Shown here piece after piece: positions 1 to 64,000 of a DNA stretch of 64,000 nucleotides (its first letter is position 1; every line of letters starts with the position of its first letter). The notes beneath the pieces are model-generated. The model saw only the letters and a list, made by a program, of their open reading frames with translations. It did not search any database and was not told where the DNA came from. The DNA is from Sphagnum magellanicum (taxonomy: Eukaryota > Streptophyta > Sphagnopsida > Sphagnales > Sphagnaceae). The stretch lies in NCBI GenBank assembly GCA_021904315.1, contig CM038912.1:20037501-20101500 (forward strand), written 5' to 3'. The position numbers were made by a program, and so were the translations under genes.

Positions 1-1948
1 AGTCTTCTAGCTACAAGAATATTATCTATTGGTCATCTCATTTATGCGGGGTTTCATGATACCAGTAGTTTGTGTTTGACCGATGATCCTGGATCCCCCT
101 CCAGCAGCTCCAAGGGGTATTTGGCCAAGCAAATTACAACTCAATGATGTCAAGTCAAACATGCAAGGCACAGCAAAATGGATGGTTTTGGCTTATTGAG
201 AGCGTGGTAAAAGGCAAACATCAGAGCCAAATAAATGTTATCTGACTCCTATGTTCATATTATTAAATAGGATTTGACAGGTAGTCCCTGTTTTTGCCAC
301 TCTAATTCCGTTCAAGCATCTGTTACATGATGAATTGATCAGTTAAAAACTTGGCTTATAGAATAAATTCCAACTCGTGTGATTCTCTAGAAAGTTTAGA
401 AGCCATGCTTGTAGACAGAGCAGACAATATTAGTTAATTTTTATTCGTTGAAAATGCAATATCATTAACTGATGAACCCCATGATGCAGGTACCAAGTTC
501 CTACAGATTCTTTCTCCAGTTTAATTAAGCAATTTACAGTATTTGAGTCTCGACTGTGGTGAAAGTACGGGTGAAGATTCTGCGTCTTGTACGAAACGGA
601 TCCGTAGCCATAATCCAGATTCCACTGAACATTTGCTTTCTTCTTTCAAAGAACATCAGTCAAAACCTGCGTAGAACCGCGCAGGCGTCGCACAATTGCT
701 GGGACCGTGCGCGGGACAGAGCTCCATGAGGGTGTTTAGCGCCTCGCATCTCAAATGGTACACTGTATATAAATTTAGCATGTTCCTTGTGGCCTTCATT
801 AACGCCAAATACCTAGTTCATTAGCGCCAGGTTAGCCTACGTTCTAGAAGAACTGGGTCGCACGAATGACCAGTCCTTTAAAAGTTCACAAGAAGAATTT
901 TGACGATGACGTTTATGGACTTGGCTTGTTTGTGTGTGGCCATGTTTATTGTTCCTTGTCGTCAGATCAGAAGCTGAAAATTGTACAAGTATTAAGAAAC
1001 AGCTTGGAGACTAGGTGCTGTGGAGTTCTTTTAACCTAGATCCTGTCAAAGACTAGAAGCTTTGAAATCGCTTTGGTCTCCTGTTAGCGATCTAGTTAAT
1101 AATTCGACTCATGGTCGACTTCTGGTGAAATCCATTTTGACCAATCTCCCGCATGATGCGTCCCTGGGGGTTGGAATAGCTCCTCCCTTGACCCAGCTTA
1201 CCGTAGCTGGTTTTGACCTGTTCGTAGAAGGCGCTATCACGCTGTGCTTGATGTCTAAGGGTCTGGTTCCATTAGGCTACAGTGATCACAATTACAAACA
1301 GCTCTGATCACAGCAGCTAATGGAAAGCCACTGACGTTGGGCCTTCTTTCTTGCTGCAAGGATAGTAGTTTTCCATCCGAGAGCTGCCACTGTGGTGAAA
1401 ATATGTAATTAATCCAGTTAGAAATGAGTCATTATTTGACTCACAGCTCCTATAATTGGTCAATGCTTGACCGGTAAAGGTGTGAGATGACTGTGAGCAC
1501 AGCTACTTGAAAAAACAAATATGGAAAGGTGCTGTGATCACATAATCTGTACATCTGGCTACGATCGTTTTAATTGCAGATCCCGCGAATCTACGCCATG
1601 GCGACGATCTGCTTAAAGCAATATGCAACTAGGCTACTCCAGCAGTTACCAACACAGTAAAACTCATATAATTTCCTACTCTTACATCCTCCACGTAGCT
1701 GACTGGCTGCATATTTAATTGCAATATACTGCATCACAGCTGCTAGTGATCGTCGCTGGTGCCACATTGTAGCTGTGAAGTTCTTTTAATCAACAGCATC
1801 TAGAACACTGCTAGAATGCGGTAAAAGATCCCGTACTAATGTCCAAGCTATTGACATGATCATCAGTACTGCTCTAGTTTGATACTAGATATCATACTCA
1901 GTATCTTTTGCATACATAAATCAAATCTCAATTGGAATCTCGCTTTTC
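1..1948. other. Intergenic, no gene recognised
   Basis: Moderate-GC sequence without an open frame I can defend. The longest plus-strand frame (1062-1307, 81 codons) matches no family I know. A TATA-like string lies near 764-774, but no transcript start or downstream coding region supports it as a promoter. The base composition resembles that around the WRKY gene more than the AT-rich bulk, so this could be an intron or flank of a gene to the left. Confidence 0.5.
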
Positions 1949-2165
1949 GCTCTTCCCAGAAATTATGGGCCCGAAATATCCAAAAGATCTTCATGAATTC
2001 ATGGGCGTGGACGTCAGCTGGTGGAGCCGTTCATTTAACTTCGATTGAACTCCAAAATGTTATAGATAAATTGTTACAGGAACTGTGGAGAAAAGCAGTG
2101 CAGATGCAGCAAGCCCAAGCAAAAGGAGCCAAGGGAAGTATAAAATCTGGCAAGCGTAGCTTTGA
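1949..2165 (+). pseudogene. Coding-like remnant, family unknown
   Basis: About 70 codons in one plus frame read as ordinary soluble protein, with a Leu/Ile/Gln-rich amphipathic stretch (IELQNVIDKLLQELWRKAVQ) followed by a Lys/Ser-rich tail. The frame enters from a low-quality segment and runs straight into a TA microsatellite, so it has neither a convincing start nor a natural end. I do not recognise the family. It could be an old exon or a transposon-borne gene fragment. The support is composition only. Confidence 0.2.
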
Positions 2166-2174
2166 GCTGGATGC

Positions 2175-2197
2175 TATATATATATATATATATATAT
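2175..2197. repeat. (TA)n microsatellite
   Basis: Uninterrupted TA dinucleotide run of about 11 to 12 units. Confidence 0.9.
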
Positions 2198-2199
2198 CT

Positions 2200-4122
2200 T
2201 TCTTCTAGGACACCAACTCCTTTTAATGATCTGGAGCAAGACTAACACCAGTTTACCTTTGCATCCCAACTAGTTACAGATTGATCATTACCAAAAAAAA
2301 AGAGGGCAAAATTAATTGATGAAATATGAAAAAAACCCAATATGGTGGAACGTTGGATTGTACCAAAGTAGCGTAATATAAGGGGGACCGATAATTAAAA
2401 TTATTAAGTTATAAATTTACCATTCCTATTTCCCTATGTCTTCTATTTCAATATTCATTAGAAATTTTAATTTTCTCTCTGGATTATTTGGTGTCAAATG
2501 TGGATGCACGATACATTTTTGATGCAATCTGTTTCGTTGTTGATCTTCATTTGGATTGGATAGTATTTCAAGTTGACATTGCAAATTATGCTTAAACTTA
2601 TAAGTACTTTCATGAGGTGTTATGGTTCAGGAATTACCTGCAGCATGTGGTAATTTAGTTAAATCAATTTCAACTAATTTCTTTTTAGTGGAGTACAATT
2701 AGAGATATTATTATATTATTTAAGCATTGCAACCAAGAAAAAGTCTCCATCCTCACATCTGCCATCCAGCTATAATGCACCAAAAGGCTTTCTTTTGTTT
2801 TTGGATTTTTGAAAGGTCTTGACATAATTGGAGTATCTGGTTGAGGAGAGGACCTAAAGAGGACCGTCCAAAAAAACCACCCAGTTGTTCCTTAAGACGC
2901 TCTGGTGATAGTGCAAGTTTTGGGGTTGAACTTCTCGTGTTTGGGAGCTCAATTCCACCTGACATTGGAATGTTCTAAGTTCAAAAAGTAAATTTTTGGT
3001 TAGTTTTCTGTAACTGCACAATTGAAACACATTTGCACTTCCAGTTGACAATATCATCCATACTAGGCTTCCCAGCAACAGTCGGCCCCTTAGTGGCTTG
3101 TTGATGAGGTTATAGGAGCCGTGTTTTGTTTCGTTTTGAAGCCTCTAGAATTAGAGATGTGCGCTTGTGTGTGAGTGATACATTCAGGCATGAGAAACTT
3201 ATGCATCTCTTTCTTACTATTCGGACTTGGATTGCCCCGTTGTCGGTTGTATATTGGTTCGTTTTAACAAGATAAAAAATCGAACTGATAAACTATAATG
3301 TTAAATAGGTTTGACAGCCAGTTAGAAGCTCCACACCATAATTGTGATGGTACATGTTATAATTCCACCTGCATATATGTGGGAAATTTTATAGTCTCTG
3401 CTTAAGAGGTATATGACCAGAACTACCTCCATACATATCCTACCTTGTTGGCAATTTTTTCATATCAACCTTTTATCTGCCGCACCTGAGGCAATATTTT
3501 GTCATTACGAATACCCATGATAAAATGAAGAAATTTGGTTACAGATATATCCTTTGAAAAAGGATTACCATGTGACCCAATTGTTTTGGACGTTTCAAAA
3601 GTGTAAGATACAGCCCCTGGGTGGGAGCATTCCCAAACTAAGGGGGGCCTGGGGTCAGGCAGTAGGAGCAGGAGGCACCTTATGCCAACAAGAGGTCTCG
3701 TACACTTAAGTAAACCACTGCCAGAAATTTCACAGTGTATTTAGATTGCACCTTAAACACATAAGATTCACTCAGCTACAATGGACGGATCTTATGTTTT
3801 GAAGGGGCAACATTTGGTTTCGTTCTGTAATGTTCATCTGTACAGATCGAGCAGGGGAGACAGTTGCTCTCTGTTCAGTAACGCCCTTGGACAAGAGCCC
3901 TACTAGAATGCAGGCACCACCTCGACTGTCGCCTCTAAGGGGTACCCTTATTCTGGTAAAGTCCTCAACCTTAGTCGGACCTTACATACAGCTAAATAGG
4001 TGGAGGCCTGCAGACAGTGTGCTGTGGCTGACTGGCTACACAGATCCAGACGGTGGGATGGGGCTAGTACGTTCAGACAACCAAGTGGGTAAGTATAATG
4101 TAGCTGGAATTAGTATCCGCAG
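2200..4122. other. Intergenic, nothing recognised
   Basis: AT-rich DNA without a supportable gene. A 70-codon minus frame at 2753-2965 and a 98-codon plus frame at 3830-4126 are open, but neither resembles a known domain, and both are within the length expected by chance. Confidence 0.5.
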
Positions 4123-4125
4123 TTA

Positions 4126-4333
4126 GGGCATCTTTCCATTGAGTAGTTGCACCTTCAACTTTGGAAGGTCCACTTGCTTTCCATCGGTATAAAATTCTGA
4201 AGCTACAGGTGCAGCCCTAACTGCACCTTGGCAGTCTTGCAAAACTGAAATGCAAATCTGGAACGTCAAAAGTCAACAGCTGGAAGTCAAACTTCCAAAG
4301 CTGAGGGCGCAGCCTTTCAATGGAGGGATGCCC
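4126..4333. mobile_element. PIF/Harbinger-type MITE (Tourist-like), complete
   Basis: A 208-bp element with imperfect terminal inverted repeats about 42 bp long. The left end begins GGGCATCTTTCCATTGAG and the complement of the right end begins GGGCATCCCTCCATTGAA; both continue to a shared CTTTGGAAG. It is flanked on both sides by TTA (4123-4125 and 4334-4336), the 3-bp target duplication typical of PIF/Harbinger elements. There is no coding capacity, so it is non-autonomous. It shares its first bases with the larger element at 35300-36010. Confidence 0.8.
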
Positions 4334-4339
4334 TTAGAT

Positions 4340-5171
4340 ATGGCAGAAAAGAAAGCAAAGGGAGAAGAAATGCTTCTAGGCGGGTCCATGATAGGAACCA
4401 AAATGGAGATTGTGTGAGGAGGAGGAGGAAAAAAGGAGAAGAGAAGAAGAATAGTTGAGAATAGAACAGAAGGAAACAAGAAGCATAACCTCCTGGCCTG
4501 CAGGCAGTCGGTGTTACCAATCTGCTATAATGTCTGTAAATTGCACACTGTAACTTGACCCTCACATGCTAGATCAGATCTAAGTTATTGAGAATCTTGC
4601 TTGTTGGCCATGACACACACTCAACCAGTGTAGTTTTGAAATATTTTTAAATTAAAATATGTGGCCAATTTTTGCTGGAAGAAAACATGTTTTGTCTAAT
4701 TTTTTCACATAGAAAAATCACAGAATAGCCACAATTCACCACACAAAAATCATTGATCAAAGGAAGTGGAAAGTACTTGAACAAGAGTGCCACCCTATGG
4801 TTGGTGGGCGCAAAACCAGACTAAACCATGAGTCTCTCTTCAGACTCCAGACTCTGAGTCCAAATTCAACATTTCCCTGGTTAAATGTAGGCACAGCAAC
4901 TCCAATTGTGCTTAGTGGCCCTGCAAATTAAAATTGGATGAAGAAAAGTAAAAACATGTCGATTCGGCTCTGCAAAATGATTCTTGCAAGTGTTTGTTTT
5001 TTGGCGAAGTTTCATAACCTGGCCAGAGAAAAAAAGAGGGTGCAAAAGGTACAAAGGGATTTTTTTGGGAAAAACTGGGCCTTGTTATCAGAGAAAAATT
5101 CTTAAGTTGTTGTATTTAGAGGATAACTTCTAACAAGTTGCCAAATAATAGGAGGAATCCTAAAGTTTCTG
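4340..5171. other. Intergenic, nothing recognised
   Basis: No gene or complete mobile element seen. Minus-strand frames at 4273-4565 are Phe/Ser/Leu-rich products of a purine-rich (AGGAGG/AAGAAG) tract and are not credible proteins. Confidence 0.5.
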
Positions 5172-5245
5172 ACCTGTAGCCAAATTTGGCTAAGTATCTT
5201 GGGCATGATTGTCAACCCACCTATTTCACAAATTTGAAATTTTTG
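5172..5245 (+). repeat. Dispersed repeat family A, copy 1
   Basis: Contains the quasi-palindromic core GTAGCCAAATTTGGCTAAGT, followed after a short spacer by a GATTGTC-like block and TTTCACAAATTTGAA. The same ordered blocks recur at 35184-35258 and 49281-49350, and in reverse at 8901-8969 and (partly) 8179-8222. Element type unknown. Confidence 0.5.
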
Positions 5246-5267
5246 AAAACACTTGTTATGGCCAGGT

Positions 5268-5490
5268 ATTTTTGTACAGTTTGCTGAAGCTGGTAAAGGG
5301 CACAACATTGGCTAGGACCTGCTAGAGAAGAGAGATAAATATTATCCAACAGCCATTCCCTGTTATTGATTGGCTGACCGTAATGATTGGTCCAGGTGGT
5401 TTGCTATTAGTAGTCTTTGACTTATTTGTAGTCCTAGTTCTAGTTTTATAAGTGGGGTTGGCAAAATGTAAATAACTAAACTTGGATGTT
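5268..5490 (+). mobile_element. Right-half remnant of the 35300-type MITE
   Basis: Matches the right half of the 711-bp element at 35300-36010 in order: the GCTGGTAAAGGGCACAAC block, then TGATTGG, then GGTCCAGGTGGTTTGCTATT, then a GTGGGGTTGGCAAAA block and AACTTGGATGTTT. Neither terminal GGGCATCTCC end is preserved, so it is a decayed partial copy. Confidence 0.55.
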
Positions 5491-5674
5491 TCACAATGGG
5501 GGCTCTATCATAAGGGCTTGTTCACACTTGGTGTAATTACATAGTCATCATGTTCACACTTGAGCCAGTGGTACAGGCCACACTAGTTTTTTATAATGTT
5601 TAGAAGCAACCTGAAAAATTTGTGGTTTTTACCATGGTGCTAGTACTGGAGACCTGCTGTGCACCTTGGCCATG

Positions 5675-6425
5675 GGTAAACCAGCACCTACACTGGTGCC
5701 TTCAGCTTCTTGAGTGAGGCCTCTTAGTTGCTGTGTTGAACCCTAGAAATGTTAACAATGGACTGGTTACTATAATTTAGTCAAAGGACAAAAAACTTGA
5801 AGAGACCCTAAAAGTTTGTTTTAATGTGGTGTGAGTGTAGCTTCTTGTTCACCTAAGGCTTTGAGAGGTTATATATTTCAGAGGGAGGAACTAGTGATAT
5901 AAGTTTAGTGGAACCCATTTTCTGCTTCAGTTTCAAAAAGTCATTCAGTAGTCAATGGCCATGGGTGAACTAGCACCTACAGTGGTACCATGTCAAAACC
6001 CCAAATTCTTTTTGGTTGGTTCTTAGACTTGTATAAATTAGACTAATTAGAGGCAGTCTTTTAGTTTTTTTTGCGAACATTTGCCAAAAGGTGGCAGCAC
6101 TAACTCCATTCTTTTGACAAAAATTCCCTTTTCAAAAATACAAACATCACCAAATTTCACCTAAAAAATATGTTTTGGAGAGTGTCATCACAGTTCTATT
6201 TGCTGGCTACTGTTTTGATGACCATCTGAAAAAGTGATCGTTAGCAACGCTATCATCTGCATCTATGGAGGATGCTCATCACTGTGGCTGCAGTACAAAT
6301 TGAACACAAAAGACTGATTCAAGGTCTATAAGTCAATATTTAAATCATTTCCTGGGCTAAAGAAGGCCACCAAGAGGCCTCACTCAAGAAGGTGGCGGTA
6401 TCCATGTAGGTGCTCGTTCACCTGG
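5675..6425. repeat. Dispersed repeat family B, inverted pair
   Basis: The block around 5675-5730 (AGCACCTACA, then CTTCTTGAGTGAGGCCTCTT) recurs reversed at 6366-6425, giving a foldback of about 750 bp with arms of about 55 bp. A partial direct copy (GGCCATGGGTGAACTAGCAC) lies at 5955-5990. A single copy of the same arm occurs at 36384-36425. The arrangement suggests a MITE-like or foldback element, but no target duplication was found. Confidence 0.5.
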
Positions 6426-6429
6426 ACAA

Positions 6430-8178
6430 CTAGTCAATGTTTCTGGAAACATATGAGTGAAATCATCCTACCTCAAGAATTTTGTATTGTGTTACATGTG
6501 GATTTATGAGCTGCATGCCTATTTGAAGATGCTGAACATGCATTAGTTCCAGTAGGTTATAGCATTAGCAACATCTAAAAACATGATGTGGCTTCATGCA
6601 CAACATAAAGAGTTATGGTCAATAGCAGGCACCTCATGCAAGCCTAGACAGTTTAGTTGATACTTCTAAAGCCACAAAACTTGCTCACAGTCACTCAAGT
6701 TAGCCAAGCCTGGCCGCAAAGCTTGACATCCAGCTATTTTTGTCCTACAACAGCTTCTTTATTGCGTTACAGCTTATGGATTTTGTTCTGCTGACTGCAC
6801 GTGCACGCTGGCCCATGCAATAGAATGTAACCAGAGTGGAGCCGCCAGCTCTCACACCACCTCCTCGTGACAACCCACTGGAGGTTTTCCTCTGCATGTG
6901 GGTAGGCCTTCTATAAGCCATGATCCTTCATTGTGCTACATAGCACACCCACATGGCATTAATTGTCAAAAGCAGTACACCCGCTTTTTGAGTTAAAAGG
7001 TAGGCATTGAGCACTCTCCTTTTCTACAGAGGCACAAAAGGGGCCAATGAAGGGAGGTATGAAATTCCCAGCCTGATTAGAAAGCACCTAATTTGGAAAA
7101 GACAAATTCTTTGGTGGTTTAGCATAGGAGAAAAATTCCAAAGGGGTCCAATGCCGTTCAGATGCCACCCAAGGTCATTCGTCGTTACGAAAAGTGAGGC
7201 AGTTGAGAAAGCAGAAAGGGGCCATTGTTGTACCGGTATATGCAAATTGTGACTCATATTAGTTAGTTGCAGGGACACCAAAGTTCAGTTAGTTTTTCTT
7301 TTGTGATGGGTGTCCTTGATTGGCCTATCACAACAATCAATCAAGCTTTGGACTGTCCCAAAATAGGTAGTCTCCCCCCTTGGGCTGGTTATATATGTTA
7401 CAATAGGTAGAACTTGGGCAAAGGATATGGGATAAAGTGAGGAGCTATTGGGAGCACGTTGGGGAACACATTGGGAACTTGATGAGAACACAATGAGATC
7501 TTCATGGGAACAAAAACCTCCAACATCCACAACACCCCCCCCTCCAAGAAGAAAAAACCCAGGTCCCATGGGTGCATGCTGCCTCATCTCATTGGGCTGC
7601 AAGAAATAGTTTTTGCCTACCTGTGTTCTTGGCCATTTTTGGCCTAGGCTAATAGTAGGGGCATGAACTATGAGTGTACATAGGGTGATAACTGGTTATA
7701 TAATATTGCTACGAGTACTAATATTGAAAAGCATACTAATCAGGTCTGACTTGAGATAATACCAACCTTATACCAATACCAATTTGATATGTGACCTGAG
7801 GTAATACAAGGCCTCATATATCAACCGTGGAAGTGGGACCTAATACCAGTACCAGACTGGCATGAAAGTTTTAAAAAGTACCCAATCCCAGTGCCTGCCA
7901 AGTGTGAGAAAGTTGATACCAGTCCAACCCTGGAAAGGATCAGGGTTGAACCCTTTCTACTACATAAAAAGAAAGAAAGAGGATAATTTTCTGTTGCTTC
8001 TTGAAAAGAGTAATCTTACAATCTGCAAGAGACCAATGCCAAATTGTGCTGACAAATTTGTAAGACACCAATAGTGAATTGCATATCTTTGGAGACCTCA
8101 CAATACAAAGGTTTCAAAAATGTTATTCTTTATGTCAGGTCAGACCAGTGATTTGTTTTTTAAAAATAATGTTGCTCA
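6430..8178. repeat. Intergenic with TACCAGTA-type degenerate repeat
   Basis: No gene. Between about 7720 and 7870 the words AATACCA, ACCAGTACCAGACTGG and CCTGAGGTAATAC recur in degenerate form. The same vocabulary returns at 10060-10310, so this is a dispersed repeat of unknown type. The remaining sequence shows nothing recognisable. Confidence 0.4.
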
Positions 8179-9150
8179 ATTGGTGTTGATCCATAGGTAA
8201 ATTTAGCCAAATTTGACAATATTCAGAATATGAAAATAGAAAGTGTTAAGCACCCTTTGAGTTTGCAGGCAATTGTGACCATTTCTGGAGATTTTAAGAT
8301 TAAAATTTCTTTTGGGGATTTTTTTTGAAAATATAGGGAATTTGTGACAGAAAATATCTCTTCCAAAAATATTTTTCACAAAAATTCGCCACCAAAAAAC
8401 TCATTGGCTCATAAATCAAAATTGAATTGTAATAGGATTTTCCTGGATTAATAGAGGGGGAGAAGACCTGGCGACCTAGCCAGTATTTTTGTAGGTGTAA
8501 AGAATAACCGGTTCTTTAGTCAATTTGCTTTCTATCAGCAAGTAGTGGCAAACTTTTAGTGGATTTCATATTGGTCTTTGGGATGTGGTGGACTGCAAAT
8601 TGGGACTTTCCAATATTCCAACCCCAACAGAAATTTTTCTAGCAAAAACATGTTATAGAAAAGATTTGCAAATTAATTTACTTAGTTGGGAAGGTTGACA
8701 AATTTTCTCAAATAGTAGTTGAAGTAAATAGCAAGGTTTTGAATATTTCCATGTAAGGGTTCAGTCTTCTAATTTGAAAAAAGTTAAGTGAAACATTGAA
8801 CACCAAGACTTCCAAGTATTAGCTCAGTTTTCTAATCCAAAAGATAATGTAGGAACAACAGGAAACCTTTCGGCTGGTTTAGGCCTGAAGGGAGGGTTTT
8901 TCATTTCAATTTTGTGATGTAGCTGAAGTTGTGATCATCTGTAAGACAATCTAGCCAGATTTGGCAATAAGAAAATATGAAAGTGAAAAAAGAAAAAGTT
9001 CTAGCATCCTTCTACATTTTAGCTACCTGCTGCAACTTAGGATGCAATCTGGCAATTTTTTGTTTTCAAAATTTGGTGACTCAAAAACTCAAAAAATACT
9101 AGAAACTTTTGCCAGAAAAAAATCATCATTTGATTGAAATTTCCCAAAAA
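8179..9150 (-). repeat. Dispersed repeat family A, two reversed copies
   Basis: Reversed family A cores lie at 8179-8222 (TTTAGCCAAATTTGAC) and 8901-8969 (CAATTTTGTGATGTAG to TAGCCAGATTTGGCAA). Downstream of the first, AGGGAATTTGTGACAGAAAA at about 8335 matches a block at about 49633 in the same relative place. This suggests the full unit is longer than the core, perhaps 250 bp. Confidence 0.45.
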
Positions 9151-11020
9151 AACCCCTGCCTGAAGATCATCACATGCGGAAGAGTGCAACAAACTAACTA
9201 GAAGTTCTGTTTTTTTCCTGGCTATTTATGGTCAATTTTCTACCCAAAGAAAGGCCCTACTCCAAGTACAAGAGATTTAAAAGGGAAAATATGACATGGA
9301 ATAGCCAATCCTTGCTAGTTTGTAGTTTTCAATGGAACCCTTCAATTTAGTTGCAGCTAATTATCTTTATTTGATGGGATTCTAGAGTGGTTTTGAAGCA
9401 GGTCTTTAAGATCCTAAGCCTCCAGTTCTGGTTAATGACTTTCTGGGTGGTTTACTTTTGTTTTTTTCCAAACTGTGTTTGAGGAGAACTTGAAATATAT
9501 ATTTTTCCAACGATAAAGCTGCATTTTGCACAGCAAAAATTGAAAGAAAATTAGTTTGGATGTTTGCAAAAAGAATAAATTGAAACCGAGTCTAGTTCTG
9601 CACACACAACCAATATCATGAATTGTGTGTCCTATTATTGTTCTACCATCAAATACAAGGTGCCAGATGACTATCCTACATGACATGCTTTCAAAAATCC
9701 CTAGTAAACAGAAAGTGCATTAGAAAATGAGTTAAGGTTCTGATCATAGTATCAGACAAGGCGTCATGCTGTTGGGGATCAAAAACCCAACACATTTGAT
9801 TTTTGTGTTGGTTGCACATGAACATTGCAAAATTGACTGAACAATGTTGATTGTAGAAGACATTCATAATAATCCTTACATCAAGGTCTAGTGATATTAA
9901 TTGGGAGTTTACCAAAAAATATTCTTTTCAATCTTTGATATTATCACTCTCAAGATGAATCTGGATTAACTATGGTTTCATGTGTAGTCTTAATTACCAG
10001 TGTTCTACCGGTATACAAAGAGCAACCTGGGTATATATTAGCACTGTATGGAAGAACAGAGCAATCTGATATCACCTGACACAATAATGACCTTATGTTA
10101 ATACCAGATTGGTAGGGACCTGAGATAATACCAGTATTGTATCAATTTTATACCATTCTCAATACCAGGTTTGTACCTACCTCATATCAGGCAAAAAATA
10201 ATCCTTGGAGCCATTACCAGGACCAGGCTGATATGAAAGTGTGAACAATGATCCAATACCAATATCGGACTTGTATGAAAATACTCAATATAAGTACCTG
10301 ACTAATACATTGTGAAAAGAGACATATAGTACAAGATTGGTCATGACTCATGAGTCTTGGTGGCCAGCGATTTTTTTTTTGGGGCAAAAAATCAGCAAAA
10401 GGCAACTCCATATTAGGGTATGCAACACCTTCATTATCAAATGAGGGTCACAATCGAGCCCAAATCACCTAATCCTATTGTTGCCAAGTTGTAGCATTGT
10501 CACCATCATTAAACTCTAAACCTTTGCATTGCCACCTTGTCTCTCCTATCTAGCCACCAATTTGCTAGGAGCATGAGCTTCACTATAGAGCTTTTCATCA
10601 TAGTTACTTCTACACTTGATGATAAATTGTTAGTAACATGCAATCTATGTCATTCTAAAATTCACCAATAACAAATGATATGTGTATGTACAACATGAAA
10701 GGGTTTAGGATCGAAACTATGTATGATTACTACATAGCTATGAAATCTATGTTCTTGGTTGCAAAATTATCCTTTTACCCTTCTATTGGCTATGCAAGTC
10801 TCACCATTCTCCTACCATGAACTAAACACAAACAACATCAAAACCATTCAAAACCAAAAGCCTTTCAAAATCAAAACTTCAATTCTCACAAACTTTGCAT
10901 TCATACCATAACTTTGTACAAGTGAAGATGTTTCTCAAGGTCACAAACACCTCTTTATATACTAACCAAAAGGAAACTAGTTAAGAAACTTCCTAAAATT
11001 TATCCACCACAAGGTTCCTC
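9151..11020. other. Intergenic, degenerate repeats only
   Basis: No gene recognised. 10060-10310 repeats the TACCAGTA vocabulary of 7720-7870. 10800-11020 is A-rich on the plus strand, contains a TATATA-like CTCTTTATATAC at about 10951, and leads directly into the minisatellite. Confidence 0.4.
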
Positions 11021-11482
11021 AAATAATCAAAAGGAAACAAAATCACATGGTTCCCCATGTGATTTCACAATTAATCACAAGGAAACATTATCACATGGTT
11101 CCCATGTGATTCCACAATTAATCATAAGGAAACATTATCACATGGTTCCCATGTGATTCCACAATTAATCATAAGGAAACATTATCACATGGTTCCCATG
11201 TGATTCCATAATTAATCATAAGGAAACATTATCACATGGTTCCCATGTGATTCCACAATTAATCATAAGGGAACATTATCACATGGTTCCCATGTGATTC
11301 CACAATTAATCATAAGGGAACATTATCACATGGTTCCCATGTGATTCCACAATTAATCATAAGGAAACATTATCACATGGTTCCCATGTGATTCCACAAT
11401 TAATCATAAGGAAACATTATCACATGGTTCCCATGTGATTCCACAATTAATCACAAGGAAACATTATCACATGGTGCACATG
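11021..11482. repeat. 47-bp minisatellite with palindromic units
   Basis: About ten tandem copies of a 47-bp unit containing AATTAATCATAAGGAAAC and TCACATGGTTCCCATGTGA. The latter is a perfect inverted repeat with 3-bp spacer TTC. Central copies are nearly identical; the first and last are degenerate (CCCCATG in the first, CACATGGTGCACATGAC in the last). This is the usual pattern of unequal exchange or slippage homogenising the middle. Its constant period without unique spacers, and its setting in a plant genome, exclude a CRISPR array. Confidence 0.95.
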
Positions 11483-12119
11483 ACATAAGTTAATGCACCA
11501 TGACCAAATTATGGAATCCTACCACTTAACTTACCCTTTTAAATAATTACCTAAGTAATTGTGTAATTACATCAAGTTACACATCAAGTTACATGTACAC
11601 CTAAAATTGGCTAGCATTTTATGTGCATAGGGACTTTCCATGTACAAAAAAACTACAATCTACTTAAATATTGAGGTAATTGCTTGCATTGTGTGAATTT
11701 GGTTTTGACAATTGAATAAATTTAAAAAGTTTATGGTTTAGAACTTGCAACTTGGGATTCATGGATTATGTGACAATGGGTGTTGGGTAATATTTGAATA
11801 GGGATATGGTGTACAAGATCTTGCAATGTAGATTAATGAGGAGATTTGAACTTTAAAATTGCTAGTATGGATTGTCTATGGCTAAGTTCTTACAAAAACT
11901 CGTTGGACTTTGAAGTTTGGAGTTTGTGCGCCATGGAACTTGCACTTTGATGTTGAACTTGTAAGTTATCGATGCATTCAAATTCTAGATAGTCTTCAAC
12001 TTTCTAGTGTGCCATCGTGTAGGTAAGTTTTACTTTCTTACATTTAGGGTTTTCAATGTCACTATCCAATTCTTGTATTATAGATTTTAGAACAAGATCA
12101 CTTTTCTTTTGTTCTCTAG
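11483..12119. other. Left flank of the CACTA element
   Basis: AT-rich sequence without a recognised gene. A short local duplication around 11560-11600 (TTACATCAAGTTACACATCA) is the only structure seen. Confidence 0.5.
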
Positions 12120-12489
12120 TGTCACTAGTAGAAAACCCTCCCTCTTGCAATTATGTTTTCAACTAATGTTCAATTACAAACCAAGTTGAAAACCACACAT
12201 GTAGTTGCAACTTGTTTTTTGTAATTAGGAAATATTTCTTGCAACTTCTAAACAATAATGTTGACAAGTACAAGTCAAGAGTGAAATTATAGTTGAAAGT
12301 GCATGCCACATGTCAACACCATAATAATAGTCATTACGTGCCACTACTTGCTAATTTAGTTGAAAATTGTTCTACCAATTTAGTCGAAAGATGTTGTCAA
12401 CTACATTTGATTTGTGAATAAACTTCATCTGCTAACTCAACATGATGTCAAATAACACTTTAGTTGCAATTTCAACTATGTTTGAATTA

Positions 12490-12830
12490 TGTTGGTTGGA
12501 GATTTGGGCCACTAGTGAGCTGACGTGTGGCACATCCACAACATTGCACCATTAATCAACCCATAATAAAGAATTAATTGGAGGGTCGACTATTTTACAA
12601 CCTTGAGGAACAAAGCATTTGGCCAATGGTGAAGTGACATGTGGCGATTGAATATGGTTGAGGGATTAATCAAGTTATAATAGAGATTGAGTTACAAGGT
12701 CAACTATGTTACAACTATCTGATTTGGTGTTTGGGTTAATATTGGGGTGACATGTGGTCCACTCACATTTTCATATGACAATCAAGCCATAGTAGAGATC
12801 AAATCAACATAATGATTATTCAACAACTAC
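12490..12830. repeat. 114-bp tandem repeat in CACTA subterminal region
   Basis: Three degenerate tandem copies with a period of about 114 bp are anchored by TGACGTGTGG at 12521, TGACATGTGG at 12635 and TGACATGTGG at 12748. Each is followed by a CAAGTTATAATAGAGAT-like block. The TGACRTGTGG word resembles the CACGTG motifs in the nested element at 20830-23295, suggesting that the two elements belong to one family. Confidence 0.6.
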
Positions 12831-12839
12831 ATTGGTGGA

Positions 12840-15800
12840 TAGTTGAACGAAAGATAACATGTTTAATATTGTTTCTACCATTTACCATTGACATTGAATT
12901 GACCAATTGACTATAACGTAATTGGAATTGAATTGAACCTTTATTGGAATTCACAAGATGTTAACTGTATGAATGTAAAAAAAATTGTAATTTATAATAT
13001 CATTAACCTACATCTATTTTACATTGTTTTAGTTCAAACGTTAGACTAAAATAATTTCAAAATATAACATTTAAAGGCCACATAGTTAGGCTACTACAAA
13101 TATGTAATTTCTTAGTCTAATCCACTTTCAAGCTAATAATTTAAGAACAAACCAACCCACATACCAAACCATTGGAAGTTTGTAATTGCATGTTTTATAA
13201 TACTCAAGTAGGGTTGGGGGACAAGGTTTTGCCACATCATTGTGCACCCTTGATGATAAATGTCCATAAATAATATCTTGCAACCATCACACAAAAAGCT
13301 TGATGGTTTCCACAACTTTGAAATTATCAACAACCCTAATGTTAATGAAAAAATAATTATCCTTACAATTGGTTAATTATGATGTGAAATTTTGGAGATC
13401 CAATATTCAACCTTTCCAAGCTACCAAATTCATTAAAACAACTAGATCATTCTTGCCTAATATCATGCGCTTGAAATTGCATGCAAGTGTTATAAAGACA
13501 TTTACTTATAAACTATAGACCACTTGGAAATTATAAATGTTCCACAAGATCTCTTGGTAGATGAGCAGATGTAAAAAACTTGATTACATGTTTACCTGAA
13601 TATTTTTAAACCACGCAATACTCTGTCCAAATAGCACTAATATCAATGTTCCCAATTGGCTTGCACATGCCTACCAGCCCTAAACCCCCACCAACATTAT
13701 ATGGATCAACACTAAATTCAAATAAAATCACATGCACTTCTAAATATGGGAGCATTAAATATAAGTATTGCAGTCATAAATAAAGCAATCAACATGCACC
13801 ATACTAAAAGAAACTTGTTTTTTATTTCATAACTACTTTACAACTTCTATTGTTTCATTTACAATTGCTCATGTTTGAAAAAACTAACATGATTTAAACA
13901 AGTTGTATGAATAACGTTGAAAGTTCATTTATAATATCAAGAAGGCAAAAGTGATGGGTTACCAAACCCACTTTAACTTTTTAGACAATAGATTGAGAAG
14001 TTCCGCACTTTCAAAATCATATGCAATGTTAATGCATTCCAAGTAAAGATGTATTGGGGCAACATTTCTCTTATTTATATTCTTTGAAAAAGGAATCTAC
14101 AAAAAATGGAACAAATGCCTCCATCATCAATAAATAAAAAGAAAGAAAAAAACCAAAAAAAGAAAGATAGAGAGACTGACAATTTATGTGGATAGATAAA
14201 CAAAAGCTAAAGTCAAAGACCACACAAGGTTGGTAAACGAATGCCAATATAATGTCTATTTTATGATTACTTTCTTCAAAATTTTATTTTCATCGATAAA
14301 AAAATATCCATAAGGATTGTCAATCACACCTTGATAGACCCACCTTTAATTTCCCCCAAGCTTAATACAAACATAAAATATTTGTATGATCAAATAATAA
14401 CGCCTTATACATAAGTAACCTTTGCAAGATCAATTCAATAAAGTTTTGCCTTAATTACCATTTAGCACTTATATGACAATCAACAAGAGTCAAAATTGTG
14501 AACCTTAAGACAAGTACCTTTCTTGAATTCCAAAGTAACGAACACTTACATTAAGTATGTGAGGTTCTAAAGCTAAGCCTTGGTAATATTGTTTCCCACC
14601 ATGGCTATGACTTATTAGAAAGGACATATGTTAATGAACCTCGAAGGTTTTATTTAAAGACCTCTTCCCCTATCCTTTTACCTATCTCTAAAGATCTTAC
14701 TTGCACAAAACCAAAGAAATGTGAACAAATAAGAGCAATATGATCCTACATTGTAAAGATTATCTAATTGTGGAATAGATTCAATATTGTAGCACCTAAA
14801 GCATTTTGTGCACTTGCATTAACTACATTTGTGGAGAATGTTTGCATGGTAATAATTATTAGCTGTAGCTCCATAAATGTTCTAGTATTCATCGATCTTT
14901 TCCTCGCATCGTGTCATCTTTTTGAAGAAGAATCCTTTTAAACAAGCTAGAGAAGCATGAATTTTGCAAATACCTCAAATTTATCACACAAACTTTGATG
15001 CAATGCACATTCCTAGTTAGTTATCAAAGAACCACAAACATACTAGTGATGACCTAGACTTCAAATTGAAAAAAATACCAGATTAAAGAACCATAAACCT
15101 TGAAGTGACAAGTCTCCCAACCAAAATTGATTCTGAAGTTGTGCCACCATGCATGATAGTTCTATGATGTCACTTTACCATTTAGTGCTTGAACATCAAA
15201 AAATACAAAGTTTTGCAAACCAACCTCCATGCAAATCCTAAATATCTTCATGGGTATTGAGAACTTTTCCATACTTACTTGAGTTTTATCTCAATAGAAT
15301 CAAGATATGACCTTTTACTTAGGTTATATAGATTCAATATGTGATAAAAAAAAAATTCTAGAATTAGGATTGAAATCAATTGGAATAGGATTTAAAGACA
15401 AACTAATAACAAGTATTGTAGAGAGTTATAAATATGAAGATATAACATCAAGACATCAACATGAAAAGGGAGGCAACCCAAGAATGTTAAAAAATTAAAA
15501 AAATGAAATGTCAAGATGAATATAAACAAGAGTTACATTCATGCATTGATACTAAATTGGCAATATTTCTCATGTTTACTTTCTTTTAATCAAATTCTTA
15601 TCAACCATTACATGTAATATATGGACATGTCATAGCTAAATTCATTTTAGTGAAATAATGGTTAATATATAAAAATACATGAATCAACTTAGATTTGAAG
15701 GGTTTGAAGTCTGAACAAGTACAAGAAGAAAAATATTACCTATGGATAATAGGGATGGCTAGCATCACCATTACTCTCACATGAATAAACACCATGCTTG

Positions 15801-16039
15801 AATTGATGGTATCAATTGGAATCATCATACTATGATTGAATTCCCATTAAAATTTTCTCAGGGAACTTGGTGATAGCGTGGTAGTTGTCACCACAACTGA
15901 AACTTCATATCCTTGAGTCTCTAGAGGGGAACATGAACACAAGTTGTCTTGATGAATCCAAATGTAATGGCCAATTTGTTGTTATGGTGACACCAATGTG
16001 ATAGTTGGTTTTCTTCATCTACATTGTGTTGGACAAATG
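12840..16039. other. CACTA interior, nothing recognised
   Basis: AT-rich decayed sequence. The 66-codon minus frame at 13133-13333 and the 63-codon plus frame at 15307-15498 resemble no family I know. Confidence 0.4.
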
Positions 16040-16830
16040 TTGTGTCTGTAATAGCATCATTCATCTACCCAAAGTCACATTATTGTCCGCATATCTTTTT
16101 TGTTTCAAAATGGTCTTGATCATATAGTACAAATGTATGCACCTCATCATTCCATTCATTCCATGTCCAACCATTATTTTTTTCACACCCATTTTATCCT
16201 CTTTGTGTTGTTTAACATCTCCATTGAAATCCCAATTACTAACATAACAACAATAGATGTTTGAGAGTAGCAAATAGGCCAATGCATATCCTAGATTCAA
16301 TTCAAAAGATTCTTTTATAAACGGTTCCCCACATTACAAAGAGTTCTAGCATACCAAGTAAGGCCATCCACATAACCACACATTGTCTTCATCACATGGT
16401 GACAATTCCAACAAGGTCAACCATGTACATGTGTGGTGTTCCACTATTGTAAAAATGTTGTAAAATGGACCACATGGAATCAAATTAGTGCAGGCCTTGA
16501 AACATTGGGTCCAATGATTGCAAGATGATAAAATAACAAAAATGACATTATTTATTTCAACACCATCTTTACAATTTAATTTGTATTGTAAAAGAGCCCA
16601 CCAAAGAATCACATACCCATTGAGCATGTAGCAGTCCAAGAAACCATATTGTTGTGGAATGTTCTCCTTACATCCTCAAGGCACCCACATTTGCAATATA
16701 TGTCAATGAGGTTATTGTTGACAAAGACTTTAGATAGAATTATGTTAGCAAATAAACTCCCATAAGGTGAAAATGTAATACAATAAAAAGAAAGGCAAGA
16801 AAGCATCCAATTGCCCTTGACCTTTTAACC
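16040..16830 (-). pseudogene. Captured PPR-DYW protein fragment
   Basis: Minus-strand frames read in order as the C-terminal half of a plant organellar RNA-editing PPR protein. First comes VFVNNNLIDIYCKCGCLEDV with VSWTAT, a PPR motif (frame 16609-16806). Next is NNVIFVILSSCNH, then a VEHHTC block and a Leu-rich segment with an NVWL-like end (frame 16346-16639). Last is YALAYLLLSNIYCCYVSNWD, then a KMGVKK-like run and a VHTF-like region (frame 16061-16300), which is the E/E+ region before a DYW domain. The frames do not join without shifts, stops separate them, and the DYW signature itself is not seen. It lies antisense inside the 18-kb CACTA element, consistent with transduplication. It is a broken copy, not a working gene. 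Confidence 0.7.
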
Positions 16831-16839
16831 CCATCATGG

Positions 16840-19800
16840 TCTTGGAAAAGATCAATGGATTGCAAAATTTATTGGATGAAGTGCATTCTTTTCACACATT
16901 TAATGGGTTCCTGTCAACAATCCCTCCCAATACTATATTTTCAAGCTAGAGATAACTACTGCTCGAGCTACATACAACAACACATCTTGCAAGGATGAAC
17001 ACCTCCCTTTGCAAACCTTCGATTGCTGTGTCGCCTTATTGTAGATAATACACAAGAAGAATCATAACTTTTAACTATAAAAGCAGAACATGAACACCAA
17101 GTTTAGTCACAATCTTGTTGTCTAGGTTTTGAAATTCCCTCCAAACTTGTAATTGATTTTCATATGATTGCACACAATTTGAAACCTGATATGCTTAGAC
17201 ACTTTAGACTTCACCTACTGCACATTCATAGCAACAACATTATTTGAGTGTTCATGGTATTCCATATGTTTACTTGAACCTCCCATGAAAACTTGGCATG
17301 GGCACTAACACCATGAACCACCAAACATTTTTTATGCTCACTGGACACATAGTGTTGTGGTCTACAACACTACCCACATTGGAAGACTTGAATGGAAGTC
17401 TTGCTATGCACATTAGGTGGTGGTGTACCAAAAGCACAACTTTCACCAAATTTCATGGTAACAACATTATTCCGATATAGACATTGCTTTAACAACATCA
17501 AGACAAACTGATCAACATGCATATAATATGCATAGGTCACATAAATGCAACACAAACCCTTTTCACTTGACTCCTTGAAGCCATCTTAATTTTCTGTAAA
17601 TATTTTTTATAATATAAGCAAGCTTTAGCAAGACATTACTCACATTAATAGTTACCCATGTTTTAGTTGTAAACTAGTATGTAATGGTCTTGATCCCTAG
17701 ATCATCAACACCCTAATCCACAACAGTTACTTTAATCTTCTTGCCAAATTACTCCATGGTCAATTCCTTCCTTTCCCATTCACAATTGAAAATTTAGAAT
17801 GCAAATCCACACCTTGGCATACCATCCTATGTGGTATATATAAGAAGCATCCATTGTTTTGCTTCCCACCAAAAAATAATTCGGCACCCTACATTGGACC
17901 AATGTAAAGGACAATTCTTTCTCATGCATTAGGGTTAAAAAATCAAACATCAATACTATAGGCATGTTCTTATGTTTTGGTAGAATTTGCTACAAAGAAA
18001 AGGGGGTGGGAAGGGGGTGCTCTTTCTATAGATAGCGGGGGGTTTTTTGTTTCTTGGAGCCAACAACAAAATAAGCTTCATTCTCCAATTTGTATGTAGT
18101 TCAAGATTTTTGCACAATGAGTGGAGGAAGTGGGTTTGATGTTTTCAGCAACTTGCTCTTGTAAAATCTTAACTGGCTATCGAGTCTTTGTTCTTCCACA
18201 AGAATCTCATCCAATGGATGGTATGTTCATTGGGTTTTCTATTGTGTTCAAAACAACATGTCATCATAATCTATAGCAATGATGTGTGTGGCCTGCATTC
18301 TGTGTTAAACTTCTTGAGTTTTGTTGGGATTATTTTTCCCTAGACTTACAATATTAGTTTCAATGGAAGATATTCAATAATTGCACATAATATTAGAATG
18401 CAAATGCTAGAGGGATGAGTGATGAGTGGCAAAAGGATTAGTTTTTGTGTTTGTTGATTTTTATGTATTGTTTTAGGGTTACAAGAATTGAATAATGCAA
18501 CTAATTTCAGTAATATCTATCAATAACTTTTGCCACTTATTCAAACATTGCCACCACTTCTCTTTTATAAAGACATTATGGTTGAATGCTTACTCCCCCA
18601 TGTGCATTTGAATGTTCTAGATGTAATGGAATTGAGTCTTTAATAATGCATTTTTGAAACAAGGAAATCTTTTCCAATAATAATTGGTAAACATAATATG
18701 TGCTTCTGGATGTGTCTTTGGTTGAATCTCTTGTATTGTTAAATGGAAGTGCTTGAATCTAGTTTAAAATTTTGTGCATCTTTCTTAGTGTGCATAAAAT
18801 TGGTTGGACTCTCACTAAACATTGATTTTGTTATGGCTATGTAGTTTAGTAAAAATTTTGTCATGTGATTTACAAGAGGAATTTTTGCTATACAAGTTAA
18901 TTATTTCCTTTATCTTATTCCATGAGATTGAGCATGGTCTTTCCTAGGATGGTTTGTTACATGAAATCATATTTTCCTCTCATTAAACTTATTCCTTACA
19001 TGATATAATAATTGAACAAAGTTTATGCATTGTGTGTGAATTTTTGAGATTACAGTAGCCATTTGTCAATTGGAAAAAACCCCATATATCAAATGACATG
19101 AATAGGTAAATCTATGGCCTTATTTGTTCGAGTTGCTATGTGCCAAGCACTAACCATCCTTGGACTCTTTTCTTTTGTTTAACCATAGTTTCTTGGATTC
19201 TTTAATATGTGTCTATTTGTGTGCATTCTATAGATGTTAATGGATTTGAGTTTTGATAATCATCTTTGAGTATGCAAGTATATCCCATATTTTTTTGATG
19301 CTTGTGTTGGTGTGCTCAAAGAGGGTGCAGATCATGACCCTGAGCTCCAATTAAAATAGGCATGGGAGTTACAACTTTACTTTATGAATGGGGTTTGGTA
19401 TGAAACAATATTGATGATTTGCATTCATGTGGATTGTGATGTTCATGGTTTTGCATTTTTTATGTTATATGATTATTCATATTTTTAGTTTGGGTGTCAA
19501 ATTATGAATCCAACTAGTACTGCATGATACATATAAATGGAACTTACTACATATTGATTCTCAAAAGTTTTTAAAAATGGTGAATGGCTAATTAATGCTA
19601 CAAATTCATACATTAGTTTCATTTATCATCAAGTATTTAACCAAACCTTTCATCAAAGACATTTCTTTCATCCTCAAGTGAGTATTGGGTATTCATCATA
19701 TGCTTCTTTGCTCATCTATGTTTTTGGATGTGGTTCCAATAGGTAGAGGCTAGTTGATTTCGAATGTTATTTACTAAAAAATTTGAGAGCTTTAGCTTTA

Positions 19801-20829
19801 CATGTATGATTACATTTTGTCATATTATAGTTCAATGAGTCTTAATTTCCTTACGTGATTATTGAAGGAAATGTATTTAGATTTTTCAAAGCTCATGTCC
19901 ATTAACCCCTAAACCTTAAGCATGGCTTTGTTGTTGGTTTTAAGATATCAAAACACTAATTTTAGCTACAATCAAATGTTTGTTAGTGGTTTTTGGATGT
20001 TGAGATGTAGAACAACCAAAGGCTTACATTGCTATCTATCCTATGTGTAGGAATACTCTATAATGGCCATATCATATTTGCTAAGAGATCCACCCATTAT
20101 AAATAAATTATTATAAGTATTTTGCTTTCTAATTGGCTGCTAGTGCTATCATTGTTGAGAGTTTGATTAGTTCTTTGAAAATTGGGTACTAGTTATAGAA
20201 AGGTGCAACACTTGTTAAACATTATTTTTTAATCTTGTTGGAGGTAATGTCACACATTTTTAGGCAATTTGACATTTTTTCTTGTTGGAGCATTGTAAGA
20301 ACTAAAAGATTAATTGCAAAAGTTGAAGTAGATCCTGATGGTGGAAATGAATCAATCTTAGCTCTCTTTTGGGTTCACCTTAAAAACCCATTTGTTAGGG
20401 TTCCATTTCCGAGTTGATTTCCGATTACATATGTTGCTTGGCTACTCAATTTTGTCTTGGGTGACCAAAAACACATAATGTAAAACTCCTAAAATATTAA
20501 GTCAATTTCTTAAATGAAGGAATCACATAGGCCCTTGGCACATTCTTTTCTTAGGACAAAAAGGGGCTTTTGGCAAAAATGATAATATATCCATGTGATC
20601 ATGTGGTTTTATGTTTTGAAAAAAGTAAAAACATTGGTGTGCAAGTTGTGGAAGAGACATTAGGGCATATACGTGAAGAATTGTACCAAGGAAAGTTGAA
20701 CCTTCTTTGGAGTTATATGTTAGAGGAAGGTTAATGGAAAATTACAACAAGTATCACAACATTTAGATCAAGCAAGAATGCATTAAAAAAGGATGAAACA
20801 TAAGATTGAACATAAGATTATAAAGGCAA
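16840..20829. other. CACTA interior, unassigned coding-like patches
   Basis: Minus-strand patches at 17370-17555 and 17780-17965 read as plausible protein (NNVVTMKFGESCAFGTPPP and FTLVQCRVPNYFLVGS) and may be further captured host sequence, but I cannot name a family. The rest shows nothing recognisable. The end abuts the CAA duplication of the nested element. Confidence 0.35.
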
Positions 20830-21769
20830 CACTATTAGAAATTTTGGGTTTTGCAACTGTCGCATGTAACTAATCATGCAACTAATTCAGTTGCATGTGA
20901 CACATGCAACTGCAAATTTGTGTAGTTGGATAAAACAAGTTGCATAGGACATGCAGTTGCATGCGACATTACGTATGCAACATGTATATACAGTGTTAGT
21001 ATACATGTTCATACATACATACCAATCCGATGTAGTTGCACCTTATGTGCAACTTTCCTTGTAACTACATACAACTAATCAAAATATGACACATGTTTAA
21101 AAATTAGACAACTAGCTTATGGACACGTGTCATTATTTTATTTTTTTGTGTTTTCAAAATCAAAAATTCATTGGATTAATCTTAATCATTAAAGTTTTTG
21201 CCATTAGGATGATGCCACGTGGCACAACATGGAACGTTCATTGACCATTTGACACGTGTTCAATATTTAAACACTAATTATATGGTGACACGTGGCAATC
21301 AAAGCCCACCTATTTTTTAAATTTTAAATATTAATTAATGAAATTTAAATCATTTAATTTATGGCTAAACATGTTGACACATGGTGCCTAGGTAGGTAGA
21401 TAATAATTAAACCCTATTAAGTAAGTAGGTTTATTTAAGTATGTAAGTAGATTGAAAAATAGCTAGGTCTAGGTTATATAAGTAGGTTTAGAATAATCCG
21501 ATTTTATTTTCAAGTTTGAACATTTCATAAAGGTCAAGCTTTTTTCATTCACTCATTCCCAATGGCACTTGGTATTTGGTTTCAACATAACTATTACTCC
21601 TACTTATATACTGAGCCAAATAGAATTGGAAGCCAAAGGATATGGGTTAAAACATTCCATTGCAAACCTCATGGACCAAATAAGTTGCACATTACATGCA
21701 ACTACTATATTAAAGTATAACAGCTAGGGGAGGGCTCTGTTGCTTTTGGTGTCCAAACAAAACTTGAAG

Positions 21770-22070
21770 CCCTCCTTTTGGCGCATCTAACACACTAAAA
21801 ATCGTTGAAAACAGATTAGAAATGAGAAAGTTATGGCCCCCCAAAGTAAAGGGGGTAAAAAAACTCAATTTTTTTTTTATTAAGGCCGGTTCTTAAACAC
21901 CTAGAAAGTTCATTTTATGTTGTTTTTTTGCTATTAGAGTTCCAATGTGATTTGTAGGAATTCAAATGGCGCTCTTACAACATTTTAAATCGTTTAAAAT
22001 GAATAAGAAATAAGAAAGTTATGAGCTTTGAAAGTAGGAGGGGTCCTAAGAAAAAAAACAAAAAACAAAA
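21770..22070. repeat. Duplicated block in nested CACTA
   Basis: Two related segments of roughly 200 bp: one around TTGGCGCATCTAACACACT, GAAATGAGAAAGTTATGG and AAAGTAAAGGGGG; the other around ATGGCGCTCTTACAACA, AAATAAGAAAGTTATGAG and AAAGTAGGAGGGG. Both share the GAAAGTTATG core and the order of flanking words. Confidence 0.5.
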
Positions 22071-22514
22071 CGTTTTATAACTTGGAAAGCTTATTTTTCT
22101 TATTTTTCTTCTTGTTAGTTTTTCATTACTCCTTTTCTTTTGCACTTCAAAGGTGATTATAGGATATTTAGTAATTATGATTACTTAATGAAAATATGAT
22201 TTTGATATTATTATCTAGTTTAAATTAATAATTGCTTAGGACGTTTGTATACTTGTAGGTTAATTAGTGTAACCTATTTACATCAATATTTTAACATAAA
22301 TAATAAAAATTAAATATATAATACCTATTGATTATATATATATAATTGATTATCACTATAATTATAATAAACACTTAATTAATAATTATGATTATTTATA
22401 ATAAAATTTTAATATTATCATATTAATTGATTTTGAATAATTTTTTGTTTAATCAAATGTACATTTTCTGAAAAAATATTCCAAAATAAAATAAAGTCAA
22501 ACATATTGAAACCA

Positions 22515-22985
22515 TGGTTTAGTTTAATTTAATTTAACATAATTTAATTTAACAATAATTAGTTTAACCTAAATTAATTTAACCATTGTCAATTTTAGCC
22601 TAATTTAATTTAGCCATAAATATTTTAGCATAATTTAATTTAACCATATTTATTTCATCTTAATTTAATTTAGCTTAATTTAGTTTAGCCACAATAAATA
22701 TAGTCTAATTTAGTTTAGCCATAACTATTATTACCTAACTTAATTTAGCCATAATTAGTTTGACCTAATTTTGTTTAGCCATATTTATTTTAGCGTAGTT
22801 TAATTTAACATAATTTAGTTTAGCCATAATTAATATAATATAATATAATTTAGCCTAACTTGATTTAGCCATAATTAGTTTGGCCTAACTTAATAGAGCC
22901 ATAGTTAATTTAGATTAATTTAATTTAGCCATAATCGGTTTAATCTAATAAATTTCGCCATGGTTAGTTTAACTTTTTTGTTTAT
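22515..22985. repeat. 29-30 bp AT-rich minisatellite
   Basis: Degenerate tandem array of roughly 15 units built on TTTAGCCATAATTAGTTTA plus CCTAATTTAA. Unit length drifts by a few bases. It lies wholly inside the nested CACTA element. Confidence 0.75.
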
Positions 22986-23295
22986 TTAACCTAGGTTAGT
23001 TTAGGCTAGCCTAAGTTAGCATGGGGTTAACCTTAGTACTAGAGGTACATAATACTATTATATATAGCTTATATAGATATATTAAGTATGTATAAGTTTA
23101 GGCCATTATTTTTATGACACGTGTCCATGTTGTACACATTTAGTTGCATGTTAGTTGCACACACAACCGTATGGCCCAAAAATTATACAATACCAAATTT
23201 GTAGTTACAAACATGACCCAAATAGTTACAAACGACAACCAGTTGCATGCCAGTTGCATAGTGACTAGTTGCAAATGACAAGATTTCTAGTAGTG

Positions 23296-24671
23296 CAAAA
23301 GTCTCCATGCAAGAGGATACAAATGGAGCTTTTGTTACATGCAACGTGACAACAATGTTTAGTTGGAACAAGATTGGTGGTCACATTTAATTAATCTTCT
23401 GTACTTGTTGAATGGCATCCTTAAGTTCCAAAATGGAAGTCAAACTGCATGGTGGGTTGAGACTTAATTGGGCAAGTTTGTATTTCCCTAACATTGGAAA
23501 GGGGAGTTTGATTGAACTTTTGTTTATGAATTTAGGTCACATTTGCTTCCTCTTTGTGATGAACATATTTGCAAGCCTTCATAAAAAATGGCAATGGCAT
23601 TGATGGCATATGTGTCAAAGGACGCACAAGAATGTAATACTAGTGGGACAAAATTTGGTATTTCATGGGAGTTAATGAAGAAAGGGCATTGTAGAATTTG
23701 GTTTTGGTGGCACATTCCTAGTGATGACATTCTTCATTTTGCACATTAAAATTCTTTAAAATTCTTCATTTAACACCTTGTCATAACATTCTTTACCTGC
23801 GAATGTTTACCAAATTACACTGGTTGATCTATAAAATTCTTTAAAATTCTTGCTTCTTTGGGCTTCCATAACATTCTCGCACCAAGAATGTCATAACTAT
23901 GGGCACATTGCATGTTTGTTGCATGAGAGCTTCTATTCCATTATTTTCTACTCTAAGGTCTAGAAATGGTCTTTGTTTGCTTATAGATTATGAACCACAT
24001 TTCACTTTAGTTATTAAATTGCTCCAACGATTTTTGAAATAGGTTATAAAAACACCTATCCTATTAATGCCTTCAAAATCATTGTTAGATTGCTCCATAA
24101 AAACTATGTTTTGAAATACTGAAACTTTTATTGGGCTTGGTGAAAAGTCATGGATAGGTTGCTAGTGCAAGCTTTGGCCCAATTATTATTACAAATATTA
24201 CCTCAACTTTGGTTGCTACATTTATGTGATAATGGTTAAGTGGTACATATTTACACATCTACTAATGCATGAGGTCCTTTTGGTTTGCACTACATATGGG
24301 GACACATAACTCATATGTATGTAAGTTTGATGTGCATTTTATTTATAAGGCAGATCATTCTTGAAGGCTTATGTTTGTACACATATTCTATAATTTTTTT
24401 TTTCAATTTCTAGTGTTGTCACCCTTTCATGCATGGTAAAATTGAACAAGACCACAACATTGGTGCACTCCTTTGTTCCTCATCTTCTCAGGTATGTGAT
24501 CTCTTAAAATGTAAGGTTAGAAGCAAAATGTGAGAGCTACTACTAAGATTTAGACATGAATTTTAGTGGCAAAAGTTTATGCAAGAGCGAAGTGTGTATA
24601 TGAAATTGTCTTATTTGTCTTATCATCCTTGTAGGGCATTTTGATTTATTTATATCAAGCTAGGCCTCCTT
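23296..24671. other. CACTA interior, nothing recognised
   Basis: Resumes the host CACTA sequence after the nested element. A local repeat of ATTCTTTAAAATTCTT lies around 23750-23850. No gene recognised. Confidence 0.4.
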
Positions 24672-24890
24672 AATGCTCCCTTTACTCTTGAATTTATGCA
24701 TGAAAATGAAACTAATAGCAAGCCAACCATTCTTGTTGAGAAACTTGGTAGACAATGTTGGATTAGTCACCTTTATCAATCAAGTGATCAAGTTAACAAT
24801 GATAAAACTTAGGTTAGGTTCAAGTGCTATCAAGAGGAAGCCCTAAAACATGAAGATGAATAGTAGATTGTAGAACTAGCTTTGGTTTGT
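24672..24890 (+). pseudogene. Probable captured B3 DNA-binding domain fragment
   Basis: One plus frame, with stops at three codons, reads NAPFTLEFMHENETNSKPTI, then LVEKLGRQCWISHLYQSSDQ, VRFK, and QEEALKHEDE followed by ELALV. The order matches plant B3 domains: P.F..EF, then V.L.D..GR.W.V, then a GW..F helix, then LK.GDE..FEL. The W and the acidic turn are kept, while the GW..F segment is damaged. B3 proteins are plant transcription factors (REM/ARF/VRN1 group). As it lies inside the CACTA element it is best read as a second captured host fragment. Recognition is by pattern only. Confidence 0.4.
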
Positions 24891-27800
24891 ATAACACTCT
24901 AGTGATTTCCTTACTTAGTTGATAACTCAAATGTGGGAGCCTATGAGTATTCATTGGTTGTTGAGGACCATCTAGTATCTTTTAACAAAAGTATACTCTT
25001 TACTTCAAGTCTAGTTCATTTTACTATGAAGGGTGTAGGTTTGTATATATGTTTGTTGCTGAAGGTGTATGCTTTGACTTTCCTTCCTTTTTTTCTTCAA
25101 TCCATTTATTTTTCTCTAACCTTATAATTCCTTTGTTTTGTTGGTTATCATTTTGAGTTTCTAGTTCGTGTGTTCATGAGCTAATTTTGCATCATGGAAA
25201 AATTCTCTTGTAGTACTGAAAACATACTATTAGATGATGTTGGAAAAAGTGGACTTGAAAATTTGAAGAAGGCTCAAAAGAAATATGGTTGGAACCATTT
25301 GATTCACAATAGTGAGGGCTATCTTAAACATCCTACATTATGTTTGGGTATTTCTGAATGGGGCTATTGTAGAAAGCATGGAAAAAATTAGTGCAAATGT
25401 CCAAAAGTTGTGGGAGGCCTTACTAGGGGTGGCTCTTAGTGCACATATGATAATTCTCCAAAGGGTGTCCAATCTAGTTGTTTTATCAAAGTATATATGA
25501 ACACCTATATATCTTGGCGTTGCTATGGAACATCAACAATCAACACTTGTCTTGAAAGCTATTCATGGTCTCTCAGAATGGCAATAGTCACTAAGTTCAA
25601 GCATCATGACGCTTGATCTTAATGAATATTGCCATTTTGATCATAGTGTTAAGGATTGTGTTCACCATATAAAGATCATCAATTTGAGCCATTACAAATG
25701 ATTTATTTTAATGTATGTGTATGTGTCTTGGTAGGAATGAGGATGATGTAAGATACTTCTTGTACATATTATGTAGCTAGAACTTAGGAGGCCAATATTT
25801 GTTCAACAATTTGCCCTTTATTTTTTAGCAAATTATTATGTATGTATATATAACCCAATGTTGGGAGCACATGAAGTTAGTGGGAAATCATGGTAGCCCA
25901 TCATAGCCAACGATTACAAAGGTGATGGTTTAATGCTTTTGTGAGTGACATTTGGAAAGGTTATGACTGTATTCAATCTTGTTTTCTTAATTTTGTTGAA
26001 ATTAACAAGATGGTTACCTTCCAAAGGGTTGTAAAGTTTTCTTTGGAATTTCATTGACAATCTTCAACTTGGGCATTAATATCTTAAAAAAGTCACGATG
26101 TGTGAGAAGGGGAGTCATTAGAACAATCACATGGGTGTCAACCCAACCACATTGATGATGGGTGCTTGTAATTTCATATAACATTTAGATGATTATGAAG
26201 AAAATATTGAAAGAAAAAATAATGAGTATGTTCCATAAGGTGTAATCAGTAGGGATGGTCTAAGGTTGATATGTTACCTATGTGCGAATAGATTTGCAAG
26301 CTAGGTTGGATCATTAGTTGTCTTCAAGCATTAGAAACATTGATAGTGCTACCTTACTTACATTGTTGTTGTGGACAATTTGAAAGGTTCCAAAGCTTGC
26401 AAAGGAAAATTCACAAAACTTGTGCTTTTTGTTTTTTGTGTATTCTAGCATTGAGGACTACAAAGAAGATCAATTTGTTTTTTTGTTTTTATATCACAAT
26501 TGTTTATGCAAAATAAAGCCTTTGAAGATAGACCAATAGTTTTTTTGGATGAATGTTTCACTGGGCATTGTGGGATTGTATTTCTAAAAACCCTAAACCC
26601 TAAACTTCGAGCTTTGAAATATTTTAATGTTGTGGGTTTTTTGCATTTTTAGTGAAAAGGTGGAGGTCCATTGAGGTGGGAATGGGAAGATTAGGTTTTA
26701 GCTTTGAAGGAATGGTTGATTTTGCTAAAGGGGATGTGAAATGCACAATCACTTTTCAAGGGCTCAATTATGAAAGGGACCCTCCTTAATAGGTGCACCC
26801 CCATGCCAAGGGCTAGAACATGGCCATGTAGTTGCACAATTGTTTTTTACAGTTTACTTGATTCCAAGATGTAATCTTCCAATTTTGTACATACTAAAAA
26901 TCAAGTTTTGTCTTGCATGTCATAAGTTTCTTATGGATAGTGACTGAGCCATCTAGAAGCTAAACCTTGGGTGTCTTGTAAACTAGAAGGATGATTATTT
27001 AACCTTGAAAACTTGATAGCACATTCAACCGTCTGAAAAGACCAAGTCACATGGAATGTGAATAGAGATAGCCACTAGGTGTAGGCATAGCATCAAGAGG
27101 GGTTGTTTATAGTTGTGCTCAACATTATGTACCAAAAAATCATGAAACAAGGTACACTCTAGAAAGGTGAGAGTTAATACATGTGACCTAGTGTTCTAGC
27201 ATCTTCTAGCTTGTCCCTTCTTAGGAATCAATGAACTCAAATTTCATTCATGGATTTGAGTGCAAGGCCATGGCAATGCTTCCTTACATAAGGAAAATTA
27301 GGTTTCTCCGTATGGTCAGAAATGCATTGGGTACCATAATGGACCAAGACCATTATAACTCCTAATGTTGATTTCATAGATGTTCCCACCATTATTTTTA
27401 TTGTTAATGATGTTTTGTAATTTAAATTGTCAATCACATTTGGTTCTATTCAAATGTTAAGGCTTATAATTAAGGTGGATTGGGATCAACGTTTGAAACG
27501 CACATATTAGGTGCAATGGAAAAACTATTGAGATTTTGAAGCTATCAAATTCATATGAACTAGAATAAGATGACAACAACGTTGTGTTATGGCAAGAAGC
27601 TTATTTTGCAATGACCATGGTGGAAAAACTCTTACTACAATTTTGTTGTTTATACTTTGAGCAAAAGCTTCAGGTACATGTTTCCAATGGGTTGATGTTT
27701 CATTAATGTTTTCACATCTATGGCCTAATTTTATTGATGTGTTCCTACTAATTTCCCTTTGGTCAATCTCATCATTGATTGTTTATGTAAGAGTTGTGGC

Positions 27801-30140
27801 AATTGGTATGTTTGTTTTTGCTTCATCAACATATTCGGATCCACAAATGCCAATGTTGCTTTTTGGGCATGTACTCCAAGGTGTGTCCACAATATGAGTT
27901 GGAGATGTTTAAGTTGCTAGTGACCTCTTGAGTGGTAAGGTTCACCATCTTAGTTTGTTTACACTTGGAATATTTGAAAAAATTGTAATATCATATGTTG
28001 AATTCATCATATATAGTCAAGTTTCCACTTTGGTAATGCTTATTGTGGACAAAAAGTAGGGTCAACAATATGCAAGGAAGCATGATTGAATAACTCTTTC
28101 AATTTCATGATATGAAATTGGTTCTATAGACTAGGAGTCTTCCTTGAAATTGTTTCAGTTGCATATTTTTTATTGTTTGTGAGTGTAGGGAGATGTTCAA
28201 CTATCGTAACCAAGTTGGCTTCTATTTATTGGTTGCATTTTTGAACGAGCAGTTAGTGAACAACATTTATTGATACAACACTTATAGAAGAGGTATTGAA
28301 GATTAATCTGGTGTATGTGGGATGTTTGTTGAATCAGTTTCCATGATTAATTCCTGGAACTTCACAACTTGTGGGCTATGATGATATAGAAAGCTAAGAG
28401 AAAGGTGGGTAAGCCTTGGCAATGTTGGGGATTAACAAGCAAAAACCCAAGGAAGGAGTTGGGCTTTTTGTTGAAGTGAATACTAGTGTATATCAAACTA
28501 TTGCTAATGACCACTTGAAGAATACATTGAAGGGGAATTCCCCAACATGGGCATTTTATATGGTTTTAAGGTTAGAAAAATGGCATTTCAAATGTAGCCT
28601 ATCTAGGTTTGTCTAGCCTTTTTGCACTTAGATTTAATATATTGGATGTCATTTGCTTCTCTATTAAAGTGTGTTGTACCTCATCTTCTTTGGTCAATTT
28701 TTTTTCAAATCTAATTTTTTATGTTACTATTAAGTATTTAAACATGATTTCTTACATCAAGATTGAGCTTTTCTTTTGTTGTGGGGATTTTTAGTCACAA
28801 ATTAGGTATGCAATACATTTTTCATAATTGATTTATCTCTATTACAATAAATGGAAAACATTTTGAACAAGTCAAACAAAGCATGAAATGTTGTTTGGGT
28901 TGCAACTCATCCTTTTTTATTATGAATGTTCTTCATCCAAGCTATGAGGAAAGAAAATGGTTTGGACTCACTATTCTACCTGCTTAATCATCTACAAATG
29001 AATAGCTTCTAGGAACATTACTTAGGAGCAAAGGAGGCATTGGCCACTTCCCCTTTTCATTGTTGGAAGGAATCATGGAGCATCATGTAGTACCTTTGGG
29101 AATTGTAAGTGATTGCATCCGCCATCATAACTTTCATTTGGCATCTACTCTGAATAGGGGACTTGATCTAATTATAATGTACAATGAATGGTGTGCATGA
29201 CTTTTGTAGCATGTATTATAGATGGACACACTTGACCCCCTTTGTTTACATCTCCATTGGTGAGATGTAGGTTCATTTTGCAAGGTCATGGGTAGTACTG
29301 ATTGAGTGCATAAAATGTTAACTAGGTGATCATTAACATGTATGTGCCACATAGTTTTCAACCATGAAGTTATGACTTATTAGCAATGGCAACTTCGGTC
29401 CATGAATTAACAATGATTCCTTGCTTGTACATGTTTTCATAAGAGGTTACTTAGAATGTTCATGTGGTTCCAATCTTGGTTGCTCATTATAGATAGCATT
29501 CATGTGAGGATGGTTTAGTAAGTTAAAGTGATGGCAAGAGGTTGTTATATCATAGGTATGATACTTGGTTGTAACATGGGAGATGTATCATTTTACAAGA
29601 TCAATAAAATATTACCTTGCACAACCAAAGCACACAACCTTCAATTACATAAAGTGGGCACAAAATATTGATTGTTGTTATATTTATTCCACACCTTGCA
29701 AAGAGGTCCTAAGAATCTACATACTTTGTGAAGTAACCCATTACTTGTCTATTATAGTTGAAAAAGACAGTCACAAGGAACTTGCATTTCATCCACCCTA
29801 TGTTCATTTTAGATTTCATCCATAATCATGTCTATTGTATCACCAAATTAATTGAACACCAATTCACATTTTGACTATGTGCTAAGTAGAAAACATTAAG
29901 CCTCAAGAATGATTTGGTATTAGCCCTTAGTCGAGACATGTTTGGACAACTGTTTACCAACAAAGTAAGCAGTTCAACTTGGAGACATTGTTGATGCCAA
30001 GAATATTTGGCAAAATTCCACCTAATCGAAAGATGTTTTTGACTATAAACCAAATAAGTAGATGAGTTGATTTAATTGATAATTTCCATTATTTTATTTA
30101 TTTATTTAAAAAATGTCAATTGCAACATAGTTGCAAATGA
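24891..30140. other. CACTA interior, right part, mostly unassigned
   Basis: Several 60- to 90-codon plus frames (24933-25127, 25194-25391, 28416-28616, 29565-29825) look coding-like in composition but match nothing I know. They may be remnants of CACTA genes or of captured sequence. A CCCTAAACCCTAAAC stretch occurs at about 26590. The right end carries the subterminal words TTGCAACATAGTTGCAA. Confidence 0.35.
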
Positions 30141-30191
30141 TGTGTAGTTGAAAACTATTAGTTTAAAAAGGGGGGTTTTCTATTAGTGTGT

Positions 30192-31602
30192 GTGTTGATT
30201 GATATAATATTCTTTTGTCACTTATGTTTCTTATGGTATGTAGAATAATGGTTTGAGTAAAAATATTAGAGAAATTGAAACTTGATATATTAGTGTTTGA
30301 TATTGGTGGTATGTTTCAAAAGAATCATGGATTTCACATGGGTTCCACTATTGGAAAGATAACTTCTATTCTATTTATTTGAGGATGGTTTTTTAGAGTT
30401 TTTATTTTTTGGATTTTGGGAAGAGCTTTGCTAGGAGCTCTTGTTTGCAGGTATGTATTTTTATCCTCATTGACAATTGGCATATCTGACTCTATTTGCA
30501 AAAGGAATGAAGGTTGATAGTTTTAAGGTTTAGGATCATTTGTAATGAATGTCTATAACAAATTTGGGGAATTTTAAGTAGTTTTCCTTGCACCCTATGT
30601 CTTTATAATGTGATTATCTTCCAAGTTTCTTTTCCTTTAGATTGTGTGTGAATATAGTTTGACAATGAGCATTCATCATTTATATGTCAATGCAAAGACT
30701 TTCAAGGGAATTTGTTTAGTTTGGTTTAAGGTTTTCAAAAACAAAAGTTCATATACTATGAAAGTCAAGATTCAAGAGCTTTTGGTTGGGTGTCAAGAAT
30801 TGTTCAACATTGCAACAGATTGAGAATTTCATATTGGACTTTGGCATTGGAATTACAACCAAGTGGCTATGGACCAAGAGATGATTTTGTGACATTGCAC
30901 TTTGACAATTAGAAACTTCTTATATACAAGTTCCAACTTCCTTGATTGTAACCTCCTTTTCTTTACAACTTTGTATGATTTAAGTTTTTGATTTTCCAAC
31001 TACTAGTGTCTTCTTTCAAGATTCATTAATCTATCTATTTGATTTATTCATTGTGGCATTTTATTATTTCAATTTTCATTTTTTTGTAACTTGAAAATTT
31101 GATTTAGGGTTTATATTTTCCAATCACTATTGTCCTTTTTCAAGACTCTCTAGGGTCCAAATTCTTTAAAGTGTATCAAAATCTTGTCACAATGTCACCA
31201 TTTTCTATCTTTTTTACCTAGTATTTTTAACCATGTAAAAACACATTTATTGATGATTATGATGGAATCTAAAATTGTAATGGTTTAAAATATAGTCCTT
31301 TTGAATTTTTTGACAACTTTTGACTCATTATTTTTTATGGGGATCAAAATATAAAGTAAAAAAGGATTGTAGTAAAGATTAGGCCCTTATCATCTTGTGT
31401 GATACACCTTAAAAGATTTTCACCTTCTACCTATTTTTTTTTTTCATTGTGGCATTTTATTTTTTTGACTTCATTTGTTCATTTTGCAATTTGAAACCAA
31501 ATTTTGTTTTCTTAATCATCATTAGGTTTTTTTGCAACCTTTAACCACATTTTTTTCTTCAATTTTAACCTTCGTTGGGTTATCTACAACCTAAAGCCAT
31601 TA
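30192..31602. other. Between CACTA and hAT, nothing recognised
   Basis: T-rich intergenic sequence. I searched by eye for a hAT left terminus (CAGTG-like end) that could belong to the transposase downstream and did not find one. Confidence 0.4.
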
Positions 31603-33600
31603 ATGACTAGAGCCACCATTGCCCCTCCTTGTAGGATTTGCACCTTTGTGGAAGGAAAAGAAAAGCTTTTAGTTCTAAAACTAGACAATTTATTAAAACA
31701 TGTTGGGCATAAAAATGGTATGGTATCCATTCCCACAATTGATGTGAGTTTTTACAATTTCAATAAAGATTTTATGCATGCCATGAATGAAATTGTTTTC
31801 ACTATTCATGTTTACTTGTTCATCTTGGATCATCTTTTGGTTGATGTTGCCACTCTGCAAGTGGAAGTTTGACGATTTAAGAAAATTTGAAGCCTTTCTT
31901 GTAGTTGTTGAAAGTGAAGGAATCTTTTCACAAAGCAAATGGTTTTTCCAAAAGCACTAATCTAACTCCTCAAGTTGGGGCATGGGATAATTCATACATT
32001 GTATGTTGTTGGATACTACAAAAATTGCATTTGCAACTATTGCTTTCATAGAAGTCATCATAGATGAGGTTACATCAATTAAAAATATGCAATGGCTTTC
32101 AATCCACCTTTATGTGGTCCAAAATTGGAAGAGGATCCCCATCCTCCTTTGTGTTGACCCAATTATGTCCTTGCCGCATCTAACAACATATTTATTATGA
32201 TTCTTGAATGTTTATTAGAATTTGGTGGGCTAAGGTTGGAGGAACTAAGAAAAAAGCTGGTCAATATGGGTTGTGATGGTTCAAGTGTGCTCCAAGCCAT
32301 TGAACTAGTGTCACGTTGTGCAAATCAAAGAAAAGGTTGCTTCATTTTGAGTGGGGTTCATTGTTTTGCCCAAAAGATTCATTTTTTAGTGGCCACCTAT
32401 TAAACTTAGACTTAGTGCATCAATTAAAGGGCATTTTGCAAAATATGTATGTTTTTTTGCACATAAGTTCCCCAAGAAGTTTATGGAATTTTAGAAGCTT
32501 GTTGATCTAATGAACTTGAAAGGAAATAAACATTTTCAGAATGCAAATACAAAGTGCATTTCCATGTTATTTTTGGCAAAATAAGTGTTCATAGAATAAT
32601 ACCACCCTTTGATTATGAAGATGCACACTAACAATGCAAAAAATGAGGTTGTTTTGAAATCTTGAATGCATTTTGTGACATTGAGTACATTCTTTGGTTC
32701 CCTTTCATCCTTCCTTTGCTTGAAACAATGCGTACATTGATCAAAATTGCACAAAGCAAAGATGATTTTGTTTGCAACTTTGTGGATGTTGTAGAACTAG
32801 CTCAACAAGAGTTGTATAGGCTCTGTTGTGATCCTTATGCTAAGTTTGAAATCCATCTTTCAATGATTTTAATTTTATTAAGTCTTGAACCGATCAAACC
32901 CTTTCAATGAATTGGTTTTTTGACTAAAATCTTCCAAGATATTCAACCCTAAAATGGAAGATGTTGAATATCTTGTGTTTTCATTTGCTAGAAGTAAATA
33001 CCCTATCTACTAGTCTTATGTTGATGGTGTTAGAGGTTTCTACCTATTGCCAAGGATTCTTTCGAAGAGGCTATGACCAAGGTGAAAGATGAATGTGAAG
33101 GGCCAGCTTGAGACCTTATTTCTAAGTTAAAACAACATTTTTTGGAACATCAAATTATGACTACCCTTGGTGTTGTTTATCCCCAATTCTAAGCTAGAAA
33201 TCTTATTGAAGCAATGGACACCTTTCACATTCATTTAAATGTTGAAATGGAATTTTTGCGCCCCTTGCAAAGTTAGTGATTGTGGCAAGATTGTGCATGC
33301 TTTGTTATTAATACACAATCTAGATTTGCAAACATTTTTTTTCAAGATGACTATGATTCACAATTATGAAGCAGTTCTCCATGAAAATAATGAATTGAAC
33401 CCAATCACTAGGCTTTGAATTTATTAAGTTGGTTGAGATTGTTGTTGTCCAAAAGCTTGGCTCCATCAAAGATGAACAAATTTTCAACATTATCAATTTA
33501 TGAAGAACAAGTTGCAGAACCACTTAAACACACTTGCATCTATGCATCAAATTTTACAATTAACATTTCTTTACATTGCAAAACTTGCTTTATAAGTAGG
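31603..33600 (+). pseudogene. Decayed hAT-superfamily transposase (ZNF862-like)
   Basis: Plus-strand frames follow, in order, the plant hAT-like family often annotated zinc-finger protein 862-like. The N-terminal zinc-finger-like block has CRICTFVEGKEKLLVLKLDN then KHVGHKNG (31603-31872). Next comes DEVTSIKNMQWLSIHLYVVQ (32003-32200), then LLEFGGLRLEELRKKL and MGCDGSSV (32197-32403), then LDLVHQLKGILQNMYVFLHI (32316-32510). After that is FILPLLETMRTLIKIAQSKD with LAQQELYRLCCDPYAKFE (32662-32910), then LEHQIMTTLGVVYPQF near 33150-33200. Around 33430-33500, IVVVQKLGSIKDEQIF is the start of the C-terminal dimerisation domain. Every block needs frame changes or crosses stops, so it is inactive. 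Terminal repeats were not located. Confidence 0.8.
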
Positions 33601-34013
33601 CCATTACCAAATGGCAAGGCATAATTTGTTATTGTGAAAATGCATAATTGAAGCATGAGACCAAGCTTGTAAATCTTTTTTGGCAATAGATGTTTTAGTG
33701 GAAAATTTGGAGTATGCCACAATTTGATGTGGCTTTAGGTTTGATAATATTTCTTGAGTTTCTTTTTGTTTCTTTTCAATATCCCCATTTTCAATCATGG
33801 TATGCATTGAGGAGTGTTTAACTTGGCATCAATTTTGTAAGATGGATTTTACATGGAAGAAGCAAATATTAAGGTACATAATAAAAAGGTGGTAGTGGCT
33901 TCAAGTCAACTCCTAACCTTTAAGGTTTTTATGTAATTTTAAAACTATAATTTTTAATTTTTTATGCATGTTTTCAATTTTTAAGAAAAAACTTTGTTAT
34001 GTTTTGTGAAGGT
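33601..34013. other. Intergenic, nothing recognised
   Basis: AT-rich stretch between the hAT remnant and the small foldback element. No hAT right terminus identified. Confidence 0.4.
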
Positions 34014-34176
34014 GCATTATGCCAAAAATGACATTTTATGATAAGTCTTATATGACTACAAATGCCATTAACAACTAAAAATGACATAAAAGATGGGTCC
34101 AAATTTTCTACAAATGGCATAAATGATTATTCCAAAGAAAAAAACCAATAATAAAATGTCATTTTTGACAAAGTGA
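34014..34176. mobile_element. Small MITE-like foldback
   Basis: A 163-bp segment with terminal inverted arms of about 30 bp sharing the core CAAAAATGACATTTTAT (left 34022-34038; right, reversed, at about 34152-34168). A second, weaker inverted pair (CTACAAATGCC and CTACAAATGGC) lies inside. No convincing target duplication, so the superfamily is not assigned. Confidence 0.55.
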
Positions 34177-35183
34177 TGTTATTCAATTTGAAGATTTTGG
34201 TGTTTATCTTGAAGTACAGCCTTTACTTTTATTTGCATCCTCAATTGAAACCTAGAGTTTTTTTTTTTAACAAATTCTTTTGTGCATGTATTATAATTGG
34301 TTTGGGTGTAGGTTAGGCCTTGAGCTACAATGGGTATCACCCTTCTAGGGTTGGAGCTCAAATTCCTTTCAAGGTGATTAAGGTTTAAGTATTTTTATTT
34401 TTATTTTTTTGTCCATGGTTTTGAATTTCATTTTAATTTTGTAAAAAAATTTAGAATTGTGTTAAGATCTAAATAATTGAATGCATTAATTCTTTAGTGA
34501 AAGGCATAATTAGCCATGTAGCCAAAAATATTCTCTTGCCAACCCACATTCTGCCAAATACAACCCCTTGAAAACCTACATGTCATAAAATGTAATCACT
34601 CACAAACCCAGATGTTGCCATTGCTTTTGATCATGATTATTTTGGGTGTAGCCACTCTATGGACATTTGAAATTATTGATTTGTCATCATAGCCACTTAG
34701 TTTTTAAAAGTTGTCAAGTTGGCTCCACCTCATGCAAAAAGTTTAGCCAATTGAGGTCTAAGTTGTATTGTCACATTAATTACTAGTCAGACTTGAAAAA
34801 AATGGCTGCTGATGACTTTTTTGTGTTTATTTTTTTTCTTTCAATGAAAAGAAAATTCATTTGGAATTAATGCAACTTTATTGCAATAACAAAATGTAAA
34901 GGAAAGAGGAAAAATGAAGGCTACAATTCATTTAAAAATTATTCTGGATTATGTGCTGAAGCCTTAGTTTTTCAGCTTGCTGTAGACTCATGAATCCCAG
35001 CGTTTTCGGTTGTGGTGAAATTTTGGCACTTGGAGACAGGGAAAAAAAGCACTGCGACTTTTACAAAAGATCTGTTGAAAACAATTTGCACCAAATTCGC
35101 CATATCCTGAGGAAAAACCATTTAAAAATTGCCACATTTATACTATAGGTTCTTGCATTAAAAAAATTCTACTTTTATCTCTG
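34177..35183. other. Intergenic, nothing recognised
   Basis: A T-rich stretch and, at 34510-34760, a loose recurrence of GTAGCCA/TTGCCA words; no gene seen. Confidence 0.45.
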
Positions 35184-35258
35184 TCTTGTAGCCAAATCTG
35201 GCTAAGTCCTCTAGTGGAGGATTGCCAGTTCAACTACCTCACAAAATTGGAAAAAAAA
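35184..35258 (+). repeat. Dispersed repeat family A, copy
   Basis: TGTAGCCAAATCTGGCTAAG, then a GGATTGCC block, then CTACCTCACAAAATTGGA. Same order of blocks as at 5172-5245 and 49281-49350, and again lying shortly upstream of a 35300-type MITE. Confidence 0.5.
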
Positions 35259-35299
35259 AAGCACCCAAGTCAAGCATCTCATGGCCTATAATACAGTTA

Positions 35300-36010
35300 G
35301 GGCATCTCCACCAACGCTCACTACGTCACCCTGCAAAAAAGTATTTCTCACATCCATATTTTAGTTACTAACTTTTTTCGAACCCCACCCATCAAACTGA
35401 AAGGGGGACTGCAAGTAGTTGGGGACTGCTAATAGCAACTTACGTGGACTAATCCAACTATCTAACCAATCAGAAATAGGGAGTAATCAATAAATACGAT
35501 TTGGATTTGACTGTGTTTATTAAACTTTTCCAGGGCCCCTCCAGGGCACTGAAAGTTGTGCACAATTTCAGGGTCCCAGCACTGTTCCAGTGATTCACTG
35601 GATTTGACTGATGAACTTCATCTAAGATTTCTAGTGCAGGGTACACAGAGCGGCGGTGGAGAGACGCAGTATGTGACTCCAGATAGTATAATTTATTACA
35701 AAAAAGTCAAAATGTGCTGGTTTAGCTCAGGAAATTGATTTTTCTGCACCAAATTCGTGCAGCTTCCCGTAAAAGGGGCAACAGAGTTGTGCACCTCCAA
35801 AAAAGAGTGTAATAAATTGGACCTAGCTACGGCTCAGTATTTCTGATTGGTCGATTATAATGATCGGTCCAGGTGGTTTGCTATTAGTAGTCCCCCTCAC
35901 GTATGCAGTTCCAGTTACAGGTTTATTGGTGGGGTTACCAAAAAAAAGCTAAACTTAGACATTTAATTTTATTATCCAGAGTGGCATACTGAGCACCTAT
36001 GGAGATGCTC
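35300..36010. mobile_element. PIF/Harbinger-type element with long inverted arms
   Basis: A 711-bp element flanked by TTA on both sides (35297-35299 and 36011-36013). The left end starts GGGCATCTCCACCAACGCTC; the complement of the right end starts GAGCATCTCCATAGGTGCTC. Similarity of the arms continues for about 190 bp: both contain an ACCCCACC block, GGGGACTGCTAATAGCAA or GGGGGACTACTAATAGCAA, and ACCAATCAGAAATA. It has no coding capacity. The middle (about 35530-35660) is absent from the partial copy at 50465-50717 and may be an insertion or family-specific filler. Confidence 0.8.
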
Positions 36011-36013
36011 TTA

Positions 36014-37088
36014 CTAATTAAAAAAGAAAAGAGAAGGGACTCTGATGCGAGAGTCCCTGTATGAAAATTGAGGCAGGTTGTGGTAAGGTACAGAGGAGAA
36101 ATAGATTACGAGTGAGATGGAGAACAAGGTACACATTCGGTGGAAGTTGAAATTGAGAGTGGCCAGGGCCCAGCACTACTTTGGCCACCCAACGTTTAGA
36201 ATTGACTGCATCTGTATCAAACCCACACGTCTTTGACATTGTCTATTATTTCTTTCTCAGGTCTCCTGAAGTCAATTTTTATCTCCATAATTTCGGAGTC
36301 CAATTGTCATCCTTTATGTGTGACGCATTACTTGGTGGCCTCTCGACTCCACTTGATATAGTGAAGTACGGCCACCTTGAGCGAGCACTTACATTGCTCA
36401 CTTCCTGTTCTTGAGTGAGGCCCCTAAGTGCATACATTTAATAAGAAATCAATTTGAATTCTCAAGCTAAATTGAATTCTCAAACTAACATGTCTAACCC
36501 CAGTTGGAAAGTGTTATTTCAAACAAAAAGCAGATACAGTTAATTTTGTTGAAAATGAAGAATTGGAATCTGTATACAATGGGTTTTGGGGCTGGTTTCG
36601 ATTTCAGCTCTGGTTTGTGCTGAAGATCAATTTAGATTTTGAGTCCAGATGTTCTGATTGCAGTTCTAACTATTATTGTTAAAATTTAGAATCTATGGTT
36701 TGGGTAGCTGATAATCAGCCCAAGAACAGAAACCAGAACTGGCCAAAAATCAAAACCCAACATCATTGGTTTTTACCATGGTACCATTTCGGGTGCCGGC
36801 CCACCCAAGGCGTTGTGGGTTCACCCAAGGTCAAAGGCTTCTACTATATCTTTAGCGAATTTTAGGTTCTAAAATCCTTATTTTTAAGCCGTCATAAGAA
36901 TAGCCAGGCTAGTGGGAATACCTTCCAACCTCCAAGCTAGTAAATGAATGCCATGCCAGCAACCCTTTTCAAAACTTGACGGAGTGGTGACAACATTGAT
37001 TCGACTTTAACTTATGTGCAATCCAACAAATATTTGTCCAAGTAGGACAGAATCTCTCATAACCAATTTGAAACTTAATTGTATGCAC
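36014..37088. repeat. Intergenic with one family B arm
   Basis: 36384-36425 carries the family B arm (GAGCACTTACATTGCTCAC then TTCTTGAGTGAGGCCCCTAA). No gene is recognised. Frames at 36018-36414 are open but lack any known domain. Confidence 0.4.
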
Positions 37089-37345
37089 CAGTGTTGGGTG
37101 GTGAATTAAAAGAAGGAATTCAAGGAACTCCAGTTTTTGAAAATTTTCATAATCAAAGAACCTCTGGTTCCAGGGTTTTCAAAGAGCATCAAAGAACAAA
37201 CAGTTTTCATGAAATAATCAGCAAGAACCGATAGGTTCATAGAAGGTTATTTGACTGTTTCTTTTTTTTAAAAAAGAAATGTGATTATATATCAGAACTG
37301 GTTCTCAGATTCTTTCAAAACCTTGGTGATATATTACAATCAGTT
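37089..37345. mobile_element. Left-end remnant of a hAT-type non-autonomous element
   Basis: Begins CAGTGTTGGGTGGTGAATT, like the ends of the elements at 46021 and 47464. The interior shares the AAAGAACC/GGTTCTTTGA vocabulary of the 47464 element. No matching right terminus (CCCAACACT) was found, so the 3' end is approximate and the copy is truncated. Confidence 0.45.
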
Positions 37346-37902
37346 ATTTGATTTTTTTGAGAATTACAGCTACATAACCGCCCTAAAAACTGCCAAATAT
37401 CAAGTCCTATTGATTATAACATGATATAAAATATCCCTCCTTGGACTAAATCAAGACAGTCTCTGCATTCAAATTGAACATTTCCTAAACACAGCATACG
37501 ATCATATGCTGTGTCCACACAGAAACATAATCACACCCCCTTCAGTGCCCCCACCCCCAAAACACACTACAAATTGTCCGAAATAAATAAGCGAGGCAAA
37601 ACAGCAACAACAGGTTTGTTAACCCTATGCATTGAGCACACTAGTACTACTGGGAGTCCCTGTGTTGACCATTCATATTTTCACAATAGGAAGAAGCTGA
37701 AGAAACAGCCAGAACGTTATAGTAATCTAGCGGGTTCGGCATTAAATAATTATGAGAAAAAAATTCAGGAATTTGAGAAATTATTTTGTAGTTAACAAGC
37801 AAAAAATACACCCTACTAATTTCTTAATGATTATGCCAGAATCTTAGCAAATTATATATTAAAAATTCATCATCAAAGTGTGGGACCTGCAAGACTATAA
37901 TC

Positions 37903-37903
<1 letters not shown>
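37346..37903. other. Intergenic, nothing recognised
   Basis: A 94-codon plus frame (37511-37795) has no recognisable domain. No other structure seen. Confidence 0.4.

Positions 37904-37943
<40 letters not shown>
37904..37943. repeat. (GT)20 microsatellite
   Basis: Uninterrupted GT run of about 20 units followed by CATACATATATGTATATAT. Likely polymorphic. Confidence 0.95.
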
Positions 37944-37944
<1 letters not shown>

Positions 37945-38088
37945 ATACATATATGTATATATCTTTATATAAATTTTAAAAAATTAAATTAAATTAAATT
38001 TTGTTTCATAATGAAGAAACCTGAACACAGTATTGTATATTTTTCTTTCCTTTCCCTTTTTGCCGACTGGATGGGTCTTCTGTTGTAG

Positions 38089-38373
38089 ATGAGTCCAGTG
38101 ATTCAGCACTGGTCTTACCAGCAATCCATTTCTGGAAAAGTAGCAGCTGCAACTGTTGCAGCTTCTGCTGCAGCACGGGTCTTCAGGGCCCGGGCAGATT
38201 CTCAAGCTGAATTCTCCTTGTGTACCAGGATTCAGGGAGCTGCTGCCGTCATAGTGGTGACAGGCCAGCAACTTCCAGAGATTGACTTCAGCAGCGTCAT
38301 GCCAGAAATCGTGTCAGAAGTAGTCAAAGAAGTTTTGCTCATGGAAAGCTGCTATAGCTCCTTCTCATCTTAA
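38089..38373 (+). CDS. Hypothetical 94-aa ORF upstream of WRKY gene
   Basis: An ATG-to-stop frame of 95 codons with host-gene-like composition at the left edge of the GC-richer island. The product begins MSPVIQHWSYQQ, has an Ala-rich stretch (KVAAATVAASAAARVFRA), and ends in a hydrophobic/acidic segment (PEIDFSSVMPEIVSEVVKEV). I do not recognise the family. The bases just before the ATG (TTCTGTTGTAG) would also serve as a splice acceptor, so it could be an internal exon or an upstream exon of the WRKY transcript rather than a separate gene. No domain supports a function. Confidence 0.25.
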   Translation: MSPVIQHWSYQQSISGKVAAATVAASAAARVFRARADSQAEFSLCTRIQGAAAVIVVTGQQLPEIDFSSVMPEIVSEVVKEVLLMESCYSSFSS

Positions 38374-39017
38374 ATTTTACCTTCTACTCCTGTTTCCATC
38401 TTCAGCAAATTCTGCACTAGATCTAAAACTCATCAACATGGCTTGGTTTCTTCATCCACATATGACAGCTAGTTTGATCAGAACTGTTTTCTCGATCCGT
38501 CGCGGAATTTTTACTAATACCGGGGAGTTCAAGGTAAGTCTTGTACTGGTTTCAAGGTTTGGACTCGTCTAGAGACTATTTAGGCTTGCAGCACTAGGGC
38601 GAAGAACAGTTGATTCAAAGCAGTTGACCACCGGAGTGACCTGCCTGCCTGCAGGCCGCCTTTTGTTAGCTAGCTAGCGTGCACGACGTCCTCTTGCTGC
38701 TGCTGCACAGCCTTCGATTGTGTATATGAAATATAGCACGCTGTCTGCAAAAGGAAGCGTACAAAAACTTGCTGACGATGGTCTAGAGCAACACCATGTG
38801 ATCAAATCTCTTTATTGTGAGCTTGTCCTACTAGTTAACACGATCTGTAGTTTGCAGAGTGGTGTAAGTAGTTGGTCTTGGCAACGACATGAGTGTTCAA
38901 CAGCTGATGAGATATTACCTTTGATCAATCCTGTACTTGCAGATCTAGAGATCCGAGAGACGAAGTTCTTGTCAAGGCAGCAGTCTTCCTGATCTGCTGC
39001 GCAGTAATCAAATACAG
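38374..39017. other. 5' region of the WRKY gene
   Basis: GC-richer, non-repetitive DNA expected to hold the promoter, 5' UTR and possibly a first coding exon. One candidate first exon is ATG 38438 to a donor at 38534 (AAG then GTAAGT), encoding 32 residues in phase 0. I could not find an acceptor in matching phase before the clear exon, so the join is unproven. Other acceptor-like sites end at 38942 and 39017. Confidence 0.35.
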
Positions 39018-39048
39018 GTTGAGTAAGATCGACCGCGAGTTTCGTTTT

Positions 39049-43242
<4,194 letters not shown>

Positions 43243-43337
43243 AGGCAAATTAATTAAGCTCAGTAATTTCTGAAGCGCAAATTAACCTTGCATCGTGCAT
43301 GCTGCAAATGTATCTAGAAATCAAATTCCATACACAT

Positions 43338-43446
43338 CGTCTAGATCCGCGTCCAGATCCGTCTAGACCTGTCTAGATCGTCCAGATCTGTCTAGATCCG
43401 CATCTAGATCATCCAGATCCGTCTAGATCTGTCTAGATTGTCTAAA
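43338..43446. repeat. GATCYGTCTA short tandem repeat
   Basis: About ten degenerate units of 10 to 11 bp built on GATCCGTCTA/GATCTGTCTA, starting 95 bp after the WRKY stop codon. Probably within the 3' UTR or just downstream. XbaI-like TCTAGA words recur throughout. Confidence 0.8.
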
Positions 43447-44559
43447 CCGGTACGTCTTAAGACGGATCGAGCGCTGAAGACGTGCTAGATCATGCGCTAT
43501 TCTGATTGTTCAACGGGAATTCTGGGGATTTAATTAGTGAGAACTCCCACGTTCAAGAATTTCCTAGCTAGCATCGAGCAGGTAACAGCGGCTTCAAAGA
43601 TTTGATCAGTGGATAGACTACTAGAACTAATTCAGCTGATGATGAAATCAGCATTTCAAATTATCTAGATCATGAAAGTTCTAATACTTTTCTGCACAGA
43701 ATTTCTACAGTCTTTATTTCATGAATGCACTGATCGTCTCGAATTCCTAGAACTTGGCATGGCAGTGTACACTGGTATAATTTCACCACCCAGTGGACTT
43801 GGACTTGTTTAATGAACATCTTGCTAACTCTGTTCTGGTTTCCATTCAAAACTAAGATAACAAGTTTGTGACCAGAGTGAACCATAGTGGTTAGCTGTGT
43901 ACTAACTATCCACATATGCATCTACTTACCTAGTAGCCACCAAGAGTCTTACCTACAGAAAAACCTCCCTGATTTCCACTAGTTTAGTTGAAAGCACTCT
44001 TATTTAATGAAATCTGCAAGCAGGCATTTTGAAAAGCAAAACACTCACAGATTTTATGTTTCACTTTTTCAAATGTCTCCCTTAGTTTTTAAATTTTTTA
44101 GCATGATACTCAGCAGTTACCCAACTGGTACTGGCTGGGCATCATGATAAATAAGTAAAAATCACTGACTTTTTATGTTGGGCAACACCCTTAGGCCAAG
44201 GTGTTCCTGAAATGACAGGCCCTCACAGGCCCTCAGCTAAATTATTTCAACAACACTCTACCCTTACAGCATTACCCTACACATGATAATCACAGGTACA
44301 TATTCCCTACCCACTTTCTACATGATACTTAGTCATTGACATAGACGTCCATTCACAATTGGAGTAAGAAAAAAGAATGAATTTTTTTAAAATTTATTTT
44401 ATATTATTATAGTTGTTGTGAATTGTTTGATGTTAATATGTAAAATGATGTCTCTTTAAAATAATAAAATTATTTAAACATTATTTGAATATTATGTAAA
44501 TGTTACTTTAAGTCCTTTAAACTAATTACATCAAGTGTTCTAGCTGCACTTTGTTTTTA
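43447..44559. other. Intergenic, nothing recognised
   Basis: The transition from the GC-richer WRKY island to AT-rich DNA. A minus frame at 43670-43921 (83 codons) has no recognisable domain. Confidence 0.45.
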
Positions 44560-45350
44560 AAGTAATTTTTAAAAATGCATAAAATCATACAACTGAATTC
44601 AAACTTTTTACACAACAAAAACATGTTAACTTTATGAAAGCACATGTCATTGGGGTCAAAAGACACTCAAACAAACCACAAAAGGTATCAAATGCCAAGA
44701 AATTATAAATCTTTTTTTGTACTATTGGAAACCATGATAATCATTACAAGCTATTCTTTTATACACACATATGAATGTCAAAAAAACTCAAATTAACAAT
44801 CCATTTTATTCAATTTTTTTTTTAAATTAAGAATTTTTGAAAGTGAAATTTTGTTTCATTAAAAAAATAATTATAAAGGACACATAATAAAAGTAAGTTG
44901 ACAATAAAAATATAAAATGATCATTACCTATTAGACACACTAAAAAAACATTCTTACTTTTTAAAAGTGAGAATTTAAAATTATGAAAATTCAAAATATG
45001 TTTTAAAATTTCAAATTTTCAAGAGTGCTCTACCACATATTATATGTGGGGTGTAATGTACATTATTTATGAAACAAAGTTGCAATTTATAATATATGAA
45101 ATTCAAACTTTAAAATAATGAACATTTTTTGGTATAATTTGAAATTATCATCATTTTTCAAGACGAAACATATAATTTGCAAGGAATTTACAAAATTTAT
45201 AAATTTTCATGTATTCAACAATATTTTTTTTCTTAAAGTGATCTATTAAAGCAAATGTAGCCATTTTTTATAACGAGTTGCAACAAATTTCATTCAAAAA
45301 TTCATTTGTACGAAAAAATTATTTTGGGGACAAAGACATGTAATCCTAAT
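44560..45350 (+). repeat. AT-rich dispersed repeat, forward copy
   Basis: Shared in reverse with 57370-58800. Matching blocks in order include ATTGGAAACCATGATAATCA and CATATGAATGTCAAAAAAC (44725-44785), a TAATGTACATTAT region (45054-45066), and CATTCAAAAATTCATTTGTA followed by TTATTTTGGGGACAA (45290-45335). No coding capacity or termini were defined. The pair is inverted, so they are not the two LTRs of one element. Confidence 0.55.
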
Positions 45351-46012
45351 ATAAAATAATGTAGGTGGCTTCTTCGAATGTGTTTTGACCCTTAGGTGAA
45401 TGTAATGAAAAATCAAACCATACAAAAATTTCAAAGTTTTGAAATTTTGAAAAAAAAGGTTGCTACGCAAAATACTCATGTTTTTAATCATTTGAAAAAA
45501 AAGATGTTCAATGTGTTCAAAATGTTTAGCTTTAGGTGCAAGTGACATGTGTAAGAAATAATATTGTCAAAAAAAATGATTCATTATTCATTGAAACTTT
45601 TTTTGAAATTTTATGTGTTTATCACTATAAACTAGAATATTGATACATGATTATGTATACATGTGAAAAATTACCATTGTAATTTGAGTTATCTTAAATT
45701 AGACTATTCAATTTTTCTCACCTAAATTTGTTTCAAGTAAGTACTTTTTGTAAAAAATAATCCTACAAAAGTCCTAGAACCTTTTTTCCTTTTTTTTGAA
45801 TCCCAACCTTGAATGGACCCGTAGGTAATGAACTAAGTATTATGTGGTAGGTAAGGTCTAGAGGGAAACCATATCAAATTAAAGGGTTAGTGCAAGGCCA
45901 AGCTAAACATTGCTTCAGTTCTAATAACACCTTCCTCTAATGTACTTACCCCATGTTTGGTAATAACCATCAAGTTGATGAAAGTCCTTTACTTGGGGAT
46001 ACTTCTGTTGGG
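45351..46012. other. Intergenic, nothing recognised
   Basis: AT-rich; no gene seen. Ends at the 8-bp duplication of the next element. Confidence 0.45.
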
Positions 46013-46020
46013 ATGTCCAC

Positions 46021-46908
46021 CAGTGTTGGGCAATTTTCATTTTATTTATTTTTTGTGAGAATCATCAATTCGATTTTTGGAGCAGGTTTTGAAAATTGCT
46101 CTAGTTTTTTTTTTAATTTCCATTTTGAGAACCGCCTTAATTTTCAAAAAAAAATTTGAAAAATCTAATTAAGCAAATTTCAAAGTTAACGATTTTCACA
46201 GAATTTTGAACCTTGATTTAATCATCATTTTACAAATCATCATTTTACATTTTTTTAAATTTTTTTTTCTTTTCTTACAATCAGCATTTTTAATTTTTCA
46301 CTCTAACAAAATCTGAAAATAACTTACAACAAGCTCAAAAAAAAATTCAAAAAATTCAAAACCTTCACCAAAAAAGTAGAGGAAAAAGGCACTATTCGCC
46401 TCGCCACCTTTAAACTATGTGTTTATAAAAGGTAGTTAAAAAATAACAGGATTCTAAAAAAAACTTAACTTTTGAACTGTTCACGACCTTTAGACTTTGT
46501 GTTTATAAAAGGTAGCTAAAAACTAACAGGATTCTAAAAAAAACTTAAATTTCTGATTGTCCTGTAATCAAACCTAGCTAAATCCTTGTTTGTTATGGCA
46601 GCCGCCTTCATAAAATAATAATTTTAGTTTTCTTTAGCTTAAACTTTTAATTTTTTTTTTATTATTTACTTTTCACTTTTTGTTTTCGACCATGAGAATT
46701 GGACCCTTCTCAAAATGTGAGAACCAGTCCGATTCTCAAACTGGATGCCAGATGAAAACTTGGGTGATTCTCACTAGGCGGTTCTCACCTCCAATGAGAA
46801 CCTTCAATCCGGTTCTCATGGCAGTTGTCATTGTCGGTTCTCAATGAGAATTAAACTCAAAACCAGCGCCGGTTTTCAACCAACCGGGTGAGAATTGCCC
46901 AACACTTA
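46021..46908. mobile_element. hAT-type non-autonomous element, 888 bp
   Basis: Left end CAGTGTTGGGCAATTTTCA; complement of right end TAAGTGTTGGGCAATTCTC. The 8-bp flanks ATGTCCAC (46013-46020) and ATGTCTAC (46909-46916) differ at one base, which fits a hAT target duplication of some age. The right third is rich in GGTTCTCA/TGAGAACC words in both orientations, possible subterminal transposase sites. Inside is an 80-bp tandem duplication (46406-46555, anchored by GTTTATAAAAGGTAG). No transposase. Confidence 0.75.
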
Positions 46909-46916
46909 ATGTCTAC

Positions 46917-47455
46917 CCTATCGATTGGTAATTCTTTTCTGCTACCCTTTCAAAATCACCCTATCCAGCTAGTAAACATTTTAGATTTACCATATTTTAT
47001 CCTGCCTGATTAGTAGAGTTTGAGGTTTAACTTCATCTGTGAAGGCAGATAGTTTGCAAAAGTCATATTAACATGTAGCTTACATGAAGGCTCATATTTA
47101 GCACTTGATATTTGGTCATATAATTTTCTTTTTTCGTTTTATTTTCACTTCATGCATAACCTACCTTATGCAGATTGAACTATCTTATTCGTATGCCCAA
47201 CCTTCTTCAATCCTGCTACCATTCACCATTGCAGCCAACTGTTTTTCTGTTATTAAAGTTCCAACCAAAAGGTTTTTGGTTTTGTCTTTGTTTTTTTTTT
47301 TTCAAGTCATTTGATGTTTTAATTTTTGTCTTTTCATGTTTGTGCACAACTCATTGTTTTTCCCTTAATTGCAAATGTGCAATGCTAGTACAAACATCAT
47401 ACATTATTCATATGTTCACTAACTTTTGCCTGTTTGTTGGCCCTCGCCCATTGGG
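46917..47455. other. Intergenic, nothing recognised
   Basis: T-rich stretch; frames at 47105-47483 are Phe/Ser-rich and not credible as proteins. Confidence 0.45.
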
Positions 47456-47463
47456 AAGACACC

Positions 47464-47810
47464 AAGTGTTGGGTGCTTCTTAGACAGAGGGTCAGATAGC
47501 CGTCAGTCAGTTATGGGCTCAAGTATCTACCCACTTACTCCGCAGTTTTCAAATTTTTAAAAGAATTGATTTTGATATATAATCATGGTTCTCAAAATAT
47601 ATGAAAAGTCAAAGAACCAGTAGGTCTTTGCTGGGTCTTTCACGAAATCTGTCAGTTCATCAAGGTTTTTGAAATAACCAGAATTTAAAGTGATTCTTTA
47701 ATTCTAAATAATTTTCAAAAGATTTGTAACCAACAGTTCTTTGATTCTAAAATATTTAAAGAACTCGAACTGACAATTCTTTGAAAATTCAAAGAATCAC
47801 CCAACACTAA
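47464..47810. mobile_element. hAT-type MITE, 347 bp
   Basis: Left end AAGTGTTGGGTGCTTCTT; complement of right end TTAGTGTTGGGTGATTCTTT. A perfect 8-bp duplication AAGACACC flanks it (47456-47463 and 47811-47818). Internal AAAGAACC/TTCTTTGA words recur in both orientations, including ATTCTTTGAA..TTCAAAGAAT near the right end. Same family as the remnant at 37089. Confidence 0.8.
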
Positions 47811-47818
47811 AAGACACC

Positions 47819-49280
47819 TAAAATTAGGGTTTGGCATAAATTTTGGCTTGAACTTGACCCAATGTGTGAGTGACATCTGGAGTACAATTTGTGGATATGA
47901 TAGGTGAGCATGTTCCATAAAGCACATGCATGATCTAGATAAGAAGTTGAAGATCCAGTATCTGAAGGTTGTTGTTTGAACTTGCCATGAAGCACAGAGC
48001 CATTATGCAACAAGCTGCCCGTTTCCATAGGATAAATGTAAAATAATTTTTTTTAACAAGTTTTTCTTTATGAAGGTCATTCGGTCAACTAATCACCCCA
48101 CCCCATGTGCTACCTTGGGTCAAAGATGAGGGAGTATTGAGCAATTGCATTGACCATAATAGGCCAAAACAAATGACCACTTGCAAAAATAGAATCAAAA
48201 TGGTTAGCTATGAAAATATCCCCTAGAAATATAGCCTACTCTTCAAAAAGCAATGTCAACATGAAAGGATGTGAGTCTTGTGCTTGTCTTTGGTCACTCT
48301 CAAGGTCTTTTCATATCCACTATAGAGGTGATTAAACCTTGCTCTTTTTTACCACTTTTTTCCCCTTTTTTGGTGGCTTGTTTCGGATTTTCTCAAACCC
48401 CAAAAATAGATTTTACTTTACAAGTTTGACTCTACAATCTCCTTTCGGATTGGCAATGTTGAAGAATTGTCAACTTGCGCTTATGTTCTCAGGATTCTAG
48501 AGGTCTGCCCATGGATGTAGAATTTTATGACATTTTTGTGTCAAGAAAAGCAACTCTTTGAAAGACATACCCAACAACATTGAAAGATATTGCACCCCAA
48601 AAAAATTAGTCTTGGTCCAAAAAGTTTGATAAATGGTCAAAATGGAAACTAGATGCTCTAGAGTCTAGACATGAATCTTCTGGTAATGCTGACCAACCCC
48701 TCAGCTCACCATTGCACGCATGCATTGCAAGGGATTACCTCATACTTCAATGGTCAACAATCCATGTGCCTTAAAACCCTCCGGAATTCCCTCGTGCCAT
48801 GCAATGTGAGCCATATATGCAGGGTTGAAAACTGCAAAAAGTGAAAGGAATTTGAGGAGGAGATAAGTGGCCTAACAAGAGACGATAAGACCAATGATGC
48901 AAAGTGACAAGGGCTAAGTGACAAGGAGGTGACTATAAGCACAGATCATCTTATTCCTTGTACACAACTTTGAGCCAGCTCAAGCATTTTAATGTATCCT
49001 TTTTTAATCAGACTTCCTTCTTCTTCTTGGGTTACATATCCTTGGTTTGTTAGACACAATGGTATACTCTTTTTAAATCATGGGTTAATCCTATATCCTG
49101 ACAAGTCAATTTCTTTTGTGCAAAATTTCACTCAAATGTGAAAAAAAAAATTGGGGCTGTGACCCTGACAAACAATTTATTAGAAAAAAAATTGAAAAAA
49201 CATTTTTCAGAAAAGCAAGGTTTTTGAACTACTCCCTCGCGTCTCCAAAGCGCAAGATTTTCAAATATATAGGTCCTACT
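47819..49280. other. Intergenic, nothing recognised
   Basis: No supportable gene. Minus frames at 47715-48028 and 48754-48942 are short and unrecognised. Confidence 0.4.
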
Positions 49281-49710
49281 TGTCCTGTGAACAAATCTGG
49301 TTAGATTCTCCTGTGGATGGTTGCTCGTGTGGCTACATCACAAAAGTGAACAAGAGTAACCCGAATCCCAACTTCAGACTTGGAAGAGCTATCTCATCCA
49401 TACTTTCCAAATCATACATATCTACCTTTGTACACCTTGGATTTCAGGGTTCCCAATAGTCTTTTTGCTTTCAATTTTGTGATGTAGTCACAGTGACAAG
49501 CATCCCAAAAGAGACACCTTTGTAGAAGACCGTTACAACAGTAGCCAGTAGACAGAACTGTGGCAACACTCTCCCTCTCCAACAAAAAAGGAAAAAAAAA
49601 GAAGGCAAATATTGATGAATTTTTAATTTAAAAAAGGGAATTTGTGACAAAATATTTGCTTCTTTTTTCCTTTACCTTTCAGTGATCCTTTGCCCCCAAA
49701 AAACTGACTT
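49281..49710. repeat. Dispersed repeat family A, forward copy plus reversed piece
   Basis: 49281-49350 carries the forward core (ACAAATCTGGTTAGATTCTC, GATGGTTGCTC, GGCTACATCACAAAAGTGAA). 49470-49500 carries the reversed CAATTTTGTGATGTAG block. AAGGGAATTTGTGACAAAAT at about 49633 matches 8335. The copies are nested or head-to-head. Confidence 0.45.
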
Positions 49711-50464
49711 GTTTCCATCCGACAACATTTTTGCTTCTTGAAAAAAAAGTCTTCATAGACCAGGGGTTTTAGGGTTTTGAAATAGCATTATTTTCACTTT
49801 ATGGCAATCTTTCTGTAAGGGTTTTATATCTGGTTTTGGATCTGGGTGTTCAACTGGCAAGCATAGGCATTGGGTTTGCTGATATGGAGCTTTAACACAT
49901 TTTATTACCTATCAAACAAGGGGTTTAAACCCTAAACCTGGACTGCAGTTTTAAACCCCTTGGTATCTACTTACTTCTCAGTTTTTCTTGCAGGGGTAGC
50001 CTGTTTAAGGTTTAGAGTGTAACCCTTGGCCCACTCACCCTCACTCCCCAGATATGCGCATGTAGGAAGGACTCTTTGTACAAAGTGGCAGGCCTGGCCA
50101 CTTCTTCTCAAGTGGAGGATTATATAGGGATGTTCATGGCCCAGGAGAGCCAAGCTTTATACTTTGAGTTGTTGAAAATTCAATGTCGAAGTTGCAATAA
50201 AATTATACAGAAACTCTAGTTTAAATATAGGGGGATACACTTATAGGTATAGATTATTCATTGACTCACAAAGAATATACATAGCTCTTACAGCGCCTTT
50301 GATTTGGTCACTCAGTTTAAGGAATATTTGTTCACTATTCTAGGCAGAAAGAGATTTCAGTGTTAAGAGCTGCGAGGGGCAACATTTTAAGGGTGTGCAA
50401 GGAAATTGCCTTTGAGGGTTCCTTTTTCCAGATGGAATTCTTATGCAGAATAGTCTTTGCCTTA
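49711..50464. other. Intergenic, nothing recognised
   Basis: No gene or element termini seen. Confidence 0.45.
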
Positions 50465-50717
50465 TAGCATCTCCAACAGTGCTCAGTATGTGACTCCAGA
50501 CAGTAAAGTTTATTGTGAAAAAGTCAGAATGTGCTGATTTCGCTCAGAAAATTGATTTTTTAGCACGAAATTCGTGCAGCTTGCCGTGGCTGGTAAAAGG
50601 CTCAACACAGTTGTGCACCTCCCAAAAAGAGTATAATAAATTGCACCTGACTGCAGCTCAGTATTCTGATTGGTCGATCACAATGGTTAGTCCAGGTGGT
50701 TGCTATTAGTAGCTCCT
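50465..50717. mobile_element. Partial copy of the 35300-type MITE
   Basis: Starts TAGCATCTCCAACAGTGCTC after TTA (50462-50464). It then follows the right half of the 35300 element block by block: GTATGTGACTCCAGA, AATTCGTGCAGCTT, GTTGTGCACCTCC, CTGATTGGTCGAT, and GTCCAGGTGGTTGCTATTAG. It stops before the right terminus, so it is a truncated or internally deleted copy. Confidence 0.6.
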
Positions 50718-50888
50718 TTGGGTATAAGTTTGTACAACAAGCGTTGTAGCCCAGTAGGCCTGCTTTAGAATCATCAAATAATTGTAGAACCTCATGGTTT
50801 CAGAGAAAGGGAAAAAAATTTAAACTCATAGCATGCTTTAGATGGCTTATGGGGTATGACTCCTTAGCTTGCAGATAATTTCAGTGCC

Positions 50889-51493
50889 ATGCCAACCAAC
50901 GTGATCACAGGACAACAGCCCAATCAATTACCTTGTATGACCATGAATAGTATCCCTAGCAATTTAGGGAACATTTTTTCTAGTTTGCAAGGTGGTTTGA
51001 TTGGATTTCCAAAGATGAATAACATAGGTCTGTGGAAGCTTTGCAACAAATGCAAACTATTGGGGCATTGCAAACTTCAGGCACTGCAAACCTTAGTGTC
51101 AATAGGGATGGGCAACCTCTGATAACAAGGAGTTGGTCCAAGTCAAATGCTATAGTTGGACAAACCCCTGTGACAGCTGAAGTAGCTGCAACTATCCAAA
51201 CTTCTATTAACAAAAAACAAGGAAAACTCTCAAGGGAATTGTGGGACTGATATTTCAATCTTTTATTCTTATTTTCTAATTGTGAAATAAGGGAATATTT
51301 GTATTTTCCCATTGTCAAACAAACTATTTCATGTTTCCAAGGGGAAATTCAAGTTTTCCTGGATGGTCCCATAGGGAATCTTAAAAAGTCTGTTGTGGAA
51401 ATTGGGGAGGATTCGCTTACTGTTGAGTTGAACAAGAAAGCATGCCAGGCCCTAGAACGCACGGCTCATAGGGAAATTATGAGCAAAACATGA
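50889..51493 (+). pseudogene. Decayed host-gene-like fragment, family unknown
   Basis: Two overlapping plus frames form a coding-like run. The first ends MNNIG near 51025; the second, in another frame, reads VEALQQMQTIGALQTSGTAN, then RSWSKSNAIVGQTPVTAEVA, to a stop at 51250. A third segment, 51340-51493, is coding-like again (GEIQVFLDGPIGNLKKSVVE, then EIGEDSLTVELNKKACQALE). The Asn/Gln/Met-rich N-terminal part resembles low-complexity regions of plant regulators. The AT-rich gap at 51251-51339 ends in TTTCCAAG and could be a retained intron. An acceptor-like TTGCAG precedes the first frame. I do not recognise the protein. Confidence 0.4.
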
Positions 51494-53856
51494 AAGATGG
51501 CCATTGAAAGAAAGGCCAATGGGTATAAACCTTTTTCTTGTCACACAATTCAATTGGAAAACCAAAACCCCCCATCATCATGGGAACATGTGAATTAATT
51601 TGAAATTAATCCAATGAATAAAAAATTAACAAAAAAACTCATTAAACATTGTAACGTTTACTTTTAAGTAGTAAAAAGACTTCAATTTTTTTGAAAATGA
51701 TATTTTTAACTAAATTTTTAACATGAACTTTAATAAAATAGTATGAAGTAAGGAAATTTTAATTTTAAAAAACTTTGAAGACTTTTCCAAGAATATTTTT
51801 AAAATATTTTTCCAAAGGCAGTCACAAAAGCAGTCAAAAAGCAAGTGGGTGTGACTCATGTTATTCGTTTGCGCTTAATGTTGTATATGTACACTTCCAA
51901 ATAATTTTTAATGCCAATTGCATTCCAAAGCTTGTCTTGTGCTGAAAGAACCTTGTACTTGCACACATGTTGACATGTTCAGGAGATTGAATTGGGATGA
52001 ACACCTACACTAATAGAAGAAAATGAAAAACCTTTGAAAACACATAGGGTCCTTACAAAGCTTGCCCACTATGCTTGAACTTTTCCTTCTATGAATATGG
52101 TAAGACCAAACAATGACTTAAGTTCTCACTATCTTCAACAATTTGGGTAATTCATGCATGGATGTTAAACCCATCTTTTCTTTTTGTTAGGAGATTAGTA
52201 ACTTGTGCCAAGTGCATTTTTAGTATAAGATGTTTGATGTTTCTATATTTTGTAAGTGGGCTTATAAGGCAACAAGCAACAAGGATTGATTCAATGCTCA
52301 CCAAGTTCAAGTAAAACAAATAGTTGCATAAGAAACTTAGTGCCTTGGAAGGGATGATGGCATAATTGGTTGCTATTGTGAACAAAAATTGGTATCATAA
52401 GTTGCCAAAAAAAAACACAAAAATGTGAGAAGACTCCCATGATGCCATTAATAGCAATTAGAAAACCTTGTGATCTTTTTAAGAATTTTGAATGTGGTGG
52501 CATAATTGCAACAATGACTATCATGCAACCATTGAGTTCCAATGGTGTTCAAATGGGTTTGTCTCACTTTGGCCTTGTTCTTTTGTACTACATGGTTTGG
52601 AATCATTAATATTTGGAACTTGAAAATTTTCAAGTAAATAAAGGTTGATATCTTTCCTAGGTTTCATGGGTTTGTAGAAGAAAAATGTGTCGACAAAGGA
52701 TGATGGTAAACTATGATTACTTGTTACTATTTTCATTTGACTTTCAACCTAAGAATATTGTGTCAAATGTGCAAGAGCCTAAAAACATTATTATCCTTAC
52801 CAAATCAATCTCCAAAGTTGCAAATGCCTCACAAGAGACCCCCCTTGTTATTCAAGGGTAAGCAAGTGGGTTTTAGTATTAATTGTTTGGTTATGAGAAA
52901 ATTTAATCTTATAAGCAACTCTTCAACCACAATAAATTTTTATGCAAAATTTTAAATGTATGATTTAGCATTAACATGCCTAATGTGTATATACCAAAGT
53001 GCAAATGAATCCCCAAGTTTTCATGATTATTATACTACAATTGAGCTAGCTACAATGGGCACACACAAGGTAAACAATCAAGCAGTGAGCTTAGAAAAGG
53101 CAAAGATGAATGTTTTGGAAGTTGAGAATACCAAAACACATTCAAAAGCACAAACATGCATCTCCCAACAAAATGACCACATTAAGGGTGAATTACATTG
53201 GGACAGCTGTGTCATTTTTATAATCTAATCATCCACTTGTAGGTTAAATTGGAATGGCATTTGATAGGCATGCACTTGGTTTTCAAATGTTTTTTTCTAC
53301 TTGATGATTCCATGGTATTTTACAAGTTAGTTTGAATGCATTGTCAGTAATGTTGTAAAGCAACAAAGTTTTGAGCACACCATTCATTTATCTCCCAACA
53401 ATAATGTTGAGGTGTAGATGATTTCAAACTGTTAATTATCATGATCATACCATAATTGTTAATGTTAAGTGATATGGCATGATAAGTTGTTTGTAATTTT
53501 TTCTTCAGTTACTATTCATATATAGGTTAAATATATGTCATGTGCTTTTATAATGGTTGTCATAATCTAAAATTGGAGTTGATATAAAGTAGCAAAATTT
53601 CAAACCTTTCAAGTACCTTAATGTTTTCTAAATTGCAATCGTCAAACTTTGAGCCCCAAGTATTTTCCCACCTATGCTTGTTATATTTAATTATGATTGG
53701 TTATCCACACTTTTTTTTAAATCATTACTTAGTTGAACATAACCAAAACTATAACAATATGATGAACGTTGTTTGGCTTGCAACTTTTGAAACCACATGC
53801 AAAGGTTGACATCTTCAACTTTGCTACAAACTACCATGTGTGGCTGGTGAAATATG
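51494..53856. other. Intergenic, nothing recognised
   Basis: AT-rich; overlapping 60- to 90-codon frames on both strands (52152-53228) give no recognisable domain. Possibly an old transposon body. Confidence 0.4.
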
Positions 53857-54162
53857 TACAGTAGCCTCCCACTTAAGTACGCACCCGTTTAAGTACGCAT
53901 CCCAGTTAAATATGCATTTTATGACAAAATTTTTAGGGATCAACATTTTTCAGTGGAACATATCATGAATCGTCATTTGGCGCAGGTTTTGGTTTTTTTT
54001 GCATCTGGCTTTGAGGACGATTGCTCGAACCTTGGCCTGGAACTTTTCAAACGATTTTTTGAAATCGTCGAATGCTTCTTCGGCTTCTGTTTGAACATTA
54101 GAACAGAGCAACTGATCCTCAATATCGAGAATTTGCTTATAGAAAGACTCAAATCCATGAAA

Positions 54163-55644
54163 TTAAACTCTATCATGTGACTCGACAATCTGCTCTGGTT
54201 GATTAACATCGCTATCTTCATCAAACCCTGCTTCATTAATCTTCATCAATTCCAACAGCTCTTCGATGTCTTCCAACATTGCTGTAGCATATTCTTCACT
54301 GCTTTCGTCATCAATATGAACAAATTCTTCCAATTCTGATTGGTTGATCGATAAATTTAAGCTTTCGATGGTTTGGGCTAACTCAGTGGCAATGACGTTA
54401 TTTTCGCTCTCAGCCCCTGGTTCCGGTTCCAAGTTCATGAGCTCCGCCTTACTGAATGCATTTTTTATAGAGCTTGATGAGACGGAATCCCAAGCTTCTT
54501 TTACATAGCTTGCGACATCCAGTAGGTGCGCTGGATTTCCGTAGGAAACTCCTGCCGCACCTCGTCGTAATTGTTTTCCCAATTTTCTTTTCCGTTGCTT
54601 TAACTGCTCGTCAAGCTCATAAAAGTCGAGGATATCCTTGAGATATAAATATTTGTATCGTTTCTTGAGAGCGGCGATGATTCCCATATCACAAAGCTGT
54701 TTCCAATTGGTACAATTCGGAGGAAAGAATACTACGCGGATGTTGTCGCGTTCAAAGGCGTCAAAGTGTCCCAGCGCATTATCCATCAATAAGAGAACGG
54801 GACGTCTTGTTCATCTTTTGACTTTTGGAACAAAGACTTTGTTGAACCATTTCCAGCAGGTTTCCACGTCCATCCATGTTTTCGCTTGATTGAAATAAGG
54901 AACTGGCCAGTGTCGGTCTTTAATACACGCTGGCTCTTTCGGCTTTCCAATCATTACACAAGGAATTTTATGTGTTCCAGATGCGTTGGCGTAAACTATC
55001 AAAGAAACACGATCTTTCACTTTCTTTTTGCCTCTAGTGCTTGAAATGTCCTCATTCGGCATCAGAATGGAATATTTGGGAAGCAAATGGAAAAACAATC
55101 CAGTCTCGTCCATGTTGTAGACGTTCTCAGGGTCGTATTGAGCGATGTTAGAATATAATTCTTCTAACGCTGATAATAATTATGGGTCATTTTTGTCAAC
55201 CTCACCTCCTTCTCCATGAAGAAGCATTTTCTGTAGCCCTCGGTGTGTCCTGAAATGACTAAACCATTGCCATGAAACCTTAAAGTCTGAATCGGAAATG
55301 GATAATGTAGAAGCAATATTTTTCGCTTTCGCAATGGCGAGAGATGGCGGTACAGGGAGCCTAACACGGCGCATGCTGTCAATCCAAATGTACAACATAT
55401 CTTCAAGTTTGGTAAATCATCCAACTGAAGCTCTGAAGGTCTTCTGCTTAGCTTCTTCGAAGAGTAAAGTGAATCGTTCAAGAATTGAATCTTGTTTCTC
55501 CCAGACCTTCCGGATAGCGCCTTCGTTAACATCGTACTCATGCGCTAAAGCGCGTTTGCTTGGAGGGTTCGTCTTGTTCAGTTTTGAGATGATCTCACAG
55601 CACTGGGACTCATTCAAGCACTCGCCGATCAATTTCTTCGACAT
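54163..55644 (-). pseudogene. pogo/Tigger transposase (CENP-B HTH + DDE_1), three stops
   Basis: Cut-and-paste transposase inserting at TA. Start chosen at MSKKLIGECL (55644); an upstream ATG at 55707 would read through the subterminal repeats. One minus frame spans the protein, about 494 residues. First comes a CENP-B-type N-terminal HTH (REYDV-like AHEYDVNEGAIRKVWEKQD). Then the second HTH (LYIWIDSMRR, LPVPPSLAIAKAKNIAS), VYNMDETGLFFHLLPK (first Asp), LLMDNALGHFDAF (second Asp) and CDMGIIAALKKRYKYL (third Asp, 30 residues between). The C-terminal tail is acidic. Stops interrupt the frame at 55417-55419 (TGA), 55180-55182 (TAA) and 54811-54813 (TGA); near the first stop a different frame reads more naturally, hinting at paired small indels. 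The catalytic triad is otherwise visible. Confidence 0.9.
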
Positions 55645-55666
55645 TACAGCGAAACGTAGGCGATTT

Positions 55667-55738
55667 GGGAATGGAGCGTCTAAAGTACGCACTTGGGAAT
55701 GGAGCATCTAAAGTACGCACCTACCGGTAAAGTACGCA
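55667..55738. promoter_or_regulatory. 28-bp tandem repeats carrying transposase-site motif
   Basis: GGGAATGGAGCGTCTAAAGT and GGGAATGGAGCATCTAAAGT start at 55667 and 55695 (period 28), each ending GTACGCAC, followed by a third TAAAGTACGCAC at 55728. They sit in what would be the 5' leader of the transposase, between the TIR and the chosen ATG. A role as transposase-binding iterons is inferred from repetition and position. Confidence 0.6.
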
Positions 55739-55785
55739 CAAAACTCCAAGGTTCAAGTTGCGTACTTAAACAGGAGACTACTGTA

Positions 55786-57369
55786 ATGTGCTAAGATCAC
55801 ATTCCATGGAAACATTATTGCACTTGCACATCATATTATAGTTCTAACAAATGTTTAATAAAAGGTTTATAAAATTACCATTTCCAAACCTAAATGCTTC
55901 AAGGGTGAATGAAATGCGAAATGGCATTTTTTTGTGGCATGAAAAATATTAATTAGTGGTGTTCCATAAGTAATGCATGCAAGTAGTGTGTGGGGCATAG
56001 AAGACCTTTCGAAACTATGATTTCAACTCTAGTGTTGAATTGCATTTTGATTATGAAATGTAAATTTCGAAGTTATTTTGATATTTTTTACATTCAAATA
56101 ATATATGCATATCTTTTTGTTTGAAAACCAAGCAAGGTCGATTATATAAGAGTTGTACCATTTTCACCAATAAAACCAATGTATATGTAATGGTTGGTCT
56201 TATAAAACAAAAAAGATAAATATGAAATTGGCACCATTACAACATTTGGTTTTAGTGTTAGTTTGAAAGACAATAATGTATCTACACCAAAAATGGTCAA
56301 AAGGATTTGAGTCACACCCAACATGCACACAAACATCAATTAAGCCATATGAATATTCAACTAAGATTAGTCCAATAAAACATTCTTTTTTAGTCATGTA
56401 ACTAACCAATCAACTAGCTTCATGGACAATACAAATGATGACATGCATCACTAAGAAATGCAACCATGCACCTAAAATAAATAAATGTGACATAATAGTG
56501 ACATGCAATAATCAATAACACAAGGCTCCAAGATGAATGAAAATGCCAATGGAGATGCCACCATACATTGCCATGTCGTTATTCAAGATGTCATATATTT
56601 GTGACATGTGGCATAAATAGATAATGTGGTTTTTTTACCAATGGTCTTGAAATGACAACTAGTCATATTGATTGGTAAAAAACTTCATTGGTCAAAAAGT
56701 CCATTAGTCAAAATGTCCATTGACCCTTTAGTCAAAAAATTATTTATCAACACAAACATGTACAAATCAAGTTGGATGGTGAGGCAAACTTAACCACAAG
56801 GGGGTTTTTCTTAACTATTTTTTTGATAAAACAAAACTTTTTTTTTGTAATGAAACATAAGATCTTGTCCCTAACAAAGTTTGGAAAGTTGTTTATTAAA
56901 ATTATAAGTTGCAATTCCTCAACTTTCCTTTCCACAATGAAAACTAATTGAACAAATTACAAGATACATTGAAGGAAGTAAGGATAAGAAAGGAAAATGA
57001 GGAGGTTATAAAGAAAACCATGTTGCAAAGTGACTATGTTTTGGCATAACTCAAATCAACCAAAATACATGCAACATGGAATGTATTGAAGAAGTGGTAG
57101 AGCCTTATGGAAGGTGCAACAAGTCCATCATATCATTCCACTTCTAGCCCTATCCCTATGTCAAATGATATGGTAAGGTCATCAACTATACCTCCTATTA
57201 CATCTACAAGTACATTAATTGAAAGACCAAGGACTAAGTTGGAAATGTTATAATCACAATCAAAAAGTTTTGCCATTATCGTCAACAAACTACAAACCAA
57301 TGTAAAGGATTGGGAGGTTTTGGGTCAAAACTTGTAACAAGGAGCCAAATGGATTACTTTGGAAAAGGA
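55786..57369. other. Intergenic, nothing recognised
   Basis: AT-rich DNA right of the pogo element. Frames at 56142-56935 are short and unrecognised. Confidence 0.45.
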
Positions 57370-58800
57370 CTTCAAGTCCTTTTCCCCAAAAATAACTTTT
57401 ACATGCAAATGAAATTTTGAATGAAATTCTTTGTAACTTTTTCTATAAAAAAATTTATTTTCCCCAATGTATCACATGTTTTTTTGTTAGTCATTATTGA
57501 ATAAACATGAATTTTTAAAAAGGCAAAAGCATGGTGAAGTATACCAAAAAAATGAATGTCTCTAGATTTACCTTGCATCATGCATATAAAATCGAACAAT
57601 TAGCATTAAAATGGGTGGAAATCTAATTGTAAACCATCCCACACCTATGTTATTATTAAAAGAATTCACTTCTAAAATAATTAAGACCAAATGAAAGTAG
57701 ATAAAAAAATATCCCCATTTGTCGAGCAATATATTTATAAATGAGGATATTTTTAGTTTCCTTTTAAAACTTAGTTGCTCTATATATTACTTTTGGGGAT
57801 ATAAATATCATTATAGTTTTGAGGTGTGGCCATAATAAAATATATATAATCTATCTATTAAAACCTACTTATCACGTACTTTACAAAAGTCCACAATGTA
57901 AAAAATAGTTGAAAAGTAGATTGCAAAACCTACTTGTAGTTTAAAAATCTATTTTCAACCTACTTTTACAGTGTGAAATTCAAAAGTTAATGCACAATAA
58001 TGAAGAACTATCTTGTTTTTTATCACTCAAATAAAAATATTCCATGTACAAATGGTTTATGATGGATTTTGTTCTTATTTTCTTTCTATTTGTCAAGTAG
58101 ACTACCAAGGAGATTTAGTTGTCTACTTTACCATGTTTTAACCCAAAAATGTGTAGATTCTTTACAAATTCAATATTTCATCTTGAAAAATGTTCAAAAT
58201 TTTAAATCATCACCAAAAATTAAATTTTCACATTCTTTAGTTATATTATACTCTAAGTTATATATTTTTTAATCTGTCATGTACATTATAGCCCATTTAT
58301 ATATGATAAAGGACTTTTGAAACTTTAAAATTTTGAAACAATTTTGAAACATTCTTTGAATTTTAAAGTTTTAAAATTTCACGTTTTTGAAATTATGAAT
58401 GTTTTTAAAATGTGTTTAATATGTTCTTATTGTCTATATTTTTTCAATGAAATTATTTTATTATATGAGTCCTTATTATAGTCCTTTGCAAAATTGACTT
58501 TTTTTTATAGAATAGATGTACATTTTGAAATGTTTTAAATTAAAACCAAAACTTAAAATTGGATCAAATAAATTTTTATTCTAAGTTTTTTGACATTCAT
58601 ATGAGGGAAAAAGGACTAACTTGGCATGATTACTATGGTTTCCAATGGTAATAAAAAATAAATGTTTGATTTTGACTAATTATGTTTAACACCTAATGCC
58701 TTTTTTGGTTCCTTGTTACATGTTTTAACATTTTTGTTACAAGTGAAGGTAAATGTTAACATAAAAAATAAGAATGCAGGGCATATTCACAATTAGGGTA
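57370..58800 (-). repeat. AT-rich dispersed repeat, reversed copy
   Basis: Complement matches 44560-45350. The mapped segments are about 58260-58790 (to 44600-45070) and 57370-57480 (to 45240-45345). About 600 bp between them (57500-58250) has no counterpart in the other copy and may be an insertion there or a deletion in the other. Confidence 0.5.
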
Positions 58801-59903
58801 CCACTTTTTGACCAAAGGATTCAAAGATTTTGTTTTTGCTATCTTCCAATTATAGAATTTCAATGGAAAAAAATTAAGTGAGAGATATTTGATAATTCAA
58901 ATTATGATAATTTTCATGGTGGTGGTGATTTTTCACATGTGTTTGTAATTATGCATAAATATTCTGGTAAAAACCAGAAATGCAAAAAATGTGTACATAA
59001 ATTTTCATATACAATTTAACATGTTTTCTTGCATGAAAATTTGCTACACATTTTGCCAACACTTGGGCTCACAAATTCTAAGCCTAGTGAATACAAAAAA
59101 TCAACCAAACAGAAAAAAAAGGAATCATTTTCCTTGCTGCCCTTTGAGAATGGAGTCTATAAACTTCAAAATTCTTATATTGTTTATTATTTAATCAAAT
59201 GCATTATATGAATATTGTTAAACATAGATGTATGCATTACTTAGCTATGAAAGAAGATTGAAATCAATTGCATTGTTTAATACATTCCTTTTGATTCCTT
59301 TAAAATGAAAATTGTAATTGAAATAAAGATTCAAATTACTTAAAAAGATTAAAATATATATCTACATTATATCTAGTTTATTCTTAGATTTTTTTACTAG
59401 ATTAACATGACATTTTAGTTATAGTCATATGCCAATCCCCTATAATCATGAAATAGTAAATGTAAGAAAAATCCAAAGTAAGCCTTTGTGGTTTTTTTTT
59501 ATTAGACCGTCTTTTTGGGTACCTTGATTATGAATATGCCTTACATTCAAAATAACCAATTTGAAGGTAATTAGAAAATGTGAAATTCAAGGCTAGGGTC
59601 AAGGATTTGTTAGACCTGTAATTAGTTTTTACCAATATCCCAACTATATTTCATTGGGTCATTTTGGTGTTTGCCAATAATTTCAAACGTGAAGTTTTAG
59701 CAATGCTTGTGTTAAATGTTTATTAGTAATGTAATTGCCTTAAATAAACAATTATATTTTTCTTTTGTTGAATCAAAACATTTCATTAGCCTTCTTGATT
59801 TAAATTTAAATCCCCCAATGCCCCATTCCACCCCAACCCAAAAACTTGTGCATGGATTTTGTTGTAAGTTAATCAAATCAAAATTGAAAAAAAACAACTT
59901 GAA
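58801..59903. other. Intergenic, nothing recognised
   Basis: Very AT-rich, no gene or element ends seen. Confidence 0.45.
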
Positions 59904-60178
59904 ACTTAAACCTTAAAACTTATATACCCCAAACCTTAAACCTGCAACTTTTAAAAGTATAATTTAAGCCTAAACCTTATAACTTAGAACATGAACCCTA
60001 AGCCTTAAAACCTTAATCCTAAAATTGTAAACCCTAAATCTTAATTTGAAAGATCCTAAACTTGAACCCTAAACCCTAAAACATTAAATTCAAAATCCTA
60101 AACCTTTAAAACTTTAAATCCAAGACCTCAAACCCTAACCCTAAAACCTTAATAATTGTAAACCATAAATTTAAAAAA
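59904..60178. repeat. Degenerate interstitial telomere-like repeats
   Basis: Repeated AAACCCTAAA, ACCTTAAA and AACCCTAACCCTAAAACC words, i.e. degenerate copies of the plant (CCCTAAA)n telomere repeat and its CCTTAAA variants, over about 270 bp. Too degenerate to be a functional telomere. Confidence 0.65.
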
Positions 60179-60845
60179 TAAAAATGAAATGAGATGGAAT
60201 TTTTTTTACAAAACCTACATGCATCTTGTTACATATGCCTTAATTACCTCCAAATCAACTATAGGTGTCAATTTGTGCCTCCCAGTGTGGCACATCATGA
60301 ACATCTCTTTGCCTATGTAACTAGGATTGCCCAACAAGTATTCCAAATACTTGTTGATGTGCACAAAATACTAACACCAATTTTTGTGAATGTTAGATTG
60401 GTGCAAACTACTAGCATCATGGTATGATCTTGAATACTTGATGTCCAAATATATGAACTCAGAATGGTCCATCACTATGTTGTTAATGTAATTTATTTTT
60501 TCGCACATTAAACCAACTCTAATGGGTAGGATTGTTTTACGACGTACAAATTTTGATTAATATTCCATCAATAAATTCAATGTAGCCTTGGAATTGTGAA
60601 AGTGGTGTTGCCAACACGCATCACTTCTCGCCAATGAGCCATCAAATATCATTAACAATGATGAAATTGATGCAAGATGCAATAAATATGTCAATATCAT
60701 TTATTGCAATCTTGCTCCAATCCCACAAAAGACATCATGTTCAGTAACATTATTATGATTCATGTATAGGATGAAACTAAGCCAGTTTTGTTTTGAGAAC
60801 AATTTAAACAGTTGCCCAGAAATGTGATGCATCTCATCTGTTGTT
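60179..60845. other. Intergenic, nothing recognised
   Basis: A 77-codon plus frame (60194-60427) without recognisable domain; otherwise AT-rich. Confidence 0.45.
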
Positions 60846-61140
60846 GGGGGGGGGGGAGGCGGGGAAGGGGAGATCCAAACCCACTCTGTGACCCCCAAAA
60901 GAAAATTCTGATGAAACCCCCAACCCAACCCCACTGCCCACCCATCCTGAAACAATAAAATAAAACAAAGGACCCACCCAAAACCCCTCACCCACCAATC
61001 CAAAATCCCTTAAAACCCCTCAGCCACCCATCATGAAAAATAAAATAAAAGGACCCACCCAAACCCCCTCACCCACCAATCCAGAATCCCCAAAAAAAAA
61101 AAAAAAAAAAAAAAACCTCTAGTAACCCACCCCAACCCAC
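60846..61140. repeat. G-run plus C-rich tandem repeats and poly(A)
   Basis: An 11-G run at 60846-60856 followed by AGGCGGGGAAGGGG gives a quadruplex-capable plus strand. It is followed by CCCACCC-rich DNA, a tandem duplication with a period of about 88 bp (60937 and 61025; shared GGACCCACCCAAA and CTCACCCACCAATCCA), and A24 at 61092-61115. The minus strand is quadruplex-capable through repeated GGGTGGGT. Open frames here are low-complexity artefacts. Confidence 0.75.
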
Positions 61141-61358
61141 CCACTCTCAAGAAAAAACAAAATCTCTCCCTGAAATGCATGAAATTGTAAATTTAGGAGT
61201 TTTGTAAAATTAGTCATGAATTTTTGAAAACTAGTGGTAGCCTAACCGAATTCCGACCATAGGATACTTTGTGAAAAGTGCTTTCGGCGTGCAAAGTTCT
61301 TGTTGTCAAGATATTAATATGGATAGACAATGCTATTTACAAAGTTTTGACACATGTG
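61141..61358. other. Spacer before the hairpin pair
   Basis: No gene or repeat recognised. Confidence 0.5.
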
Positions 61359-61575
61359 ACAAAAGTGAAGAATAAGCATTTGTTAAATGCCTTTTTGCTA
61401 GACATCTCATTTCACCCTTGACCTCATCCACAAGCATGTGATAAAGAGATGTCTAACAAAAAGGCATTTAACAAATGCTTATTCTTCACTTTTGTTTTCA
61501 CTCCCTACAAATTTATCATTTCACTCTTCACCTCATTCACAAGCATGTGATAAATAACTTTGTAGGGAGTGAAAA
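61359..61575. repeat. Two consecutive stem-loops sharing a loop sequence
   Basis: Stem-loop 1: arms 61359-61408 and 61446-61495 (50 bp, one mismatch), loop 61409-61445. Stem-loop 2: arms 61495-61511 and 61559-61575 (17 bp perfect, extendable through a bulge by TTTATC/GATAAA), loop 61512-61558. The loops are near-identical over 37 bp (ATTTCACCCTTGACCTCATC or ATTTCACTCTTCACCTCATT, then CACAAGCATGTGATAAA; three differences), while the stems are unrelated. Confidence 0.85.
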
Positions 61576-63352
61576 GTTGGTATGAATCGATGCAACTTGT
61601 CTTTCGATTGAATCCAACCTTTACACCATCTTCATAACAAACATCAATATGCTATGAAAGATGCATACAATACATACAAAACAAGGGGTGTGTCCCACTG
61701 TGGCCTTGCAATTTACATCATAAAGTATCTTTGAACAAAAGAAGAATTATGAAATTTTGAATATTTCACCATGCAAAAATATAGTCTTCAAAAAAATCCT
61801 TTAAAACAAACCAAAATCCTTCAAGATATGTTAACTCTATAACTAATCTCAAGTTTCAACACAAGCCAAAATATCATCTTTTAAGAATCCCCATATAAAA
61901 ATAGACCTACTACCAAGGGGCCAAAATCCATTTAGCTACTGTACTCTATAATGAATCTAAACACATCTTTTGCCTTGTTAGGCAAGGCCAATAAATTCCA
62001 TAACTATCCTACTAAATACAAATAAGTTGGTCTTTATGAAATCTATCATTGACCTAGTTAGTGGAGAAAGTTGTGCTTAAGTGACAATAAACCATGATAA
62101 TAAATTGCATACCATTTTCCCTCCTCTACAAAATGGTGATAGGAGACAACATTAGTTCAGGATTTTAGGTAGGACAATGATATTGGGTGCCTGTACCATA
62201 GTTGACTAAATAATGCAAAGCCCACAATTCCAATGTCAAAAACAACTGTGGCATCAAAAGAAATATACATCTTTGTCCATTAAATGTATATCTCCACAAG
62301 CTCACAAACAAGCAAGGAAAGTCACCCTACTAATCTTGATGCAATCCTAATGGATCTGGTCAAAATTGCTGACTGCTTGCATGCAATATCCTCCAAAGCT
62401 TCACATACAAGAAAACAAAATTGCAAAAGTGAGTTTTGTTGATGACCCTTTTGCATATCCCCCTGCCTGGCACACAAGAAATGAAAAAAAAAGCCAATGA
62501 GATTATGATCAAAAAAAGACATCAGACTCCAAGACCAGATCAGTCCACAGATACATCCACCCAAACATATCAAGGAGCTACCTGATAGACGCAGGAGATT
62601 GAGGCTACCATGAAATAACATTGCATGTGTCCATCCTTTTGGTTAAGTCACTGTAGCAATTGCTGCAAATCACCCTCTCATAATCCCCCGAGCTCATTTC
62701 ACTTGAACCTTAGTATGGACAGAGATGTCGGTGAATCAGTGGATGAGAGCCAGCCATAGCCCTGTGGGCATTCTTCAGATGTCAGATTCTCTGAACCCAC
62801 ATGTGCATCTGCTGAACCAAAAATCAGAATGCTGCCAAAAGTACTTGATTTCCAGGTACTACATTTCCATGCAATTCAAGGTATATCAGGTGCTCCTTTT
62901 GAGGACTGAAGGCCAAGAGGAAATGCACATATAAATGGTGAAAGAAAGCATTAGCAACAGAATAGTGTTGTTTTAAAGCTGTTCATAAGACTGGACACAT
63001 GCAAAGGTCCAGTGACAGAAACCAGATGTGGCAGTGACATGGTTTCCCAAAACTACATGCCTGAAAACGTGGTTAGAATCAAAACCTGAAGTGTCCACCC
63101 AGTTTTTTTGGGTACATTGGGACAACATGACATTGCAAGTTGGCAATTCACTACCCATTTTCTGCAATCTCAGAAGAGGAACAAGAGAAGATGGGTCTGC
63201 TTGTGCAGGAGTTTTGCAACTACAAGATCCTTCCTTTGGCTTGGAAGCACCACCAAGTCTAACTCTGAAAGTGTGCCCATAACTTGTAAGATTGAAGAGG
63301 GCCCATAACTCAGAAGCCAAAACAAGCATCAAATGCTTGACAAAGATTTTGC
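61576..63352. other. 3' flank / probable 3' UTR of the epimerase gene
   Basis: No second gene recognised. The portion nearest 63352 is expected to hold the epimerase 3' UTR (minus strand). I did not find an unambiguous polyadenylation signal. Frames at 62322-62621 and 63028-63282 lack known domains. Confidence 0.4.
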
Positions 63353-64000
63353 TCATTGCACTGTGTAGAACCTGTGGACCATGACATGTCTGTAGGTCTC
63401 CCCAGGCCGAACAACAACAGAAGGAAAATTGGGCTCATTGATAGCATTCGGGAATCCTTGTGTCTCCAGACACAATCCTGAGTGGATGCCATACACAGCA
63501 CCTCCTTTCCCTATCACATCATTCAAGAAATTCCCAGTGTAAAACTGCACACCAGGTGCAGTTGTAAATACCTCCATGGCACGCTTGCTTGAAGGTTCCC
63601 AAAGCCGGGCAGCAAGGTGCAAAGTGCCCATAGCTTTAGCTTTGTCCCCACCATGCTCATTCCCAAGAGCAGCAGAAGAGGCAAAATTAGAACCTGTGAG
63701 CACATAATTATGATCATATCCCCCTGGAACTTCTCTGATCCTGCTGCCAATAGTGGCTTCTTCTCGGAAATCGAATGGGGTCCCCTGTACAGGTGTCACC
63801 TCCCCTGTGGGAATTTGGTTATCATTGACAGGAGTGTAGCTTGAGCTCCCCAGGTACAATCTGTGCTCCAAGACATCCTTTCCAGAGGCATGGCCTGCCA
63901 AGTTGAAATAGCTGTGTTGGGCCAGGCTGATTGGTGTGCTCCTGCTCAATGGCCTTGCTTCCATGTGTGTCCGGAGCTCTGAACCACTGATAAGTGTGTA
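63353..64000 (-). CDS. Aldose 1-epimerase (galactose mutarotase), C-terminal part
   Basis: Catalyses interconversion of alpha and beta anomers of D-galactose and D-glucose, feeding the Leloir pathway; plant forms are cytosolic. 215 codons and a stop are present. The frame is open to the right edge (it begins YTLISGSELRTHMEARPLSR), so the N-terminal part lies outside the window; the internal Met at 63964 is not the start. Visible family features: ISLAQHSYFNLAGH (the first active-site His), GTPFDFREEATIG, GGYDHNYVL (the catalytic acid His), APGVQFYTGNFL, and HSGLCLETQGFPNAINEPNF with the catalytic base Glu in LETQ. The C-terminus (PGETYRHVMVHRFYTVQ) matches the usual family end. No frame damage is seen, so the gene is probably functional. 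Gene symbol left blank because plant naming varies. Confidence 0.95.
   Translation of the reverse strand, partial: YTLISGSELRTHMEARPLSRSTPISLAQHSYFNLAGHASGKDVLEHRLYLGSSSYTPVNDNQIPTGEVTPVQGTPFDFREEATIGSRIREVPGGYDHNYVLTGSNFASSAALGNEHGGDKAKAMGTLHLAARLWEPSSKRAMEVFTTAPGVQFYTGNFLNDVIGKGGAVYGIHSGLCLETQGFPNAINEPNFPSVVVRPGETYRHVMVHRFYTVQ

Follow-up and report, generated by a model that had tools for sequence, protein, structure and literature searches.

How can two adjacent hairpins have almost the same loop and entirely different stems? This question is raised by a locus of the moss Sphagnum magellanicum, at positions 61359-61575 of a stretch of 64,000 nucleotides that was analysed as a whole and is called the window here (assembly GCA_021904315.1, contig CM038912.1, 20,037,501 to 20,101,500, forward strand). 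Sequence self-comparison confirmed that the two stem-loops are real, and the whole 217-bp segment was found identical in the genome assembly at C6:20098859-20099075. The segment reads A-L-A'-B'-L-B, and is composed of the following pieces, in which the relatives are other copies of the repeat that hosts the hairpins:

61359 to 61408, plus strand: A, the left arm of hairpin 1 and the original, pre-event flank to the left of the loop, with collinear homologues in the C2, C4 and C3 copies
61409 to 61445, plus strand: L1, the first copy of the 37-bp loop, identical to L2 at 34 of 37 positions, with a single L in the readable relatives
61446 to 61495, minus strand: A', an inverted copy of A (49/50) that forms the right arm of hairpin 1, new DNA
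61495 to 61517, minus strand: B', new DNA that copies B in inverted orientation and forms the left arm of hairpin 2; 17 bp of it pair exactly with B
61518 to 61554, plus strand: L2, the second, direct copy of the loop, which together with 61446-61517 makes up 109 extra bp
61555 to 61575, plus strand: B, the right arm of hairpin 2 and the original right-hand flank of the loop; the copies collinear with it are C2, C4, C3, the first C7 and the second C6

The 50-bp arms of hairpin 1 are matched at 49 of 50 positions and hairpin 2 has 17 exact pairs, while the stems of the two are unrelated to each other, so that the initial annotation, which had described twin hairpins with a near-identical loop, was accurate on this point. 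Untrimmed, the arms of hairpin 1 span 61359-61411 and 61443-61495 (53 nt, 96% complementary), those of hairpin 2 span 61495-61516 and 61554-61575 (22 nt, 95% complementary), and the direct loop repeat spans 61407-61445 and 61516-61554 (39 nt, 92%). The exact stretch of B' (61495-61511) corresponds to B at 61555-61575 and lacks a 4-base piece of it (TAAC), and the last few bases of B' run into the right end of the loop; the automatic alignment of B' (22/29) includes these loop bases and the 4-base gap and thus understates the 17-bp exact match. Base 61495, a T, can be assigned to either A' or B' and constitutes a 1-bp microhomology at their join. A and B are each present once in direct and once in inverted orientation, whereas L is present twice, both times direct; the 109 bp that the window has in excess of the A-L-B order of its relatives therefore amount to one more A-L-B unit in which A and B are inverted and L is not.

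The longest exact arm in the 64-kb window, counted by a script that allowed up to 140 bases between seeds, was 39 bp, against a maximum of 14 in 20 order-1 Markov simulations of 64 kb analysed in the same way. Twelve inverted-repeat pairs with arms of at least 18 bp, no more than 400 apart, were listed for the window, and the two hairpins are the only neighbours among them to share a loop.

The hairpins lie within a copy of a dispersed repeat, into which a second, abundant repeat was inserted outside the hairpins:

61179 to 62200, plus strand: copy of the host repeat, old, low-copy and dispersed, with collinear segments in other copies and a provisional 5' limit in the window
61682 to 61995, no strand given: abundant repeat of about 315 bp, with at least 39 other matches

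A search of the genome (438,994,042 bases in 31 contigs) found related copies of the host repeat at no fewer than 11 other places, namely C2 (two), C3, C4, C6 (second place), C7 (two), C14, C16 (two) and C1. The 3' ends agree in four copies (the window, C2, C4 and the first C7 copy), and at several copy ends there is an inverted terminal motif that resembles TAAGG..AGGCACCCAAAA and has TA at its edge. On these sequence features the host repeat may perhaps be a non-autonomous terminal-inverted-repeat element, a class that stays tentative because the end motif of the C4 copy, searched as a pattern across the genome with three mismatches allowed, had no match beyond the C4 copy itself. The other matches of the repeat of about 315 bp, at least 39 in number, are 86-89% identical (2724 candidates at first look). 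It is missing from the C2 copy at the corresponding place, and another copy of it separates A from L in the C4 relative. We also observed that a G-run and a C/A-rich low-complexity tract (60845-61120) lie immediately 5' of the host repeat copy, that the pair of C7 relatives is found within longer duplicated blocks (89-94% over most of 10 kb) and that the C16/C1 pair is found within another (97% over 2.5 kb). Elsewhere in the window, an open frame at 42046-43242 presumably resembles part of a plant WRKY factor, and a Pfam search of it gave no match; an open frame on the minus strand at 54163-54810 has a DDE_1 endonuclease domain (PF03184, E 2.5e-12) and is a piece of a transposase.

The C2 copy has A, L and B contiguous and once each, the C4 copy has A and L-B separated by the 315-bp repeat, and the C3 copy has roughly 80-95 bp at that place. 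L also adjoins B in the first C7 copy and in the second C6 copy; B is cut short in the second C7 copy. More distantly related copies (second C2, C14, both C16 and C1) are uninformative on order because L or B could not be read confidently in them. Slices of the 11 other copies contained no arm-like inverted repeat and no repeated loop above the cut-offs used; self-palindromes of 14-18 bp occur in 5 of the 11, and a single 37-bp direct repeat (81%) lies outside the loop in the C2 slice. A' matches A of the C2 relative in inverted orientation (85% over query positions 89-136) and has no inverted counterpart in the relatives. The alignment of the window with C2 shows one large gap at the hairpins, broken by a few chance-aligned bases, and removing either 109-bp version raised its score from 214.6 to 226.6 or 227.4. 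Since the relatives have A-L-B without hairpins, the inverted arms A' and B' are new DNA, and before the event the locus would have read A-L-B, as the readable relatives do.

These data bear on several of the earlier proposals. A plain tandem duplication does not give the pattern, as had been argued, and the phrase that the loop was "used twice as a turnaround" describes the locus well, since each stem holds an inverted copy made around the same loop. Joint travel of the loop with one fixed stem, the outcome set against these proposals, gave a mixed picture: elsewhere the loop does travel with A to the left and B to the right of it, but no hairpins are formed there. The initial annotation had also considered a mobile core of 37 bp that generates inverted flanks, and the same loop with different stems speaks for it. 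A 35-place pattern of the loop, searched with up to three mismatches in the 439 Mb, nevertheless gave two matches, both at this locus, and the relatives carry L within a longer collinear repeat, so that we give this explanation practically no weight.

The event is younger than the repeat in which it happened. Inside the window, 4 of 104 sites differ between paired copies, a count in which B/B' contributes 0 differences over 17 ungapped bases and from which the indel and the mixed bases at the loop edge are excluded. The window without the 109 bp (L1 kept) differs from C2 at 74 of 317 sites (Fisher p = 1.7e-6 against 4/104); with L2 kept in place of L1 there are 70 mismatches and 239 identities. 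The difference between 4/104 and 74/317 indicates that the twin structure is a later, local rearrangement. A structure that was ancestral and lost elsewhere was rejected, as it would need one or more losses in addition to conversion that kept the arms and loops nearly identical (4/104) while the copies diverged by about 23%. According to part of a published analysis, the younger Ks peak is at 0.406 and a whole-genome duplication is dated to 102-122 Ma (PMC9946827); assuming that the two correspond, the event may very roughly date to 11 million years ago, the range being about 3-28. The substitutions and the 4-base indel between the arms and loops also speak against an assembly artefact, either a fold-back read or a misjoin, given that a fold-back at the level of the read would leave near-identical copies; the probability of such an artefact appears negligible.

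What kind of event could turn A-L-B into A-L-A'-B'-L-B? The reading we prefer, to which we give an even chance, is that the twin hairpins are the scar of a local rearrangement in one old repeat copy, produced by a staggered break and a double foldback, rather than a mobile or designed unit. It starts from what is observed, the order and orientation of the pieces, their order in the relatives, the relative youth of the event and the lack of further loop copies in the search with three mismatches. A staggered double-strand break would have spanned L, so that both ends carried it. Each 3' end would then have turned back onto its own strand to copy the adjacent flank, the left end giving A' (about 50 nt) and the right end giving B' (about 22 nt), and the extended tails would have been joined A' to B' with an overlap of 1 bp. 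The loops would be alike because of the shared overhang, and the stems unrelated because each end copied its own flank. What we infer is the breakage itself and its stagger, along with the polymerase and the pathway of joining.

Several features of the locus are consistent with the double foldback. The inserted DNA is an inverted copy of the sequence directly beside the presumed break (49/50 for A', 17 exact bases for B'). Together the pieces cover the old A-L-B interval end to end, overlapping by about 7 bp, and such tiling is expected if both ends shared one break. The 1-bp microhomology at the A'/B' join is within the 0-5 bp range of foldback insertions in yeast, and the B'/L2 edge has an overlap of TCA; the L1/A' edge has no exact microhomology. 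A possible pairing that could prime the foldback exists at both ends (4 bp, GTGA/TCAC), and 1193 of 5000 random 37-mers from the window had an equal or better one. As evidence, a foldback-priming dyad was tested and is not exceptional in the window copy; of the window copy and the C2 relative, only the latter has a perfect 9-bp dyad in its L. That dyad (TTATCACAT / ATGTGATAA), located in the loop of the C2 relative (L005, about 2920-2950), survives in the window copy in degraded form. The priming helix is absent from the best folds of both presumed ends, and at the right end the 3' tail is paired with the outer portion of B'. The break model is further weakened by the length of A', by the need for two foldbacks at one break, and by the fact that no intermediate or allele was seen.

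The initial annotation was correct that simple duplication does not suffice, but it missed that A-L-A'-B'-L-B also results if the 109-bp A-L-B unit is duplicated in tandem and the middle B-A segment (72 bp) is then inverted. The product is identical to that of the double foldback, and only an intermediate would separate the two. The loop-to-loop spacing of 109 and the inverted middle, which corresponds to the place where two units would meet, agree with this route; the tiling is equally expected from it, and all three copy pairs would date the duplication, with divergences (1/67 in the arms, 3/37 in the loop) that do not differ significantly over these few sites (p = 0.13). It needs two events within one 100 bp, no (A-L-B)x2 intermediate is present in the 11 relatives examined, and about 7 bp (TGATAAA) are retained at both ends of the inversion, which is not a clean swap. 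We consider duplication and inversion unlikely, though a real competitor.

Serial template switching by one polymerase during replication would require three switches, from L to A', from A' to B' and from B' to L. Short-range switching makes hairpins and is catalogued in other genomes, according to portions of two reports (PMC8794818; PMC7954356), and short overlaps occur here at two of the three junctions (1 bp at A'/B', TCA at B'/L2). However, jumps made at random would be expected to leave the source with gaps or large overlaps, and the pieces tile A-L-B almost end to end; a similar tiling argument appears, in the part of that report consulted, for insertion chains in human cell clones (PMC12807874). 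A single four-point switch cannot yield A'B' from A-L-B because A and B were non-contiguous on the old template, with L between them as in the relatives. It was rejected, since the inverted fragment was not contiguous in the ancestor, and would fit only if a tandem duplicate had come first. Serial switching is in our opinion improbable.

Could the hairpins be a functional, selected unit, such as a young hairpin small-RNA locus? RNA folding predicts a strong hairpin 1 (-79.6 kcal/mol) and gives -29.0 kcal/mol for hairpin 2. Twelve of the 14 Rfam matches over 60500-62700 are to microRNA models, with E-values down to 5.1e-10, and 21 nt of arm 1 match the C2 relative at all but one position, a possible target and the best among the 11 relatives scanned. 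Inverted duplication is a proposed source of plant microRNA genes, as stated in a portion of the literature on the subject (PMC3237417). On the other side, all 14 matches are below the gathering score, and they span many unrelated families on both strands, which indicates that the signal is that of a generic hairpin; an origin from copied repeat DNA needs no selection. A known RNA family or plant MIRNA was rejected on the same curated cut-off, and a functional unit seems very improbable.

Twin hairpins of this sort are ordinary in kind and unusually readable in form. Small complex rearrangements are often hard to reconstruct, whereas this locus is fully legible: every piece and junction can be read because relatives in the same genome keep the pre-event order. 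The double foldback suggests a wider proposition, which we hold tentatively and with less than even confidence, that one staggered break can be repaired by foldback at both ends, giving a pair of neighbouring hairpins whose stems are unrelated and whose common loop records the overhang in its length. If this holds generally, double-ended foldback repair could be read in genomes from twin hairpins that share a loop, and hairpin RNAs could originate in pairs in one step. If such twin hairpins recur, they would show how two long hairpins can arise together in one event, and genome-wide counts could tell double-ended break repair from serial template switching.

Our search of the literature, mostly outside subscription journals, recognised no description of adjacent hairpins that share a duplicated loop. 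Judging from parts of three reports, each step of the break model appears to have laboratory precedent (PMC11724301; PMC11292364; PMC8355091). The small inverted triplication, as far as it is described in the part consulted, also has a short inverted piece between direct copies, a spacer of about 30 bp and the ability to form a hairpin, but the piece that is inverted there adds a third copy to the two direct ones on either side of it (PMC13334657). At our locus A, L and B occur twice each and L is never inverted, so the copy number and orientation of the pieces rule this class out. Template-switch hairpin mutations, in a portion of the work on them, resemble the twin hairpins in that inverted copying of nearby sequence creates the new stems (PMC8794818). 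Breaks with complementary 3' overhangs result in small tandem duplications, down to 43 in the study concerned, which resemble the direct duplication of a few tens of bp seen for L (PMC8355091, in part); here, however, 72 bp of inverted flank copies separate the duplicated pieces.

Polymerase theta extends stem-loops from two terminal base pairs, and the excerpt describing this has in common with our model the self-primed copying of a strand's own sequence followed by joining; the inverted insertions in mammalian cells cited there are 3-30 bp (PMC11292364). Foldback insertions at double-strand breaks share with the locus an inverted copy beside the presumed break end, capture with low microhomology and, putatively, short imperfect inverted priming. 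In the yeast example given in the section consulted, break ends fold back through a 10-bp imperfect inverted microhomology with a 41-nt loop and are joined with 0-5 bp of microhomology (PMC11724301). Compared with most yeast foldbacks, which by the same partial account are about 5-34 bp, A' is longer at 50 nt, and in contrast to them both ends apparently folded here and the loop was duplicated.
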